Assembly: GCF_025377685.1 (NCBI RefSeq)
Contig: NZ_JACEHK010000006.1
Coordinates: 124,001-188,000, forward strand
Length of the DNA: 64,000 nucleotides
Source of the DNA: Anaerobacillus sp. CMMVII
Lineage (GTDB): Bacteria > Bacillota > Bacilli > Bacillales > Anaerobacillaceae
Reading direction: 5' to 3'
A program made the translations under genes and the position numbers. Below, in pieces: positions 1 to 64,000 of the stretch. Within the stretch, counting starts at the first letter, position 1, and every line of letters begins with the position of its first letter. The notes below the pieces were generated by a model that was not told the origin of the DNA, did no database searches, and saw only the letters and a list, made by a program, of their open reading frames with translations.

Positions 1-912
1 GTGCATGACCTCAAATAACAGTTCAGGATCATCAGTTATAATTCCGTCAACACCTAAAAGTAGGAGCCTTTCCATTGTATCTCTGTCATTGATGGTCCAA
101 TAGTAAATTTGTAAATCGTGCATCTTAGCTCCGTCAATCAGCTTCTGATCGATCAGATGAAAACCATTAGATTTCTTCGGTAATTGGATGGTATCAACTC
201 TAGGGGAATACAAGGCTGATAAGTAGAATTTATGCAGGAATACGAATTTTGCAGCTTCTCTTTTTCCACCACTAACTGCTACTGTACCGCCTGCAATTTT
301 ATTAAATTGGTCCATGATGTCTTGCTCAAAGGATGAAATAACAACCCTTGATTGCATATTATACGACTCAATAAGATCCCAAAGTACTTGTTCAATTTCT
401 GGGGATTGAGCTTTAAGTTCAATGTTCATATAATTATTTGGAAATTCCTCAAAAACTTCACGTACCGTAGGGATTGTGATTCCTTGATTGCGAAAAATGA
501 ACAAACCCTCAGTATTGGTATAAGAGTACCCAGCATCAAGTTCTTTTATCTCGGCTAATGTAAATGAATCAACCCGTCCTTGACCGTCAGTCGTCCGATC
601 GACTGTAAAATCGTGAATGACGACAAGGTGGCCGTCCTTCGTCATATGAACATCGAATTCTATTACATCTACTCCAATATCGATGGAATGTTGAAACCCA
701 GGCAGCGTATTTTCGGGAAACGTTGAGCCTCCTCGATGAGAAATTACTAAAGGCTTAGGTAATTCGATGAAAAAAGGGGTCACTTCTCGATTTTGACCGT
801 TACTAAGAAAAGAAACCATGGTGAAAATAAAAACGAGAAGAACCAAAAAAATCAAACTATATCTAAGTTTTCCACTTTGTCTTGTAACAGATAATCGTTT
901 GAAAAAAAGCAT
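1..912 (-). CDS. Glycerophosphodiester phosphodiesterase, membrane-anchored (3' end outside window)
   Basis: Translating the minus strand from ATG at 912 gives 304 codons without a stop, so the gene runs off the left edge. Residues about 18-36 form one hydrophobic membrane segment. It is followed by the GDPD signature: SHRGG with His59 and Arg60, then PENT, then EFDVHMTKDG and VVIHD, which supply the metal ligands and catalytic His of the family. Near the end, YYWTIND and GVDGIITDDPE match the C-terminal GDPD strands. Family members hydrolyse glycerophosphodiesters to sn-glycerol 3-phosphate and an alcohol; the anchor suggests action outside the membrane. The ribosome site GGAGAG lies 6 bases before the start. 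The gene diverges from the thiolase gene. Confidence 0.9.
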   Translation of the reverse strand, partial: MLFFKRLSVTRQSGKLRYSLIFLVLLVFIFTMVSFLSNGQNREVTPFFIELPKPLVISHRGGSTFPENTLPGFQHSIDIGVDVIEFDVHMTKDGHLVVIHDFTVDRTTDGQGRVDSFTLAEIKELDAGYSYTNTEGLFIFRNQGITIPTVREVFEEFPNNYMNIELKAQSPEIEQVLWDLIESYNMQSRVVISSFEQDIMDQFNKIAGGTVAVSGGKREAAKFVFLHKFYLSALYSPRVDTIQLPKKSNGFHLIDQKLIDGAKMHDLQIYYWTINDRDTMERLLLLGVDGIITDDPELLFEVMH

Positions 913-985
913 TGAATTCTCTCCTTTATGAAAATTTAGAAAAATTAGTTAGTTATATAGTTACGCTAGGTTAATTGTGATAAAA

Positions 986-999
986 TTAAAGCGGTTGCA
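986..999 (+). promoter_or_regulatory. Possible cre (CcpA) site upstream of thiolase
   Basis: TTAAAGCGGTTGCA differs from the Bacillus catabolite-responsive consensus (TGNAANCGNNNNCA) only at its second base. It lies about 85 bases upstream of the thiolase start, in the divergent spacer with the phosphodiesterase gene. No clear -35/-10 pair could be set beside it, so the direction of any control is unknown. Confidence 0.35.
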
Positions 1000-1084
1000 A
1001 GTAAGATACTATCAGAAATTGTTTCTGAAAGGAAAATTAAGGGATTATAACAAGTCTATTATTGATATTTAAGGGGGATTCGTT

Positions 1085-2263
1085 GTGAGAGAAGTTGTAA
1101 TTGTAGGAGCAGCAAGGACACCAATTGGTAGCTTTGGTGGGACATTATCTTCATTATCTGCAGTTGATCTAGGAGTTATCGCAGCAAAGGAAGCACTAAA
1201 CAGAGCTGGCGTTACCCCAGAAATGGTTGATGATGTTTTAATTGGTAACATCCTTTCGACTGGATTAGGACAAAATCCTGCCAGGCAGGTTGCTATTCAT
1301 GCCGGAATTCCAGAGACAACAACAGCAACAACAATTAACAAGCTTTGTGGTTCTGGATTACGGACCGTGAGTATGGGGGCCCAATTTATTATGCTTGGTG
1401 ATGCGGATGTTATTTTAGCTGGAGGAGTAGAAAGTATGAGTAATGCTCCTTATATGCTTAATAATGCGAGATGGGGACTTCGCATGGGTGATAACCAAGT
1501 CATTGACACGATGATTAAAGATGGATTAACGGATGCTTTTAACAACTATCATATGGGAATTACTGCTGAAAACATTGCTGAACAATGGGAATTATCTAGA
1601 GAAGCTCAGGATGAATTTGCCTTAAACAGTCAATTAAAAGCAGAAAGAGCACAAAATGAAGGGAAGTTTACAGCTGAAATTGTGCCTGTGACAATTCCAC
1701 AACGAAAAGGAGAGCCAATTGTTGTTGCTAAAGATGAATATCCGAAACATGGCTTAACTATTGATAAGCTTGCGAAATTAAGACCTGCTTTTAAGAAGGA
1801 TGGAACAGTAACAGCTGGAAACGCTTCTGGAATTAACGATGGAGCAGCGATGCTCGTATTAATGGCAAAAGAAAAAGCGGAAGAGCTTGGCTTAAAGTGG
1901 CTAGCAACAATTAAATCATATGGCAATGCTGCCCTTGATCCGAAAATTATGGGGTATGGTCCAGTTCCTGCTACAAAGCAAGCTTTGCAAAGAGCTAACC
2001 TAACAATTACTGATATTGATTTAGTTGAAGCAAATGAGGCTTTTGCAGCTCAAGCACTTGCTGTTGCCAGAGACTTAGAGCTTGATGAGAAAAAAGTAAA
2101 TGTTAACGGTGGTGCTATTGCCTTAGGTCATCCAATTGGAGCCTCTGGTGCTAGAATCCTAGTTACTTTACTATATGAAATGGAACGTCAAAATGCCAAA
2201 ACAGGACTCGCGACACTTTGTATCGGCGGTGGCCAAGGAACAGCGTTAATTGTAGAACGGTAA
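1085..2263 (+). CDS. Acetyl-CoA C-acetyltransferase (thiolase)
   Basis: This is a 392-residue thiolase, the normal family length. It joins two acetyl-CoA to acetoacetyl-CoA or runs the reverse cleavage, in the cytoplasm. The nucleophilic Cys88 lies in NKLCGSG, and the C-terminal catalytic pair is His349 in [14 protein letters not shown] and Cys379 in LCIGGGQG. The NEAFAAQ motif is also present. The start is GTG at 1085, placed 5 bases after the ribosome site AAGGGGG. The gene stands alone, followed by a strong terminator, so it is probably a single-gene unit. It could act in fatty-acid or short-chain acid metabolism; context does not decide which. Confidence 0.95.
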
Positions 2264-2295
2264 TAAGTAAGCGGTTACTTACCTAAAATAGCGAT

Positions 2296-2327
2296 AAAAA
2301 GCAAGCCCATAGAAGGCTTGCTTTTTT
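2296..2327 (+). terminator. Rho-independent terminator after thiolase
   Basis: GCAAGCC at 2301-2307 pairs with GGCTTGC at 2315-2321, followed by a run of T residues. Confidence 0.85.
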
Positions 2328-2451
2328 ACAATGTATTTTTAAATTTCACGTACCGTACTGTCAGAATATATTTGTTTTTATCATAGTAATTAAGGAATGT
2401 TACTTTAAAAACATCCCTCTTTCCCGTATTATGTAGAAAGGGGGCGAAATA

Positions 2452-4176
2452 ATGTCGAATGCATCTAGAAAAGAACAAGGCAGAAAAGGAAAAAAAACAA
2501 TGTTGGTCATTTTGGTGGTAGCAATGGCTGTCATGTTGGGGCTAATTGCAGGGGGATATTATTACTTGTCAACTCAGCAAAAGCAAGTTTCATATTTTCA
2601 TATTGAAAATTCAATTGTTTTTAAAGGTGAAATCTACGATCAAAGTGCGGTTTATCAAAATCACCAGCTCTATCTGCCGTTACAATTTATCGTGGATCAC
2701 TTCGATAAGGGAATAACCTACGATGAACAAAGCCAATCAGTTATTATCATTTCCAATGAAAATATTCTCCGCTTTCCAAAGCAAAAGCTAGAAAAATACG
2801 TAAATGAACAAACGTTTGAAATTGAGGTTGAAACCCTTATAACCGAAAATCAAGAGCTTTATGTAGAAATTGAGCAATTAGAAAACATTTATCCGTTTGA
2901 ATATACTTTTTTTGAAGAAGAAAGTGTCGTTATTTACATGGATGGGGAAGAAAAACAGTTCGGCTATGTAAGAGAAACTTCAAAGCAAAAAGACCTAAAG
3001 ATTAAAACAGCAACTACCTATTTCTCTGATTACTTTGAACATGTAATGCCTGGTGAAAAGCTATATATTGAAGCTGAAGAAGCTACCTATTACCGGGTAA
3101 AAAATGCGAAAGGAATTTCAGGATTCATAAAGAAATCAGTCATAGAAGAACTTGACTCCGAAGTCATTGCAGTTCACAGAGATCAAGCCTTTCGACAATT
3201 ACAATATCCCGAGTGGCCCATTAACTTAACCTGGGAAGCTGTCTATTCTAAAAATCCTGATGTAGACACTTTACCGGAGCTACCAGGCATTAACGTTGTT
3301 TCACCAACTTGGTTCAAATTGAAAAATGAAGAAGGGGACATCCATAGTCTTGCTTCGATCTCTTACGTTCACTGGGCAAAGGATCGTGGCTATCAAATTT
3401 GGGGTCTATTCTCAAATGATTTTGATCCTGAAAAAACGCATATCGCTTTGCAAAATTTTGAAACTAGACAGAAAATAATTCGACAATTACTGCAATATAG
3501 CGAAATGTACGACTTAGATGGCATAAATGTAGATTTTGAAAATGTTTACTTAAAAGATAAGGATTTAGTAACCCAATTTGTTCGAGAATTAACGGCTTTA
3601 GCTCATCAAGCTGGCTTAATTGTGTCTATGGATATTACTTTTATCTCTACGAGTGAAATGTGGTCAATGTTTTATGATCGTAAGGCTTTAACTGACATCG
3701 TTGATTACATGATTGTCATGGCATATGACGAACATTGGGGAACATCTCCTATAGCAGGTAGCGTCGCTTCATTCCCTTGGGTTGAGAGAAACCTTGCGAG
3801 ATTATTAGAAGAAATTCCGAGTGAACGTTTGATATTAGGAATACCTACGTATACAAGGATATGGAAAGAGCAAGTAACAGAAGGTGGAAACATAGAGGTT
3901 TCCTCAAAGGCGTACAGTATGCGGGCCATAGAAAGTTGGATTGAGGAACGTGAATTAACACCTGAATATGATGAAGCTAGTGGTCAAGATTATGTTGAGT
4001 TTTATGATGAAGAAGAACTAGCTACGTATAAAATTTGGATTGAAAATGCTAGTTCGATCTCTAAACGAGGACAAATGGTGCATGACTATCATTTAGCCGG
4101 TGTTGCCTCCTGGAATCGATTTTTTGCAAATGATGAAAGCTGGGAAGCGTTAAATGAGGCGCTAAATCCGGAATAA
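2452..4176 (+). CDS. Membrane-anchored glycosyl hydrolase family 18 protein
   Basis: The 574-residue protein starts with a Lys/Arg-rich tail and a hydrophobic anchor at about residues 17-39, so the body lies outside the membrane. Residues about 50-170 resemble the copper-amine-oxidase-like N-terminal (stalk) domain, about 170-235 an SH3-like segment, and about 245-570 the GH18 barrel. The catalytic signature is DGINVDFE, with Glu363 as the predicted acid/base. The start ATG follows the ribosome site AAAGGGGG. Relatives in Bacillus act on chitin-like or peptidoglycan-type glycans, often linked to spores; the exact substrate cannot be told. It is monocistronic, with a strong terminator downstream. 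Confidence 0.88.
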   Translation: MSNASRKEQGRKGKKTMLVILVVAMAVMLGLIAGGYYYLSTQQKQVSYFHIENSIVFKGEIYDQSAVYQNHQLYLPLQFIVDHFDKGITYDEQSQSVIIISNENILRFPKQKLEKYVNEQTFEIEVETLITENQELYVEIEQLENIYPFEYTFFEEESVVIYMDGEEKQFGYVRETSKQKDLKIKTATTYFSDYFEHVMPGEKLYIEAEEATYYRVKNAKGISGFIKKSVIEELDSEVIAVHRDQAFRQLQYPEWPINLTWEAVYSKNPDVDTLPELPGINVVSPTWFKLKNEEGDIHSLASISYVHWAKDRGYQIWGLFSNDFDPEKTHIALQNFETRQKIIRQLLQYSEMYDLDGINVDFENVYLKDKDLVTQFVRELTALAHQAGLIVSMDITFISTSEMWSMFYDRKALTDIVDYMIVMAYDEHWGTSPIAGSVASFPWVERNLARLLEEIPSERLILGIPTYTRIWKEQVTEGGNIEVSSKAYSMRAIESWIEERELTPEYDEASGQDYVEFYDEEELATYKIWIENASSISKRGQMVHDYHLAGVASWNRFFANDESWEALNEALNPE

Positions 4177-4206
4177 TTGATTTGTTTATCCTATAAGCAA
4201 CACAAA

Positions 4207-4245
4207 AGAGAGGGTCACGAGCCGCTGAGCTCGTGACCTTTTTTT
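4207..4245 (+). terminator. Rho-independent terminator after GH18 gene
   Basis: GGTCACGAGC at 4213-4222 pairs perfectly with GCTCGTGACC at 4229-4238, followed by seven T. Confidence 0.92.
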
Positions 4246-4315
4246 GAAGGATAAGTAATGGATAAAATTTCAACGTAATAACAGTTTAGCTCCAAGGCAC
4301 ATCAATGAAGTTACT

Positions 4316-4760
4316 TCATTGCAGGTTTTGCGACGAGTAAACGAAGTGACGCAGGAGCACCGCCCAGCCCCACGAGGTCAAATAACCTTCGTGAGAAAAA
4401 GTGAACTTCCTTTTTCCTAGAATAAAAGTGAAAGAGCACACTTTTTTTCTGAAGAACATTTGATTGTCGCTACTCCTGCGGTTACTCGTCGCAAACAAAC
4501 CATCTGCTCCTGCGGTTACTCGTCGCAAAGCAGAGAAGTAACCCGAAGAAGTTCCTTGGCTACCTAGGGAAAAAGTACTACACTTTTTCCTAGGGCGCTA
4601 GCGCTTTTCTTGTCGTTGGGCAGTAGTACGGTCAGGAAAGACGGTGGCATGTGCCCAAATTCGCATACAGTGCAGCGTGCCATCCAAACGAGAGTAAAAT
4701 AAAGGTTGTGATTTTACTACCTGGGGTATTATTTACTTTATTTTATTCCTAGATATAGGT
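4316..4760. repeat. Repeat-rich noncoding block with direct and inverted copies
   Basis: The 630-base gap between the GH18 and CoA-binding genes holds no convincing gene. The phrase CTCCTGCGGTTACTCGTCG occurs directly repeated at 4473-4495 and 4507-4529. A diverged inverted counterpart, with TTGCGACGAGTAA and CGCAGGAG, lies at 4327-4358. A second palindrome at 4563-4603 pairs CCTAGG-plus-A-run with its complement. A further weak pair, TGGCA and TGCCA, lies near 4646-4683. The shorter reading frames here follow the repeats and lack ribosome sites. It looks like a nested intergenic repeat element or a decayed mobile element rather than a gene. Confidence 0.6.
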
Positions 4761-4807
4761 AAAATAAAACTGTAAATGAATTGCAATTTAAACAAGGGGT
4801 GGAGACA

Positions 4808-5221
4808 TTGGCAATAATTAATCCGGAACGTACAGAAATTAAAGAAATCCTAGCAACTAACAAAAGAATCGCAGTTGTAGGTTTATCAAACAACCCAGAA
4901 CGGACTTCATATATGGTTTCTGAAGCAATGCAAAATGCTGGATATGAAATTATTCCTGTAAATCCTGTCGTTGATGAGGTGTTAGGTGTAAAAGCAGTTG
5001 CAACACTTAAGGATATTGAAGGGCAAGTAGATATTGTTAATATCTTTAGACGAAGCGAGTTTTTACCCGAGTTAGCAAAAGAAGCTGTTGAAATTGGTGC
5101 TAAAGTATTTTGGGCTCAATTAGGTGTTGAAAATGAAGAAGCGTATCAATATTTAAAGGATAATGGTATGATAGTCATCATGGACCGTTGTATCAAAGTT
5201 GAGCATGCACTAACAAAGTAA
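4808..5221 (+). CDS. CoA-binding domain protein (YneT-like)
   Basis: This 137-residue protein is a single Rossmann-type CoA-binding domain. It carries RIAVVGLSNNPERTSYMV near the N-terminus, VNPVVDEVLG in the middle, and the late motif MDRCIKVEH. These match the YneT/YccU family, whose cellular role is not firmly known. TTG at 4808 is preferred over an upstream TTG at 4781 because the ribosome site AAGGGGTGGAG lies directly before it. In Bacillus subtilis yneT also lies near parE, so the position supports the call. A terminator follows, so it is probably not co-transcribed with parE. Confidence 0.85.
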   Translation: MAIINPERTEIKEILATNKRIAVVGLSNNPERTSYMVSEAMQNAGYEIIPVNPVVDEVLGVKAVATLKDIEGQVDIVNIFRRSEFLPELAKEAVEIGAKVFWAQLGVENEEAYQYLKDNGMIVIMDRCIKVEHALTK

Positions 5222-5287
5222 GATGTAAAAAGCAGAGTTCTACTTCAATCAATTAGAGCTTTTGTAGTGAAGAAAATAGTAAAAAAT

Positions 5288-5333
5288 AGGAAAATCCTCT
5301 TGCCATTTTTTAGGGAATAAGAGGATTTTTTCT
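5288..5333 (+). terminator. Rho-independent terminator after CoA-binding gene
   Basis: AAAATCCTCTT pairs with AAGAGGATTTT around a 17-base loop and is followed by a T-rich tail. The rest of the 305-base gap up to parE holds a promoter (see next entry) and nothing else recognised. Confidence 0.85.
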
Positions 5334-5425
5334 ATTTATATGGAAAACAAGCTTGAAAAATAAGGCTTTAAGAAGTATTGTAAATAAGGACAGTGTCGAA
5401 CGAATACCATTTTATAATTTTTTTA

Positions 5426-5454
5426 TTGATAGAAACAATTGTTCGTATTATATT
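5426..5454 (+). promoter_or_regulatory. Predicted sigma-A promoter for parE-parC
   Basis: TTGATA at 5426-5431 and TATATT at 5449-5454 are separated by exactly 17 bases. The predicted start lies about 65 bases before the parE start codon. Confidence 0.5.
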
Positions 5455-5493
5455 TAATTTAGTAGAAACTGCTATTATATGAAAACGCTGTAA

Positions 5494-7503
<2,010 letters not shown>

Positions 7504-7505
7504 GT

Positions 7506-9953
7506 TTGTTGTCTGCCGATAAATATTTAGACCTTCCCTTAGAAGACGTAATTGGGGATCGCTTCGGTCGCTACAGTAAATACATTATTCAAGAACGGGC
7601 CTTACCCGATGCACGAGACGGATTGAAGCCTGTTCAAAGAAGAATATTATACGCCATGCATAAAGAAGGAAATACAGCGGATAAACCGTTTCGTAAATCT
7701 GCGAAAACGGTCGGTAACGTAATCGGTAACTATCATCCACATGGTGATTCATCGGTATATGAAGCCATGGTTCGTATGAGTCAGGATTGGAAGTTACGCT
7801 ACCCTTTAATCCAAATGCATGGTAACAATGGATCGATTGACGGTGATCCACCTGCAGCAATGCGTTATACAGAAGCGCGTATTTCGGCAATTGCTTCAGA
7901 AATGCTGAGAGATATCGAGAAAGAAACCGTTGATTTCATCCCGAACTTTGATGATTCTGAAGAAGAGCCGGTGGTATTACCAGCGATGTATCCGAACCTT
8001 CTTGTTACTGGTTCAACGGGTATTTCCGCAGGATATGCAACCGACATTCCACCTCACCAGCTAGGTGAAGTAATTGATGCGGCGATTATGCAAATGGAAA
8101 ATCCAGATATTACCCTTTCTGAACTGATGACGGTTATAAAAGGTCCTGATTTCCCAACAGGGGGAATTATCCAGGGGGCGGAAGGTATCCGGAATGCCTA
8201 TGAAACTGGTAAAGGAAAAGTTGTAGTTCGCTGTAAGGCTGAAATCGAGTCTATGCGCGGTGGGAAACAGCAAATTGTCATTACTGAAATACCTTATGAA
8301 ATTGTTAAAGCAAACCTTGTAAAAAAAATAGACGAAATTCGCTTTGACAAAAAAGTTGATGGAATCGCTGAAGTTCGTGACGAAACAGATCGGACGGGTC
8401 TTAGAATTATTATCGAATTGAAAAAAGATGCCGATGCTGCTGGGATTTTAAACTATTTATATAAAAATACAGATTTACAGATAACCTATAACTTTAATAT
8501 GGTTGCGATTTTTAACAAACGTCCAATGTTGCTTGGTTTAAAGCAACTATTACAAGCGTATATTAACCACCAAAAGGAAGTTATCACAAGACGATCTAGT
8601 TATGAATTAAGAAAAGCTCAGGAACGTCATCATGTTGTAGAAGGCTTGATCCGGGCCATCTCAATTTTAGACGAAGTCATTGAAACGATCAGAGCATCGA
8701 AAGATAAGCGAAATGCGAAAGATAATTTAATTAGCAAGTTTGAGTTTACAGAAGCTCAAGCAGAAGCGATTGTGACATTACAGTTATATCGTTTAACAAA
8801 TACTGACGTAACAATCCTTCAAAAAGAAAGTGATGAACTAGACAAAAAGATTGCACTTTTAACTGAGATTTTAAATAGTGAGAAAAAATTAGTTCAAGTC
8901 ATCAAAAAAGATTTATTAACAATTAAGAAAACATTTAATGACGAACGTCGAACTGTTATTGAAGCTGAAATCGAAGAAATTAAGATTAATCTTGAGGTAT
9001 TAGTTCCAGCTGAAGATGTGATTGTCACTGTTACCAAGGAAGGCTATGTTAAGCGTACAAGTGTACGTTCGTTTACCGCCTCAAATGGAGAACCAACGGG
9101 AATGAAAGAAGGCGACCGTATTATTGGTCAATTCGAAACGAATACGACCGATACGATCCTGATTTTTTCAGCAAAAGGAAATTACCTGTTTATTCCGGTT
9201 CACCAGCTTCCAGATATTCGCTGGAAAGATCTTGGCCAACACGTAGCAAATATTGTCCCATTAGAACGTGGCGACGAAATATTAAAGGCGCTACCAATCA
9301 AAGAATTTTCGGAGGATAAATTCCTAATTTTCTTTACGAAGCAAGGTATGGCTAAACGGACACCTTTGTTAGAGTATCAAGCGCAGCGTTACTCGAAGCC
9401 ACTTATGGCCTTAAAGTTAAAACAAGATGACATTGTTGTAGATGTTCATCTAACAGATGGCACTCAAGATGTGTTTATTGCAACTGCTTTTGGTTATGGT
9501 CTTTGGTTTGAAGAAGAGGAAATTAGTGTCGTCGGACAAAGAGCTGCAGGTGTTAAAGGAATTAATTTAAAACCTGGCGATGAAGTGATTAGTGGTTTTA
9601 CGCTAGCAAAAGAAGAAAAACAACATCTATTTGCACTTACACATCGTGGCGCATATAAAAAGATGAATCTCACTGAATTCGATAAAACATCGAGAGCAAA
9701 ACGTGGGTTAATTATGTTAAGAGAATTAAAGAGCAATCCGCATCGCTTACTTGTTTTAAAGAAAGTCGACAATCATTCGATTTTATATTTAAAAACAGAT
9801 AAAGGCGTTGAAGATGCATTAGAAATGGCACAAATTAGGCCAAGTGATCGCTATAGTAATGGCTCATTTATTATCGATACAGCGAAAGATGGCTCAATCA
9901 TTGATTTATGGGAAGAACGAAAAGTAATAGAGGGTGAATCAAAACCTGAGTAG
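7506..9953 (+). CDS. parC: DNA topoisomerase IV subunit A
   Basis: The 815-residue protein is the DNA-cleaving subunit of topoisomerase IV. The catalytic tyrosine is Tyr121 in AAMRYTEAR. The quinolone-determining segment reads [10 protein letters not shown], with Ser82 and Glu86 (S80 and E84 in Staphylococcus GrlA numbering), so the common resistance substitutions are absent. Beta-pinwheel repeats fill residues about 500-800. The start is TTG, with GAGGAGGAA 6 bases upstream inside the end of parE. TTG at 7509 is a possible alternative. The two genes are tightly coupled and their terminator overlaps the parC stop codon. Confidence 0.97.
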
Positions 9954-9974
9954 CTATGGCTACTCAGGTTTTTC
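9942..9974 (+). terminator. Terminator overlapping the parC stop codon
   Basis: CCTGAGTAGC pairs perfectly with GCTACTCAGG around a 4-base loop, then a T run. The parC TAG stop lies within the left arm. Confidence 0.92.
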
Positions 9975-10083
9975 CTGTTTGGTCTAAAGAGGTAAAGCTA
10001 ATTTCGTTAAAATGTAGGGGATTAATGTTAAAATTATTATTCATCAGTTTAAATAAGGTTTAACGATAAAGGAGTACTCAATA

Positions 10084-10546
10084 ATGCAAAACGGGATTGT
10101 TTTGGTCGTTAGTGTATCAATATTTAGTGCAGATAGAGTTTTAATGATAAAAGAAAATAAACCTACTGCTAAAAATAAGTGGAACTTTCCAGGTGGGCGG
10201 ATCGAATATGGTGAGGACATTCTTTCTGCAGCAGCAAGAGAAGTAAAAGAGGAAACGGGATTGGATGTTAAACTTAACGGAACAACTGGGTATATATAAT
10301 TTTTTCAGTAGTACAAATAACCAAGTTATCCTATTTCATTTTACAGGTGAGGTTATTGGTGGTTCTATTAATCTAGAGCAAGATGAAATCTCAGACAGTA
10401 TGTGGGTAAGGTTAAAAGATCTTTTAATAATTGAAAATAAACACTTACGGGAACCAAAAGTTCTTAAACAAATAATAGGCAATTTGGTTAAAGAGATTGT
10501 ACATCCTATTAGTTTGTATAATGAGACTTTGATAAATAGATCTTAG
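10084..10546 (+). pseudogene. NUDIX hydrolase, frameshifted
   Basis: The first reading frame (10084-10299) carries a complete Nudix box beginning GGRIEYGED and ending REVKEETGLDV. It then hits a stop shortly after the GGG run at 10288-10290. The rest of the domain (IYNFFSS..., then an ISDSMWV segment) continues in the +1 frame to 10546. Removing one G from the GGG run would restore a single protein of about 153 residues. Intact members hydrolyse nucleoside diphosphates linked to other groups. The product as written would lack the C-terminal half. It may be real decay or a homopolymer base-call error. A second NUDIX gene follows 42 bases downstream. Confidence 0.75.
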
Positions 10547-10588
10547 TATTTTGGTTAGGATAATAAGAATTTTCTTGGAGGTTATTTA

Positions 10589-10987
10589 TTGAGAAATAGA
10601 GGTTCGGTTGTCATTGTAGAAAATAATAGCGTTGTACTGATTAAACGAATTAGGGATGGTTCAGTGTATTATGTTTTCCCTGGTGGTACCATTGAAGAAG
10701 GCGAAAATCCTGAGACAGGGGCAATAAGAGAGGCTTTTGAGGAGTTAGGTGTAAAGGTTAGTATTAATGAGTGCCTAGGAAAGCTTGAGTTTAATGGTAC
10801 ACAATACTTTTTCATGGCCGAGATTATTGGTGGATTGTTAGGTACAGGTAAAGGTGAAGAATATAATGTAAATAGAAATAGAGGGATATATTTGCCGATG
10901 TGGGTAGATATAGAAAAGTTATCTAACCTTGATGTTAAACCACAAGAAATTGCTCTAAAAGTACAAGCCTTATTCAAGGTAAAATAG
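10589..10987 (+). CDS. NUDIX hydrolase
   Basis: This is a 132-residue single-domain NUDIX protein. The box GGTIEEGENPETGAIREAFE continues with ELGV and supplies the metal-binding glutamates. The start is TTG at 10589, placed 7 bases after GGAGG. It lies directly behind the frameshifted NUDIX gene on the same strand and may be transcribed with it. A terminator follows. The substrate cannot be told from the sequence; housekeeping of damaged or excess nucleotides is a common role in the family. Confidence 0.85.
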   Translation: MRNRGSVVIVENNSVVLIKRIRDGSVYYVFPGGTIEEGENPETGAIREAFEELGVKVSINECLGKLEFNGTQYFFMAEIIGGLLGTGKGEEYNVNRNRGIYLPMWVDIEKLSNLDVKPQEIALKVQALFKVK

Positions 10988-10995
10988 TATTAGTT

Positions 10996-11023
10996 TGAAA
11001 GAGGTGCTCTTGCACCTCTTTTC
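10996..11023 (+). terminator. Terminator after NUDIX pair
   Basis: GAAAGAGGTGC pairs with GCACCTCTTTTC around a 4-base loop, ending in a short T run. Confidence 0.75.
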
Positions 11024-11053
11024 GCATGCAAGTACATGTATCTTAGTTCATTC

Positions 11054-11281
11054 TTACCTCAATGCATCTTTTTCAATATTAACTTCTTCAATCAGCTCTT
11101 CCATATCTTCTTTAGGTGTATTATGAACCCGATTTTCTAGGTCATTAAACTTCTGATCGACATTGCGGGGATTCGCATCTGCGCTAATACCCATTTCTTT
11201 GCCGATACTATCATTAATAATGCTTTCCTTTTTTCCATCTGGATGAGTGCTTCTAGGTTGAAATCCTTTTTGTGGAGCCAC
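11054..11281 (-). CDS. Small hydrophilic protein, function unknown
   Basis: I do not recognise this 75-residue protein. It is highly charged with no membrane segment. The N-terminal half is rich in Gly, Pro, Ser and Lys (MAPQKGFQPRSTHPDGKKES). The C-terminal half, with NVDQKFNDLENRV and EDMEELIEEVN, could form an amphipathic helix. The GTG start at 11281 lies 8 bases after a good site, GAGGAGG, which supports a real gene. It is convergent with the NUDIX pair. Composition resembles small cytosolic or spore-core proteins of Bacillus, but no signature is visible. Confidence 0.6.
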   Translation of the reverse strand: MAPQKGFQPRSTHPDGKKESIINDSIGKEMGISADANPRNVDQKFNDLENRVHNTPKEDMEELIEEVNIEKDALR

Positions 11282-11371
11282 TTTAAAACCTCCTCATACT
11301 TTTTCTCTATTACTTTTTGCTAAGTTTTGAAAATATATTAGTCTCGTATGAAGTGACTTAACATTTTTATT

Positions 11372-11483
11372 TAAGGCTATCTTCGTAAACATTGTTGAAT
11401 AATGGCAGTTAGTCCCTCAGAAAGGCTGTTTTTCGTAAACTTTGTTGCTTTTGGGTCGTAACCAAGCATTCACTTGGTTACGA
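11372..11483. repeat. Two terminal motifs of a dispersed repeat family plus a hairpin
   Basis: The 354-base gap before cstA holds two near copies of one motif: AAGGCTATCTTCGTAAAC at 11372-11389 and AAGGCTGTTTTTCGTAAAC at 11422-11440. Each is followed by TTGTTG, fully or nearly. A perfect 12-base inverted repeat follows the second copy: GTCGTAACCAAG, loop CATTCA, CTTGGTTACGAC (11455-11484). The same terminal motif recurs at 33903-33926 and in the duplicated element at 57.9-58.3 kb. No gene was seen in the gap. Confidence 0.65.
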
Positions 11484-11635
11484 CCTAAAAGCTAATAGGA
11501 TAGGAACAATCTTTTAGAAATGAGCGTTCAATAAAGATACTTATTTAAATATTCTAATTATTAATGGTAAATACGAATAATACAACAAGCCTAACCATAT
11601 AGTTTACTAATTCTACTATGAAAGGAGTGTTTTAA

Positions 11636-13372
11636 TTGAATGGGATTGGTTTAGCTCTTATCGGAATGCTTGTATTCTTCTTTGGGTATCGCTATTATTC
11701 AAAATTTATCGCAGAAAAAATTTATCGACTGGATCCAAATTACGTTACACCTGCTCATCAGTTTAATGATGGAAAAGACTTTGTGCCAACGAATAAGTTT
11801 GTGTTGTGGGGTCACCACTTTACTTCGGTTGCAGGCGCAGCGCCGATTGTAGGACCAGCAATTGCCGTTTACTGGGGCTGGGGACCAGCGTTTTTATGGG
11901 TTATTTTAGGAACAGTTTTTGCAGCTGGTGTCCATGACTTTGGTGCATTGGTGCTATCTGTTCGAAACAAGGGTCAATCAGTAGGCACATTAGCGCACAA
12001 ATTGATTGGCAAACGCGCTAAGCTTCTATTCTTATTCATTATTTTAATCCTTGTGTTAATGGTAAATGCGGTGTTTGCTTGGGTTATTTCAAATCTATTC
12101 ATTAAATTTCCAGCGTCAGTATTACCGGTATTTATTCAAATTCCATTAGCAATTTGGATTGGTCATGCCGTATACAAAAAGAAAGGAAACATGTTACTGC
12201 CTTCGATCGTTGCTTTAGCGGTTATGTACATCACTGCGGTTATTGCTAGCCGTGTGCCAGCATTGCAAATCGATCTTGTAAGCTACTTTGGTGGTGCTGA
12301 GACAACTGTAGCCTTCGGTTTAAATGGAGTAGCAATGTCGTTCTTTGTATGGATCCTCATTTTGATGGCGTACGTGTATGTTGCATCGACATTACCTGTT
12401 TGGAAACTATTACAACCAAGAGATTATATTAACTCACACCAATTGGTTGTTGGATTACTCATTCTGTATTTAGGATTGTTTTTCTCAAATCCTTCATTAA
12501 CAGCTCCAATGACAACAGGTGCTTCAGATGTACCATGGTTCCCACTTCTGTTTATCACGATTGCTTGTGGGGCGATTTCAGGTTTCCACGGCTTAGTATC
12601 TTCGGGGACTTCTTCAAAGCAATTAAATAAAGAGACGGACGCTCGCTTTGTCGGATATTTAGGTGCTGTAGGAGAAGGTTTCCTTGCGTTAATCGCTATT
12701 ATCGCTGTATCTACGTATTTTGCTACGACTGGTGATTTCTTAGCAACATACGAAAGCTTTGCTGCAGCAAGTGCGGGTGGTTTAGGCGCCTTTATTAATG
12801 GTGCAGGGCAATTAGCCACAGGTATACTTATTCCAGCAGATATTGCATCGACAATTGTAGCTGTCATCGTGGTTTCGTTTGCGGCGACAACTCTAGATAC
12901 ATCTGTCCGTTTAATGCGTTATATCATTGCCGAACTTGGAAGCGAATACAAAATTCCGTCGCTTACAAAAACACATGTTGCAACAACGGTTGCGGTAGTT
13001 TCGAGTGCTGCGTTAGTTCTATTACCTGAAGGACCTAATGGGTTTGGTTCTGGTGGATACGTTCTATGGCCACTATTTGGAACGTCAAACCAATTATTGG
13101 CTGGGATAACTCTATTATTAATTACGATCTGGTTAAAACGGCAAGGACGTAACTTCCTACCAACTCTTATACCAATGTTGTTCCTCTTATTTATGACCTT
13201 ATGGGCAATGATCCAACAAGTTGTCTTTGGTTGGTCAGGGTATAATGGTGGTAGTGCAAATATGCTACTATTTATTCTTGGATCAGTTATTTTAGTCTTT
13301 ACTTTCTGGATATTTATCGAAGCAATTGCAGCTTTGAGTAATAAGAATAAGCTAGACAACTTTGATAATTAA
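11636..13372 (+). CDS. cstA: Carbon starvation protein A family peptide/pyruvate transporter
   Basis: The 578-residue protein is an integral membrane protein with about 15 hydrophobic segments and the CstA-family core, including WGHHFTSVAGAAPIVGPA near residue 60 and GFHGLVSSGTSSKQ near residue 320. The family takes up peptides or pyruvate during nutrient shortage. Length is close to Bacillus CstA. The start TTG at 11636 follows AAAGGAG by 9 bases. The gene stands alone between the repeat-bearing spacer and the CC-ending/ArsA pair, and a hairpin follows it. No regulator gene (such as lytST) is adjacent. Confidence 0.92.
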   Translation: MNGIGLALIGMLVFFFGYRYYSKFIAEKIYRLDPNYVTPAHQFNDGKDFVPTNKFVLWGHHFTSVAGAAPIVGPAIAVYWGWGPAFLWVILGTVFAAGVHDFGALVLSVRNKGQSVGTLAHKLIGKRAKLLFLFIILILVLMVNAVFAWVISNLFIKFPASVLPVFIQIPLAIWIGHAVYKKKGNMLLPSIVALAVMYITAVIASRVPALQIDLVSYFGGAETTVAFGLNGVAMSFFVWILILMAYVYVASTLPVWKLLQPRDYINSHQLVVGLLILYLGLFFSNPSLTAPMTTGASDVPWFPLLFITIACGAISGFHGLVSSGTSSKQLNKETDARFVGYLGAVGEGFLALIAIIAVSTYFATTGDFLATYESFAAASAGGLGAFINGAGQLATGILIPADIASTIVAVIVVSFAATTLDTSVRLMRYIIAELGSEYKIPSLTKTHVATTVAVVSSAALVLLPEGPNGFGSGGYVLWPLFGTSNQLLAGITLLLITIWLKRQGRNFLPTLIPMLFLLFMTLWAMIQQVVFGWSGYNGGSANMLLFILGSVILVFTFWIFIEAIAALSNKNKLDNFDN

Positions 13373-13375
13373 TAC

Positions 13376-13405
13376 AAAAGGGGATTGGTTATGCCAATCC
13401 TCTTA
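13376..13405 (+). terminator. Hairpin after cstA
   Basis: AAAAGGGGATTGG pairs with CCAATCCTCTT around a short loop. The T run is poor on the plus strand, so it is a weak terminator. Confidence 0.5.
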
Positions 13406-13475
13406 TTCTAAATCATTGGTTGAAGATTTCCGCGAATTTCGATATACCATACAAAGAATAGAGTGAGGCATACTT

Positions 13476-13736
13476 ATGGAAAAATTATCGTTAAAACGTA
13501 TCTTTGAACTTTATGACGAGATGCTCCGGGTTCCGCACCGTGCTGAAATTTATCGGGAATTACAAGCAGAAGACGATTTGTTTTTGCTTCTTGTTTATTC
13601 GGACATGCTTGGTATCCCTAATCCTGCCTTTTATTACACATTAGAACTTTACCCTTATATTTTAGAAAAATTTCATGACTGGCATTTACGGATGGGGATT
13701 GAAAAATCACCTTTAGATGGAATTCGTTGCTGTTAA
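13476..13736 (+). CDS. Small CC-ending protein (cory-CC-star type)
   Basis: The 86-residue protein ends in Arg-Cys-Cys directly before the stop codon. It begins with a charged helical stretch (LKRIFELYDEMLRVPHRAEI) and has a central segment rich in Leu, Tyr and Phe. This matches the small family called cory-CC-star, which is regularly found next to ArsA-like ATPases; its function is not established. The start ATG lies behind GAGTGAGG. It is followed after 23 bases by the ArsA-family gene on the same strand. The paired terminal cysteines suggest metal binding, a thiol partner or a C-terminal anchor, all inference. Confidence 0.8.
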   Translation: MEKLSLKRIFELYDEMLRVPHRAEIYRELQAEDDLFLLLVYSDMLGIPNPAFYYTLELYPYILEKFHDWHLRMGIEKSPLDGIRCC

Positions 13737-13759
13737 TCTAGTAAAAAGGATGAATGTTT

Positions 13760-14713
13760 ATGAGAGACTTATTTTCAAAAAAAATTATTTTTATTGGTGG
13801 AAAAGGTGGGGTTGGAAAGTCAACGACAGCTGCAGCATTCGCATTACTTTGTGCGAAAAAAGGAGAAAGAACACTGCTTGTTTCTACAGATCCTGCCCAT
13901 AATGTTGGTGATATTTTTCATATGAAGGTTGGTGGGAAAATTAAGAAAGTATCTACCAACTTATTCGCTTACGAAATTGACCCAGAAAAAGAAACGAAAA
14001 AATACATGAATAGCGTGAAAGAAAACTTAAGAGGAATGATTAAAACAAGTTTAATGGACGAGGTTCACCGCCAAATTGATACCGCTGCCGCTACACCAGG
14101 CGCTGACGAAGCGGCAATATTTGATACGATTTCATCGATAATCCTTGAGGAGCAAGACCATTTTGATAAAATTATCTTTGACACCGCCCCGACAGGACAT
14201 ACCATTCGTTTGCTATCTTTGCCAGAACTAATGGGAGTTTGGATTGATGGCATGATTGAACGTCGCAAAAAAATCAATACGAACTATAGCCAACTCTTAA
14301 ACGACGGCGAACCGGTGGAAGACCCGTTGTATGAAACATTACAAAAAAGGCGACAAAAGTTTGCGAATGTTCGTGAAGTATTACTTAATAGTCAATTAAC
14401 AGGCTTTGCTTTTGTACTCATTCCCGAGCGTCTTCCTATTTTAGAAACTGAAAAAGCAATTGAACTTTTAGCTAAATACCATTTACAAGTTGAGACACTA
14501 TTTTTAAACAAAGTACTGCCAGCAACCGCTGATGGTAGTTTTCTAGAAAAGCGAAGAACGATTGAAAAACAATACTTGGCGTTAATCCGAACGAAATTTA
14601 AAGACCAAAACTTAATAAAAATCCCGTTATTTGAAGAAGACATAGCAAATGTAAATGCCTTAGATGTGTTTGCAAGTTGGATTGTTGAATCGTCAGAAAA
14701 AAATATCGTTTGA
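13760..14713 (+). CDS. ArsA/Get3-family ATPase
   Basis: The 317-residue P-loop ATPase carries the deviant Walker A motif FIGGKGGVGKST near its N-terminus, VSTDPAHNVGDIF as switch I region, and FDTAPTGHTIRLLSLPE as the ArsA-type motif. It is a single ATPase half, as in Get3, not the double form of Escherichia coli ArsA. No arsenite-binding cysteines in a recognised pattern were seen, and no arsB, arsR or arsC lies nearby. An arsenic role is therefore unlikely, and a protein-targeting or metal-handling role with the preceding CC-ending protein is more plausible. ATG at 13760 fits the AAAAAGGA site better than ATG at 13754. Confidence 0.88.
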   Translation: MRDLFSKKIIFIGGKGGVGKSTTAAAFALLCAKKGERTLLVSTDPAHNVGDIFHMKVGGKIKKVSTNLFAYEIDPEKETKKYMNSVKENLRGMIKTSLMDEVHRQIDTAAATPGADEAAIFDTISSIILEEQDHFDKIIFDTAPTGHTIRLLSLPELMGVWIDGMIERRKKINTNYSQLLNDGEPVEDPLYETLQKRRQKFANVREVLLNSQLTGFAFVLIPERLPILETEKAIELLAKYHLQVETLFLNKVLPATADGSFLEKRRTIEKQYLALIRTKFKDQNLIKIPLFEEDIANVNALDVFASWIVESSEKNIV

Positions 14714-14718
14714 AATAC

Positions 14719-14757
14719 CGATCATTCCTAGGTGCACCTTAGGGATGATTTTTTTTA
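14719..14757 (+). terminator. Terminator after ArsA-family gene
   Basis: ATCATTCCTA pairs with TAGGGATGAT, followed by a long T run. Confidence 0.85.
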
Positions 14758-14904
14758 TGGTCATGTTGCACCAGCTAAACCCGTTTATCACAAAAGGAAT
14801 ATTTTGTAAATATTTGACTAACGAAATTTTGGAATGATTTAACCTAACTGTAAATAAACTTTAATGCATATTACAAAAAGATTACAAAAATGGGAGGTAT
14901 TTTT

Positions 14905-16605
14905 TTGAAAACAAAGCGTTTATTACTTTTTTCCCTTCTTCTTGCGTTAGTTCTTTTGTTTACAGGTTGCTTCAGTCAAGAAAAGGAAACTACTGACAAA
15001 CCGGAGCCAGGAAACACAACGACAGACCCTAAGGATTCAACTGATGGTAAAAAGGATGATGAGAAAGCAGAAAAGAAAGTTCTAAAGTTGAACAACGTTT
15101 CTAATCCAGGTTCACTTCATCCACAGCTAGCGCAAGGGACGCATGAATCTTGGGTGCTTGAGCATTCCTTTGAGGGTCTTACAAAGAAAACTCCTGAAGG
15201 AAAGATTGTTGCTGGGATGGCTGAAGATTGGGACGTAAGTGAGGATGGCTTAACTTGGACATTTACATTAAAGGATCATGTTAAATGGTCCAATGGCGAA
15301 GCTGTTACAGCAGGTGATTTCGAGTATGCATGGAAATTTGGTCTTGATCCTGCCAATGCTTCTTACTACTCCTATCAGCTATACTATCTAGCTGGAGGAG
15401 AAGAATTTAATACTGCTGAAGATGGCGCGGACATGGACGCCCTTCGTGATGCTGTCGGAGTTAAGGCTTTAGACGAAAAAACTTTAGAAGTAAAGCTTGC
15501 GAAACCAACTCCATATTTCTTGGATTTAACATCATTTTATACGTATTATCCGATTAACCAAGCGAACGCAGAAGCTCATCCAGATTGGGCATTAAACGGA
15601 GATAATTACGTGTCTAACGGGCCGTTTGTCTTAGCTGAGTGGAAGCAAAAAGAAAGTATGAAAATTGTAAAGAATGAAAATTATTATGACAAAGACAGTA
15701 TTAAGCTTGATGAAGTTCAGTTTGTCATGATTGATGATGAGAATACAGCTTGGCAAATGTATCGAACAGGCGAATTAGATCTGGTCTATCCACTGCCACA
15801 AGATGTAACTGGTCAATTAAATGCAAGTAACGACTCTGAATTTAGAATTGGACCTGATTTGGCCGTTTATTATTATAACTTGAATACAACGGTGAAACCT
15901 TTAAACAATGCAAAAGTCCGTCAAGCGTTAGCGATGACCATTGATCGTGAGGCGATTGTTGAACACGTTTCCCAAGGAGGTCAAACTCCTGCATATGGGG
16001 TTGTACCTGCTGGAATACCTGATGTTAGTGGGGATTTTAACGAGAATGGCGGAAAATTATTTGAAGAAAATGCAGAAAAAGCAAAAGCTTTACTAGCAGA
16101 GGGATTAGCAGAAGAAGGACTTACTAGCTTCCCGAACATGGTGCTAACGTATAATACGAGCGAAGGTCACAAAGCTATCGCTGAAGCGATTCAAGAGATG
16201 TGGCGTAAGAATCTTGAAGTAAATATTACTCTTGAGAACGTTGAGTTCCAAGTAAAGCTAGATCGTGAAAAAGCAGGGGATTTCCAAATTTCCCGAGCTG
16301 GTTGGATTGGTGACTATGTTGACCCAATGACCTTTATTGATTTATGGCACTCAAAGTCACCGTTCAATGATGCTAGATTTAACAATTCAGAATACGATAA
16401 GTTAGTTGAACTCGCTCAAAGCACGATGGATCAGTCAGTTCGCATGAAGGCAATGCATGACGCACATGAGATCTTAATGGAAGAAATGCCGGTCATTCCG
16501 ATTTACTTCTATACTAAGCCTTACACACTTAAGCCTTATGTAACTGGAGTGTTTGATCCAATTAATAGCTACCCACAATTTATGTACGCTGATATTACGA
16601 AATAA
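14905..16605 (+). CDS. oppA: Oligopeptide ABC transporter substrate-binding lipoprotein
   Basis: This 566-residue extracytoplasmic binding protein of family SBP_bac_5 captures peptides for the permease encoded downstream. A lipoprotein signal with lipobox LFTGC is followed by a linker rich in Lys, Asp and Thr. Hallmarks such as PGSLHPQLAQGTHE, LTWTFTLKDHVKWSNGE and LNNAKVRQALAMTIDRE are present. TTG at 14905 is the real start because GGGAGG sits between it and the in-frame ATG at 14890. A hairpin right behind the gene probably lowers readthrough, so OppA is made in excess over the other subunits, the usual arrangement. Confidence 0.94.
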   Translation: MKTKRLLLFSLLLALVLLFTGCFSQEKETTDKPEPGNTTTDPKDSTDGKKDDEKAEKKVLKLNNVSNPGSLHPQLAQGTHESWVLEHSFEGLTKKTPEGKIVAGMAEDWDVSEDGLTWTFTLKDHVKWSNGEAVTAGDFEYAWKFGLDPANASYYSYQLYYLAGGEEFNTAEDGADMDALRDAVGVKALDEKTLEVKLAKPTPYFLDLTSFYTYYPINQANAEAHPDWALNGDNYVSNGPFVLAEWKQKESMKIVKNENYYDKDSIKLDEVQFVMIDDENTAWQMYRTGELDLVYPLPQDVTGQLNASNDSEFRIGPDLAVYYYNLNTTVKPLNNAKVRQALAMTIDREAIVEHVSQGGQTPAYGVVPAGIPDVSGDFNENGGKLFEENAEKAKALLAEGLAEEGLTSFPNMVLTYNTSEGHKAIAEAIQEMWRKNLEVNITLENVEFQVKLDREKAGDFQISRAGWIGDYVDPMTFIDLWHSKSPFNDARFNNSEYDKLVELAQSTMDQSVRMKAMHDAHEILMEEMPVIPIYFYTKPYTLKPYVTGVFDPINSYPQFMYADITK

Positions 16606-16615
16606 TTTGGTTTAG

Positions 16616-16656
16616 GGTATGTTCTCAATTTATTGGGAACATACCACATTTTTTCT
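16616..16656 (+). terminator. Partial terminator/attenuator between oppA and oppB
   Basis: GGTATGTTC pairs with GAACATACC (16616-16645), followed by ACATTTTTTC. The position inside the operon suggests partial termination. Confidence 0.75.
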
Positions 16657-16707
16657 TGAAAATTGTAAAGGATTTCATAGTTTACTAACCTTAAGGAGGT
16701 GTGGCGG

Positions 16708-17637
16708 ATGTGGAAGTATATTGGCAAGAGAATGTTATGGTCGTTAGTAACCTTATGGGCGATTATTACGATTACCTTCATTTTGATGCATAGTATTCCC
16801 GGAAATCCATTTTTGCAGGAAAGCAAAATGCCACCATCGGTTTATGAAAATCTACAAAAACATTATAACCTGGATCAACCAAAGATCGTTCAATACGGTC
16901 TATATTTAAAATCGTTATCAAGCTTAGACTTTGGCCCATCGATGAAATCTTCGGCAATGACCGTTAATGATTATATAAAACAAGGTTTCCCTGTTTCCTT
17001 ACACTTAGGCCTTCAAGCTTTAGTAATAGCTGTAACTTTTGGTTTGATATTAGGAGTAATCGCGTCACTACATAGAAATAAGTGGCCTGATTATCTTTCA
17101 ATGGTACTCGCGATTATTGGGATTTCTGTACCAAACTTTATTCTCGCTACGTTTTTAATTAACTTTTTTGCCGTTGAATGGGGACTGCTGCCAGTAGCAT
17201 TATGGAAAGGCTGGTCATATACAATCCTACCTTCCATTGCTCTTGCAATGATGCCCATGGCTTATATTGCGAGATTGATGCGCTCGAGTATGCTTGAGGT
17301 CATGAACCAGGATTACATTGTTACTGCTAGGGCGAAGGGATTGCCTAAATCCGTAGTTATTATCAAGCACGCGATTCGTAATGCAATTTTACCAGTTGCT
17401 ACAGTCTTAGGGATTATCTCAGCAAATCTAGTAACTGGCAGCTTTATTATTGAGAGTATATTTGGGATCCCTGGGATGGGAGAAATGTTTGTAAAAGGTA
17501 TCGGTAATCGAGATTACCCAGTCATTTTAGGTTCCACGATCTTTTATAGCTTTATACTAATCTTTTTAATTTTTATCGTGGATATTGCCTATACATTAAT
17601 AGATCCTAGAATAAAAATTTCAGGGGAGAGTAAATAA
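16708..17637 (+). CDS. oppB: Oligopeptide ABC transporter permease (OppB type)
   Basis: This 309-residue inner permease subunit has six membrane segments. The EAA loop, which contacts the ATPases, includes DYIVTARAKGLPKSVV and AIRNAILPV. The N-terminal IGKRMLWSLVTLW is typical of the B subunit. ATG at 16708 has 9 bases of spacing to AAGGAGG. The GTG at 16699 abuts the site and is unlikely. The stop codon is directly followed by the oppC start. It works as a pair with OppC to form the pore. Confidence 0.94.
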   Translation: MWKYIGKRMLWSLVTLWAIITITFILMHSIPGNPFLQESKMPPSVYENLQKHYNLDQPKIVQYGLYLKSLSSLDFGPSMKSSAMTVNDYIKQGFPVSLHLGLQALVIAVTFGLILGVIASLHRNKWPDYLSMVLAIIGISVPNFILATFLINFFAVEWGLLPVALWKGWSYTILPSIALAMMPMAYIARLMRSSMLEVMNQDYIVTARAKGLPKSVVIIKHAIRNAILPVATVLGIISANLVTGSFIIESIFGIPGMGEMFVKGIGNRDYPVILGSTIFYSFILIFLIFIVDIAYTLIDPRIKISGESK

Positions 17638-18573
17638 ATGGATAAAGGAACAGGTTGGCAATTGCGAGAAGACCACTTTGAACCACTCGAAAAAAATAGT
17701 AGCGAAGCAGAAAAAATTGCGAGACCCAGTGTATCATATTGGTCAGACGCCTGGAGACGTTTAAAAGAAAATAAATTAGCAATGCTAGGTTTAATTATTA
17801 TTATTTTCTTAGCGGTCATGGCGATTATCGGACCCTATTTAAATGAATATACGTATTATGAACAAAATTTCATGGAAAAAAATCAGCGACCGAGTGCCCA
17901 ACATTGGTTCGGGACTGATCAGGCCGGAAGAGATTTATTTACTCGTGCTTGGCATGGGGCAAGAATTTCATTGTTTATTGGGCTTATGGCTGCTTTAATC
18001 GACTTTGTCGTTGGAGTTCTCTATGGTGGTATATCAGCAATACGTGGTGGAAAAACAGACAATGTATTAATGAGGATTGCTGAAGTTTTATACGCAATTC
18101 CCTATTTGTTAATGGTAATCATGATCATGATTGTTTTAGAAAGAGGAATATGGCCGTTAATTATCGCGATGACAATTACCGGATGGATCCCTATGGCCAG
18201 ACTTGTGCGCGGTCAGGTTTTACAACTACGAGAATTCGAGTTTGTTCAGGCAGCTAATGCCATGGGCGCAAGTACCTGGTGGACATTACGAAAGCATATG
18301 ATTCCAAATACGATGGGTCCAATCCTCGTAAATGTAACCTTAACTGTTCCTTCTGCGATTTTTGCAGAAGCAACCTTAAGTTTTCTTGGACTTGGAATAC
18401 CAGCTCCACAGGCTAGCTGGGGGACAATGGCCTCGGATGCTTTAGGTAGTATATTAGTGGGTAATTTTTATCAACTGTTCGTACCAGCGATTTTGATATC
18501 GTTAACAATGTTTGCTTTTAATGTTTTAGGTGACGGGCTTCGAGATGCACTTGACCCACGTCTACGAAACTAG
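17638..18573 (+). CDS. oppC: Oligopeptide ABC transporter permease (OppC type)
   Basis: The 311-residue second permease subunit has a cytoplasmic N-terminal tail of about 45 residues and then six membrane segments. The HWFGTDQAGRDLFTR motif typical of OppC/DppC lies after the first segment. The EAA loop contains FEFVQAANAMGAS and ends with HMIPNTMGPI. It is translationally adjacent to oppB with no spacer, with GGGGAG inside the oppB end as ribosome site. It forms a heterodimer with OppB in the membrane. Confidence 0.94.
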   Translation: MDKGTGWQLREDHFEPLEKNSSEAEKIARPSVSYWSDAWRRLKENKLAMLGLIIIIFLAVMAIIGPYLNEYTYYEQNFMEKNQRPSAQHWFGTDQAGRDLFTRAWHGARISLFIGLMAALIDFVVGVLYGGISAIRGGKTDNVLMRIAEVLYAIPYLLMVIMIMIVLERGIWPLIIAMTITGWIPMARLVRGQVLQLREFEFVQAANAMGASTWWTLRKHMIPNTMGPILVNVTLTVPSAIFAEATLSFLGLGIPAPQASWGTMASDALGSILVGNFYQLFVPAILISLTMFAFNVLGDGLRDALDPRLRN

Positions 18574-18590
18574 GAAAAGGAGGGGAAAAG

Positions 18591-19592
18591 ATGGAGCCAT
18601 TGCTTGAAGTCAAAAACTTAGAAGTTTCCTTTCATACGTATGCAGGTGAAATACAAGCGGTAAGAGGGGTAAGTTTTACAGTAAAGCGAGGGGAAGCTGT
18701 AGCGATTGTTGGGGAGTCAGGATGTGGGAAAAGTGTCACGGCAAAAACAATTATGAAACTACTTCCTGACCCACCTGCTAAAATAAAAAATGGTAGTATT
18801 TTATTTAATGGTGAGGAACTAACGTCAAAAACAGATAGAGAGATGCAACGAATTCGTGGAAACGAAATCGGTATGATTTTCCAAGATCCTATGACCTCCT
18901 TAAACCCGACGACGAAGGTTGGACACCAAATTGCTGAAGGTCTCATACGCCATAAAAAATTATCTAGATCACTAGCGTTTTCACAGGCAATCGAAATGTT
19001 ACATCTAGTCGGCATTCCTAACCCTGAAAAACGAGCCAACCAGTATCCCCATGAATTTTCAGGTGGAATGCGTCAGCGAGCGATGATTGCGATTGCTCTT
19101 GCCTGTCAACCGAAATTATTGATTGCTGATGAACCAACAACAGCATTAGATGTCACAATACAGGCACAAATTCTTGAGTTAATGAAGAGCTTACAAGCAA
19201 AATTGAATACATCGATTATCTTAATCACCCATGACTTAGGGGTTGTTGCTGAAACCTGTGAAAAGGTAGTTGTGATGTACGCCGGCCAGGTAGTGGAAAC
19301 AGGTACGATTGAGGATATATTTTCTTCACCAAAACATCCTTATACTAAAGGATTATTAAAATCAATTCCCCGTCTTGATATGGATCGGAAAAAAGCACTT
19401 GATCCCATTCACGGTTCTCCCCCTGACTTATTAGATCCTCCTCGTGGGTGTGCTTTTTATCCGCGGTGTGAACATGCAATGAAAGTCTGTAATGAATTCC
19501 GGCCCCAACTAGAACAAATTGATGGAAAGCAACAGGCATCGTGCTGGCTATACCACCCAATGGCTAAGTCGATAGCTTCTAAGGGAGAATAG
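18591..19592 (+). CDS. oppD: Oligopeptide ABC transporter ATP-binding protein (OppD type)
   Basis: This 333-residue ATPase subunit has Walker A GESGCGKSVTAK, signature FSGGMRQRAMIAIALA, Walker B LLIADEPTTALDVT and the switch His in ITHDLG. The C-terminal oligopeptide-transporter extension contains PRGCAFYPRCEHAMKVC, whose cysteines form the iron-sulfur-type site seen in this subfamily. The start ATG follows AGGAGGGGAA. It pairs with OppF to power uptake and follows oppC after 17 bases. Confidence 0.94.
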   Translation: MEPLLEVKNLEVSFHTYAGEIQAVRGVSFTVKRGEAVAIVGESGCGKSVTAKTIMKLLPDPPAKIKNGSILFNGEELTSKTDREMQRIRGNEIGMIFQDPMTSLNPTTKVGHQIAEGLIRHKKLSRSLAFSQAIEMLHLVGIPNPEKRANQYPHEFSGGMRQRAMIAIALACQPKLLIADEPTTALDVTIQAQILELMKSLQAKLNTSIILITHDLGVVAETCEKVVVMYAGQVVETGTIEDIFSSPKHPYTKGLLKSIPRLDMDRKKALDPIHGSPPDLLDPPRGCAFYPRCEHAMKVCNEFRPQLEQIDGKQQASCWLYHPMAKSIASKGE

Positions 19593-19604
19593 GGAGGGAA
19601 ATCA

Positions 19605-20555
19605 ATGGTAGAACAACCGCTATTGGAAGTTAAGCAATTAAAAAAATATTTTGATGTAGACGGAAAAAAGTTAAAGGCTGTGAATAATCTATCCCTTTCT
19701 ATTAGGGAAGGGGAAACCGTTGGCTTAGTTGGTGAAAGTGGCTGTGGGAAGTCTACAGCTGGAAAAACAATCATCAGATTGTATAATCCCACTGGTGGAG
19801 AAGTATTTTTTAATGGTGTGGATATCTCACGCCTCTCCCCGAAAGAAATGAAGAAATTGAGACGACAAATGCAAATTGTCTTCCAGGACCCATATGCTTC
19901 TTTAAATCCAAGGATGACCGTCGAAGACATCATTGGCGAACCTTTGGATTTACATAAAGCAGCTACAGGAAAAGAGCGGAAAAAGCGAATTAAAGAATTG
20001 CTTGAGCTTGTTGGGTTAAACGCTGAACATATGAGTCGTTTTGCTCATGAATTTAGTGGTGGACAACGACAAAGAATAGGAATTGCCAGGGCTTTAGCGT
20101 TAAACCCAAAGTTTATCGTCTGTGATGAGCCAATCTCTGCACTTGACGTATCGATCCAGGCTCAGGTTGTAAACCTGCTAAAAGAACTTCAACAAAAACT
20201 AAATCTAACGTATCTGTTTATCGCTCATGATCTTTCAATGGTAAAATATATTTCTGATCGCATTTTAGTCATGTACCTTGGAAATATGGTAGAGCTAACA
20301 GATAGCGAGACACTATATGATGAACCGTTACACCCATATACAAAGGCATTATTATCATCAGTGCCAATACCGGATCCGGGGCTTACTCGAGAAAGAATTA
20401 TCATAGAAGGAGAAGTACCAAGTCCAATAAACCCACCAAGTGGTTGTGTTTTTAGAACACGCTGCCCAGTCGCGATGGATATCTGTGCCCAACACATTCC
20501 TGAATGGAAAGAAGTGAAAAAAGGACATTTTACCGCTTGTCATTTATTTGAGTAG
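19605..20555 (+). CDS. oppF: Oligopeptide ABC transporter ATP-binding protein (OppF type)
   Basis: The 316-residue second ATPase subunit has Walker A GESGCGKSTAGK, signature FSGGQRQRIGIARALA, Walker B FIVCDEPISALDVS and IAHDLS. The C-terminal extension contains SGCVFRTRCPVAMDIC. The start ATG follows GGAGGG. It is the last gene of the oppABCDF operon. No clear hairpin terminator follows. The gene order A-B-C-D-F with the binding protein first fits oligopeptide or dipeptide importers; exact peptide preference cannot be told. Confidence 0.94.
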   Translation: MVEQPLLEVKQLKKYFDVDGKKLKAVNNLSLSIREGETVGLVGESGCGKSTAGKTIIRLYNPTGGEVFFNGVDISRLSPKEMKKLRRQMQIVFQDPYASLNPRMTVEDIIGEPLDLHKAATGKERKKRIKELLELVGLNAEHMSRFAHEFSGGQRQRIGIARALALNPKFIVCDEPISALDVSIQAQVVNLLKELQQKLNLTYLFIAHDLSMVKYISDRILVMYLGNMVELTDSETLYDEPLHPYTKALLSSVPIPDPGLTRERIIIEGEVPSPINPPSGCVFRTRCPVAMDICAQHIPEWKEVKKGHFTACHLFE

Positions 20556-20603
20556 GTGGTTTAAGGTGTGCTTAACGGTTGATTAGTCTTATTTACCTCT
20601 TTT

Positions 20604-20655
20604 AGAACAAACGTTCTACAGGTGTCGACATGAACATTTGGTACAATAGTAAAAT
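20604..20655 (+). promoter_or_regulatory. SOS (LexA/DinR) box with extended -10 promoter
   Basis: AGAACAAACGTTCT at 20604-20617 matches the Bacillus SOS-box core GAACRNRYGTTC. It sits just upstream of TGGTACAAT (20639-20647), which has the TG-n-TATAAT layout of an extended -10 element. The arrangement would place LexA at about -38 to -51 of a transcript reading into 20656-20930. Confidence 0.5.
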
Positions 20656-20687
20656 GGTAATGACTTTTAAATGGGAGTATGATTTAG

Positions 20688-20798
20688 CTGACTTTTCCAT
20701 TAAAATACAACGGATCAATTGAGACAGTGGATACGAGCTTTTGGGATACACTTCCGTTCCAAAATACTAGAAGAAGCGGTGAAGAAGACGAGGAATAA
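20688..20798 (+). CDS. Candidate 36-residue SOS-controlled peptide (CTG start)
   Basis: A short frame follows the SOS-box promoter. GGGAG at 20673-20677 precedes a CTG at 20688 by 10 bases, and the frame runs to TAA at 20796. The product begins LTFPLKYNGS and ends in the acidic tail SGEEDEE. No ATG, GTG or TTG start exists in frame, and TAG lies just upstream, so translation depends on a rare CTG start. I do not recognise it. It may be the remnant of a longer gene. The rest of the 508-base gap up to 21064 holds only short broken frames. Confidence 0.3.
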   Translation: MTFPLKYNGSIETVDTSFWDTLPFQNTRRSGEEDEE

Positions 20799-21063
20799 TC
20801 TAAGCATATAATTATTTACGTCCCTAAATGGAAAGGTGTGAGGGAAGGACACTGCTTGGTACTTGTATGAATCGGTTGAATCTGTAGAAGGCATTTATCG
20901 TTAGGGTAGGTGTCTTTTTTGTTTCGATAATACTACATTCTATTGTGGGGCGGTGGGGGAACGAGCTTTATTTCCATTGTTATACATTGACGATCTTGGC
21001 TCTTTTTAGTAATATACCTAATAGGGTATTTGTGACCTAAAAACACCAAGGAGTGATAAAAAT

Positions 21064-21425
21064 ATGGAATATATCAATTACCTATTATTTGGACTAGTTG
21101 TTTTCTTTCTTGTTCAACGGTTTATACCAGTTAAAGGTGTTCGCCAGGTAACAACTACAGAATTAAAAAGGAATTAAAGGATAAATCAAAACAATTTATC
21201 GATGTACGTACACCAGGAGAATTTAACTCAAATCATATTCGTGGTTTTAAAAATATCCCGTTACATCTAATCACTCAAAAAGCTGGTGAACTTTCTAAGG
21301 AAAAGGAAGTTGTGCTTATTTGCCAAAGTGGAATGAGAAGTAACAAGGCTAGTAAAGTATTCAAAAAACATGGTTTCAAACAAGTAACGAATGTAAGAGG
21401 TGGCATGAGTAGTTGGGGAGGTTAA
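21064..21425 (+). pseudogene. Membrane-anchored rhodanese-like protein, frameshifted
   Basis: The first 37 codons give a membrane segment (YLLFGLVVFFLVQRF) and the start of the domain, then end in a stop at a run of five A (21165-21169). The downstream frame continues the rhodanese domain with KQFIDVRTPGEF, LICQSGMRS containing the active-site Cys, and a final RGGMSSWGG. One extra A in the run would restore a protein of about 120 residues of the YqhL/YtwF kind. Intact relatives carry persulfide sulfur. The ribosome site AAGGAG is intact, so either a recent mutation or a base-call error is likely. Confidence 0.8.
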
Positions 21426-21440
21426 AATTTCATATACAAA

Positions 21441-21471
21441 AATCCCTAGTCAAATTATTTGACTAGGGATC
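21441..21471 (+). terminator. Perfect inverted repeat after rhodanese gene
   Basis: ATCCCTAGTCAAA pairs with TTTGACTAGGGAT across a 3-base loop. It is not followed by a clear T run, so termination is uncertain. Confidence 0.5.
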
Positions 21472-21595
21472 TCTAGCGTTATAGAGTATACCTATATGAG
21501 TATTGGGGGTGTAGTCTCTCAGAAGGATCCTTCATCTAGGAAGTGAGAACTTAGAGTGCGAATGTTGTACATTTTGAATTAAGGGAGGAATTTTC

Positions 21596-21979
21596 ATGTT
21601 TGATTATACAGTTGAAGCAACAACAGGAATAGATGAAACGATTGAAAAGTTAAAAGGGGCTTTAGCCGAGGAAAAATTTGGTGTCTTATGGGAATTCGAT
21701 ATTCAAGCAAAACTACAAGAAAAAGGTTTAGAGTTTTCAGAACCATATAAGGTTTTAGAAGTTTGTAATCCACACGAAGCAAAAAAAGTCCTTGATAAAA
21801 GTAAGATGGTAGGTTATTTTTTACCATGTAAAATTGTCGTATATAGTGACCAAGAAAAAACGAAAATCGGCATGCCAAAACCAAGCTTTTTAATACAAGC
21901 TATCCAAGATGAAGAATTAAGCAGTATTGCAATGGATATTGAAAAGAGGCTAGTATCGGCTATAAATAGAAGTATATAG
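21596..21979 (+). CDS. DUF302 domain protein
   Basis: This 127-residue protein is a single DUF302 domain. Recognisable parts are an N-terminal DYTVEATTGIDETIEKLKGA, a central GVLWEFDIQAKLQEKG, and LEVCNPHEAKKVL with one conserved Cys. The family fold is small and cytosolic, and its function is unknown; members often occur beside sulfur- or redox-linked genes. Here it follows a rhodanese gene on the same strand, which fits that pattern. The ATG start follows AAGGGAGG. A strong terminator lies downstream. Confidence 0.85.
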   Translation: MFDYTVEATTGIDETIEKLKGALAEEKFGVLWEFDIQAKLQEKGLEFSEPYKVLEVCNPHEAKKVLDKSKMVGYFLPCKIVVYSDQEKTKIGMPKPSFLIQAIQDEELSSIAMDIEKRLVSAINRSI

Positions 21980-22030
21980 GGTTGATTATACTTCCAGATG
22001 TTTAGTTGGCAGTCAAAAATATCATGTGAG

Positions 22031-22071
22031 AAAGAGCCTAAAGGTTATATTGCCTTTAGGCTCTTTAGTTT
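22031..22071 (+). terminator. Terminator after DUF302 gene
   Basis: AAAGAGCCTAAAGG pairs with CCTTTAGGCTCTTT, followed by a T-rich tail. Confidence 0.9.
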
Positions 22072-22198
22072 TTAGTTCGGTTCAGTAGCAATATTCGTCG
22101 CAAATTGTTTTAATAAGGATAGATTAAAAGAAAATGTTGAGAGTAACAAACCGAGATTCAGAAACAACAGCCATATGACAGAAAGGAAGAGGGCAAAT

Positions 22199-22873
22199 AT
22201 GTATAAAATACTGATAGTTGAAGACGATGAAACCATTTCTTCTATTTTGGAGGAACATTTAAATAAGTGGGGTTATAAGACCTCAAGAGTTGTAGACTTT
22301 AGTAATGTTCTTTCAATATATACTAGTTTTGAGCCTCACCTTGTATTAATGGATATTAATCTACCATTCTATGATGGTTATTATTGGTGTACTAGATTTC
22401 GGGAATTCTCTAATCTTCCTATTGTTTTTATTTCATCTAGAGATTCAGATGCGGATAAGATCAGGGCTATTTCACAAGGCGCGGATGATTATATCGAAAA
22501 GCCATTTTCCATGGATCTATTAATAGCAAAAACTCAAGCGACACTCCGGCGTGCTTATTCGTATATTAATCATAATTTAGACGTACTACAACATCGTGAT
22601 TTACTACTAAACGCAGAGCGACAGCAAATGATTAGCGGTGAACAACAAGTTGAACTTACAAGAAATGAATGTAGGATATTAACTCTTCTTGTCCGAAACC
22701 AAGGCAATGTTGTTTCGCGGACAAGGCTTATAAAAGCATTATGGAATGATGAAAGTTTTGTCGATGATAATACACTCACGGTTAATGTGAATCGATTACG
22801 AAAAAAGATGGAGATTGTAGGACTAGGTGAATATATAAAAACAATCAAAGGTGAAGGGTATCGTTTACTATGA
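22199..22873 (+). CDS. OmpR-family response regulator (BceR type)
   Basis: This is a 224-residue regulator. The receiver domain (1-118) has acidic residues VEDD near the start, phospho-acceptor Asp52 in LVLMDINLP, and the conserved Lys in DDYIEKPFS. A winged-helix output domain (about 130-224) ends GEGYRLL. ATG at 22199 is preferred over 22175 because AAAGGAAGAGG sits between them. It overlaps the kinase gene by 4 bases. With the following ABC genes the set matches Bacillus modules that detect and detoxify cell-wall-active peptides. Confidence 0.92.
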   Translation: MYKILIVEDDETISSILEEHLNKWGYKTSRVVDFSNVLSIYTSFEPHLVLMDINLPFYDGYYWCTRFREFSNLPIVFISSRDSDADKIRAISQGADDYIEKPFSMDLLIAKTQATLRRAYSYINHNLDVLQHRDLLLNAERQQMISGEQQVELTRNECRILTLLVRNQGNVVSRTRLIKALWNDESFVDDNTLTVNVNRLRKKMEIVGLGEYIKTIKGEGYRLL

Positions 22874-23898
22874 GCTTCTTAGACTATTTAAAAGAAAGAT
22901 GGATAACCTATGTTTTTTTCTTCCTTGCTAGCTCTTTTTCATATACCGTTTATAAGCTTGAGCAAAACTTATCTAGTAGCCAATCAAACGTAGACTATAT
23001 TGCTACTGGCTGTGGACTTTTGCTTGTATTGTTTGTGGCAGTTGATTTTTATACAATCAAATCGCGCTTCAAAAGAATGAAAAGATTTTGTGAACTACAT
23101 GCTAGCACAGAAGAAGTAGCTAATTTTACATATCCTTTAGATAGGAAGTACGGAGAACTTGTCCAAAATATCATCGTAGCAGATGAAGAGTTCCAGGCTA
23201 AGATACGTACAACATATGCAGATGAGTTAGATTTCATAAAAAAGTGGTTACATGATGTAAAGGTTCCAATTTCCGCAGCAAAATTAATTTTAGAAACTAG
23301 TGAAAATGAGATGCCCCCTAAAGTTTATCAAAGCATAGATAACGAATTATTTACCATCGAAAATTCAGTAGAAAAGGTTTTTTATGAGATAAAAACCAAT
23401 CGATTTTATGATGATTATAAAATATCGGCGGTGAATACGAAGAGACTCATTTCACTTGCGCTTAAGGACTATGCAAATTTTTTTAGCTATAAAAAACTTA
23501 CCCTTTCCATTAAAGGAGTGGAAGGTATTATATTGACTGATGAAAAATGGAGTACCTACATCCTTTCGCAAATCCTCTTCAACGCCGTAAAATATACGGA
23601 CTATGGAGGGGGAATTGTCATTCAAACAGATGTCGTTGATCTGGAAACGACCATTTCGATTAAAAACTACGGAAGCGGTATTTTAGAAGAGGACATTGGC
23701 CAAGTATTTAATAAAGGGTTTACATCGTCTGTCCAAAGGCATGGAATGAAGGCTACAGGCTATGGATTATATTTAGCTAAGAAGCTAAGTGACATGTTAG
23801 GCCACAAATTAACAGTAAACTCTCACTATCAAGAATATGCAGAGTTTAGAATAACCTTTATGAAAACTAAGACAATTCATGATGTGACAAAAATGTAA
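22870..23898 (+). CDS. Intramembrane-sensing histidine kinase (BceS type)
   Basis: The 342-residue kinase has two membrane segments at about residues 12-30 and 45-62 with only a short loop between them, the mark of intramembrane-sensing kinases. The phospho-acceptor is His128 in KKWLHDVKVP. The ATPase domain shows NAVKYT (N box), a G1-like segment and TGYGLYLAKKL (G2). Kinases of this kind lack a sensing domain and rely on the ABC permease to detect peptide antibiotics. The start ATG overlaps the regulator stop as ATGA. Confidence 0.92.
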   Translation: MSFLDYLKERWITYVFFFLASSFSYTVYKLEQNLSSSQSNVDYIATGCGLLLVLFVAVDFYTIKSRFKRMKRFCELHASTEEVANFTYPLDRKYGELVQNIIVADEEFQAKIRTTYADELDFIKKWLHDVKVPISAAKLILETSENEMPPKVYQSIDNELFTIENSVEKVFYEIKTNRFYDDYKISAVNTKRLISLALKDYANFFSYKKLTLSIKGVEGIILTDEKWSTYILSQILFNAVKYTDYGGGIVIQTDVVDLETTISIKNYGSGILEEDIGQVFNKGFTSSVQRHGMKATGYGLYLAKKLSDMLGHKLTVNSHYQEYAEFRITFMKTKTIHDVTKM

Positions 23899-23986
23899 GA
23901 TTAGTATAAAAAATGTTAGATGATTCGATTTTTCCCATCTGTATTCTGAAGTATAGTTAGATCAAGAAATTACGGAGGTGAAAAGA

Positions 23987-24739
23987 ATGCAGCTACTCAA
24001 AGTATCAAATCTAAGCAAAATCTATGGAACAGATGTGAAACGATATCATGTACTGATGGATATTAGCTTTGAAGTAAATGAAGGTGAGTTTATCGGGGTC
24101 ATGGGGGCATCAGGCTCAGGGAAAACAACTCTTTTGAACATTTTAGGTAGTATTGATAAACCGACATCCGGTCGAATAATAATGAATGGAACTGATATTG
24201 CAACCCTAAAGAAAAATGATCTTGCTAGACACAGAATGGATAACATTGGCTTTATATTTCAGGATTATAATTTACTAGAAACGATGACATTAAAGGAAAA
24301 TATAATTCTACCATTAGCACTAAAGGGCGATAAGGTGGAAATGATGGAAGAAAAACTTAAGCCACTTGTCATGGATTTAGGGATTACGAAGGTCCTTGAT
24401 AAGTATCCATATGAAGTTTCGGGGGGAGAACAGCAGCGTGCCGCTGCTTGTCGTGCGTTAATCACAAATCCAAAGGTGATCTTAGCCGATGAACCTACAG
24501 GAAACCTGGACTCGAAGTCAAGTCAGGACCTACTTGAGCTATTAACCTATATTAACCATGATTATCGAGCAACCATACTCATGGTCACTCACGATGTATT
24601 TGCCGCCAGCTATTGCCAAAAAATCATGTTTATAAAAGACGGAGAGATTTACAACGAACTGTATTCAGGGCAAAGTAAGAAACATTTCTTTGACTCAATT
24701 ATTGAGGTAATGAGCGTTCTTGGAGGACAACGTACATGA
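23987..24739 (+). CDS. ABC transporter ATP-binding protein (BceA type)
   Basis: The 250-residue ATPase of the MacB/LolD-like class shows Walker A GASGSGKTTLLN, Q-loop FIFQDYNLLETMT, signature VSGGEQQRAAACRAL, Walker B VILADEPTGNLD, and switch VTHD. ATG at 23987 fits GGAGG with 8-base spacing, while a GTG at 23978 overlaps the site. It overlaps the start of the permease gene by 4 bases. The 88-base gap after the kinase gene likely holds the promoter controlled by the partner regulator. Confidence 0.93.
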   Translation: MQLLKVSNLSKIYGTDVKRYHVLMDISFEVNEGEFIGVMGASGSGKTTLLNILGSIDKPTSGRIIMNGTDIATLKKNDLARHRMDNIGFIFQDYNLLETMTLKENIILPLALKGDKVEMMEEKLKPLVMDLGITKVLDKYPYEVSGGEQQRAAACRALITNPKVILADEPTGNLDSKSSQDLLELLTYINHDYRATILMVTHDVFAASYCQKIMFIKDGEIYNELYSGQSKKHFFDSIIEVMSVLGGQRT

Positions 24740-26687
24740 AGCTTTCTTCTTTAGCTCTTCGTAATATCAAGCAAAATAAACAAAAGTATTTCATGTATTT
24801 TTTTTCACTTAGCTTTAGTGTTTTTACGGCCTATACTTTTTTAGCACTTTTTTTTAACGAAGCTATTCTAACAGCATTCACGTATAGTGATCGGTATCGT
24901 TCATTTCTGGTTAGCTCTGGTCTTATTGTATTGGTTTTTGTCATCTTTTTTTTAGTTAGCTCTAATACCAGCTTTATCAAGGCTAGAAAAAAGAGATTTC
25001 TACATATGCCTTATTCGGTATGACAAATTTAAAAATAGGAAAGTTACTTTTATTAGAGACGATGATTGTTGGTGTCATCAGCCTTATTATTGGAATTTCT
25101 GTTGGAGTCTTTTTTTCGAAGCTCGTTGCGATGGTTTTACTAAATGTCACTCTAGTTTCTTTTACTGAGAATATCGCCTTTATGATAGAGCCAAAAGCTA
25201 TCTTAATAACGATCATCCTATTTTTATTGATATTTGTCCTTATTGGCTTGTCTGGCTTAAAAGTAATTCATCAGTTTGAATTAATCGATTTATTTAAGGC
25301 TGAGAAAAAGTCAGAAGAGCGCTGGGACGGCTCCAATATTGTTTTGATTATATCTTTTATAGGAATTGGATCAGGATATTATATAGCTACTCATCAGAAT
25401 CCAGACATCGTTGTTAATTTGGCTATCCTAATACTCCTTCTAATTATACCAGGGACATATATCTTTTTTTGGGGTGGATTACCTAAAGTAGTTAGCTTCA
25501 TAAAGAAATATAAAAGTAGGTACTATCAAGGTGAAAATCTAATTGTGATTACCTCGGTTTCTCATCAAATGAATTCACTTTCCTCATTAATGGCGACTAT
25601 TGCAGTGTTATCAGCTGTAGCTACGACCGCCATTGCGACTGGGTTTACCTTGTATAGCAATGTAGAGATAAATACTTACAATACAATTGGTTATGACCTA
25701 TATTATTACGGGGGACAAGAGCAAATAACAGATCAGATAGAAGTTGTATTTGAAGGGAATAATACTTCAATCACAGAGAAACGTACGTTTGATCTTTATG
25801 GTTCTAAGCCCGAAATAAAGCCAATAACCGTCGGTAATACAGATTATCAGTTTTCCTCAGAGCAAGAAACTTTTAGAGTGTATTCAAAGAGTGAATTTAA
25901 TAAACTTATTTCTTTATCAAGTAGCGATACGAAACCTGTTTCACTCGAATCTGGAGAGGTAGTATACCTAAATCCATATGTAAGTGTAGAGTTGCAGAAG
26001 GCTATGATCGGCCACTCCGTTAACTTTTCAAGCAAAACATTAACAATTACAGCAACGCGGCGTTCGAACTTCTTATTCTTTGGCACCTTACAAACGATTG
26101 TAGTTGATGATGAAGATTTTATCGAACTCTTACAAAACGGTGAAATAACGAAATCGGAACAAAAAGCAACTGTCTTAAATTTTGAAAATGCACTGCGTTC
26201 AGAAAAGCTAAATCGCGAGCTTACTCAAATATTAAAGGGGAATGTTGGAGGTTATCGAACAGCCTTTAACCGTTACAACGAATTAATGGAAACCTTTGGG
26301 CTCATCTGCTTCATTGGCTTTTTTATAAGTGCAATCGTCATACTTATGACAGCAAGTCTCTTGTATTTTAAGCAAGTTATGGCAGCAGTAGAAGAGAAAA
26401 GACAGTTTAAAATGCTTAAAAAAATCGGCATGGACAGTCAAACTGAGAAAAAAGTAATCACAAAGAGATTGTTTCCAATTTTTCTAGTTCCACTTTTTAT
26501 CGGTATTCTCCATAGTGTTTTTGCCATGAAAGCAGCTGATACAGTCGTATTTTCAACCATGATCGCTTCGAACTATTCTTATCTAAAAGTTTTAGCTTTT
26601 TCAGCAGTCATGTATTGTTTATATGCAATTGTATATGGACTTTTCTACTTTATAACAAAAGCACAGTATTCGAAAATTGTGAGATAG
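24736..26687 (+). pseudogene. FtsX-like ABC permease (BceB type), frameshifted
   Basis: The first frame (24736-25023) encodes KLSSLALRNIKQNKQKYF and the first membrane segments. It should then read KKEISTYALFGMT, but loses frame at a run of six A (24987-24992). The second frame (from 25020) continues with NLKIGKLLLLETMIVGV and all later segments, including a large extracellular domain at about 290-470 of the joined protein. Adding one A gives one protein of about 650 residues, the usual BceB length. If the lesion is real, the detoxification and sensing module is inactive; if it is a base-call error, the module is intact. The start ATG overlaps the ATPase stop. Confidence 0.85.
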
Positions 26688-26708
26688 GAGTCTAATTTTC
26701 TACATAAA

Positions 26709-26757
26709 AACAAACAAAGCCGACACCTATATAGATGTCGGCTTTGTTTGTTTTTGT
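26709..26757 (+). terminator. Strong terminator closing the Bce-like module
   Basis: AAACAAAGCCGACA pairs with TGTCGGCTTTGTTT around a short loop, followed by TGTTTTTG. Confidence 0.93.
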
Positions 26758-26894
26758 AAGTAAACCGGATATAATTGCAATTTGGCATTTTATGTTAAAA
26801 TAAGAATAACAATCGTTACTCATGTACTAACAAAGTGTATAAGCTCGACTACGACCCAAGAGCTAAAACTAAAAATATATGGAAGGAGCTTTTT

Positions 26895-27455
26895 ATGGAG
26901 AGGAAATTTATTTTACTTTCTCTGTTTGTAATAACGAGTGTGTTTGTCTGGTTTATTTTTTTCAATAACAAACCACTTCCACTAGAGGAAGTAATCGCTC
27001 AAGAAATGCCCTTTTTTGAAAAAAAAGAGATAATTCATATTGAAAAGTTTGATAGATTTGCACTTGTTATCTCAAAAGCAAATCCAGACGATTTAACAAA
27101 TCATAGCGTTAATACTGAACACACAGTTCCAGTAATTGATTTTTTTGTTGAAAATAACAAGAATGGGTGGAGTTTTTTGAATTCATCTTGGGAGGCTCCT
27201 CGCTCCTATACTGATCATTTAACTTCCTTTATCAAATTTTTACCACTCGAAGAAAACCGTTTAATTACGTTTGGAGATATCAATCATCCCGAAATCCATA
27301 ATGTAAAAATAAAAGTGGGCGATGAGTATTTAGCTGCAAATATTATTGAGGATACATATGGGAACAAAACTTATTTTTTAGTACATGAGCCTGAAAACGA
27401 CAGATTGATTAAAGGTTATTCTGAGGCAGGGAACATTATTTTTGAAGTGAACTGA
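26895..27455 (+). CDS. Membrane-anchored protein of unknown function
   Basis: I do not recognise this 186-residue protein. It has one N-terminal membrane segment (ILLSLFVITSVFVWFIFF) followed by an extracytoplasmic domain rich in Asn, Glu and aromatic residues. Features include the segment IHIEKFDRFALVIS, and a late YGNKTYFLVHEPENDRL. ATG at 26895 is chosen because GGAAGGAG lies just before it; an upstream in-frame GTG at 26835 has no ribosome site. It lies alone between the Bce-like module and the RND pump. The 348-base gap behind it holds no recognisable gene. Confidence 0.7.
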   Translation: MERKFILLSLFVITSVFVWFIFFNNKPLPLEEVIAQEMPFFEKKEIIHIEKFDRFALVISKANPDDLTNHSVNTEHTVPVIDFFVENNKNGWSFLNSSWEAPRSYTDHLTSFIKFLPLEENRLITFGDINHPEIHNVKIKVGDEYLAANIIEDTYGNKTYFLVHEPENDRLIKGYSEAGNIIFEVN

Positions 27456-27803
27456 AAGTAACTTTACGCTTGTAGCTAACAAAAAATTAAATTTGAAATA
27501 TTTTTATTTTTAGTACCTAAATCTACTGAGTACTATACAAAAGAGGTGCAAATTGATGTTATTGAAATGATAGGACTACACGTAGTCTCAAACTAATTAA
27601 TATTTTCAATGAAGTTCATAATTTGCTTTTTTTCTAACTGTCGTTTGATAGCTTGATTAAGTTAATTATGAAATTCACTTATTAACTATAAAAATTTAAT
27701 TTTTTCTGGGGAAAATGAACCTGCTGTTCATATTGTGTTCATTTTGTCATGGTAGGATAGCGAAGTAAGAATTTTATTTTACAACTTAACGGGGGTTAAA
27801 GTC
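27456..27803. other. Intergenic region without recognised gene
   Basis: AT-rich spacer ahead of the RND operon. I see no credible reading frame. Near 27711-27745 the triplet GTTCAT recurs (TGAACCTGCTGTTCAT, then GTGTTCAT), giving a small inverted/direct repeat that could be an operator for the efflux genes, but this is weak. Confidence 0.4.
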
Positions 27804-29165
27804 ATGGTTTATAAAAAGCAATTAAGTCTTTTAATTCTAGTAATAGGATTGCTAGCTTTAGTAGGTTGCAATACAGAAAGTAGTACGCAGGCGGAAGAAA
27901 CAGTGGAACCAAATCGTCATCCAGTTGAAATTGCTATGGTTGAAAAGGGAGTCCTTACCAGCGATTTGAAGCTTTCCGGAAATGTAATGGCGGGTAAACA
28001 ATTACCTGTGCTTCCGTTGGTTGCTGGTGAAGTGAAGGTAGTTCATGTGAAAAACGGGGACACGGTCAAGCGTGGTGATGTTCTTATTGAAATTGATGTA
28101 TCTGATATAGAATTAAGTGTTTCTCAAGCTCGTGCTGGCCTAGAGGCAGCCGAGGCAAATCTAAGAGGATCCAAAGCAATGAGAGAGCAAAGCATTCGTC
28201 AGGCTGAATTGCAAGTAGCTCAAACGAAAGAATTGCACTCAATGCTACAGGGCATAGAAAATACAGAACCAGTTGCTCTTGAAAATATTCCAGAAGAACT
28301 TCAGGAAATCTTTAAACGATTGCTTCAAAGCAACATGCCAACAGAAGCTGATGTAAAACAAGCGAAAACAGCTGTTCAACAAGCGGAAATGGCTTTAGCA
28401 CAAGCAAAACGAACAGAGCAAATTGATGCAGCTACTGCTTCAGTGAAACAAGCGAAAATTGCAGTGGAAATGGCAGAGAAACAAAAGAATAATGCTGTTG
28501 TGACTGCACCTATCGATGGCCAAATTACCAACTTTACAACAAGCGTTGGGGCTCTAGTATCACCGCAAATGCCACTATTACAACTTGTTCAAATGGATGA
28601 GCCAGTCGTACATCTAAATGTTAGTGAAGCAATGTTAGCAAATATAAGTGTTGATCAAGAAGTAGAAGTTCAAATTCGCTCTTTAAATCAAAGCTATCAA
28701 GGGAAAATTACTTATATCGGCATTATGCCTGCAGAACAGTCTCGTGCCTATCCTGTAGAAGTTGTTCTTGCTAATCCGGATAATCATTTACGAGTGGGGC
28801 TACTTGCTGAGGTTATCCTTACTCCGGCTATCGTAAACGAGGAGTTACTTGTACCAGTTTCAGCGGTAAGTGTTGAAAATGATGAAAGAGTGATCTACGT
28901 AACCCGTGATGGTGAAACAGTTGAAAAACGTATAATTTCGATAATTGGTGAAACCACAGAATGGTTTAGTGTTGAAAACGGATTAATTGAAGGTGAATAC
29001 GTTGTCGTAAGAGGAACTCACCAGCTTTATGATGGAGCATTTATTAATATTCGAAACGATGTAGGGCAAAAGTTTGACATGCAATTAAATTATTCAAAGG
29101 AACGTGACGAAGCAGTTTCTGGGGATGAAAGCGACTCCTCTGAAGACGATGAGGCTGATGAATAA
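27804..29165 (+). CDS. RND efflux periplasmic-adaptor lipoprotein (HlyD/MFP family)
   Basis: The 453-residue adaptor has a lipoprotein signal with lipobox LVGC (Cys about 22). The lipoyl-type halves are present: GEVKVVHVKNGDTVKRGDVLIEID, and later NNAVVTAPIDGQIT. They flank a long alpha-helical hairpin (about 100-220) rich in Gln, Ala and Glu. Beta-barrel and membrane-proximal domains follow, and the tail is acidic (SGDESDSSEDDEADE). It links to the pump encoded 25 bases downstream. Gram-positive bacteria have no outer membrane, so the adaptor works at the cell surface. Together they export hydrophobic compounds. Confidence 0.92.
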   Translation: MVYKKQLSLLILVIGLLALVGCNTESSTQAEETVEPNRHPVEIAMVEKGVLTSDLKLSGNVMAGKQLPVLPLVAGEVKVVHVKNGDTVKRGDVLIEIDVSDIELSVSQARAGLEAAEANLRGSKAMREQSIRQAELQVAQTKELHSMLQGIENTEPVALENIPEELQEIFKRLLQSNMPTEADVKQAKTAVQQAEMALAQAKRTEQIDAATASVKQAKIAVEMAEKQKNNAVVTAPIDGQITNFTTSVGALVSPQMPLLQLVQMDEPVVHLNVSEAMLANISVDQEVEVQIRSLNQSYQGKITYIGIMPAEQSRAYPVEVVLANPDNHLRVGLLAEVILTPAIVNEELLVPVSAVSVENDERVIYVTRDGETVEKRIISIIGETTEWFSVENGLIEGEYVVVRGTHQLYDGAFINIRNDVGQKFDMQLNYSKERDEAVSGDESDSSEDDEADE

Positions 29166-29190
29166 CACCTAAAAAAACGGAGGAACATAA

Positions 29191-32100
29191 ATGAGTTTAA
29201 TCAAACAATCTGTAAAACGACCAGTTGGTGTTATTATCGTTGCTCTCGTCATGATTATTTTGGGAGTGGTCTCACTAACTGGATTAAAAGTAGATTTAAT
29301 GCCAGATTTAGAATTGCCAATCGTTGCTATTTCAACACCATATCAGGGGGCAGCGCCACAAGAGGTTGAGAATTTAGTCACTCGTCCCCTCGAAGGTGTA
29401 CTAACTGCTACTGAAGGGTTGTCAACTATACAGTCAATTTCAACGCAAAATCAATCGGTCATTATTTTAATGTATGATTTTAATACCGATCTAGATGCTG
29501 TTATGTTAGATCTTAGAGACCGGATTGACATGGTTCGTCAAGTTCTACCAGACGGTGCCGGAAATCCTACTCCGATGCGTTTTGATCCAAATCAAATGCC
29601 AATTATTCAGGTTGGTATTTCAGCAGAAATGGAATTGACTAGACTTACAAACATTTCAGAAGATATCATTATCCCAAAAATTGAACGTATTCCTGGAGTA
29701 GCTTCTGTTAACTTAACTGGCGGTCAAGAACGAGAAATTATTATTGAACCTGACCTTACATTACTTCAAAGGTACGGTCTTACTATTTCACAATTAGCTC
29801 AGATGATAGGCGGGGAAAATTTAAGTGCTCCTGCAGGTGAAATCAAGCGTGGTGGCCAAGATATGTCACTTCGAATTGTGGGAGACTTTAAATCTATTTC
29901 CGATATTGAAAATATCAATGTTCGAACTAGAACGGGTCAAACCTTAAAGCTCTCAGATATTGCTGAAGTCAAGGATACATTTCGTGAGATGTCATCTTTT
30001 GCTTTCGTTAATGGGAAACCAACGTTAAGCATTGATATTTCGAAACAAGCCGATGCAAATACTTTAGATGTCTCTAACGCCGTCAATATAGAACTTGAAC
30101 GACTTCAAAGAGATATTCCTCAAGGTGTGATGTTAACAACAATCATGGATTCAGCGATGTTTATTAAAGAATCCATTAGTAGTGTTGTTATGAACATGCT
30201 GCTCGGTGGAGCAATGGCAATTTTAGTATTATTGGTATTCTTACGAAGCCTCCGCAGTACGTTAATAATTGGACTTTCAATTCCGATTGCAGTCATTTCT
30301 GCTTTTACACTCCTATATTTTGCTGGGGAAACAATAAACATTATTACCCTAGGTGGACTTGCTTTAGGAATTGGATTATTAGTTGATAGCTCAATCGTTA
30401 TTTTAGAAAACATCTATAAGTACCGTGAAAGAGGCTATAGCCGTATCGATTCGGCCATCAAAGGTGCTACCGAAGTTTCTTCTGCAGTAATTGCGTCAAC
30501 GATGACGAGTATGGTTGTATTTGTTCCGATTGTGTTCACACAAGGAATAGCTGCGGAAATCTTCCTTCCACTCGCTTTAACGGTAGGTTTTACATTAATA
30601 GCCTCACTAGTTGTTGCGTTAACAATTGTACCGATGTTGTCAGGGCTATTATTACCTGAGATGAAGGTAGAAGAAGATCCAAAAGGAATAAGAAAAGTAA
30701 TGGCTAGCATTGGTCACCTTTTAGAAGGTCTAAACAATCGCTATCGTCATATCCTTAGATGGTCAATCAACCATAAAAAAACAATTGTATTTGGAACCAT
30801 TCTCTTATTAGGTGCAAGTGTAGGGACAGTTCGGCTTGTAGGGATGGAATTAATGCCTGCCTTCGACCAAGGGGAAATTTCGGCAAGTTTTGAAGTGCCT
30901 CCAGGAACTACCTTAGAAGAAACAAGGGAAACTGTAAAAGAGTTAGAAGCCTTTTTACTTGATACAGGCGTCACTGAAGTGGTTCAAACCACGATTGGTG
31001 GGGGAGGTATGATGGGCTTTGGAGGTGGCAGGTCTAATAGAGGTAATTTTTATATTCGACTTGTACCTGGTAGTGATAGAGAGCTTACTACTAATCAATT
31101 AATTGAGGAGTTTAGAAGTTTCTCAGAAACAATTCCAAATATTGATCTAACAGTTCGATCTTTTGAAAGTGATGGTATGGGTGGGAATCCGATTGAGATT
31201 GAAATTCGCGGAGATGACTTAGAAACGCTTAAATTCATTGCGGATGATTTAACAACTATCATCAGCGAAGTACCAGGTACAGCGAACGTTACTCACTCCA
31301 TGGGGGAAACAAGACCTGAGATGCAGCTTCTAGTGAATAGAGATGTTGCCATTCAATTCGGTTTATCCTATGCTGAAATATTAGATACAGTTAGAACTAG
31401 TATTAGTGGCCAGGTAGCCTCACTGATGAGAACTGATGGTCAAGAGATTAGTATCTCAGTCATTTTACCTGAAGAATACCGAGAAAACTTTACGCAATTA
31501 CAAAACCTCCCGTTACTTACACCAACAGGAGATACAATTCCATTATCAACTGTCGCTGATTTTGTCCAAGCAGATGGGCCGAATGTTATTAATCGGCAAA
31601 ATCAATCACGAGGAGTTTCGATTACTGGTGATATTATGGATCGAGACCTAGGAAGTGTAATTGCTGATATTGAAAAAGAATTAGGGCAATATATTTTCCC
31701 TGACGGTTATGACTATAACACTGGTGGAGAATACGAAATGATGATGGATGCATTTAAGGATTTAGTCCTAGCCTTAGCTCTAGCCATTTTTCTAGTTTAT
31801 GCAGTAATGGCCTTCCAATTTGAAAAAGTTTTATATCCATTCATTGTTATGTTTAGCTTACCAGCGACATTTATCGGGATAATGGCAGGGTTCCTTTTAA
31901 CAGGAAGACCTTTAAGCGCCCCTGCGTTTATTGGGATCATTATGTTATCGGGTATCGTCGTTAACAATGCCATTATCTTGGTCGATTACATTAACAAGTT
32001 AAGAGACCAAGGGATGACAAGAGAAGAAGCGATTTTAGAAGCTGGTCCGACAAGACTACGACCAATTCTGATGACAATGTTAACAACTGTTTTAGCGATG

Positions 32101-32298
32101 CTTCCACTTGCGATTGGTCTAGGTGAAGGAGCTGAACTTCAAGCCCCTATGGCTACGGTTATCGTGTTTGGTTTAACTTTCTCAACTGTTATTACCTTAG
32201 TCCTCGTGCCTGTCATCTATATCTATACTGACCAATTTACAAACTGGTCGAAGAAGTTGTTTGGGCGTGGGAAAAGGGAAAGTAACGAAGTGATATAA
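29191..32298 (+). CDS. RND efflux pump (SwrC/AcrB-like)
   Basis: This is a 1035-residue proton-driven pump, the usual length of the family. The N-terminal RPVGVIIVALVMIILGVVSL is membrane segment 1, and DLMPDLELPIVAI begins the first porter domain. Segments 2-6 follow at about 330-480, with the family motif GLALGIGLLVDSSIVILENI that holds charged proton-relay residues. The second half repeats the plan, with GIVVNNAIILVDYINKLR. A Gly-rich stretch (GGGGMMGFGGGRSNRG, about 603-618) is in the second porter loop. In Bacillus subtilis the relative SwrC exports surfactin and other amphiphiles. It is co-transcribed with the adaptor gene. Confidence 0.93.
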   Translation: MSLIKQSVKRPVGVIIVALVMIILGVVSLTGLKVDLMPDLELPIVAISTPYQGAAPQEVENLVTRPLEGVLTATEGLSTIQSISTQNQSVIILMYDFNTDLDAVMLDLRDRIDMVRQVLPDGAGNPTPMRFDPNQMPIIQVGISAEMELTRLTNISEDIIIPKIERIPGVASVNLTGGQEREIIIEPDLTLLQRYGLTISQLAQMIGGENLSAPAGEIKRGGQDMSLRIVGDFKSISDIENINVRTRTGQTLKLSDIAEVKDTFREMSSFAFVNGKPTLSIDISKQADANTLDVSNAVNIELERLQRDIPQGVMLTTIMDSAMFIKESISSVVMNMLLGGAMAILVLLVFLRSLRSTLIIGLSIPIAVISAFTLLYFAGETINIITLGGLALGIGLLVDSSIVILENIYKYRERGYSRIDSAIKGATEVSSAVIASTMTSMVVFVPIVFTQGIAAEIFLPLALTVGFTLIASLVVALTIVPMLSGLLLPEMKVEEDPKGIRKVMASIGHLLEGLNNRYRHILRWSINHKKTIVFGTILLLGASVGTVRLVGMELMPAFDQGEISASFEVPPGTTLEETRETVKELEAFLLDTGVTEVVQTTIGGGGMMGFGGGRSNRGNFYIRLVPGSDRELTTNQLIEEFRSFSETIPNIDLTVRSFESDGMGGNPIEIEIRGDDLETLKFIADDLTTIISEVPGTANVTHSMGETRPEMQLLVNRDVAIQFGLSYAEILDTVRTSISGQVASLMRTDGQEISISVILPEEYRENFTQLQNLPLLTPTGDTIPLSTVADFVQADGPNVINRQNQSRGVSITGDIMDRDLGSVIADIEKELGQYIFPDGYDYNTGGEYEMMMDAFKDLVLALALAIFLVYAVMAFQFEKVLYPFIVMFSLPATFIGIMAGFLLTGRPLSAPAFIGIIMLSGIVVNNAIILVDYINKLRDQGMTREEAILEAGPTRLRPILMTMLTTVLAMLPLAIGLGEGAELQAPMATVIVFGLTFSTVITLVLVPVIYIYTDQFTNWSKKLFGRGKRESNEVI

Positions 32299-32313
32299 AT
32301 TAATAATAAAACT

Positions 32314-32361
32314 AAAAGGTATCTTTAAAGGGGCATAACCCCTTACAGATACCTTTTTTTA
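32314..32361 (+). terminator. Terminator after RND operon
   Basis: AAAAGGTATCT pairs with AGATACCTTTT, with an inner AAGGGG/CCCCTT pair, then a T run. Confidence 0.92.
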
Positions 32362-32537
32362 ATAGGAATTCATCGTCAATTATATAAATTCAGTGTAATT
32401 AATGAAATTTAGTTGTATTTTTGATTATAATGTTTATAAACTGAAGGGATTTATGTCTAAAGTTAGATAATAGTAAAAATATAGGTTTTATTGGGAAAAT
32501 AGAATTACTAAACTATATTTAGAAAGGATGTAAGTTT

Positions 32538-32719
32538 TTGAGACAAATAATTGCTCTTGGAGGTGGCGGGTTCTCTATGGAGCCTGAAAATCCGTTACTA
32601 GATTAATATAAACTTTAGAAGTCTGGGAAGAAAAAACCAAAAATTTGTTTTCTTCCTACTGCAAGTGGAGACTCAGAAAATTACATATCAAGGTACTATA
32701 CCTTCTACTTAGTAAAGAT
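32538..32719 (+). pseudogene. Truncated, frameshifted peptidase E (S51) remnant
   Basis: TTG at 32538 behind AGAAAGGATG opens RQIIALGGGGFSMEPENPLLD, the strongly conserved N-terminus of PepE-type dipeptidases. A stop follows. Another frame then gives SGKKKPKICFLPTASGDSEN and YISRYYTFY, the next conserved stretch. The remaining two thirds, with the catalytic Ser, are missing, and the S66 peptidase gene begins about 30 bases later. At least one frameshift, in-frame stops and a 3' deletion show that it is dead. The intact enzyme would cleave Asp-X dipeptides. Confidence 0.85.
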
Positions 32720-32752
32720 AAATAAAAAATATTCAAACCTTGGAGGTTGCAC

Positions 32753-33763
32753 ATGATAAGATATCCCAATTTGAAACAAGGAGCAACTATCGGAGTGACA
32801 GCACCTTCCTCTGGTGTACCAACTGAACTTCATGAACTATTGAAAATGTCATGCAGCCGTATGGAAGAAAAAGGTTTTCACATCATCTGTGGTGAAACAG
32901 CTTGGACTCAGGATAAAGCAAAGTCTGCACCTGCCAAACAGCGGGCAGAAGAGTTTAACAATATGATGCTAGATGATAGGATCGATCTCATCATCCCACC
33001 TTGGGGTGGAGAACTTCTTATTGAAACACTAGAATATATAGATTTTGAAAATATACAAACCAAGTGGTTATTAGGTTATTCTGATATTAGTCTATTATTG
33101 TTAGCAATCACATTAAAGACAGGTTTAGCCACAGCACATGGGACGAATTTAGTAGATTTGAGAGGGGAATATTCTGATGATACGACCGCAATGTGGTTTT
33201 CAGTATTATCAACAACAGCGGGGACACCAATCCTTCAAACCTCCTCAAGTAAATACCAAAAAGAATGGCAATTTGATAAACCAACCCCATATGTATTCCA
33301 TCTAACAGAGCAAACGTTATGGAAATCGATCTCTACTAATGTGATGATCGAAGGGCGTTTACTAGGTGGGTGTATTGACGTAATCAGACATCTAATAGGT
33401 ACACCTTTTGGTGATGTTCAAAACTTTACTAAGAATTATATCAATGGCGAACCCATCTTATGGTATTTCGAGAACTGTGAATTATCAACGACCGATATAC
33501 GTAGGACATTAGTACAAATGAAATTAGCTGGATGGTTTGATCATTGTTCAGGAATAATGTTTGGGAGAAGTCCTGCAAATACTTCTGTTAATAACTATAC
33601 TATAGATGACGTTTATCAAGAACTGTATGAAGAACTTTGTATTCCGATCATTTTTGATATTGATTGTGGTCATGTTCCACCACAATTAACCTTGATAAAT
33701 GGTGCATTTGCTAAGGTAGAATTAGAAAATGGTAAAGGGATAGTCACTCAGCATTTTAAGTAG
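32753..33763 (+). CDS. S66 family peptidase (LD-carboxypeptidase / MccF-like)
   Basis: The 336-residue protein shows the S66 fold. The N-terminus is GATIGVTAPSSGVP, the nucleophile is Ser in LLGYSDIS, a catalytic Glu region is NCELSTTDIRRTL, and the His is in FDIDCGHVPPQ. Family members trim tetrapeptides of peptidoglycan (LdcA) or inactivate microcin-C-type compounds (MccF); sequence alone does not separate the two. The length fits MccF-like members. ATG at 32753 follows GGAGG by 7 bases. It directly follows the peptidase E remnant. Confidence 0.85.
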   Translation: MIRYPNLKQGATIGVTAPSSGVPTELHELLKMSCSRMEEKGFHIICGETAWTQDKAKSAPAKQRAEEFNNMMLDDRIDLIIPPWGGELLIETLEYIDFENIQTKWLLGYSDISLLLLAITLKTGLATAHGTNLVDLRGEYSDDTTAMWFSVLSTTAGTPILQTSSSKYQKEWQFDKPTPYVFHLTEQTLWKSISTNVMIEGRLLGGCIDVIRHLIGTPFGDVQNFTKNYINGEPILWYFENCELSTTDIRRTLVQMKLAGWFDHCSGIMFGRSPANTSVNNYTIDDVYQELYEELCIPIIFDIDCGHVPPQLTLINGAFAKVELENGKGIVTQHFK

Positions 33764-33902
33764 GCTCCTTTAGCATAAATTGTTGTTTTTCAATAAAGTA
33801 GACTTGGCTAATTCACAAAGTTTGGCGTGCATCTTTTCGAACCTACCATTCTGATGTGTAAAGAAAGCAATCTTTGTAGAAAAGGCTACTAATTGAAAAT
33901 TC

Positions 33903-33926
33903 ACATAGTTTACGAAAAGGGCCTTT
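33903..33926. repeat. Single terminal motif of the dispersed repeat family
   Basis: CATAGTTTACGAAAAGGGCC (then TTTA) is the inverse of the AAGGCT-n-TTTTCGTAAAC motif seen at 11.4 kb and 57.9-58.3 kb. Only one end is recognisable here, so it is probably a solo or decayed copy. Confidence 0.5.
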
Positions 33927-33960
33927 AAGTAAAACAAGCAAAATTAGGGGGATTAGAAAA

Positions 33961-35538
33961 TTGCCATCACAAATAGATGAATTTTTAGAACAACAGAACA
34001 AAAGCATGCAAGCCTTATATAAACCTGTTCTATACAATGGTTGGATGGCTGCAACCACAGGTCAACAAGAGTATAGTGAAAAGCATGAAAAGGCCTTAGT
34101 TACTTACTTTGCCAATTTTTCAGACCCAGATGCTTTTCATCAAGTGATGGCGTATAAAAAACGGGAGGACTTAAGCTTACTTCAAAGACGTCAGTTAGAT
34201 GACCTTTACAACAAAATGGTTAAAAATCAAATTGAAACCGAAGAAGTTAGCAAAACGATACAATTAGAAAAGAAAATATCACAAGTTTTTACTACATACA
34301 GACCTCAACTTAAAGGAAAAGAAGTTACGAATAATGATTTATTGGATGTCCTAAAAAATAGGAAAGATAATTCTGAAAGAAAAGAAGCTTGGCTAGCAAG
34401 TAAACAGATCGGGAAAAAGATTGAAAAGGATATCCTTACCTTGGTGAGAAAACGGAATGCAGATGCGAGAGCGCTAGGATTTGATAACTTCTATCAAATG
34501 AGTTTTGAAACGCAGGAACTAGAGATGGATGTCGTTTTCAATACGTTTCAGAAATTAGTGGAGTTATCTAATGAACCATTCCGGAAGATAAAAGACGAAA
34601 TCGACCAAGAGTTAGCAAATAAATTTGAAATCACGATCGATGAATTACGTCCATGGCATTATGTAGATCCATTTTTTCAAGAAGCCCCACCAGTGAGCGG
34701 GTTTGATATGGATCAATTTTATAAAGGGAAAGACTTAGAACAAATCGTTACGAACACCTTCCAAGCCATGGGATTAGACATTGTCGATATTCTCGAAAAA
34801 AGTGATCTCTATCCTCGAAAAAATAAAAATCCATTTGGATTTTGTACAAATATTGATCGAGAAGGGGACGTAAGGGTATTAATTAATCTTGATGAAAGCG
34901 TATTTTGGAGCACTGCTTTACTTCATGAGTTCGGTCATGCAGCTTATTTCAAGTATATTGATAGGACGCTACCGTTTCTTCTCCGTTTTCACTCACATAC
35001 GTTAACAACTGAAGCGATTGCCTTATTTTTTGGTCGAATGAACAAAACCTGGGATTGGCAAAAGCAGTTTCTTGGCTTAAACGAAGACGAATTAGCAAAA
35101 ATCACTCCGTTCGCAGAAAGATTGTTACAACGTCAAATGCTAGTTTCAGCAAGATGGATGATGACTTTTTCTTTTTTCGAAAGAGAATTATATGAAAATC
35201 CGGATCAAGACTTAAATAACCTATGGTGGAAGCTTGTCCAAGAAATCCAATTCATCAATCCACCAGAGGAAACACAGTTTCCAGATTGGGCAGCTAAAAT
35301 GCATTTCTCACTCGCCCCAGCATCTTATCAAGATTATTTGCTCGGCGAATTAACAGCCTCACAGCTCCAAACCTACATCGAACAGAATATATCCGCAAAT
35401 CTATTTAAACCAGAGGTAGGTAAGTATTTAATTGAACACTTTTTTAAACCTGGAGCTTCCTTGCATTGGAATGAAAAAATAAAGATGGCGACAGGTGAGT
35501 ACTTGGATCCAGAGTATTTTAGTAGACAATTCTTGTGA
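33961..35538 (+). CDS. M2/M3-type zinc metallopeptidase
   Basis: The 525-residue peptidase is mostly alpha-helical. The zinc site is HEFGH at residues 322-326, followed by the downstream ligand region TEAIALFFGRMN. The layout and length resemble bacterial peptidyl-dipeptidase A (M2, ACE-like) and oligoendopeptidases (M3); the helical N-terminus and YKPVLYNGWMAATTG lean towards M2. No signal peptide is visible, so it is likely a cytosolic peptide-degrading enzyme. The start is TTG at 33961 after AGGGGGA. Its neighbours include a second peptidase gene upstream. Confidence 0.85.
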   Translation: MPSQIDEFLEQQNKSMQALYKPVLYNGWMAATTGQQEYSEKHEKALVTYFANFSDPDAFHQVMAYKKREDLSLLQRRQLDDLYNKMVKNQIETEEVSKTIQLEKKISQVFTTYRPQLKGKEVTNNDLLDVLKNRKDNSERKEAWLASKQIGKKIEKDILTLVRKRNADARALGFDNFYQMSFETQELEMDVVFNTFQKLVELSNEPFRKIKDEIDQELANKFEITIDELRPWHYVDPFFQEAPPVSGFDMDQFYKGKDLEQIVTNTFQAMGLDIVDILEKSDLYPRKNKNPFGFCTNIDREGDVRVLINLDESVFWSTALLHEFGHAAYFKYIDRTLPFLLRFHSHTLTTEAIALFFGRMNKTWDWQKQFLGLNEDELAKITPFAERLLQRQMLVSARWMMTFSFFERELYENPDQDLNNLWWKLVQEIQFINPPEETQFPDWAAKMHFSLAPASYQDYLLGELTASQLQTYIEQNISANLFKPEVGKYLIEHFFKPGASLHWNEKIKMATGEYLDPEYFSRQFL

Positions 35539-35724
35539 ACTACCTACCACTTAATTTTCTAACGGAAATTTGAAGTGGGGGATGAATGGCTAAAATGATA
35601 AAAAGTGAGTTGTAATGATACCATACAGACTAGTTTAGTTAAATATGAGATACATGGTTATTCAATCCCTGATTTTAGGGCAGTAGAGATAGTTAAGACA
35701 GATGGGGTAGTAAAATAGATAATA

Positions 35725-35756
35725 AAAGACGCTAGGAATACATCCTAGCGTCACTA
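35725..35756 (-). terminator. Terminator of the glutamate/dicarboxylate symporter gene
   Basis: GACGCTAGGA pairs with TCCTAGCGTC around a short loop. The T run lies on the minus strand, as expected for the gene ending at 35759. Confidence 0.85.
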
Positions 35757-35758
35757 CC

Positions 35759-37003
35759 TTAAATAGCTGCATTTGTTGTAGAATTTTGTTTTAAGTTTTG
35801 TTTTTCTTCTGCCTTTGAGATTACAACAGCACAAGCTGCATCTCCAGTAATATTAACCGCTGTACGAGTCATGTCTAATATTCGATCTACTGCTAGAACT
35901 AAGGCAACACCTTCAACTGGTAAACCTACAGATGTTAATACCATTGTTAGCATGATTAATCCTACACCAGGTACTCCAGCTGTACCTATACTAGCTAACG
36001 TAGCTGTTAAAATTACAGTTAATAAATCTCCGAATGATAGGTCTATCAAGTAAACTTGAGCTATAAATACAGTTGCAACAGCTTGCATGATAGCAGTTCC
36101 ATCCATATTAATTGTGGCACCTAATGGCTGTACAAAACTACTTACAGACTTAGAAACTTTTAAATTTTCTTGGGCTGTACGCATAGAAACAGGTAGTGTA
36201 GCACTACTACTAGACGTACTAAAAGCAACGATCATCGCAGGTGCAAAACCTTTGAAAAACTCAATCGGATTACGCTTTGCTAAAACAGCAATGGCTGATC
36301 CATAAGTAACTATGGCATGAATAAATAATGCACCAAGGACGGCAATCATATAAAGAAGCATTGCTTGTAATGCATCTAATCCTAATTTTCCAATTGCTGA
36401 CGCAATAAGAGCAAAAGCACCGTATGGAGCTAATAGCATCACCACATTAACAAGGTACATCATGACTTCGTTACCCTGTTCCACTAAATTAAGGATACCT
36501 TTTGTTTTTTCACCAAGCCTAGCTAATGCAAAGCCGATTAACACGGAAAAGGCAATGATTTGTAGCATTGTGCCTTTAGCCATAGCATCGATTGGGTTAG
36601 TAGGGATAATATTTAGTAATGTTTCGACAAAGGGTGGTGCCTCCCTTGCTTCAAAATCAGCAGCACTTGTTTCAAAACCGCCACCAGCACCAGGTTGAAT
36701 GATATATGCCATCGAGAGACCAATGACAAGGGCAATAGCAGTAGTTATTAAATAAAAGGCAATGGTTTTACCACCGATACGACCTAATTTCTTTGGGTCA
36801 CTGATACCAGCAGTTCCTAGAATTATTGAAAAGATAACAAGAGGTACGACTAGCATCATAATTGATTTTAAAAATAATGTTCCAACTGGAGTCAGTAAAT
36901 AGGTATCTACAACTTCAAAACCACTAGGTACTAGTAGGTTAAACCCTAAACCGACAATTAAACCTAGAATAAGAGCAATAATAATTTTTTTAGTTAAATT
37001 CAC
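35759..37003 (-). CDS. Dicarboxylate/amino acid:cation symporter (GltP/DctA family)
   Basis: The 414-residue membrane protein has about eight membrane segments and two re-entrant loops. The diagnostic serine-rich loop is VAFSTSSSSATLPVSM, and the substrate-binding region contains PLGATINMDGTAIMQ and DRILDMTRTAVNITGD. It takes up glutamate, aspartate or C4-dicarboxylates with Na+ or H+. The start is GTG at 37003 with AAGGAGG 9 bases upstream. It stands alone with a strong terminator. A perfect inverted repeat lies in its leader region. Confidence 0.93.
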   Translation of the reverse strand: MNLTKKIIIALILGLIVGLGFNLLVPSGFEVVDTYLLTPVGTLFLKSIMMLVVPLVIFSIILGTAGISDPKKLGRIGGKTIAFYLITTAIALVIGLSMAYIIQPGAGGGFETSAADFEAREAPPFVETLLNIIPTNPIDAMAKGTMLQIIAFSVLIGFALARLGEKTKGILNLVEQGNEVMMYLVNVVMLLAPYGAFALIASAIGKLGLDALQAMLLYMIAVLGALFIHAIVTYGSAIAVLAKRNPIEFFKGFAPAMIVAFSTSSSSATLPVSMRTAQENLKVSKSVSSFVQPLGATINMDGTAIMQAVATVFIAQVYLIDLSFGDLLTVILTATLASIGTAGVPGVGLIMLTMVLTSVGLPVEGVALVLAVDRILDMTRTAVNITGDAACAVVISKAEEKQNLKQNSTTNAAI

Positions 37004-37084
37004 AGTTTGTTTCCTCCTTATTTTTATTAATTTACCATTTTACTAGAGTTAATTTCATAATTACCTTGATCAAGGTATATAAAA

Positions 37085-37125
37085 CTATATGTAGTTGTGA
37101 ATACTTTTAAAACAACTACATATAG
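37085..37125. promoter_or_regulatory. Perfect 13-base inverted repeat in the symporter leader
   Basis: CTATATGTAGTTG at 37085-37097 and CAACTACATATAG at 37113-37125 are exact complements separated by 15 bases, about 80 bases upstream of the symporter start. It could be an operator or an RNA hairpin. Confidence 0.45.
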
Positions 37126-37764
37126 AAATTATTAGCGGAAATAATGAATTATGAAATTCATTAACTAAGATAATTATTTTACAAATAAATAATAGTAGAG
37201 GTTTATTATAGTATAAAATGGTTTTCAACAGTTACTTTTTTTTTCATTGTGAAACGTGATAAATGAAATTTCCTTTCTAGATTGAAATGATCTGAGTAAA
37301 TCAGAACAGGAAGGTTACCAGAAAAATGCCTGATTATCTATTATAGCAAACCCTGAAGGGAAAAGGGATAAATGAACGAAATGAGTCTATGTATGAACTA
37401 TTTTTAAAAATTTTGTTCGGAATGAACGTCACTTAGGGGTTTTATAGTTAGAAAAACCAGTGTTTATATACGTGGAGCATTTCTTTTAATAGGGACCCAC
37501 ATGTATATCACTTTTTGTGACAAAGTGATACACAAGTCAATTATATTTCCTAAACAAAAAAAAGCGCCTTACCGCTTGAAAAGTTCTAGCCTTTTCTCCC
37601 GATAAAACGCATTGCCTAGAGCTATGATATCTTAATAAGTAGAGATATGTCTAGGGTCCAAATTAAGGAAGCTTATTCAAACCGTTTTTTTTATTGGTCA
37701 TAGGACAATCGTTTCCGTGGCCTATACTATTTGAAAAATCTTAACATTATGGTTGCGCAATCGC
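37126..37764. other. Long intergenic region with a possible structured RNA on the minus strand
   Basis: No credible gene is seen. At 37556-37665 the minus strand can form one imperfect hairpin (CCTAGACATATCT with AGATATCATAGCTCTAGG), then GAAAAG/CTTTTC, then AGCGGTAAGGCGCT followed by eight T. This reads as a possible small RNA or leader ending in a terminator. I could not match it to a known riboswitch class. Confidence 0.3.
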
Positions 37765-38055
37765 TTAAAGAGAGAGGGGGGCACACATCAAGATTACATT
37801 TATACTTATTAGAATAAGAAATGGAGTAACAATGCTACGATTTAATAGGAAAGCAGAGTAGGGTAACCACTTTTCGATAAGGCTAATTAATTCCATTTCC
37901 TCAATAATAATCCATGAAAAATTGATACTGATGACCAGTGCGACTAGAAAAAATAATGTACTGTCTATAAAAGACAGCTTTTTCTCCATAATTATGTAAA
38001 TTGCAGCAGTAAGCCATGATAGTGCGAAAAATACGACGAATGCAAATTCCTCCAA
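37765..38055 (-). CDS. Small membrane protein, function unknown
   Basis: I do not recognise this 96-residue frame. It has three hydrophobic segments at about 4-22, 32-52 and 70-91, separated by short charged loops. The only start codon near the N-terminus is TTG at 38055, which itself overlaps GGAGG and has no proper site before it. The true start is therefore uncertain, and a later ATG near residue 23 is possible. Phe, Ile and Leu content is typical of membrane proteins. It lies in the gene-poor stretch that also carries the type I toxin. Confidence 0.4.
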   Translation of the reverse strand: MEEFAFVVFFALSWLTAAIYIIMEKKLSFIDSTLFFLVALVISINFSWIIIEEMELISLIEKWLPYSAFLLNRSIVTPFLILISINVILMCAPLSL

Positions 38056-38361
<306 letters not shown>

Positions 38362-38390
38362 TTGGAAATACTTTGGATTTCATGTATAAT
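38362..38390 (+). promoter_or_regulatory. Sigma-A promoter of the antitoxin RNA
   Basis: TTGGAA at 38362-38367 and a perfect TATAAT at 38385-38390 are separated by 17 bases. Predicted transcription begins near 38397. Confidence 0.8.
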
Positions 38391-38396
38391 GTACAT

Positions 38397-38537
38397 AATA
38401 ACTTCCTAGAATAAAAATGACCGAGTGCTGGAACACTCAGTCGTTGCAACAACATGCCGCAGGTTAGCGGCTAACCGTGTATAAAAGACTACAGAAATAG
38501 CCCCCTTACTTGGTCGTCAGGGTGGCTATTTCTTTTT
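38397..38537 (+). ncRNA. Predicted antisense antitoxin RNA of a type I toxin-antitoxin locus
   Basis: A transcript of about 140 bases is defined by the strong promoter just upstream and by a terminator hairpin at 38493-38531 (GAAATAGCC pairing with GGCTATTTC, then five T). It is convergent with the toxin gene and would overlap the 3' part of the toxin mRNA by about 125 bases, including the last codons. This is the arrangement of bsrG/SR4 and txpA/RatA in Bacillus subtilis, where the RNA blocks translation and promotes mRNA decay. It has no reading frame of its own. Confidence 0.7.
38412..38442 (-). terminator. Terminator of the toxin mRNA
   Basis: On the minus strand GACTGAGTGTTCCAGCACTC continues with GGTC to form a hairpin followed by ATTTTTA. 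This puts the toxin mRNA end near 38412, beyond the antitoxin terminator. Confidence 0.7.
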
Positions 38538-38633
38538 GTTTAGATAGACGACAATAGTAATAATTAGTGTAAAAGCTGCTATTAGTACTAAGCCGAATTG
38601 AGCTATAAGACTAAATGCTTCAAATGTCGTCAC
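38526..38633 (-). CDS. Type I toxin, small holin-like membrane peptide
   Basis: This is a 35-residue peptide from GTG at 38633. It begins TTFEAFSLIAQFG, continues as one hydrophobic helix of about 20 residues, and ends YLNKKK. This is the layout of the putative holin-like toxin family and of the BsrG/TxpA toxins: short N-terminus, one membrane helix, basic tail. The ribosome site AAAGGGGGTGAGG lies 6 bases before the start and is paired with CCCCTT in a hairpin (38641-38660), a usual way of restraining toxin translation. Overproduction of such peptides perturbs the membrane. Control comes from the antisense RNA on the other strand. Confidence 0.8.
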   Translation of the reverse strand: MTTFEAFSLIAQFGLVLIAAFTLIITIVVYLNKKK

Positions 38634-38695
38634 AAGCCTCACCCCCTTTCCGAAGGGGATCAGCCGCCACCCTGCTATATGTAGTTGCTTTCTAA

Positions 38696-38704
38696 ATTAT
38701 ACCA
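38696..38704 (-). promoter_or_regulatory. Extended -10 promoter of the toxin gene
   Basis: TGGTATAAT on the minus strand combines a perfect TATAAT with the TG extension. No good -35 element exists. The predicted start near 38689 gives a toxin mRNA of about 280 bases. Confidence 0.65.
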
Positions 38705-38773
38705 ATCGTACGTTCTTGTATCTACTAATTTTTTTGTTGTAAAAACAGGGGAGTAGAGAGAAAAACTTAATTT

Positions 38774-39859
38774 TTAGTTATCTTCCTTCGGTAAATCCAT
38801 CTTTTTTACGGCGGCACCTAACTCATCGTTTTTGATATGCGTATAAATCATCGTTGTTTGAATGGAAGAATGGCCGAGTTGTCTACGTAATTTAGGTACA
38901 TCATTAATCGCAGAATGATATCTAGTTGCAAATGAATGTCGAAGTTTATGTACTGATAATGATGATTTACCAAATGCTGTCGCATATTTTTCGACTAGTT
39001 TTTCGATAGCTCGTGGTGTTAATCGTCTCGTCGTGCCTTTGGGGCCCATAGGTGAAGAGACAAACAACGATTTCGTAGTTTTGATTAAATTGTAGCGTTC
39101 ATTACGTACAGATAAATAGTCTTTTAAATCTAGCATCGCTTGATCGCTAATATAAACATATTGCTCTTTATTACCTTTACGGATCACTCGTACCGTATTT
39201 TTTTGAAAATCGATGTCCTCTAAATCAAGGCCAACAAGCTCAGATAAACGCAGTCCAGAGCCTAAGATGAGAGAAATAATGGCTGTGTCACGCTCACGGT
39301 TTTTCTGATGGAAGTTGTAGAGCTTTTTGTTATCCTGGTTAGCTAAGCCGTAGTCGTGGGCCACGAATTGACGAAATTGTTCGTACTCATCGCCACGGAG
39401 GATTTTACCCTCCATACGGTTTGCAAGTGTTTCTTGGTCTTCTTTAATGTTGTTCAATTCAATTTTTGCCATGACATTCCGCGATAAATAAGGTTCTAGG
39501 TTGCTAGTTTCAGCGATGTTTTGCAGGTAATTAAAGAGTGATTTTAAGGCAGATAATTTCCGATTAACGGTCAGTTTTGAGTTGTTAAGTCGGAATTCAA
39601 GAAAAGAGAGAAAATCTTCAATTTGCTGCCTTGTTAACTTTTCAAGAGTTTCCAGAGGGATTTCTTTCCGAGATCCATTGTAAATACCTTCAGCTAAGAT
39701 CCAATCAAAAAAGATGAGATAATCATGACAATAGTTTAGCAATGAAGCTGGTGATAATTTTCGTTTTCGTTTATCTATGTATTCAACCACATACCAAGGA
39801 AGTTCTTTTGCTTTTTCTTCAATACGTTCATAATAGCGAAGTCGATTTTCTTGGCTCAT
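38774..39859 (-). CDS. xerS: Tyrosine recombinase XerS-like
   Basis: The 361-residue integrase-family recombinase has an N-terminal SAM-like core-binding domain (about 15-150) and a catalytic domain with Arg in LGSGLRLSELVGLD, Lys in the beta-hairpin VIRKGNKE, His-x-x-Arg in HKLRHSFATRYH, and the late HSSIQTTMIYTH that holds the second His and the nucleophilic Tyr. Length and N-terminus match XerS proteins, which resolve chromosome dimers in streptococci and occur in many Bacillaceae alongside XerCD. ATG at 39859 follows AAAGGATG. The type I toxin locus lies just downstream. Confidence 0.88.
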   Translation of the reverse strand: MSQENRLRYYERIEEKAKELPWYVVEYIDKRKRKLSPASLLNYCHDYLIFFDWILAEGIYNGSRKEIPLETLEKLTRQQIEDFLSFLEFRLNNSKLTVNRKLSALKSLFNYLQNIAETSNLEPYLSRNVMAKIELNNIKEDQETLANRMEGKILRGDEYEQFRQFVAHDYGLANQDNKKLYNFHQKNRERDTAIISLILGSGLRLSELVGLDLEDIDFQKNTVRVIRKGNKEQYVYISDQAMLDLKDYLSVRNERYNLIKTTKSLFVSSPMGPKGTTRRLTPRAIEKLVEKYATAFGKSSLSVHKLRHSFATRYHSAINDVPKLRRQLGHSSIQTTMIYTHIKNDELGAAVKKMDLPKEDN

Positions 39860-40087
39860 TTTAGATCACATCCTTTGTTACTATTTTATAATTTATAGTT
39901 TAATTCGTCAAATTTATATTTTACGTAATAATGTATCGGAGTATCTAAGCACCCCACTTAGGCCTTCTGTTGTTATTATCTAGGTCATTTCGGTACAGGT
40001 TTAAATTGGAGCTTTTATGCGAATCTTTCATTTATTTTCGAACGCGCGTTGGTACTGGCAGTTTTGACCACAGGCTTTCGTTTAGCA

Positions 40088-40211
40088 GACATACGTTCCT
40101 TTATTTTTAGAAATATAGCTCTTTTTTAACGTTTGAGGACATACGTTCCCTTATCGTAGCTGTTAGAAGTGTTTTTTTATTGAATGTAAGGAAATAAAGG
40201 AACGTATGTCC
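40088..40211. repeat. Inverted-repeat element (about 124 bases)
   Basis: GACATACGTTCCTTTATTTT at 40088-40107 is mirrored by AAATAAAGGAACGTATGTCC at 40192-40211. A third, direct copy of the end, GGACATACGTTCCCTTA, lies inside at 40137-40153. This would fold into a long hairpin or represent a small terminal-inverted-repeat element without coding capacity. The rest of the 39860-40311 gap holds no gene. Confidence 0.65.
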
Positions 40212-40311
40212 ACTTAAGTCCAAAAACAGCAAAATTTCAGTAAATAGATGATCCTATGTCCGCAAAATTTTAATCCACTCTCCATATCCCAGAAATGCTA
40301 CTTTTGCCACC

Positions 40312-40983
40312 CTAAAGATATTTTTGCCCCTCTCGTTTACTTAAGTTAGATAGCTGATGACTATTTATAAATGCTGCAACTGCATCTCTGTTTGTTTTCG
40401 AATATTCTCGTAGTGCCCAACCAATTCCTTTACGAATAAAAAACTCGTTGTCTTGAGCATTTTTATCAATAATTCGAAACAGTAGTTCGTGATCCGTTTT
40501 TTCTTTGTATTTTAATTGAAAGAGAATGGCTGTTCTTCTTAGCCACATATTTTCCGAAATGGCCCAACGTTCACAGTATTCAGCTACTAATGTTGGGTAA
40601 TTACTGAAGAGATGTCCAACACATTTGCTAGCGATTATATCGACGGTATCCCACCAAGACTTTGTAGTTATGAGATATTCCAAAAATTGAACATCTGCTT
40701 CCTCTAAAAGCTTAGTATATTTTACAAGGTAATCTATCGCGAAATATTGATATTCCCTCTCAGGCAAATCCCAGAGCCCATTAATAAAATCGATCATTTC
40801 TTCTCTCGGTAATTTCCCTACTTCTTTAAAGATTAATCTAGCTAACTCTCTTCTCTCTGGTGACTTTATACCTAAAAATTCAAAATGACCCTTCATATAT
40901 TTTCTCATTGGAATGGCATTTTGTTCATTTTTATCTAATTCAAATATGTTAATGACGAATGTTAGTCTTTCATTATTATTCAC
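40312..40983 (-). CDS. DNA alkylation repair protein (AlkD-like)
   Basis: The 223-residue protein is built of HEAT-like helical repeats, as in AlkD glycosylases that remove alkylated purines. Recognisable stretches are MRKYMKGHFEFLGI near the N-terminus, KSWWDTVDIIA with the family's Trp and Asp, WLRRTAILFQL, and EFFIRKGIGWALREYSK with the conserved Arg and Trp. GTG at 40983 is preferred over an upstream ATG at 41031 because GGGGGG lies just before it. It acts on DNA in the cytoplasm. The gene follows the flavin enzyme on the same strand but behind a terminator. Confidence 0.87.
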   Translation of the reverse strand: MNNNERLTFVINIFELDKNEQNAIPMRKYMKGHFEFLGIKSPERRELARLIFKEVGKLPREEMIDFINGLWDLPEREYQYFAIDYLVKYTKLLEEADVQFLEYLITTKSWWDTVDIIASKCVGHLFSNYPTLVAEYCERWAISENMWLRRTAILFQLKYKEKTDHELLFRIIDKNAQDNEFFIRKGIGWALREYSKTNRDAVAAFINSHQLSNLSKREGQKYL

Positions 40984-41036
40984 AGTGCATCCCCCCTTTT
41001 TTACATTTTTTCCTAAGTATAACGTTTTCACACTAA

Positions 41037-41073
41037 GAGAAAAATCCCTACAATTTCTTATTGTAGGGATTTA
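41037..41073 (-). terminator. Terminator after LLM flavin enzyme
   Basis: AAATCCCTACAAT pairs with ATTGTAGGGATTT, with the T run on the minus strand. Confidence 0.85.
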
Positions 41074-41078
41074 TGTAA

Positions 41079-42137
41079 TTACTCTTGTTGACTTTCTGCT
41101 TCCCATTTCGCAACTTCTTCTCGAACTCGCGGTGCTACCTCTGTTCCTAATAACTCGATCGCTTTCATGACGTCATCATGAGGCATCGAACCCACTGGCA
41201 TGTGAATCATAAACCGAGTGATGCCAACGTTCTGACGTAAATGAATGATTTTGTCTGCTACTGTTTTGGGATCACCCACATACAATGCTCCTTCAAAACT
41301 ACGGGCATGATCAAAGCTAGACCTGTCATAATGCCCCCATCCTCTCTCACGTCCAATTACGTTCATAACGTACTGTGTTGAAGGGAAAAATTTGTCAGCA
41401 GCTGTTTGTGTATCGTCAGCAATAAAACCATGTGAATGTGACGCTACTGGCAACTTCGACGGATCGTGCCCAGCTTGAGCGGCCGCTCTCTTATAGAGTT
41501 TCACAAGGGGAGCAAATTGTAACGGGCTCCCTCCAATGATTGCAAGAACAAGTGGCAGCCCAAGTATCCCTGCTCGGATAACTGATTCTGTATTTCCCCC
41601 ACTTCCTATCCACACTGGTAAAGGTTCCTGGACTGGGCGAGGATAAACACCTAGATTGTTGATCGCCGGACGATGTCCCCCCTTCCAAGTAACTTTTTCT
41701 GACTCGCGTATCTTTAGCAATAGCTCCAGTTTCTCATCAAACAGGTCATTATAATCTTTTAAATCATAGCCAAACAACGGAAACGACTCAATAAATGATC
41801 CACGCCCTGCCATGATCTCTGCCCTTCCGTTCGAGAGGCCATCTAGTGTAGCAAAATCTTGAAATACACGAACAGGATCTGCAGACGAGAGAACTGTGAC
41901 GGCACTTGTTAACCGGATTTTTTTCGTTCGTGTGGCAGCTGCAGCTAGCACAACTGCTGGTGAAGACGCAGCAAAGTCTTCTCGGTGATGCTCTCCAACA
42001 CCAAAGACGTCTAACCCAACTTGATCTGCAAGGACAATCTCTTCTACAACGTTCCGTAGTCGCTCGGCATGACTTATGACAACACCTGTTTGTACATCAG
42101 GTGTTGTTTCTACAAAGGTACTTATTCCGATTTCCAA
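41079..42137 (-). CDS. LLM-class (luciferase-like) flavin-dependent oxidoreductase
   Basis: The 352-residue protein is a bacterial-luciferase-like TIM barrel. Marks are GVGEHHREDFAASSPAVVL near residue 45, RIRLTSAVTVL-type strand (KKIRLTSAVTVLSS), GRAEIMAGRGSFIESFPLFG, and PVWIGSGGNTESVIRAG. These bind reduced flavin (FMN or F420; FMN is expected in Bacillus). The substrate is unknown. TTG at 42137 follows AGGAGG by 7 bases. It is divergent from guaC and carries its own terminator. Length is normal for the LLM family. Confidence 0.88.
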   Translation of the reverse strand: MEIGISTFVETTPDVQTGVVISHAERLRNVVEEIVLADQVGLDVFGVGEHHREDFAASSPAVVLAAAATRTKKIRLTSAVTVLSSADPVRVFQDFATLDGLSNGRAEIMAGRGSFIESFPLFGYDLKDYNDLFDEKLELLLKIRESEKVTWKGGHRPAINNLGVYPRPVQEPLPVWIGSGGNTESVIRAGILGLPLVLAIIGGSPLQFAPLVKLYKRAAAQAGHDPSKLPVASHSHGFIADDTQTAADKFFPSTQYVMNVIGRERGWGHYDRSSFDHARSFEGALYVGDPKTVADKIIHLRQNVGITRFMIHMPVGSMPHDDVMKAIELLGTEVAPRVREEVAKWEAESQQE

Positions 42138-42334
42138 TGGTTTTCCTCCTAGTCATTTCTGTATCTTTACCTTAGTATCGTAATACCCTTATTTTGAGGC
42201 TTTGCCTAGCCTAATTCAAGTTTTATGCACCAAGCTTAGTTCTTTTCTATGTACAGCCCATGAATATTATCAAAAAACTACTACATACTGATAAAATAGT
42301 TACCGTTTTTAATTCGTAATTAGGAGTGGTTATT

Positions 42335-43318
42335 TTGGACAACGTGTTTGATTATGAAGATATTCAATTGATTCCAGCGAAGAGTATTGTGAAAAGTCGA
42401 TCTGAATGTGATACGTCGGTTCGCTTTGGCAATCACACCTTTAAGTTACCAGTTGTACCTGCAAATATGCAGACCATTATCGATGAAAAAATTGCTACTT
42501 ATTTGGCGGAGAATGGGTATTTCTATATTATGCATCGCTTTGAGCCAGAAAAACGTGTGGATTTTATAAAAGATATGAAAAAACGCGGTCTAATTGCTTC
42601 AATAAGTGTTGGTGTTAAAGATGAAGAATATAGTTTTGTGCAGCAATTAGCTGATGAAAATCTTACACCGGAATACATAACGATTGATATTGCCCATGGT
42701 CATGCAAATAGTGTCATTGAAATGATTCAACATATTAAAAAACATATACCTGATACCTTTGTTATCGCCGGAAATGTTGGAACTCCTGAAGCTGTTAGAG
42801 AGCTAGAGCATGCTGGGGCTGATGCAACAAAGGTTGGAATTGGACCAGGTAAGGTGTGTATCACCAAAATAAAAACAGGATTTGGTACTGGTGGCTGGCA
42901 ATTAGCAGCACTTCGTTGGTGTGCGAAAGCAGCAAGTAAACCAGTAATTGCTGATGGAGGCATACGTACTCATGGTGACATTGCTAAATCAGTTCGGTTC
43001 GGTGCAACAATGGTTATGATTGGATCTTTATTTGCCGGTCATGAAGAATCTCCAGGAGAAACGATGGTGATTGATGGAAAACTATGTAAAGAATACTTTG
43101 GCTCTGCCTCAGAATTTCAAAAAGGTGAAAAAAGAAATGTCGAAGGTAAAAAAATGCATGTCGAACATAAAGGTTCATTAAAAGATACACTGATCGAAAT
43201 GGAACAGGACCTTCAATCCTCTATTTCCTATGCAGGTGGAAATAGATTAGATGCGATACGTCATGTAGACTACGTGGTTGTGAAAAATTCAATCTTTAAC
43301 GGGGATAAGGTCTATTAA
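42335..43318 (+). CDS. guaC: GMP reductase
   Basis: The 327-residue enzyme converts GMP to IMP and ammonia with NADPH, returning guanine nucleotides to the IMP pool. The N-terminus [15 protein letters not shown] is near identical to Bacillus GuaC. The active-site Cys175 is in GPGKVCITK, followed by TGFGTGGWQ; phosphate is bound at [14 protein letters not shown] and GSLFAGH. It lacks the CBS domains of IMP dehydrogenase. TTG at 42335 is chosen over GTG at 42326 because the GTG lies inside the ribosome site TAGGAG. A terminator follows. Confidence 0.95.
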
Positions 43319-43328
43319 GAATACTCTT

Positions 43329-43366
43329 TAGGTGAGCAAGGTGACTTTATTACTTGCTCACCTTTC
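43329..43366 (+). terminator. Terminator after guaC
   Basis: AGGTGAGCAAG pairs with CTTGCTCACCT, followed by a short T run. Confidence 0.85.
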
Positions 43367-43553
43367 CAAAATACATAAATAATTCTTGGTAATGTTTCTA
43401 TGCTTTTAGTAGCCTTCTCAGCGTTTGAAATAATAATGGTAAATAAATTTGGGCATTAAACTAAGAGGAAAAAACTGAAGTTAAAAGAGGCTTTAGAGAA
43501 ACTTTGAGATAGAATGTAGTTTTATTTCGTAAAGACTTACGTGGTATAGCTTT

Positions 43554-44009
43554 TTACTGTGAGGTTTCCGTTCTGGCCTCAACGTCAAATAGCCTTTGAT
43601 TTAATACTTTTATTTGGCTGTCTTTTTTCTCCACTTGTTTCTTAACATGAAGTAACAATCCCACAATGGTTTCTTCTTGGTGGGACTCAATGCGAACAAC
43701 AGTATTCTTAATATCTTTAACATCATTTTTCAAAGTTGTAACGTCATTTTTTAGAGTTAATACGTCATTTTTCAAAGTTGAGACATCACTTTTTAGAGTT
43801 GATACGTCATTTTTCAAAGTTGTAACGTCATTTTTTAGAGTTAATACGTCATTTTTCAAAGTTGAGACATCACTTTTTAGAGTTGATACGTCATTTTTCA
43901 AAGTTGAAATATCTTTTTTCATGTCTTTCACTTCAAAATGTAAAGAACTTAATTGTCTTTCAGTTCTTGCTTGTCCTTCTAAAATTTGTTTAAGTAACTC
44001 TTCCATCAT
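43554..44009 (-). CDS. Heptad-repeat coiled-coil protein
   Basis: This is a protein of about 151 residues whose middle third is an almost perfect run of seven-residue repeats (variants of STLKNDV, with LTLKNDV, TTLKNDV and STLKSDV). A hydrophobic Leu and Val recur at positions a and d, so it should form a long parallel coiled coil. No membrane segment or catalytic motif is present. The C-terminal part (RIESHQEETIVGLLLHVKKQVEKK) is also helical. ATG at 44009 follows AAGGAGG. The function is unknown; related Bacillus proteins are simply called coiled-coil or hypothetical. The gene stands alone. Confidence 0.75.
   Translation of the reverse strand: MMEELLKQILEGQARTERQLSSLHFEVKDMKKDISTLKNDVSTLKSDVSTLKNDVLTLKNDVTTLKNDVSTLKSDVSTLKNDVLTLKNDVTTLKNDVKDIKNTVVRIESHQEETIVGLLLHVKKQVEKKDSQIKVLNQRLFDVEARTETSQ
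43733..43910. repeat. 21-base tandem repeats arranged in an 84-base higher-order unit
   Basis: Within the coiled-coil gene, the 21-base heptad unit (for example ACGTCATTTTTCAAAGTTG) recurs without gaps. Groups of four units form an 84-base block that appears about twice with nearly no change, which points to recent slippage or unequal crossing-over. Confidence 0.85.
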
Positions 44010-44140
44010 TATCACCTCCTTCCCTTAAGTATAACATGAAATAGAGGATGAGTAATCCACTGAAAATATCCTGATTAAAATCGCTTCTTCATTGATAATG
44101 TCCATAACAACTAGGTTCTTTCCCTTAAACTTGTTTCTTT

Positions 44141-44290
44141 TTGAAATAATTTAAATTATCCTATATCCACCGGGAATCAAAAATGACCGAGTGGTGCATA
44201 CCCGGTCTATGTAGCTACATGCCGTAGAGATAGCGTGTAACCACACGAAAATATAAGTAATCCCCAAACTAGAGTATTACAATTCTAATT
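44141..44290 (+). ncRNA. Orphan relative of the antitoxin RNA region
   Basis: The stretch 44179-44250 resembles 38413-38482: both share AAAATGACCGAGTG, then a pairing GTC, then ACATGCCG and a later TAACC. TTGAAA at 44141 lies a suitable distance before a weak -10 (TATCCA). No toxin frame is found opposite it. On the minus strand GACCGGGTATGCACCACTCG continues with GTC and ATTTTT, which may simply end the ctaG transcript. It is best read as a decayed or reused copy of the toxin-antitoxin 3' region. Confidence 0.45.
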
Positions 44291-44295
44291 ATATG

Positions 44296-45102
44296 CTAAA
44301 ATTCGCCTGCCTGTAGCAATAGTCGCGGACGAGTAGTTCTAAACCATTGGAGGCAAAGGATAAAGAAGAGAAATGCATCAATAACGTCCCCACCGTAATA
44401 CATAATCATACTTCCTAACTCTGCTTGTCCTACAGGAACAGAGGATGGTGGAAAAGCATAAATATACTTAGATAAAATACCGTGAATAGAAAAAGCAGTC
44501 ACTGCTACAACTGAACGATAAACATAGCTCCTCTTGTAGGGCGTTGGATCAATCCCAATAAGTGATACTGTAAAAAGAAAACCTGCGAGAAATACATGTA
44601 TGTGTATGAGCATATGTAGGTATAGACTATGGTGCATGACTTCATATAAACCTGTTGTGTAAAGTATCCATAAGCCTCCGATGTTTAAGATCGATGCAAC
44701 CACTGGATCGGTATAAAAGTGTACAATTCTGCTTTTTAATAAACGAGTAAGACGGCGTGCTTGTTCGACCTTTAATGTACGCATAAGTAAAGTCATTGGA
44801 GCTGCGAGTACCATAAGTAATGGTGCCGCCATGCCAAGTAACAAATGACCAACCATATGTACCGTGAAATCGGTTTGTGCACGTTCTGCTAAAGGGCCAA
44901 CCAATGCTGCTGTAGCAAAGATCACTCCTAGACTCCAAAACATAGTACGAGAAAAAGGCCATTGTTTGTAATAGCGGTTTGAGAAGATGACTGCGTATAA
45001 ATATAGTACAAAACCAACTAAAAATGGGAGTGCTAGTAACAGCTGAGAGAATGTGTGAATGTGTAAGTCACTGACATGATGAATATGTGTCTCATTGGTC
45101 AT
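44296..45102 (-). CDS. ctaG: Cytochrome c oxidase assembly factor CtaG (caa3 type)
   Basis: The 268-residue membrane protein has about seven segments. His-rich positions typical of the caa3 CtaG family are seen: THIHHVSDLHIHTF at the start, HMVGHLLLGMAAPLLMVL in segment 3, and MLIHIHVFLAGFLF later. It is needed for assembly of the caa3-type terminal oxidase in Bacillus, so the host is likely aerobic or facultative. ATG at 45102 follows AGGGAG by 10 bases and overlaps the end of the DUF2243 gene by 11 bases, suggesting coupled translation. Confidence 0.9.
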   Translation of the reverse strand: MTNETHIHHVSDLHIHTFSQLLLALPFLVGFVLYLYAVIFSNRYYKQWPFSRTMFWSLGVIFATAALVGPLAERAQTDFTVHMVGHLLLGMAAPLLMVLAAPMTLLMRTLKVEQARRLTRLLKSRIVHFYTDPVVASILNIGGLWILYTTGLYEVMHHSLYLHMLIHIHVFLAGFLFTVSLIGIDPTPYKRSYVYRSVVAVTAFSIHGILSKYIYAFPPSSVPVGQAELGSMIMYYGGDVIDAFLFFILCLQWFRTTRPRLLLQAGEF

Positions 45103-45586
45103 GGGTAACGGTCTCCCTTTTTGACTGTTCACGTTTGGAAAGAAAAAGTAAAAAGCTTCCGGCGACTACCATGGCTACAGCAATAATATTCCAAACAATA
45201 TCATAAACGACTACATTTTCAACATAACGGATTTGATGAATCCGCATGATCTTGTGCTGGATCGTACCGTCATACAATTGGAAAACACCAGCGCCTAGTA
45301 GAACACCGCCCCACCACCTTTTAAGCCATACACCATTTCGTCTCTTAAGGTCAGCAAATAAGAACAATCCCCCGATTGTCGCAAACCAACTAAACGCATG
45401 AAATAGACCATCAGAAACGAGTCCAATACTAGTTGTAGATTTGTCGTAAAAATGATGCCAGTGTAACAGTTGGTGAAAAATAGTCTCATCTACAAAAGCA
45501 ACTAAACCTAGTCCAAACAAAATACCAGACCATAAATTTCGTGTGGAATATTCATAACGGTTTGTATCAGTTGTCATAATTTTCAC
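45092..45586 (-). CDS. DUF2243 membrane protein
   Basis: The 164-residue protein has four membrane segments and matches the DUF2243 family, with GILFGLGLVAFVDETIFHQL, LLHWHHFYDK and LYDGTIQHKIMRIHQIR. The conserved His residues could bind metal or haem, which fits the frequent pairing with ctaG. GTG at 45586 fits GGAGG with 5-base spacing; ATG at 45577 and ATG at 45598 are alternatives. Its end overlaps the ctaG start, so both genes form one operon. Its molecular role is not established. Confidence 0.85.
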   Translation of the reverse strand: MKIMTTDTNRYEYSTRNLWSGILFGLGLVAFVDETIFHQLLHWHHFYDKSTTSIGLVSDGLFHAFSWFATIGGLFLFADLKRRNGVWLKRWWGGVLLGAGVFQLYDGTIQHKIMRIHQIRYVENVVVYDIVWNIIAVAMVVAGSFLLFLSKREQSKRETVTHDQ

Positions 45587-45650
45587 AGACTCCTCCATGA
45601 ATTATTTGAGAATATGTATATCATTTCCATATGTTTACAAATTATGTGCT

Positions 45651-45893
45651 AAAATCGGCTTATAACTTCCTCGACTTCTTTTATTATTGGCATTCCAGCT
45701 TGTGCACCGAACTTTGTGGCAGCTAGCGCAGATGCTACAGTAGCAAATTCAATAGCCCACGAATGTCTGACCTGATGCTATTGCTAACGTCAGACTAGAA
45801 CTATAGTAATCCCCTGCCCCTGTCGTATCAATGACAGGGACCTGATAAACTGCCATCATATCCGTTGTTTGATCCTCATAGGGTTTATAGAAG
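45651..45893 (-). pseudogene. C-terminal remnant of a PfkB-family carbohydrate kinase
   Basis: The minus strand encodes VYQVPVIDTTGAGDYYSSSL, the PfkB signature 2 region with the catalytic DTTGAGD, and a little later EFATVASALAATKFGAQAG and PIIKEVEEV, the usual C-terminus of ribokinase-like enzymes. A frameshift or stop lies between the two blocks, and the first two thirds of the gene are missing. The remnant abuts the LysM-M14 gene start. An intact enzyme would phosphorylate a sugar such as ribose. Confidence 0.8.
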
Positions 45894-45915
45894 GAAAGAA
45901 AGGTGGTCATAAACC

Positions 45916-47106
45916 GTGAATATCAGAGTCAGGCAAGGTGATAGTTTCTGGTATTATAGTCAACTGTTTAATGTTCCGTTACCTCTTATAAGTGATTCGA
46001 ACCGTGATGTAAATCCTCAAGCCTTACAGGTTGGGCAAATTGTGCGAATTCCAGGGTTTTATGTTAATTTCTATACGATTCAACCTGGAGATACTTTTTG
46101 GGCCATCTCTAATCGGTTAGGTTTTAATTTTGATATGCTTCAACTCTTAAATCCAACTTTAAATCCCTATGCCTTACAAATTGGTCAGCGAATAAATGTT
46201 CCCGTTCGTGTTTCAAGTCCAATTGTTCGCGGAAGAAGATCATACGACTTCGCAGCAATGATGAACGATATTCGTCAGCTAATTGAAGTCTATCCTTTTA
46301 TCGTTAACCGTAAAATTGGAGATTCAGTGATGGGGAAAGATCTTGTTGAATTACAAATCGGGCGCGGTACGAAACGTGTTCACATGAACGGATCCTTCCA
46401 TGCCCATGAGTGGATCACAACGCCAATTCTAATGCAAACACTTAATGAATATTTACTAGCCCTAACAAATATGGGATCCATCAGAGGACTTTCGATGCCA
46501 CCATTCTATCATTCAGTTCTACTATCTATTGTTCCAATGGTCAATCCAGACGGTGTAGATTTGGTCATTCATGGTGCTCCGAATGAAGAACCTTATCGTC
46601 GAAACGTATTGGCAATAAACGGTGGAAGCACAGATTTTTCAGGTTGGAAGGCAAATATTCGAGGTGTTGACTTAAATAATCAATTTCCTGCTCGTTGGGA
46701 AGAAGAGGCTAGGAGAAAGCCATCTCAACCATCTTCACGAGATTTTCCAGGCACTCGTCCATTATCAGAACCAGAGTCAATCGCAATCGCTGATTTAACG
46801 AAACGAGGAAACTTTGACCGAGTGCTAGCATATCACACCCAAGGAAAAGTGATTTTCTGGGGGTATCAGGGATTAGAGCCATCTGAAGCAGCAACTATAG
46901 TAGCAGAATTTTCAAGAGTAAGTGGTTATCGTGGGGTTAGGTATGTTGACAGCTTTGCAGGTTACAAAGATTGGTTTATTCAAGAATGGAGAAAACCTGG
47001 ATTTACGGTCGAATTAGGTAGTGGCGTAAATCCATTACCTATCAGCCAATTTGATCAAATTTATCAAGAGAATTTAGGGATCTTCTTAGCAAGTCTTTAT
47101 ATGTAA
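45916..47106 (+). CDS. LysM-M14 gamma-D-glutamyl-diaminopimelate endopeptidase
   Basis: The 396-residue protein carries two LysM domains (residues about 2-47 and 50-95, the second with IQPGDTFWAISNRLG) that bind peptidoglycan. A zinc carboxypeptidase domain of family M14 follows (about 110-395), with zinc motif HAHE at 162-165 and the late catalytic Glu in PGFTVELGSG. This is the architecture of endopeptidase I from Lysinibacillus sphaericus, which cuts gamma-D-Glu-diaminopimelate bonds in cell wall or cortex. There is no signal peptide, which fits action inside the sporulating cell. The start is GTG at 45916 after AAAGGTGG. Confidence 0.9.
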   Translation: MNIRVRQGDSFWYYSQLFNVPLPLISDSNRDVNPQALQVGQIVRIPGFYVNFYTIQPGDTFWAISNRLGFNFDMLQLLNPTLNPYALQIGQRINVPVRVSSPIVRGRRSYDFAAMMNDIRQLIEVYPFIVNRKIGDSVMGKDLVELQIGRGTKRVHMNGSFHAHEWITTPILMQTLNEYLLALTNMGSIRGLSMPPFYHSVLLSIVPMVNPDGVDLVIHGAPNEEPYRRNVLAINGGSTDFSGWKANIRGVDLNNQFPARWEEEARRKPSQPSSRDFPGTRPLSEPESIAIADLTKRGNFDRVLAYHTQGKVIFWGYQGLEPSEAATIVAEFSRVSGYRGVRYVDSFAGYKDWFIQEWRKPGFTVELGSGVNPLPISQFDQIYQENLGIFLASLYM

Positions 47107-47143
47107 ATCTCTTTGTAAGTCGGAAAAAACTCACCTTAATAAA

Positions 47144-47171
47144 AGAAACCTCGCTGGATGCGAGGTTTTTT
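47144..47171 (+). terminator. Terminator between convergent M14 and alcohol dehydrogenase genes
   Basis: ACCTCGC pairs with GCGAGGT around a 4-base loop, followed by a T run. Confidence 0.85.
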
Positions 47172-47173
47172 GA

Positions 47174-48334
47174 CTATCTAGCTAAATGGTATATATGATG
47201 AACGTCTTCTTCAGACAATTTCACAAAGTTACCAAGCGGACCTCTTTCTGTCGCCTTTTTCGCCATCTTCTCAAGGTGCTCGTCGCCGATACCTACTTCT
47301 GTCAAAGTGATTGGCATTCCAATAGAACGGAAGAACTGTTCTATTTTATTAATTCCTGCTAGAGCTGTTTTTTCTAGATCATTCAAATCAATTTCTACAT
47401 CCCACACTCGATTAGCAAATTGTGCAAATCTCTTTACGTCATGCTTGTAGACGTATTTCATCCATGCTGGGAAAATAATTGCTAGTCCAGCTCCGTGCGC
47501 GATATCATAAATCCCGCTAATTTCATGCTCAATATCATGGCTTGCCCAATCACCAATTCTCCCCGTTCCTAATGAGTCATTATGGGCGATTGTCCCAGCC
47601 CACATGATCTCCGCGCGAGCATCATAATTCGTTGGATTCTCTAGAACTGTATGTGCATTATTAATGATTGTTTTTAAGGTTGCTTCACATAATCGATCCG
47701 TCAGCTCTACATTTTTTTCGTTCGTAAAATATCTTTCTAAAATATGGGCGATCATGTCTGTAATCCCGCAAGCTGTTTGATATGAAGGTAATGTATATGT
47801 AAGAACTGGATTTAGGATCGCAAACTGTGGCCTCATCGTATCGTGTCCAGTTGCTCTCTTATACAAGCCATCTTCGTTTGTAATGACTGTTCCTGTACTT
47901 GTTTCACTACCTGCAGCAGGGATGGTAAGCACAACCCCTATTGGTAAGCACTCTGTTACTGGTTTTCCAGTGAAGAAGTCCCAGACATCTCCCTCATATT
48001 TCGCACCTGCAGCAATTGCCTTCGCAGAATCAATAACACTTCCACCCCCTACGGCGAGGATGAAATCAATGTTATTTTCCTTACAAATTGAAACACCTTC
48101 ACGAACCAGGCTAACTCTGGGATTAGGTTGAACATCACCAAGTTCAAAGATCTCAATGCTTTGCTCACGTAAAGACGTAACGACACTATCGTATAAACCC
48201 GTGCTCTTAATACTGCCTCCACCATAATGCAGCAGAAGCTTTTTTCCATACTTGATAGACTCTTCCCCGACTGTAGCTTCTGTATCTTTGCCAAAAATAA
48301 TCTTTGTACTATTACGAAAAACAAAATTTTGCAT
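47174..48334 (-). CDS. Iron-containing alcohol dehydrogenase (YugJ/BdhA-like)
   Basis: The 386-residue enzyme is a group III dehydrogenase reducing aldehydes such as butanal with NAD(P)H. The nucleotide-binding part shows AVGGGSVIDSAKAIAAG and TIPAAGSETS; the metal ligands are in DMIAHILERYF and HEISGIYDIAHGAGLA. Length fits the YugJ/YugK family. The start ATG follows AAGGGGGAA. An insertion sequence lies 16 bases upstream of the start codon, between the ribosome site and a good promoter now at 50196-50224, so native transcription is probably cut off. The coding frame itself is intact. Confidence 0.93.
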   Translation of the reverse strand: MQNFVFRNSTKIIFGKDTEATVGEESIKYGKKLLLHYGGGSIKSTGLYDSVVTSLREQSIEIFELGDVQPNPRVSLVREGVSICKENNIDFILAVGGGSVIDSAKAIAAGAKYEGDVWDFFTGKPVTECLPIGVVLTIPAAGSETSTGTVITNEDGLYKRATGHDTMRPQFAILNPVLTYTLPSYQTACGITDMIAHILERYFTNEKNVELTDRLCEATLKTIINNAHTVLENPTNYDARAEIMWAGTIAHNDSLGTGRIGDWASHDIEHEISGIYDIAHGAGLAIIFPAWMKYVYKHDVKRFAQFANRVWDVEIDLNDLEKTALAGINKIEQFFRSIGMPITLTEVGIGDEHLEKMAKKATERGPLGNFVKLSEEDVHHIYHLAR

Positions 48335-48349
48335 ATGTATTCCCCCTTA

Positions 48350-48357
48350 TTTTCATA
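48350..48357. repeat. Left target-site duplication of the IS
   Basis: TTTTCATA here matches TTTTCATA at 50189-50196 on the other side of the element. Confidence 0.75.
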
Positions 48358-48506
48358 CGTATTGTCAAAACTTTATATAGAAATAGGCTATTAAATCCTT
48401 TATTAGAGGGCTTTATAAGCAAAAAACTTGCCACCCCCCGGATTCTAAGTTATTAGTGAGGTAACCACACACACACTAAGATCCCTTAGAAAGGAAGAGT
48501 GACAAG

Positions 48507-49940
48507 TTGTTACCTCAAATTATAACCTATTTACTTACTTTTATAAACTACCAAGAACAAGTGATTCGAACGTTGCTTACCCTATTAATCGGGAAAAGTA
48601 TGTTTGATAAACCAACTGAAGTTCCAGTAAATAAACCTTATCGAAAACTTCAAGTGGATGATCTTCCGATCATTGAGGTTCCAAAGAAACTAGATTTTCA
48701 ACTTCTGTTATCTGAACATCTAGAGTCTAAAGGGAAACCTCTTAAACCAGTCCAAAGACGGTCGAATTCAACACCAGTTCCTTCATCAATGAAATGTCCA
48801 ACGTGTGGTGCTCCAGCTGATTACTTGTATGCCAATAATGGGGCGAAAGGACAATATCAATGTAAGGTGTGTACGTGTCTTTTCAGTGAAAAAAACCGCT
48901 ATCTAAAGGAAACAATCCTGAAATGCCCTCACTGTTCAAAAACACTAGAAAAAGTGAAAGAAAGAAAAGACTTCCATGTGTACAAGTGTAAAAATGATGC
49001 TTGTTCTTATTACCAAAAGAAACGAAATGCGATGACTCAAAAAGAGAAAAATAGGTTCAAGAAAGATCCCCAAGCCTTTAAACTTCGCTATATTTACCGC
49101 CAATTTCACATTGATTTTCAACCGTTAGCGAAGCATTCACCAAAGAGGCCGAGAGTTGATCTATCAAGAATTTATGTGTCTCCATATACACTTGGACTTA
49201 TCCTTACTTATCACGTCAATTATGGTCTGTCAGCTCGCAAAACAGCTGCTTTAATGAAGGATATCCATGGTGTTTCTATTTCTCACCAAAGCATTTTAAA
49301 CTACGAGAATAGTGTTGCCTTATGGTTGAAACCTTTTACTGATCACTATCCTTATGAACTCTCTGACCAATTCTGTGGGGACGAAACGTACATCCGTGTA
49401 AATGGCCGTTGGCATTACCTGTTTTTCTTCTTTGACGCTGTAAAGAAAGTGATACTCTCTTACCCAGTGTCACCTAACCGAGATACAGCAACCGCCATAA
49501 AAGCGATTGACGAAGTATTACTAAAGCTTAAGAAAATACCTGAGAACCTTACATTTGTGGTTGATGGAAATCCAATTTACTTGTTAGCTCAACATTTCTT
49601 TGCCCAGCATCAAATCCCTTTTGAGGTCATTCAAGTGATTGGCTTGACGAACGAAGATGAAGTTTCAAAGGAATACAGACCTCTCAAACAAATTATTGAG
49701 CGACTAAATCGAACCTTTAAAGGGAACTATCGGTCAACTCATGGATTCGGTTCAGAACATGGTTCTGTTTCATTCGTGACATTATTTGTCGCTTACTTCA
49801 ACTTTCTAAGACCTCATTCGGCCTTAGAAGGAAAAGTGCCTGTGACCATACCAGAGCTAGAAAAGCTTCCAAACATGCCTGCTAGATGGACAACTCTTAT
49901 TGGTCTAGCCCAGGATTGGATCAGCGAACAAAGAGCCTAA
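48507..49940 (+). CDS. DDE transposase with zinc ribbons
   Basis: This is a 477-residue transposase. Residues about 96-175 hold two Cys-x2-Cys zinc-ribbon pairs (CPTCGAP...CKVC and CPHCSK...CKNDAC). A helix-turn-helix-like stretch follows (YGLSARKTAALMKDIHGVSI). The RNase H-fold catalytic domain has Asp292 in CGDETYIR, Asp353 in FVVDGNPIY and Glu398 in IIERLNRTFK. It cuts and joins the IS ends. The start is TTG at 48507, 10 bases after GAAAGGAAGAG. The frame is unbroken. Confidence 0.9.
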   Translation: MLPQIITYLLTFINYQEQVIRTLLTLLIGKSMFDKPTEVPVNKPYRKLQVDDLPIIEVPKKLDFQLLLSEHLESKGKPLKPVQRRSNSTPVPSSMKCPTCGAPADYLYANNGAKGQYQCKVCTCLFSEKNRYLKETILKCPHCSKTLEKVKERKDFHVYKCKNDACSYYQKKRNAMTQKEKNRFKKDPQAFKLRYIYRQFHIDFQPLAKHSPKRPRVDLSRIYVSPYTLGLILTYHVNYGLSARKTAALMKDIHGVSISHQSILNYENSVALWLKPFTDHYPYELSDQFCGDETYIRVNGRWHYLFFFFDAVKKVILSYPVSPNRDTATAIKAIDEVLLKLKKIPENLTFVVDGNPIYLLAQHFFAQHQIPFEVIQVIGLTNEDEVSKEYRPLKQIIERLNRTFKGNYRSTHGFGSEHGSVSFVTLFVAYFNFLRPHSALEGKVPVTIPELEKLPNMPARWTTLIGLAQDWISEQRA

Positions 49941-49980
49941 CTTTTGTTTAGCAGAGCCCTTTCTAGCCAGCGGCGAAGCG

Positions 49981-50117
49981 AACTCTTGACAAACCGAACT
50001 CGCCAATGGTTTAAAATGGAAATAACCAAGGGTTTATTTGGCATGCCATCTTTTGTCCGCTTCGCCCTTGTTAAACCTCACTCTAAACCATTGGCGTGTT
50101 TGTCAAGAGCGATGGCG
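49981..50117. repeat. Long inverted repeat inside the IS 3' region
   Basis: CTCTTGACAAACCGAACTCG then CCAATGGTTTA near 49983-50013 is mirrored by TAAACCATTGGCG and TGTTTGTCAAGAG near 50091-50115. The RNA would form an imperfect stem of about 27 pairs. An open frame at 49944-50219 runs through it but has no homology or site and is not called. Confidence 0.7.
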
Positions 50118-50188
50118 GGAGCTACCCCCAGATTAATTGGTAGAAAGTTTCATCAGCCTTTAGTTTTCATAGAACTTTTGACACTTCC

Positions 50189-50196
50189 TTTTCATA
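50189..50196. repeat. Right target-site duplication of the IS
   Basis: TTTTCATA, an exact copy of 48350-48357. Confidence 0.75.
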
Positions 50197-50224
50197 TAGT
50201 AAGCCTTCGAGGGGATTAAAACAA
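50196..50224 (-). promoter_or_regulatory. Displaced sigma-A promoter of the alcohol dehydrogenase gene
   Basis: On the minus strand TTGTTT (50219-50224) and TACTAT (50196-50201) are 17 bases apart. If the IS is removed together with one duplication, this promoter lies about 30 bases upstream of the dehydrogenase start. Confidence 0.6.
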
Positions 50225-50276
50225 GTGTTTGCATCATAAGGTAAAGCTACCCTCTTTACTACTGAATAGTTGTGAG

Positions 50277-50504
50277 TTAAATCCTCTTCTTCACATCTTC
50301 TCTTATTGCATTGATCATTTCCTCGGATAAATTTGCGGGTATGGACGAACCTTCCTTAAATACCCAAGCATTCATTAACTCCAAGTCGCCCTTTTGAAAT
50401 GTTACGCTATAAGTTTGACTATTGTAAGTAAATTCAGTTGTTACATATTCCTCACTTTGAAACCCTGTATCAATGATCATATTTTTTATTTCATATGAAT
50501 TCAT
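50277..50504 (-). CDS. Small cytosolic protein, function unknown
   Basis: I do not recognise this 75-residue protein with confidence. It has an N-terminal helix (SYEIKNMIIDTGFQSEEY), a beta-rich middle (VTTEFTYNSQTYSVTFQKGD) and a C-terminal helix ending REDVKKRI. It has no membrane segment and no Cys. The ATG start at 50504 follows AAAAGGAGATGAA, a good site. Small proteins of this shape are common and uncharacterised in Bacillaceae. It reads on the minus strand towards the displaced dehydrogenase promoter. Confidence 0.65.
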   Translation of the reverse strand: MNSYEIKNMIIDTGFQSEEYVTTEFTYNSQTYSVTFQKGDLELMNAWVFKEGSSIPANLSEEMINAIREDVKKRI

Positions 50505-50784
50505 TAGTTCATCTCCTTTTTTATTCGTTTAATTATAGAATTAGCATGGGAGTGTTATTTATGCGGTTGATCGGAGTTTGAGTGTGATGATAGCTGCTGT
50601 ATTTTAGGTTTTTAGCAGAATTTCTAATATAGTTTCCGTTCAATTTAGAAGAAAAAAATTCATATTTTAGCCACTTTTTGGGATTGTTTTTTTTGCTATA
50701 CTTTTCTAGTAACCCTCGTAATTTCCTCTCTCCTGTCCCTCAAGTTATTTTTCCAAACTCTTAAAAAAGAAGGTGATTCTTCAA

Positions 50785-51642
50785 ATGAAGAAACAAGTTT
50801 TGTGTAAATGTGGTAGTGGTGTTTTTAAAGATGATTGTTGTATCGAAAATGTAAGGGTAAGAAGTTTTCCTGGGGTGAATGCGAGTGAACGTATGGAACT
50901 GTTGGCCAAAATAAAAATAAGTTCAGAGTTTGGAATGCGTTATCGCGGCCTCTTCGAATTTTACGGTGATGATTTAATTAAGTATAAACTCGGAGCCCCC
51001 AACAGTTTAGCGCGTAATGAATTTCTGACAGTATTGGCAAAGTATTTTACAGACTATTTAGAAGACGATTGCCCCACATCATGGAAAGAATGCCACTCTC
51101 AATTTTGGGAAGAGTTTTTATTCATTTTTTATCCTTTTCATATGAAGATCACCCGAGAAGAACGAGAAGTAGAAAAATTTAGCAATGAATTAAAGAAGTT
51201 TCTTAGGTGGCTTGACCGTAGATACAGAAGTTCTTTTTATAAGTTAATTGAAAAGTATCTACAAGAGTCTGGTAATGATTTAAAGAAATGCGAACAGATG
51301 TTAAATCGCCTCTACTTACACCTTTTCCCACGAATGCACCACAAGGATTGGAACCCCGAAAAAGCCATATATAAAAACTCACTGCAATTAGAAGAATGTA
51401 TAGAAACAAAAACAATCCTCTTTGAAGTAAAAAGAATTAATGGACCAATAGTAATAGCAACTTCTCTTGATTCACACATAACTTATCACCTTAAGGGTAT
51501 GCCTTATAAGAGCATTACTTCAGGTTTGATTATGTGCGGTATGATTGGGCGAAAAAAGGGTGATTGGTTCTGGATTTGGAATTTTCCTGAAACAGTCTTT
51601 CCACAAAGGGCTAAACAGTTCTTTGATTATGTTAGATTTTAA
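50785..51642 (+). CDS. Protein with N-terminal SEC-C-like zinc motif, function unknown
   Basis: The 285-residue protein begins with CKCGSGVFKDDCC (residues 6-18), the metal-binding pattern C-x-C-x8-C-C of SEC-C motifs found at the end of SecA and in many small proteins. The rest is helical and charged, with several Trp-rich stretches (TSWKECHSQFWEEF, KGDWFWIWNFPE), and I do not recognise it. ATG at 50785 follows AGAAGGTG; the GTG at 50773 lies inside that site. It stands alone and faces the M48 gene across a bidirectional terminator. Confidence 0.65.
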   Translation: MKKQVLCKCGSGVFKDDCCIENVRVRSFPGVNASERMELLAKIKISSEFGMRYRGLFEFYGDDLIKYKLGAPNSLARNEFLTVLAKYFTDYLEDDCPTSWKECHSQFWEEFLFIFYPFHMKITREEREVEKFSNELKKFLRWLDRRYRSSFYKLIEKYLQESGNDLKKCEQMLNRLYLHLFPRMHHKDWNPEKAIYKNSLQLEECIETKTILFEVKRINGPIVIATSLDSHITYHLKGMPYKSITSGLIMCGMIGRKKGDWFWIWNFPETVFPQRAKQFFDYVRF

Positions 51643-51865
51643 CAGACAATTTATCAACCTTGGTTTTGTGTAGCAGACTTTTATTTCCTCCCCTTGATTC
51701 CCCCTCCTTAAAAAATATCTTAAACAATACTCCAAATCTGCGGGCTTGACTTAGTCTTTTTCCAAGTTTATATAAATGTGAGTAATTAGCCTCAACATTC
51801 TATCCCTTACATACTCACTATATTTAAAATGTATTCCACCTTATATCTGGAAAGATTATTATAAT

Positions 51866-51902
51866 AAAAAAAGGTGAACAGCTTTTGTTCACCTTTTTTT
51901 AT
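51866..51902. terminator. Bidirectional terminator
   Basis: AAGGTGAACA pairs with TGTTCACCTT; an A run lies on one side and a T run on the other, so it can stop both the SEC-C gene and the M48 gene. The remainder of the 51643-52095 gap shows no gene. Confidence 0.88.
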
Positions 51903-52051
51903 TGGTAGATTTTTCTATAAAATAAGTCATTCATTTGGTGGTATTTGTGCCATTACTGTGTGAAGCATGGATAAACTATTACAAATGTTTCAATTATATA
52001 AAACTAGCAACTGCTAGCAAAAAGATAGCAAATTGATAGTGGTAATAATTT

Positions 52052-52087
52052 AGTCCACTACTACAAAAAAACAAGTAATAGTGGACT
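52052..52087 (-). terminator. Inverted repeat after the M48 gene
   Basis: AGTCCACTACTAC and GTAATAGTGGACT pair imperfectly, a few bases past the M48 stop codon. The T run is poor. Confidence 0.4.
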
Positions 52088-52095
52088 GATATGAA

Positions 52096-53466
52096 TTATT
52101 GATATTGCTTTAGCAGTTTTACAAATTCAGTACTCGCCATGTCTCTTGCATAGTCAATACTAGACATTCCATCCTCATCAGCTAATAGTGGATCTGCTCC
52201 TGCATTAAGTAACAATTCAGCAACTTCAAGATTGTCCATCATCACAGCCGACATAAGTGGTGTCCATCCGTAGTTGTCTTGAATGTTAGGGTCTGCACCA
52301 TATTCAAGAAGGAGTTGAATAACCTCTGGACTTTCGTAAATCACAGCAAACAATAATGCACTTTCTCCAAATTCATTTAATTCATTAGGATCAGCACCAG
52401 TAATCAGTAACGTTTCAACCTCTTCCATATTCCCATCGATACTTGCTTCCATTAAGGGGTTATAGTCAACGAAAAATGGGAGCGAGAAATTAAACTCTTC
52501 TAGGACTTTCACACCTGCAAAAATAAGACCCATGGTCATTGCAGGCAGAATAAGAAATAAGACGAATACAACTGAAACTACTTGCTTCGATCGATGGATC
52601 AATTGGACCGTAGGCGTTTCAAACATTAACACTTCTATTTCTTGGATTCTTTTTGGTATTGGTGGGTGCGTTGAAAGTAATTCTGTTAATGTAACAAATA
52701 ATCCCTTTTTATCGTTGTACTGTTGCATATAATCTTTAAGATTGACAGTTTTATATAATCGCCTTCCCGCAGCTAAAATTAACAATCCGTTAATCGCAGT
52801 TTCGGGTTTACCTGTATAATAAGCAGCCATTCGATCGCATGTATATTCTGCCATTCGTAAATAGCTAGTCCCAATGAATGGGATCCACATCGCAGGAAAA
52901 ACGAGTAAAGATTTGACGATGTGGTTTCTTTTTATATGAGCTAGTTCATGGGCGATAACATAATCTATTTCATTTCCTTTGGACTCAATCGAGATATCGA
53001 CAAAATCTGAGTAGAGGACGACCATATTTTTACCGAAAGCAGCAAAAACCTTGGTCGCAAACGCATTTAAAAGACCTCCAGATTCAACGATATACACCTC
53101 TGGAATTTTCGTTAACTCCATTTTCTGACTTAGTTCTTTGACCTTCTCATAGAGTTCTGGGAATTGTGTTTCACGCAATCTTACGCCATTTACTTGGATG
53201 TGTGACATCGAAATAATATGTGAAAAGAAAGAGAGCAAAGCGAAAAAAAATACGATAAAGGCACCAACTATGGTTAGCAGTAAATAACCAACAACAACTA
53301 TGCTAGTCATTACGCATAACCCATACAACAGATTTTCATTTTGTGTACTAGATTTGGGTGATTCAAGGTTTACACATCCTTTTTTGTCAAATACTACTAG
53401 GATATTATAAGTAAAATTGATGGTAAACGCTAGTATATTATTTATCTGAAACTCTTTAACTAACAA
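52096..53466 (-). CDS. M48 family zinc metalloprotease with C-terminal ankyrin repeats
   Basis: The protein has a hydrophobic region (about 50-85), then a peptidase M48 domain with zinc motif HELAH at 173-177 and the third ligand region AEYTCDRMAAYY. A second hydrophobic segment lies at about 298-320. Residues 340-456 hold three or four ankyrin repeats (for example GADPNELNEFGESALLFAV and YGADPNIQDNYGWTPLM). The fusion is unusual: HtpX/Ste24-like proteases rarely carry ankyrins. The TTG at 53466 has no clear ribosome site and the first 30 residues look non-coding, so the true start is probably later. It follows the GNAT gene closely. Confidence 0.8.
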   Translation of the reverse strand: MLVKEFQINNILAFTINFTYNILVVFDKKGCVNLESPKSSTQNENLLYGLCVMTSIVVVGYLLLTIVGAFIVFFFALLSFFSHIISMSHIQVNGVRLRETQFPELYEKVKELSQKMELTKIPEVYIVESGGLLNAFATKVFAAFGKNMVVLYSDFVDISIESKGNEIDYVIAHELAHIKRNHIVKSLLVFPAMWIPFIGTSYLRMAEYTCDRMAAYYTGKPETAINGLLILAAGRRLYKTVNLKDYMQQYNDKKGLFVTLTELLSTHPPIPKRIQEIEVLMFETPTVQLIHRSKQVVSVVFVLFLILPAMTMGLIFAGVKVLEEFNFSLPFFVDYNPLMEASIDGNMEEVETLLITGADPNELNEFGESALLFAVIYESPEVIQLLLEYGADPNIQDNYGWTPLMSAVMMDNLEVAELLLNAGADPLLADEDGMSSIDYARDMASTEFVKLLKQYQ

Positions 53467-53467
53467 G

Positions 53468-53932
53468 TTATAAATGTAATTTCAATCCTTGATGAGTTGC
53501 GCGAAACCCTAACTTTTCATAAAAGCGTAAAGCTTCTTTTCTGGTTTTATCGGTTGTTAACTGCACAACATGGCAGTTACGTTCCTTAGCACGTGCTATA
53601 GCTCTACGAGTTAGTTTGCTGCCAATCCCTTTTCCTTGTTCTGATAGAACTGTTCTTACTCCTTCGATAGTAGCCCTCCATCCACCTTGGTAGGTAAGGT
53701 GAGGCGTAAAAGTTAGTTGTAGAACACCGACGATCGTTTCCCCATCGCATGCGACAATTAGTTCAATATTAGGGTCAGAATCTATCGCCTGAAATGCATC
53801 AGTATAGCTACTTTGCAGTGGAAGCTCGTAGTTCTCCCTCATACTTCCTAATTTATCGTCAGAAAGCATATGAACAATCTTTTCTAGATCTTTAATAGTA
53901 GCTTTTCTGAAATGAATTTTCTTTCGGATCAC
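53468..53932 (-). CDS. GNAT-family N-acetyltransferase
   Basis: The 154-residue protein is a GNAT fold. The acetyl-CoA-binding motif is VLSEQGKGIGSKLTRRAIARA, and the late strand motif is KEALRFYEKLGFRATHQG. It begins RKKIHFRKATIKDLEKIV, the usual opening. It transfers an acetyl group from acetyl-CoA to an amine of unknown identity. GTG at 53932 follows AAGGGGGGAA. It lies in a run of four small genes on one strand (54.8-52.1 kb). Confidence 0.87.
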   Translation of the reverse strand: MIRKKIHFRKATIKDLEKIVHMLSDDKLGSMRENYELPLQSSYTDAFQAIDSDPNIELIVACDGETIVGVLQLTFTPHLTYQGGWRATIEGVRTVLSEQGKGIGSKLTRRAIARAKERNCHVVQLTTDKTRKEALRFYEKLGFRATHQGLKLHL

Positions 53933-53950
53933 GATATTCCCCCCTTATAT

Positions 53951-54409
53951 TTACTTCCAATAATTTTTCATTATTTCATGAGACCATAGAGGTTGTTGAA
54001 TTGGCTCTTTTGGCATAAATTCTTTCATTACTGGCTTTATATCAACAATAGGTGTTCCATTGATGCAGTCAAGACCTAGAACAAATAATACTTTTCCTTG
54101 CCGCTTAAGTAATTTCACAGTTGTTAGTCCTAATCGGTTAGGGCGATTTTTTCCACGCTGAGCAAAAATCCCGACCTTTGGGAGGGTTTCGTCGTTTCTA
54201 GGGTGTCTTGCACCTGAAACAATTTTATTTTTTTCAACTTTATGAAAAAAATAGATGATCTCTAAGTGAGAATAAGCTTCAATTCCGTTTATAGAATCCT
54301 CGGGATTTGAGTCATCCAATATAATTTTGGAAACTACTTTTCCCCAGTTATCATCCTCTATCGTTATTCTTTCGTTAAATGCTACAGCAATTGGATTAAA
54401 TGAGAACAT
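53951..54409 (-). CDS. trmO: TrmO-family tRNA methyltransferase
   Basis: The 152-residue protein matches the TrmO (UPF0066) family, which uses S-adenosylmethionine to methylate N6-threonylcarbamoyl-adenosine at position 37 of tRNA. Family marks are YSHLEIIYFFH, ARHPRN, PKVGIFAQRGKNRPNRLGLT and the LDCINGTPIVDIKP motif. Archaeal and E. coli members have extra C-terminal parts that this short form lacks. The start ATG at 54409 lies 7 bases after AGGAG. It is immediately followed by the GNAT gene. Confidence 0.88.
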   Translation of the reverse strand: MFSFNPIAVAFNERITIEDDNWGKVVSKIILDDSNPEDSINGIEAYSHLEIIYFFHKVEKNKIVSGARHPRNDETLPKVGIFAQRGKNRPNRLGLTTVKLLKRQGKVLFVLGLDCINGTPIVDIKPVMKEFMPKEPIQQPLWSHEIMKNYWK

Positions 54410-54413
54410 ATAA

Positions 54414-54809
54414 TTACTCCTTTAACAACGAGTTAGACTTTTCAATCCACTCTAAAACTTCAATTCTATTTCCAAACGGATCATTGAGGTAAATCCGGTT
54501 CGCACCTGGGAGATTATCATCAACTAGAAAAGTAACAAGATTTCGTTGTAGGTGTGTTTTGAATGCTTCGATATTTTCAACGACAAATGCTGGATGAGCT
54601 TTTTTTGCAGGGAAAAATGGCTCTTCAATCCCAATGTGTATTTGATAATTTCCAAAGGCAAACCATACCCCGCCTCTTTTTTTCATTACTTCCGGCTTCT
54701 CGACTTCTTTAAAACCTAAAATACCAATAAAAAAACTTCTAGCTTGCTCCTCTGATCCTCTTGGTGCTGCAAGTTGGATATGATCAATGGACTTAATTAC
54801 AAATGACAT
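54414..54809 (-). CDS. VOC-superfamily (glyoxalase-like) protein
   Basis: The 131-residue protein is a single vicinal-oxygen-chelate domain. Signs are SIDHIQLAAPRGSEEQARSF at the start, HIGIEEPFFPAKKAHPAF in the middle, and YLNDPFGNRIEVLEW at the end, the latter with the usual metal-binding Glu. Members include glyoxalases, dioxygenases and drug-binding proteins; which applies here cannot be told. ATG at 54809 fits AAAGGAG with 9-base spacing, better than TTG at 54815. The stop lies 4 bases before the trmO start. Confidence 0.85.
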   Translation of the reverse strand: MSFVIKSIDHIQLAAPRGSEEQARSFFIGILGFKEVEKPEVMKKRGGVWFAFGNYQIHIGIEEPFFPAKKAHPAFVVENIEAFKTHLQRNLVTFLVDDNLPGANRIYLNDPFGNRIEVLEWIEKSNSLLKE

Positions 54810-54929
54810 ATTCAATCACTCCTTTATAATGTCTTTCTTTATTTTTAAGTATAGTGGAGATATGATGATAAGGATAATACTGTTTTTAAATATTAATCGA
54901 TAAGTAAAACTTATACATAGGAGGTCGGC

Positions 54930-55789
54930 ATGAAAGTAGATGATTATAAATTATTGGTCACCATTAAACGGGTCGGTACGATTAGAGGGGCCGCCAAGGA
55001 GTTACTGATATCGCAACCTGCAATTAGCTTGCGACTTAAACAAATTGAGGAACAGTGGGGTGAAAAGATTTTTATTCGAACACACAAAAACATACTGGTG
55101 ACACCGGTTGGCGAAAAAATACTAGCGTTTGGCGAGGAAATGATCATGGGTGAAAGAAAATTATTGGATGATATTTCATTGGTTTCAAAGAGTGTAAATG
55201 GAATGCTTTCGCTTGGTGTCTCTTCTGTCGTCGGCCAATATTTGCTACCAGAAATTCTTGAAAGCTATATCAATAAATATCCTGATGTAAAAATTGAGTT
55301 GGTCACTGGTTTGAGTCAGTCGCTCCGTGCTTCTATATCTGATTTTCATATTTCAATCATCCGGGCGAGAAAATAATGGGAATGCAGTGTATCGAACTTT
55401 TTTCTGATCGTTTATTTTTGATCGATAGAAAAAGAAACAAGAATAAGGAAAAGTTATTAATCGAATTTCAAAGTGATGCCACCTTTCATTCATTAGTTGA
55501 CGAATGGTTTACACAACATCCCGACCTAAAACTTTTTCGGAAAATAAAGGTTGATCAAATAGAAACCTGCAAACAATTAATGTCACACGGAATCGGTATG
55601 GCAGTTCTCCCAGAAAGCTCTGTAAAAAACTTAGACCCAGAGCATTTCACGTTTCAGCCCCTAATCATAAACAATCAACACCTTTCTCGACCTACATGGC
55701 TATGTTATGCTGAAGCAGCTCGAGAACTACCTCAGGTTGAAGCATTTTTAAAAGTCATTGAAGAGAAAGTAGACAACCAATCAAACTAA
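54930..55789 (+). pseudogene. LysR-family transcriptional regulator, frameshifted
   Basis: The first frame (54930-55376) encodes the winged-helix domain (GTIRGAAKELLISQPAISLR, VTPVGEKILAFGEEM) and the first part of the effector domain. It ends in a stop right after a run of four A (55370-55373). The second frame continues with MGMQCIELFSDRLFLIDRK and the rest of the effector domain to 55789. One extra A would give a protein of about 285 residues. As written, DNA binding could persist without effector response. It lies divergent from the VOC-TrmO-GNAT-M48 run, the usual placing of a LysR regulator next to its targets. Confidence 0.82.
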
Positions 55790-55822
55790 AAGGAGTTGCC
55801 TTCCGCGACTCCTTCTGCTTTA
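55788..55822 (+). terminator. Weak terminator after LysR gene
   Basis: AAAGGAGT pairs with ACTCCTT, with a poor T run (CTGCTTT). Confidence 0.45.
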
Positions 55823-55989
55823 TGACATCAATCACACCATCAGGTTCCTCATGGTGTATATAATGGCTACTATTTTTACAAAAGTGTAAACCAAAGTACT
55901 TGCATGTAACACGCTCTCTTCATTGAGAATTTCATGTTTCCATTCTTCCCCTGACTATATTGTTTTTCGAAATTAATCACCTAACCCAC

Positions 55990-56025
55990 GAAAAAGAGAT
56001 AGTTTGTTATGTAACTATCTCTTAT
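55990..56025 (-). terminator. Terminator after sugar-dehydrogenase-like gene
   Basis: AAGAGATAGTT pairs with AACTATCTCTT; the T run lies on the minus strand. Confidence 0.85.
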
Positions 56026-56028
56026 CCT

Positions 56029-57090
56029 CTACTCTAGTAACGAGATTTTGAATAATTTATCATCACCTTCTTGCGGTGTGCCTCGACCATCACGATTATT
56101 TGTAATTGTATATAGGGTATCGTTTTCAATTAGTACATCCCGCATTCTTCCCGCGTTTTCAAATAAAACTTCTTCGGTACCATCCGTTAAATGAAAGACG
56201 CGAATGTGCGCACCACGTAAATTAGCTACGTAGATTTTATTGTCTTTAATGGCAATTCCAGATGGAGCCCAAGTATCTGTTCCTGAGTGAAAAAGTGGTG
56301 AAACCATATTAGCCATTTGCTGATCGCCTTCTATTAGTGGCCATCCGTAATTCTTACCCGGTTCGATTAGGTTAATTTCATCAAGCGCTGATTGACCGTG
56401 TTCAGAGCTATACAGAGTTCCATCAGCATCCCAGGCTAAGCCTTGAGGGTTTCGATGTCCATAAGAATACACATAGGAATTTTCAAATGGATTATCAGTT
56501 GGTACGTCCCCATTTAATTCTATCCGTAGAATTTTCCCTGCTAAACTCTCAACGTCTTGGGCGAAATCTGGTTGACCAGCATCCCCGGCAGTCGCATACA
56601 GTTTGCCATCTGGTCCAAATTTAATTCTACCGCCATTATGGATCCTCCCACCTGGTATCTCTTCTAGTAAAACGCTTGTTTCCTTCCATGTATTCTCCTT
56701 AAGCGTAAGAATGATAATCCTGTTAAAAACTTGTCCATTTTGCCTGTATGTATGATAGGCGAACGCTCGTTTCGTTTGATCGAAATCAGGAGCTAGAATA
56801 AAACCCAATAATCCCCCCTCACCTTCATGGAAAATCTCTTTGGTAACCTCTACATTTTGTGTGGTTTGTGAATGATTATCAATTTTCGTGATTGTTCCTA
56901 TTCGCTCACTTACATAAAAGGTATTGTTATCCTTATTAAGATTCCATGGGATGTTTAGATCTCTAGCAATGACTTCTGCTTGTGATGCGATTACTTCAGT
57001 TGCCTCCCTTTCTTGCTGTTCTTTAGAAGAACAAGCAGTAATAATCTGGACTAATATGAGGAAAAAAATAATTTTTTTCAGCGAGAACAT
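56029..57090 (-). CDS. PQQ-dependent sugar dehydrogenase-like lipoprotein
   Basis: The 353-residue protein has a lipoprotein signal ending ITACSS, so it is anchored on the outside of the membrane. The rest is a six-bladed beta-propeller of the glucose/sorbosone dehydrogenase family, with LNIPWNL near the start, EGGLLGFILAPDF, RIHNGGRIKFGPDGKLYAT, YSYGHRNPQGLAWD and EHGQSALDEINLI. Characterised members oxidise aldose sugars with PQQ; Bacillus usually lacks PQQ synthesis, so the cofactor must be imported or the role differs. ATG at 57090 follows AAAGGAGATG. Confidence 0.87.
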   Translation of the reverse strand: MFSLKKIIFFLILVQIITACSSKEQQEREATEVIASQAEVIARDLNIPWNLNKDNNTFYVSERIGTITKIDNHSQTTQNVEVTKEIFHEGEGGLLGFILAPDFDQTKRAFAYHTYRQNGQVFNRIIILTLKENTWKETSVLLEEIPGGRIHNGGRIKFGPDGKLYATAGDAGQPDFAQDVESLAGKILRIELNGDVPTDNPFENSYVYSYGHRNPQGLAWDADGTLYSSEHGQSALDEINLIEPGKNYGWPLIEGDQQMANMVSPLFHSGTDTWAPSGIAIKDNKIYVANLRGAHIRVFHLTDGTEEVLFENAGRMRDVLIENDTLYTITNNRDGRGTPQEGDDKLFKISLLE

Positions 57091-57166
57091 CTCCTTTTTT
57101 CATTTTGTGACTATTAAGATTATCGGTTGTGGTATAATTTTTTAAAACATAAGGTGGTGTAAAAAA

Positions 57167-57763
57167 TTGGTAGATACAATACCCTATCGCTTGATTGAAC
57201 AAACAGCTAAATCAGATACGCTAGTGATCATGTTCCCTGGAGCTGGTTACACAACTCAGGCCCCTTTGTTACATTTTACAACAGGCGTATTTTACAAGAA
57301 AGGTTTTGACATTTTACATGTAAACTATCGATTTTCTAGTCAAGAGTTAGCAGCTCTTAGTGAAGAAGATTTTGCTAAAAATGTAAAGACCGTTATTGAC
57401 CACATCTTACAGGATAAACATTACGATCATTTTTATCTTGTTGGAAAATCGATTGGGACCATTGCTCTAACTACTACATTAAAGTCCTCACTTTTTGCTA
57501 AGGCAAAAGTTATCTGGTTAACACCCTTGTTACAAAGAGACGATGTGTTTCAGACGATGCAAACGAGTAAGAACGAGGGGCTTTGTATTATCGGCGATCA
57601 TGATCGCTGTTTTATTGAAGAGCGTATGAAAAAGGTAGAAATGAATTCAGACCTAAAGACAAAGATCATAGAGGGTGCTGATCATAGTTTAGAACTGAAC
57701 CAAAATCCACTTGAATCCATTACTATCCTAAAAGAGATTATCAGTGAGATTGATAGTTTCTAA
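57167..57763 (+). CDS. Alpha/beta hydrolase
   Basis: The 198-residue protein is a small alpha/beta hydrolase. The oxyanion-type loop is VIMFPGAGYTTQAPL, the nucleophile is Ser in YLVGKSIGTIALT, and the late acid and base are likely Asp in IIGDHDRC and His in EGADHSLE. It lacks any signal. The reaction is unknown; similar small hydrolases act on esters or lipids. TTG at 57167 follows AAGGTGGTG. It lies divergent from the sugar-dehydrogenase-like gene and is closed by a hairpin at 57773-57795. Confidence 0.82.
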   Translation: MVDTIPYRLIEQTAKSDTLVIMFPGAGYTTQAPLLHFTTGVFYKKGFDILHVNYRFSSQELAALSEEDFAKNVKTVIDHILQDKHYDHFYLVGKSIGTIALTTTLKSSLFAKAKVIWLTPLLQRDDVFQTMQTSKNEGLCIIGDHDRCFIEERMKKVEMNSDLKTKIIEGADHSLELNQNPLESITILKEIISEIDSF

Positions 57764-57770
57764 AAAGTAA

Positions 57771-57796
57771 AGTGTGGTAGAAACCACATTTTATTT
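57771..57796 (+). terminator. Terminator after hydrolase gene
   Basis: TGTGGT pairs with ACCACA, followed by TTTTATTTT. Confidence 0.7.
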
Positions 57797-57858
57797 TGTG
57801 GTTATAAAAGAAATAAAAGTTAACGATTGTTGGACCATGATTATGGTCCAGCAAAAGT

Positions 57859-58264
57859 GCTTAGATAAAGGCTGATTTCGTAAAGTTTGTTGCTTTCGTA
57901 AAAATCCCAGAAGCCGGATTTTTACACATTTATATTAAGATATCATTATTTATTTAGTAAGCATTGCTCTTTTCTTACAAATTCTACTGGAGATTTCTTC
58001 ATCTAAGGTGTTTTTTTCAATTATTTTAGGTTAAAAAGCCAAATGTTTACGAAAAGAGCTTAGATAAAGGCTGATTTCGTAAAGTTTGTTGCTTTCGTAA
58101 AAATCCCAGAAGCCGGATTTTTACACATTTATATTAAGATATCATTATTTATTTAGTAAGCATTGCTCTTTTCTTACAAATTCTACTGGAGATTTCTTCA
58201 TCTAAGGTGGTTTTTTCAATTATTTTAGGTTAAAAAGCCACAATGTTTACGAAAAGAGCTTAGA
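57859..58264. repeat. Tandem duplication (about 200 bases) of a mobile-like element
   Basis: Two almost identical copies lie head to tail: 57859-58057 (199 bases) and 58058-58257 (200 bases), differing by single-base changes such as GCCAAATG against GCCACAATG. Each copy begins with AAAGGCTGATTTCGTAAAG and ends with TGTTTACGAAAAGAGCTTAG, which are imperfect inverted repeats of each other. Inside is a hairpin, AAAATCC...GGATTTTT. No gene is encoded. The ends match the terminal motifs at 11.4 kb and 33.9 kb. Confidence 0.85.
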
Positions 58265-58304
58265 TAAAAAATAGCCCCCTAACTTACTGTCAGGAAGGCT
58301 ATTC
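58264..58304 (-). terminator. Terminator after threonine aldolase gene
   Basis: GAATAGCC pairs with GGCTATTT on the minus strand, followed by TTTTTA. The hairpin resembles the antitoxin terminator at 38493-38531. Confidence 0.8.
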
Positions 58305-58309
58305 ATACT

Positions 58310-59407
58310 TTAAGGAGTTACTTCCTTTAGTTTCATATTGAGACGCTGAAATAGGTTCTTTATTTCTGTTTTCGGTACAAGAGCAAACTGATCTCCGATA
58401 CTTACCTCAAAAGAACAAGAATTTTCACTTGTTGCTTTCATATTTCGAGTTAGTCCTATTCCGGTTTCTTTGTAAATAGTAATTAAAATCAATTCTAGCT
58501 GATCCTTAGGAATAGCAACATGTACATGAAACATATTCGAGACAGGTTCGAGTGGTCTTGTTTGAATGGCTTCGCATTCGTTGTAAAGCTTAGCTAGCTC
58601 TTTTGCTTCTTCATAATATTGATTCATTTTATGTAATCGCTTTGTAAAATAGTAATCGGCACTAATGATATAAGGATAAAGGCTGATTAGATCGCCACCG
58701 TGTCTCCTTTTCCAGACAATTGATTCCTGGATAAAGTCCTCATCGCCAGCAAGAATAGCCCCCGCAATACCGCCAATCCCCTTATAGAAAGAGACATAAA
58801 CACTATCAAACAGCGCACAAACTTCCTTGGCTGACTTTTGATAATAAGGTAAGATCTCAAAAAGTCTAGCACCATCTAAATGCAATTTAATCTCTTTATC
58901 ACGACAATAACTAGAGATCGCCTCGAGAGTTTGGTAATCTGGTAACTCTCCGCCAATCTCACGCTGTGGTAGTTCAAGTAAAATACAAGAAACTTCCTCT
59001 TCCATATTCTCGATATCCTCTAATTGAATAATACGTGTTTCGTTCGCTAGTAAAACTGAATCAATCTGATGTAATTTTTTCAAGCCCTCTTCTTCATGAA
59101 TTTCTAAATGACATAAAGGATGATAAGCGACCTTTTTTAGTCCGGTCTTATCGCACCAAATTCGCATGGCAATTTGCTGTGCCATTGTTCCACTAGGAAA
59201 AAAGACGGCAGCTTCTTTTCCTAAACACTCTTTTAGCTTAGCTTGGAATTGTTCAATAATTTTACCAGTTCCGTACATGTCGCTTTCTTCTAGATCGTCA
59301 TAGTCTTTCAAGGCATCTGTTAACATTTGAATAGTTCTGTGCCCATGACCAACAAGTTGGTAGCTCGTTTGCTTATACGCCTCTACAAGTAGATTTTTTA
59401 CAGACAT
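58310..59407 (-). CDS. Threonine aldolase family PLP enzyme
   Basis: The 365-residue protein is a fold-type I PLP enzyme of the beta-eliminating lyase family. FFPSGTMAQQIAMRIW forms the PLP-phosphate region, LHLDGARLFE carries the Asp that pairs with the ring, and VSFYKGIGGIAGAILAG contains the Schiff-base lysine. Low-specificity threonine aldolases cleave L-threonine or L-allo-threonine to glycine and acetaldehyde. The start ATG at 59407 lacks a textbook ribosome site (AAGTGGTG is upstream). It follows the dehydrogenase gene by 22 bases and is probably co-transcribed with it. Confidence 0.88.
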   Translation of the reverse strand: MSVKNLLVEAYKQTSYQLVGHGHRTIQMLTDALKDYDDLEESDMYGTGKIIEQFQAKLKECLGKEAAVFFPSGTMAQQIAMRIWCDKTGLKKVAYHPLCHLEIHEEEGLKKLHQIDSVLLANETRIIQLEDIENMEEEVSCILLELPQREIGGELPDYQTLEAISSYCRDKEIKLHLDGARLFEILPYYQKSAKEVCALFDSVYVSFYKGIGGIAGAILAGDEDFIQESIVWKRRHGGDLISLYPYIISADYYFTKRLHKMNQYYEEAKELAKLYNECEAIQTRPLEPVSNMFHVHVAIPKDQLELILITIYKETGIGLTRNMKATSENSCSFEVSIGDQFALVPKTEIKNLFQRLNMKLKEVTP

Positions 59408-59429
59408 TGAAAATCACCACTTTCAGTTA

Positions 59430-60362
59430 TTAAAACCCCTTTGTTATATCAACTTTATTAGATAAAGGTAGACCTTCTTCAAGGTTTTTTAGAGTTTCTA
59501 TAAAACAATTGACCGCTTCAACGGGCGTCGTTACGGCAGAAATATGCGGAGTAATCCAAACGTTTGGATGCTCCCACAATTTGTTGTTCCGAGGAAGTGG
59601 TTCTTCTGAGAAGACGTCAAGGATGGCAAAACGGATCTGCTCCTGATCTAACGCTTCAAGTAAGGCCGCTTCATTAAGAGAGGCGCCTCTTCCAACATTA
59701 ATAAAGCCGGAATTTGATACGTTGTTAAAGAAATCTTCATTAAATAAGCCCTCTGTTTTTTCTGTTAAAGGCAATGTATTAATAAAATAATCCATCTCAC
59801 TTACTCTTGATAAATGATTATCTACTGCTATTACTTCTGTAAAAACTTCTTTTTGCTTTCCACTTAGTGAGACTCCGTAAACATCTACGCCTAACAATGA
59901 AAAGATCTTTGCGGTTTTCTGGCCAATTTCACCTGTCCCATAGATCATCACTTTTTGTTCACTTAATAATTTGGGAGTCATAGGCTGCCACTTTTTTTCC
60001 TTCTTGAATGCATGAAATTGATCATGATATTGTAAATCTTTTAGAATGTAACTTAAACAATATTCAGCAATTCTTTGCCCAAAGGAACAAATCGTTCTTG
60101 TTAACAGAACGTTCTCATTCCACTTCTTTTTAAAGAGGAATTTGTCAACACCTGCTCCAAGCGAATGAACCCATTGTAAATGACTAAAATTATACGTTGC
60201 TTTCATATTGAAAGCTACCAAAGTATCAGCCCATTGGAGGTCTTGCTCGGTGAAGTGTTCTTCGGGTAAAAAACGGAAGTTCTTCTGTAGTTTCTTCGCT
60301 GTAATAAGTCGCTGTAATTCTTTGTGCATAGGACTTACAACGACGATATTTTTGATGTTCAT
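59430..60362 (-). CDS. D-2-hydroxyacid dehydrogenase
   Basis: The 310-residue enzyme has the NAD-binding motif MIYGTGEIGQKTAKIF (a GxGxxGx type) and the catalytic residues of the family: Arg in NVGRGASLNE, Glu in FSEEPLP and His in WITPHISA. It reduces 2-keto acids to D-2-hydroxy acids; glyoxylate- or phosphoglycerate-like substrates are possible. ATG at 60362 is preferred, since AGGTAGGTGG at the end of the preceding gene is its ribosome site; an upstream ATG at 60386 would overlap that gene. It is the middle gene of a likely HEAT-dehydrogenase-aldolase operon. Confidence 0.88.
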   Translation of the reverse strand: MNIKNIVVVSPMHKELQRLITAKKLQKNFRFLPEEHFTEQDLQWADTLVAFNMKATYNFSHLQWVHSLGAGVDKFLFKKKWNENVLLTRTICSFGQRIAEYCLSYILKDLQYHDQFHAFKKEKKWQPMTPKLLSEQKVMIYGTGEIGQKTAKIFSLLGVDVYGVSLSGKQKEVFTEVIAVDNHLSRVSEMDYFINTLPLTEKTEGLFNEDFFNNVSNSGFINVGRGASLNEAALLEALDQEQIRFAILDVFSEEPLPRNNKLWEHPNVWITPHISAVTTPVEAVNCFIETLKNLEEGLPLSNKVDITKGF

Positions 60363-60364
60363 TT

Positions 60365-60922
60365 TTAACCACCTACCTTTTTCCATACCGTCGCATACTT
60401 CTTCTTGTATTTAGGATCTTCTTCTTTCTCAATTAAATCTAAGGCAACTAGCTTGACCGTTTCATCTTTTGTTTGATCAAATAAGTTCCGTAGCCCTTGA
60501 ATGATGTCGAACCGAACTAATGTATAGTTTTTTTCGTCTAGACAATGAAGAAACCGATCGGTAAGACTTTGAATTAGCATCTCTTTTTGTTTGGCACCAG
60601 CAAGACCGACCTTCCAGATCGATTGAAGACTATGTCTTGCTGTGACAAACTTTTTATCTTTCGTTACCTCTAATAGCTCCGGAAAGTCCTTAAGCATCCG
60701 TTTTTCGGGGTCACTTTTGGCTAAGCTGGCGAGAAACTGCGCAGCTCTTGATCTTTGGTGATTATCAGGATTTGTTAAGTCAGCTTTTAAATGGTCCCAG
60801 ACATCATACGCCCAGTCTACCTTGTTTTCTGTAGCACTCAGAATTTGCTGATAAGCTTCATACTGTAAGTTTTTATCTTCTGATTGTAAGTTTGCAAATA
60901 GTGTTTTTATTATGCCATCCAT
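60365..60922 (-). CDS. HEAT-repeat protein
   Basis: The 185-residue protein consists of about five helical HEAT-like repeats, with recognisable turns at NPDNHQRSRAAQFLASLA, KFVTARHSLQSIWKVG, and YTLVRFDIIQGLRNLF. It has no membrane segment or catalytic motif. Such proteins act as binding scaffolds; the partner is unknown. The ATG at 60922 follows AAGGAGACAAACG. It begins 18 bases past the argS stop, on the same strand, and its end adjoins the dehydrogenase start, so it may belong to the argS transcript or a following unit. Confidence 0.8.
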   Translation of the reverse strand: MDGIIKTLFANLQSEDKNLQYEAYQQILSATENKVDWAYDVWDHLKADLTNPDNHQRSRAAQFLASLAKSDPEKRMLKDFPELLEVTKDKKFVTARHSLQSIWKVGLAGAKQKEMLIQSLTDRFLHCLDEKNYTLVRFDIIQGLRNLFDQTKDETVKLVALDLIEKEEDPKYKKKYATVWKKVGG

Positions 60923-60939
60923 TCGTTTGTCTCCTTACG

Positions 60940-62631
60940 TTACATTTCTTTTGGGGCCTGTAATCCTAACAGTCTTAATCCTTCCTCTAAAACGATCGTC
61001 ACAGATTGTACCAATGCTAAACGGCTATCTAATTGTTCATCTTGGATGAGAATTTTCACTCGACTATAATATTTGTTAAACTCCTGGGAGAGATCTATTA
61101 AATATTTCGCAATTTGAGATGGCTCATATAAATTGAAGCTTCTTTCAATCACGTTTGGAAATTCCATTAGTAATTTCAAGACAGTCCAGCCGAATGGATC
61201 ATTTAACCCTTTTACATTGTCAGTTACCACAGTATGGTCTGCTTTTCTTAAGATCGAGCAAGCTCTCGCGTGAGTATACTGTACATAGGGGCCGGTAGTT
61301 CCCTCAAACTTCAACATTTCCTCTAGTGAAAACTCGACATTGTTTTGTCGTTCGTTTTTTAGATCATGGAAAATAATCGCGCCAACCCCGACCATTTTGG
61401 CAATTTCAGCTTTATTTGCTAACATTGGATTTTTCATTTCGATATTCTTTTCTGCTAACTCAACTGCTTCGGTAATTACTTCTTCTAGGAGGACGATTTT
61501 CCCTTTTCTTGTCGACATCTTTTTTCCATCTTTTAAAATAAACCCGAAAGGAATGTGGATCAATTCTTTAGCCCATTCAAAACCTGCTTTTTCTAGTACC
61601 AAGAACACTTGTTTGAAGTGAAGACTTTGTTCTTGGCCGACAACATATAAGGTTTTTTCGAAATTGTATTGTTGCTGTCGATACAATGCAGCAGTTAAAT
61701 CTCTTGTTGCATATAATGTTGCTCCATCTGACTTTTTAATTAAGCAAGGCGGGAGGTCAAACTCCTGCAAGTCAACAACTTCTGCCCCCTCAGAACTTGT
61801 AAGTAGTTGCTTTTTCGTAAGCATATCAATCGTTAGATCCATTTTGTCGTTATAAAACGCTTCACCTTGATAGGAGTCAAAGGAAACACCTAGGAGATCA
61901 TAGATCTTTGAAAACTCTTGCAGAGATTCGTCACGAAACCATTTCCACAGTTTTAGCGCTTCTACGTCACCTTCTTCTAATTTTTTAAACCATAAACGTG
62001 CATCGTCCTCTAGGGTTGGGGTATGTTCAGCTTCTGCATGGAATTTTACATAAAGTGCCAATAATTCTTTAATCGGATCAGCTTGTACCTGAGCCGCATC
62101 ACCCCAGAGTTGATAAGCGACGATTAGTTTTCCAAATTGAGTTCCCCAATCTCCTAGATGGTTTACACTTACCGCTGTAAAACCACATTTTTCAACGATT
62201 TTAGCCAGTGAATTCCCGATTACCGTTGATCGCAAGTGCCCCATCGAAAACGGTTTAGCGATATTAGGTGAAGAAAAGTCAATGACGATTGTTTTATCTT
62301 TTCCAAACGTTAACGTCCCATAGTTTGATTCAGACCGAACGATCGTTTGTAGGGTCTCTTTACTAACAGTTTCTTTGTTTAGGAAACAGTTGACGTAAGG
62401 ACCATCAGCAACGACCTTCTCAAAAAGTGGATGTTGTAGCTTTGAAGCTAATTCAGTAGCAATTACGGTCGGTGCCTTTCTTGCTAGTTTAGCAAGTGTA
62501 AAACAGGGAAATGCTAGATCTCCTTGCTCTTCATACTTTGGTTTTTCAATTAGCTTCTGAGCCTCCTCAAGCTCCAACATGTCGTTTAAATGCGACGTTA
62601 TTTCATTAGCAAAAATTTGTTTCAATTCCAT
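60940..62631 (-). CDS. argS: Arginyl-tRNA synthetase
   Basis: This 563-residue class I synthetase charges tRNA-Arg with arginine. The HIGH-like motif is NIAKPFSMGHLRS, the KMSKS-like loop is KMSTRKGKIV, and the N-terminal Add-1 domain is present (residues about 1-90). The anticodon-binding C-terminal domain ends with EGLRLLGLQAPKEM. ATG at 62631 has the best spacing to AAGGG; ATG at 62637 and GTG at 62640 are alternatives. Transcription is controlled by the T-box upstream. The length is normal for Bacillus-type ArgS. Confidence 0.96.
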   Translation of the reverse strand: MELKQIFANEITSHLNDMLELEEAQKLIEKPKYEEQGDLAFPCFTLAKLARKAPTVIATELASKLQHPLFEKVVADGPYVNCFLNKETVSKETLQTIVRSESNYGTLTFGKDKTIVIDFSSPNIAKPFSMGHLRSTVIGNSLAKIVEKCGFTAVSVNHLGDWGTQFGKLIVAYQLWGDAAQVQADPIKELLALYVKFHAEAEHTPTLEDDARLWFKKLEEGDVEALKLWKWFRDESLQEFSKIYDLLGVSFDSYQGEAFYNDKMDLTIDMLTKKQLLTSSEGAEVVDLQEFDLPPCLIKKSDGATLYATRDLTAALYRQQQYNFEKTLYVVGQEQSLHFKQVFLVLEKAGFEWAKELIHIPFGFILKDGKKMSTRKGKIVLLEEVITEAVELAEKNIEMKNPMLANKAEIAKMVGVGAIIFHDLKNERQNNVEFSLEEMLKFEGTTGPYVQYTHARACSILRKADHTVVTDNVKGLNDPFGWTVLKLLMEFPNVIERSFNLYEPSQIAKYLIDLSQEFNKYYSRVKILIQDEQLDSRLALVQSVTIVLEEGLRLLGLQAPKEM

Positions 62632-62763
62632 CTCCATCACCCTTCATTTTTTATCGTTTCTTTAACAACAGATCCGCGAACAGTTTAGCTTTATGAACAA
62701 AAATTCCTTATTTCTGCGCACTTCAAACGTATTTCTTACTTCCCTTCAGAAAACAGCGTAAAC

Positions 62764-62985
62764 AAAAAAATCCCGCCTCTATCATTAGAGACGAGATTAC
62801 CCGCGGTACCACTCTTATTGTTCAAACTGAACCTTCTTGAATAACTGATAACGGGTTTCCCCGACTACACCCTACTTATGTTCAGGCTGCTTCTCAGAAG
62901 TGCGCTTCATTATGCAATGTCTATTAGGCTTCCACCATCCCTAACTCGCTTCAAGCATTTACAAAATTACTCTCTTCTTCATAGA
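62764..62985 (-). promoter_or_regulatory. T-box riboswitch leader of argS
   Basis: On the minus strand the leader carries the T-box core AGAGTGGTACCGCGGGT (62815-62799), which forms the antiterminator with uncharged tRNA. A terminator follows: ATCTCGTCTCTA pairs with TAGAGGCGGGAT, then seven T. In Stem I, GAAGCGCACTTCTGAG holds CGC at 62904-62902, an Arg codon, in the place expected for the specifier. Uncharged tRNA-Arg would therefore turn on argS. This fills most of the 404-base gap up to 63036. Confidence 0.92.
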
Positions 62986-63035
62986 ATTTTGATATTTTTG
63001 ACATTATATATAAAAATCCATGAAAAATCAACTGT

Positions 63036-64000
63036 TTACTGACGTTTTGGAGCATGTGGTGGAGTTTCTAACCAATTTTTATCGATTAATAATTCGACAC
63101 CATCATCTGAATAGGATCCTACCTCAGCTGCTAGGCGGGTAAAGTGCATCGCAACATCTCTCCTTGCTGACGTAGAAACGGCCACACCATAATTATTAAT
63201 CCCTTGGCCGTTTAATAAGGCGATAAAACTTAACATTAATTTTTCAGAGAACGGTGAAATTGTAGAGGACGTAATCCCATAATTCCATGTCGATGGAACA
63301 GGAATTTCTTCCGCCTTTAATACATTAGAAAGAACCTCAATATGTTTGATAGCAACTTCTTTCCCTCTAATAAAGTAATCTTGAATGTCTTTGCTTTCGG
63401 TTACTTGAATGAAACTAGTTATTAGACTTAAACCAATGGAATTTGTAATAATATTATAAAATGTACTTGCGATCTCCACACCTGTGAGAGGACGTTTGTC
63501 ACCAAACCAACCATTAAGAAAACTTTCTTTTTCTACAAATTCTACCTCTGTAGGTGCAGGAATGTACGGGGCTCTAACCCATAGACCTTTCTCTAATAAA
63601 AGCCTTCTTGCATCATTGAGCAATTGTAATGATTCAGATGTATACTCCTGAAAAAAATCAAATACATCTTCTCTAGCGATCGTGTTGATTGCAATTGATC
63701 CGTAGTTTAAATTCCCCTTTGAAACAAACCATTGGAAAAACAAGATGAATGTATCATTATAGAGCTTTTCTTGGGTTTCTTTTACATCGTTTTCTGAAAA
63801 TCCAAGTGGGATCGGTATTTGCTCTCGTTTGAAAATCTCTTCAATTCTTTTACGATACTTTTGACTAGTGTTTAGATTTAAGGTATTTATTTTTGCAATG
63901 AGCTCATCTTCAACAGTCGATTGAAAATAAGTTAACATACAAATATTCATACATTGTGCCTGATATGTATTCCATAAATAGCCGATCTCTGAAGCGGTTA
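63036..64000 (-). CDS. DUF3231 family protein (5' end outside window)
   Basis: The frame is open from 63036 to the right edge. Upstream of the ATG at 63950 it continues with TASEIGYLWNTYQAQCMNI, which is the typical DUF3231 opening, so the gene starts outside the window. The protein consists of two similar halves; each shows helices of a ferritin-like four-helix type, with LTASEIG/LTGVEIA at the start of each half. Bacillus relatives are small cytosolic or spore-associated proteins of unknown function. It is read in the same direction as argS but separated by the T-box. Confidence 0.85.
   Translation of the reverse strand, partial: TASEIGYLWNTYQAQCMNICMLTYFQSTVEDELIAKINTLNLNTSQKYRKRIEEIFKREQIPIPLGFSENDVKETQEKLYNDTFILFFQWFVSKGNLNYGSIAINTIAREDVFDFFQEYTSESLQLLNDARRLLLEKGLWVRAPYIPAPTEVEFVEKESFLNGWFGDKRPLTGVEIASTFYNIITNSIGLSLITSFIQVTESKDIQDYFIRGKEVAIKHIEVLSNVLKAEEIPVPSTWNYGITSSTISPFSEKLMLSFIALLNGQGINNYGVAVSTSARRDVAMHFTRLAAEVGSYSDDGVELLIDKNWLETPPHAPKRQ

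Follow-up and report, generated by a model that had tools for sequence, protein, structure and literature searches.

According to published accounts, cited throughout from extracts of each source, TnGBS and the ISLre2 elements insert in a fixed orientation 15–17 bp upstream of the −35 box of sigma-A promoters, a mode of insertion proposed to limit harm to the host, and some elements of the ISKra4 group also insert near promoters (PMC3942029). Within the IS6 family, the clade termed i in PMC7986276 and VIII in PMC6807381 (ISTet2, ISHahy6, ISHco2) comprises elements of just over 1.7 kb that make an 8-bp target duplication and encode a transposase of about 450 residues with a zinc finger and an N-terminal extension, while clade h or VII (ISCpe7, ISTps1 and others) has a zinc-finger transposase of about 340 residues. 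The extracts describing these zinc-finger clades state no target rule (PMC7986276, PMC6807381). IS6 elements often activate their neighbours through outward or hybrid promoters (PMC7986276), and IS-borne terminators lying directly upstream of unrelated genes have been described as mobile attenuators (Naville and Gautheret 2010, PMC2965389).

The window, that is, the whole stretch of 64,000 nucleotides analysed here (G000:C6:124001-188000, from the 4.87 Mb draft genome of Anaerobacillus sp. CMMVII), contains an IS6-related insertion sequence (IS) inserted directly in front of a gene for an iron-containing alcohol dehydrogenase (ADH). TnGBS and ISLre2 are its closest precedent in kind, since they too use a DDE transposase, insert in one orientation, keep a constant distance to a signal that marks the gene start and spare coding sequence; however, they belong to the Mutator-like superfamily and seek promoters (PMC3942029), whereas the signal here is a Shine-Dalgarno sequence with an ATG, and an insertion downstream of the promoter would detach it. 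With clade i/VIII, whose named members were compared by description only, the element shares the build of its transposase and the 8-bp duplication, and it differs in its length and in its Bacillaceae-type hosts. It resembles IS26, IS257 and ISS1 in its IS240-type DDE domain, 8-bp duplication, similar terminal repeats and a TTGACA-like −35 hexamer within the repeat, but these lack the zinc finger, ten ordinary copies showed no such target, and hybrid promoters are frequent among them (PMC7986276). Mobile attenuators are attributed to near-random insertion followed by decay of the IS (PMC2965389), in contrast to the target rule found here and to a hairpin that forms part of the left end of intact elements. 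In the descriptions found, promoter-seeking Mutator-like elements are the only ones known to insert at gene starts in a set orientation and at a set distance, and the open-licence literature of PubMed Central yielded no description of an IS that targets Shine-Dalgarno sequences or start codons.

Results and Discussion

The element and its transposase

The features of the locus are collected in Table 1. The original prediction had placed an IS between two exact 8-bp copies of TTTTCATA, with a transposase gene running opposite to that of ADH. Both points are borne out by the letters of the window, and the first also by another genome of the genus, G004, which holds 30 matches to the IS, 28 of them full-length and 88–89% identical. 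In 27 of these 28 the same two boundaries are flanked by an exact 8-bp duplication proper to that copy (L045 is the sole full-length copy without one). Because so many copies break identically, each with its own duplication, the boundaries and the duplication in the window are not attributable to chance, and the ends of the element can be regarded from this comparison as well established.

Table 1. Features at the insertion site, in window coordinates
Feature	Position	Strand	Remarks
ADH, iron-containing alcohol dehydrogenase	47174..48334	-	386 aa, intact, target gene; Fe-ADH match
ADH ATG	48332..48334	-	offset 23 from IS left end
GGGGG	48342..48346	-	Shine-Dalgarno core of ADH, also a component of the target signal; offset 11-15 from IS left end
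Left copy of 8-bp duplication, TTTTCATA	48350..48357	.	exact
Insertion sequence, 1831 bp	48358..50188	+	IS6-related; zinc finger and N-terminal extension
Left terminal repeat, CGTATTGTCAAAACTTTA	48358..48375	+	read outward, TTGACA 5 bp from tip
Terminator-like hairpin with T run	48420..48508	-	outward, facing ADH; -35 kcal/mol, z -4.88
Transposase, 477 aa	48507..49940	+	TTG start; DDE_Tnp_IS240 domain; Cys-pair motifs at residues 97-166
TTTATA-17-TATAAT match	48519..48547	-	may start a short antisense RNA that would end at the hairpin; matches in region not above shuffles
Conserved structured region after transposase frame	49969..50119	+	compensatory changes in 12/30 pairs
Right terminal repeat, GGAAGTGTCAAAAGTTCT	50171..50188	-	12/18 identical to left repeat
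Right copy of 8-bp duplication, TTTTCATA	50189..50196	.	exact
Weak promoter candidate TTGTTT-17-TACTAT	50196..50224	-	now firing into IS right end

The transposase scores 35.7 bits against PF13610 (cut-off 27), as expected of an IS240/IS6-type DDE domain, and 72 bits against NF033587, the NCBIfam IS6 equivalog, for which the cut-off is 125; because of this second score the element is called IS6-related rather than an ordinary IS6. None of its three Pfam and four NCBIfam hits is to a Mutator-like transposase, all being to DDE_Tnp_IS240, rve types, IS6, IS66, IS3 and IS481. The 8-bp duplication expected of IS6 is found at the window copy and at 27 of the 28 G004 copies, and of the IS6 terminal pattern (GG tips with a TGT...AAA motif) the right end has GG, the left end CG, and both contain TGTCAAAA. 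Cysteine pairs are present at residues 97/100, 140/143 and 161/166 in all 17 rows compared and at 119/122 in 16 of 17, and residues 1–33 are hydrophobic. At 477 residues and 1831 bp, the protein and the element display the traits given for clade i/VIII (zinc finger, N-terminal extension with a hydrophobic start, about 450 residues, over 1.7 kb). An AlphaFold2 model built on 12 sequences had a mean pLDDT of 47.

A second, partial copy in the same genome (G000:C4:109824-111190) is 99.8% identical over 1367 bp and has a different right flank. This copy stops exactly at the end of its contig; the assembly therefore probably breaks at this repeat, and more copies may be hidden.

Position of insertions relative to translation starts

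Related elements were taken from 78 loci, obtained from the best 80 of 113 matches. From 99 complete elements, one with an N in its left flank, eight tandem-internal junctions and one repeated flank were removed, leaving 89 distinct non-tandem sites that include the window copy and of which 71 have an exact duplication; L119, L131, L132 and L139 do not enter the count of left ends. Left flanks, and only left flanks, carry a C-tract at −8 to −4, which on the other strand is a Shine-Dalgarno sequence, followed by an ATG. In 69 of the 89 sites this ATG has an offset of exactly 23 bp from the left end, and in 11 more an offset of 24; offsets 22–26 contain one in 82/89, the sites coming from 20 host labels, with 27 each from G004 and Heyndrickxia. 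At other positions of the left flank ATG occurs on average 1.9 times in 89 (maximum 8), and a count of at least 69/89 would arise from the base rate with a probability of about 10^-95. The base at offset 12 is G in 82 sites and that at offset 15 in 81, a Shine-Dalgarno core falls at offset 10–17 in 76 of the 89 left flanks, and core and ATG at 22–26 occur together in 70/89 left flanks versus 0/81 right flanks, the right side having ATG at 23 in 2/81 and a core in 1/81. GTG or TTG was never seen at offset 23 (0/89). Exceptions are the seven sites without ATG at 22–26 and the 13 in which the core pattern fails. Frames of at least 100 codons are opened by 65 of the 89 targets, against 8/99 on the right side, and none of the 89 insertions was seen inside such a frame. 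The order displayed by these flanks, outward from the left end, is thus the 8-bp duplication, 3 bp, the Shine-Dalgarno core and an ATG at 23 (or 24), the transposase gene being divergent. The ADH site, laid out as TATGAAAA-TAA-GGGGGA-ATACAT-ATG, fits, so that the position of this insertion, judged against its relatives, is no accident but the target rule of the element. The original prediction had overlooked this rule, as it had the terminator-like hairpin facing outward from the left end.

Nineteen of the 89 insertions precede frames of fewer than 60 codons (e.g. L017, L063, L066, L080), and most of these keep core and ATG; their targets may be genes that are small or in decay, or the signal may be matched there by chance.

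The same arrangement recurs beyond the 89 sites. Among 299 sampled genomes of the order, 29 loci were obtained. Four of these were not used (an N, a short flank or a missing 5' end), 11 were already among the 89, and 14 provided 13 distinct sites, three of them (L197, L199, L200) sharing their left flanks with the cut elements L084, L094 and L103. All 13 have ATG at 22–26, ten of them at 23, and the core pattern is present in nine and fails in four. Of seven cut elements that retain a left flank, six (L084, L094, L101, L103, L122, L123) have ATG at 23–24, and L120 has no start codon there. Long relatives at 43–69% identity conform as well, with ATG at 23 in Pediococcus (L129), L. brevis (L130) and Geobacillus (L133) and at 24 in a second Geobacillus copy (L128). 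A further group (L103, L137, L138, L140, L141, L148, L149, L153, L156, L158) has it at 23–24 in 9/10. ATT stands in its place at 24 in L153 and at 23 in L088.

I consider it very likely that the long zinc-finger branch of IS6-related elements selects translation start regions, a reading that takes in recognition of the motif by the transposase itself and the silencing of ADH. In its more specific form, which I hold to be probable, the transposase of this branch would read in DNA a Shine-Dalgarno sequence and an ATG at a set spacing, its zinc finger fixing the former and, in the long form, the extra N-terminal part fixing the latter as well. Each copy would then act as an off-switch for its target gene: because the target sits between promoter and ribosome site, insertion would detach the promoter and leave the frame untouched, while the outward hairpin, a terminator facing the intact gene, would halt transcription reading through the element. 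If an IS group does seek ribosome-binding sites, this would account for a genome harbouring many copies (28 full-length ones in one relative) without broken frames, and would predict which of its genes have lost their promoters. Such a group would also be a simple system in which to study how target choice is set by a domain of the transposase.

Predicted effect on the alcohol dehydrogenase gene

The ADH frame is intact, as had been claimed (386 codons are open and match Fe-ADH), and the position of the IS confirms that the gene is severed from all sequence upstream of its ribosome-binding site; the distance of about 30 bases given for the promoter is roughly correct for the rejoined sequence. 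What does not hold is that the intact frame suggests a recent event. Since elements of this type insert outside coding sequence as a rule, the frame is expected to be intact at any age, and an intact gene beside such an IS is no sign of recency if the frame is spared by rule.

The promoter itself, TTGTTT-17-TACTAT (minus strand, 50224-50196), stands in part. The hexamer pair is present and stays whole to the right of the IS, but it matches the consensus at only 3/6 and 4/6 positions and is absent from the list of a consensus promoter scan (threshold 4/6 per hexamer), which found matches in the region to be no more numerous than in shuffled sequence. Three ADH orthologues in the genus with a visible upstream region are 81–83% identical; none carries the element at this place, and their neighbouring genes are different (in a fourth, from G005, the contig end removes the upstream region). 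By eye, the G001 orthologue has TTGCTT-17-TAGTAT, spaced from its ATG almost as here, and those of G002 and G003 show no clear counterpart. The original prediction had named a different upstream sequence in relatives as evidence against it; most of the upstream sequence and the gene neighbours do differ in the three orthologues, the similar pair in G001 being the part that agrees. Promoter loss thus leans more on geometry than on the hexamers, because any driver further upstream is now 1839 bp away.

Possible catabolite (CcpA, cre-like) sites lie near this promoter and upstream of the orthologues at L124-L126, with TGCAAACACTTGTT here (50196-50245, minus strand) and TGCAAGCGCTTGCT in G001. A CcpA operator was set aside, the match here to the presumed consensus being poor. 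Elsewhere in the window a heptad-like repeat protein (LKNDVSTLKSDV...) is encoded at 43554-44015 (minus strand), and a similar heptad-like protein lies directly upstream of the G002 orthologue of ADH (L125:4588-5019, minus strand).

None of 200 shuffles of the left end gave a hairpin as stable as that observed. By a simple test (a stem adjoining the T run, below −18 kcal/mol), the same form is found in 27 of 28 distinct left-end segments, drawn from 65 left ends, and it is kept with different letters in Pediococcus L129 and in L140 of G118. Across the 89 sites a −10-like hexamer occurs at hybrid-promoter spacing in one, versus ten in each of two control windows; although an outward TTGACA does lie 5 bp from the tip, hybrid promoters are nearly excluded because the −10 hexamer that would pair with it at the usual spacing coincides with the Shine-Dalgarno sequence. 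Given the outward hairpin and this unfavourable geometry, ADH is predicted to be detached and poorly transcribed, and is probably silent or much reduced.

The opposite outcome would be that an outward promoter in the left end, starting within its outer 60 bp, has rewired ADH instead of silencing it. Such promoters are common in IS6 elements (PMC7986276), and TATATAAAG lies about 15–20 bp inside the left end when read outward; yet the scan lists no minus-strand promoter-like pair between hairpin and ADH, the hybrid geometry fails at 88/89 sites, and the internal TATAAT-type match sits upstream of the outward hairpin, that is, behind it. I therefore regard rewiring as rather unlikely, and silencing remains the preferred prediction.

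The TATAAT-type match followed by the hairpin (48420-48547, minus strand) might also define a short antisense RNA over the start of the transposase gene. An antisense RNA covering the transposase start is known for IS10.

Recognition of the target

Shorter relatives bear on how the two parts of the signal are chosen. In G058, whose zinc-finger transposase has about 342 residues, 11/11 copies have GGAG at exactly offset 13 together with an exact duplication, while ATG lies at 23–26 in ten copies and at 30 in one. A copy of the same short type on a Cetobacterium plasmid (L134) has GGGGG at 13–17, ATG at 24 and an exact duplication. These elements, placed near clade h/VII by size and description only, lack the long N-terminal extension; both land at a Shine-Dalgarno sequence, and, to judge from their sites, the short type fixes this sequence and not the ATG, whose distance is unfixed. 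Ordinary IS6 elements without a zinc finger displayed a core or ATG signal in 0/10 copies, from few hosts and none with an identified duplication; this control is small, a search of 299 genomes having yielded three copies, all in one genome; it was supplemented with Lactococcus plasmid copies and one copy from Alicyclobacillus. On these small samples (for the short type, one genome and one plasmid copy), short zinc-finger relatives appear to share the preference for Shine-Dalgarno sequences and ordinary IS6 copies do not, which implicates the zinc finger in that choice. An additional ATG anchor in the long type is suggested by the distance from the start of the core match to the ATG, which is 12–14 bp in 66 of 83 long-type sites with ATG in range versus 95 of 201 background ATG starts, called mechanically, and by the one exact offset in 69/89. 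On this assignment the zinc finger would fix the Shine-Dalgarno sequence and the long form the ATG too.

A rival view is that only a G-tract is recognised, which in AT-rich genomes is mostly a Shine-Dalgarno sequence, the ATG following passively. This would suit the short type, fixed on GGAG with a variable distance to ATG, as well as the overlap between the core-ATG distances of long-type sites and those of background genes. However, the best single core-ATG distance accounts for at most 41 of 201 background starts, whereas long-type elements have ATG at one offset in 69/89; GTG and TTG are never found at 23 although they make up 105 of 306 mechanically called background starts; and four sites with a weak core (L192, L194, L201, L202) nevertheless keep ATG at 23–24. 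Passive placement of the ATG is thus unlikely, and recognition of both signals by the long form is retained.

Another possibility is that the transposase, without reading DNA itself, is tethered at gene starts by a host factor from the apparatus of transcription or translation, or that one of the element's own RNAs guides it. Shine-Dalgarno sequence and ATG are what ribosome and initiator tRNA read, and for TnGBS a contact with the initiation complex of RNA polymerase has been proposed (PMC3942029); as for guiding, the element has two conserved structured regions. That after the transposase frame (49969-50119) is conserved in 28 sequences, with a covariation of 0.192 versus a shuffled mean of 0.083 (none of 500 shuffles as high), a signal destroyed by sliding the partners. 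Among one-sided changes I counted 18 G-U cells against 5 A-C cells, and this excess of G-U favours a structure on the transposase strand. A 3' RNA of the element is possible; Rfam gave no match within the IS at E up to 1. Its involvement in targeting is disfavoured because Pediococcus L129 and L. brevis L130 target alike and have, by eye, no counterpart of the region, and a guide match in it (CAU, then CCUCC) was dropped since the loop CAT is not conserved among elements, again by eye. Against tethering or guiding stand the base-exact offset, the like targeting by L129 and L130, and the targets in front of very short frames, so that recognition without DNA reading appears improbable and direct reading by the transposase is preferred. 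Coding by a 91-codon frame that overlaps the structured region (49944-50219) is likewise disfavoured, in view of single-base length differences among relatives. Random insertion with survival only of copies just outside coding sequence would agree with the 65 long target frames and the lack of insertions inside one, but selection cannot set one exact offset or a one-sided signal (69/89 versus 2/81), ordinary IS6 copies lack the pattern (0/10), and the offset distribution refutes this account unless that distribution is an artefact of the sample, which makes the account barely credible.

Tandem copies and possible reuse of one site

Tandem copies exactly 8 bp apart occur in G004, where L028/L019 show the same 8 bp three times, and further tandems with an 8-bp gap are found at L052-L055, L064, L089 and L117. 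Such tandems are expected if a second copy reuses the target, because the signal remains beside the left end. Several sites in B. dakarensis hold pairs that share an identical inner TTCCCATT but differ in their outer flanks (L053, L055, L052/L117), and at L054 the outer flank is TTCCCATT as well. Since the same inner 8 bp recur between different outer flanks, the tandem pair seems to move as a unit.
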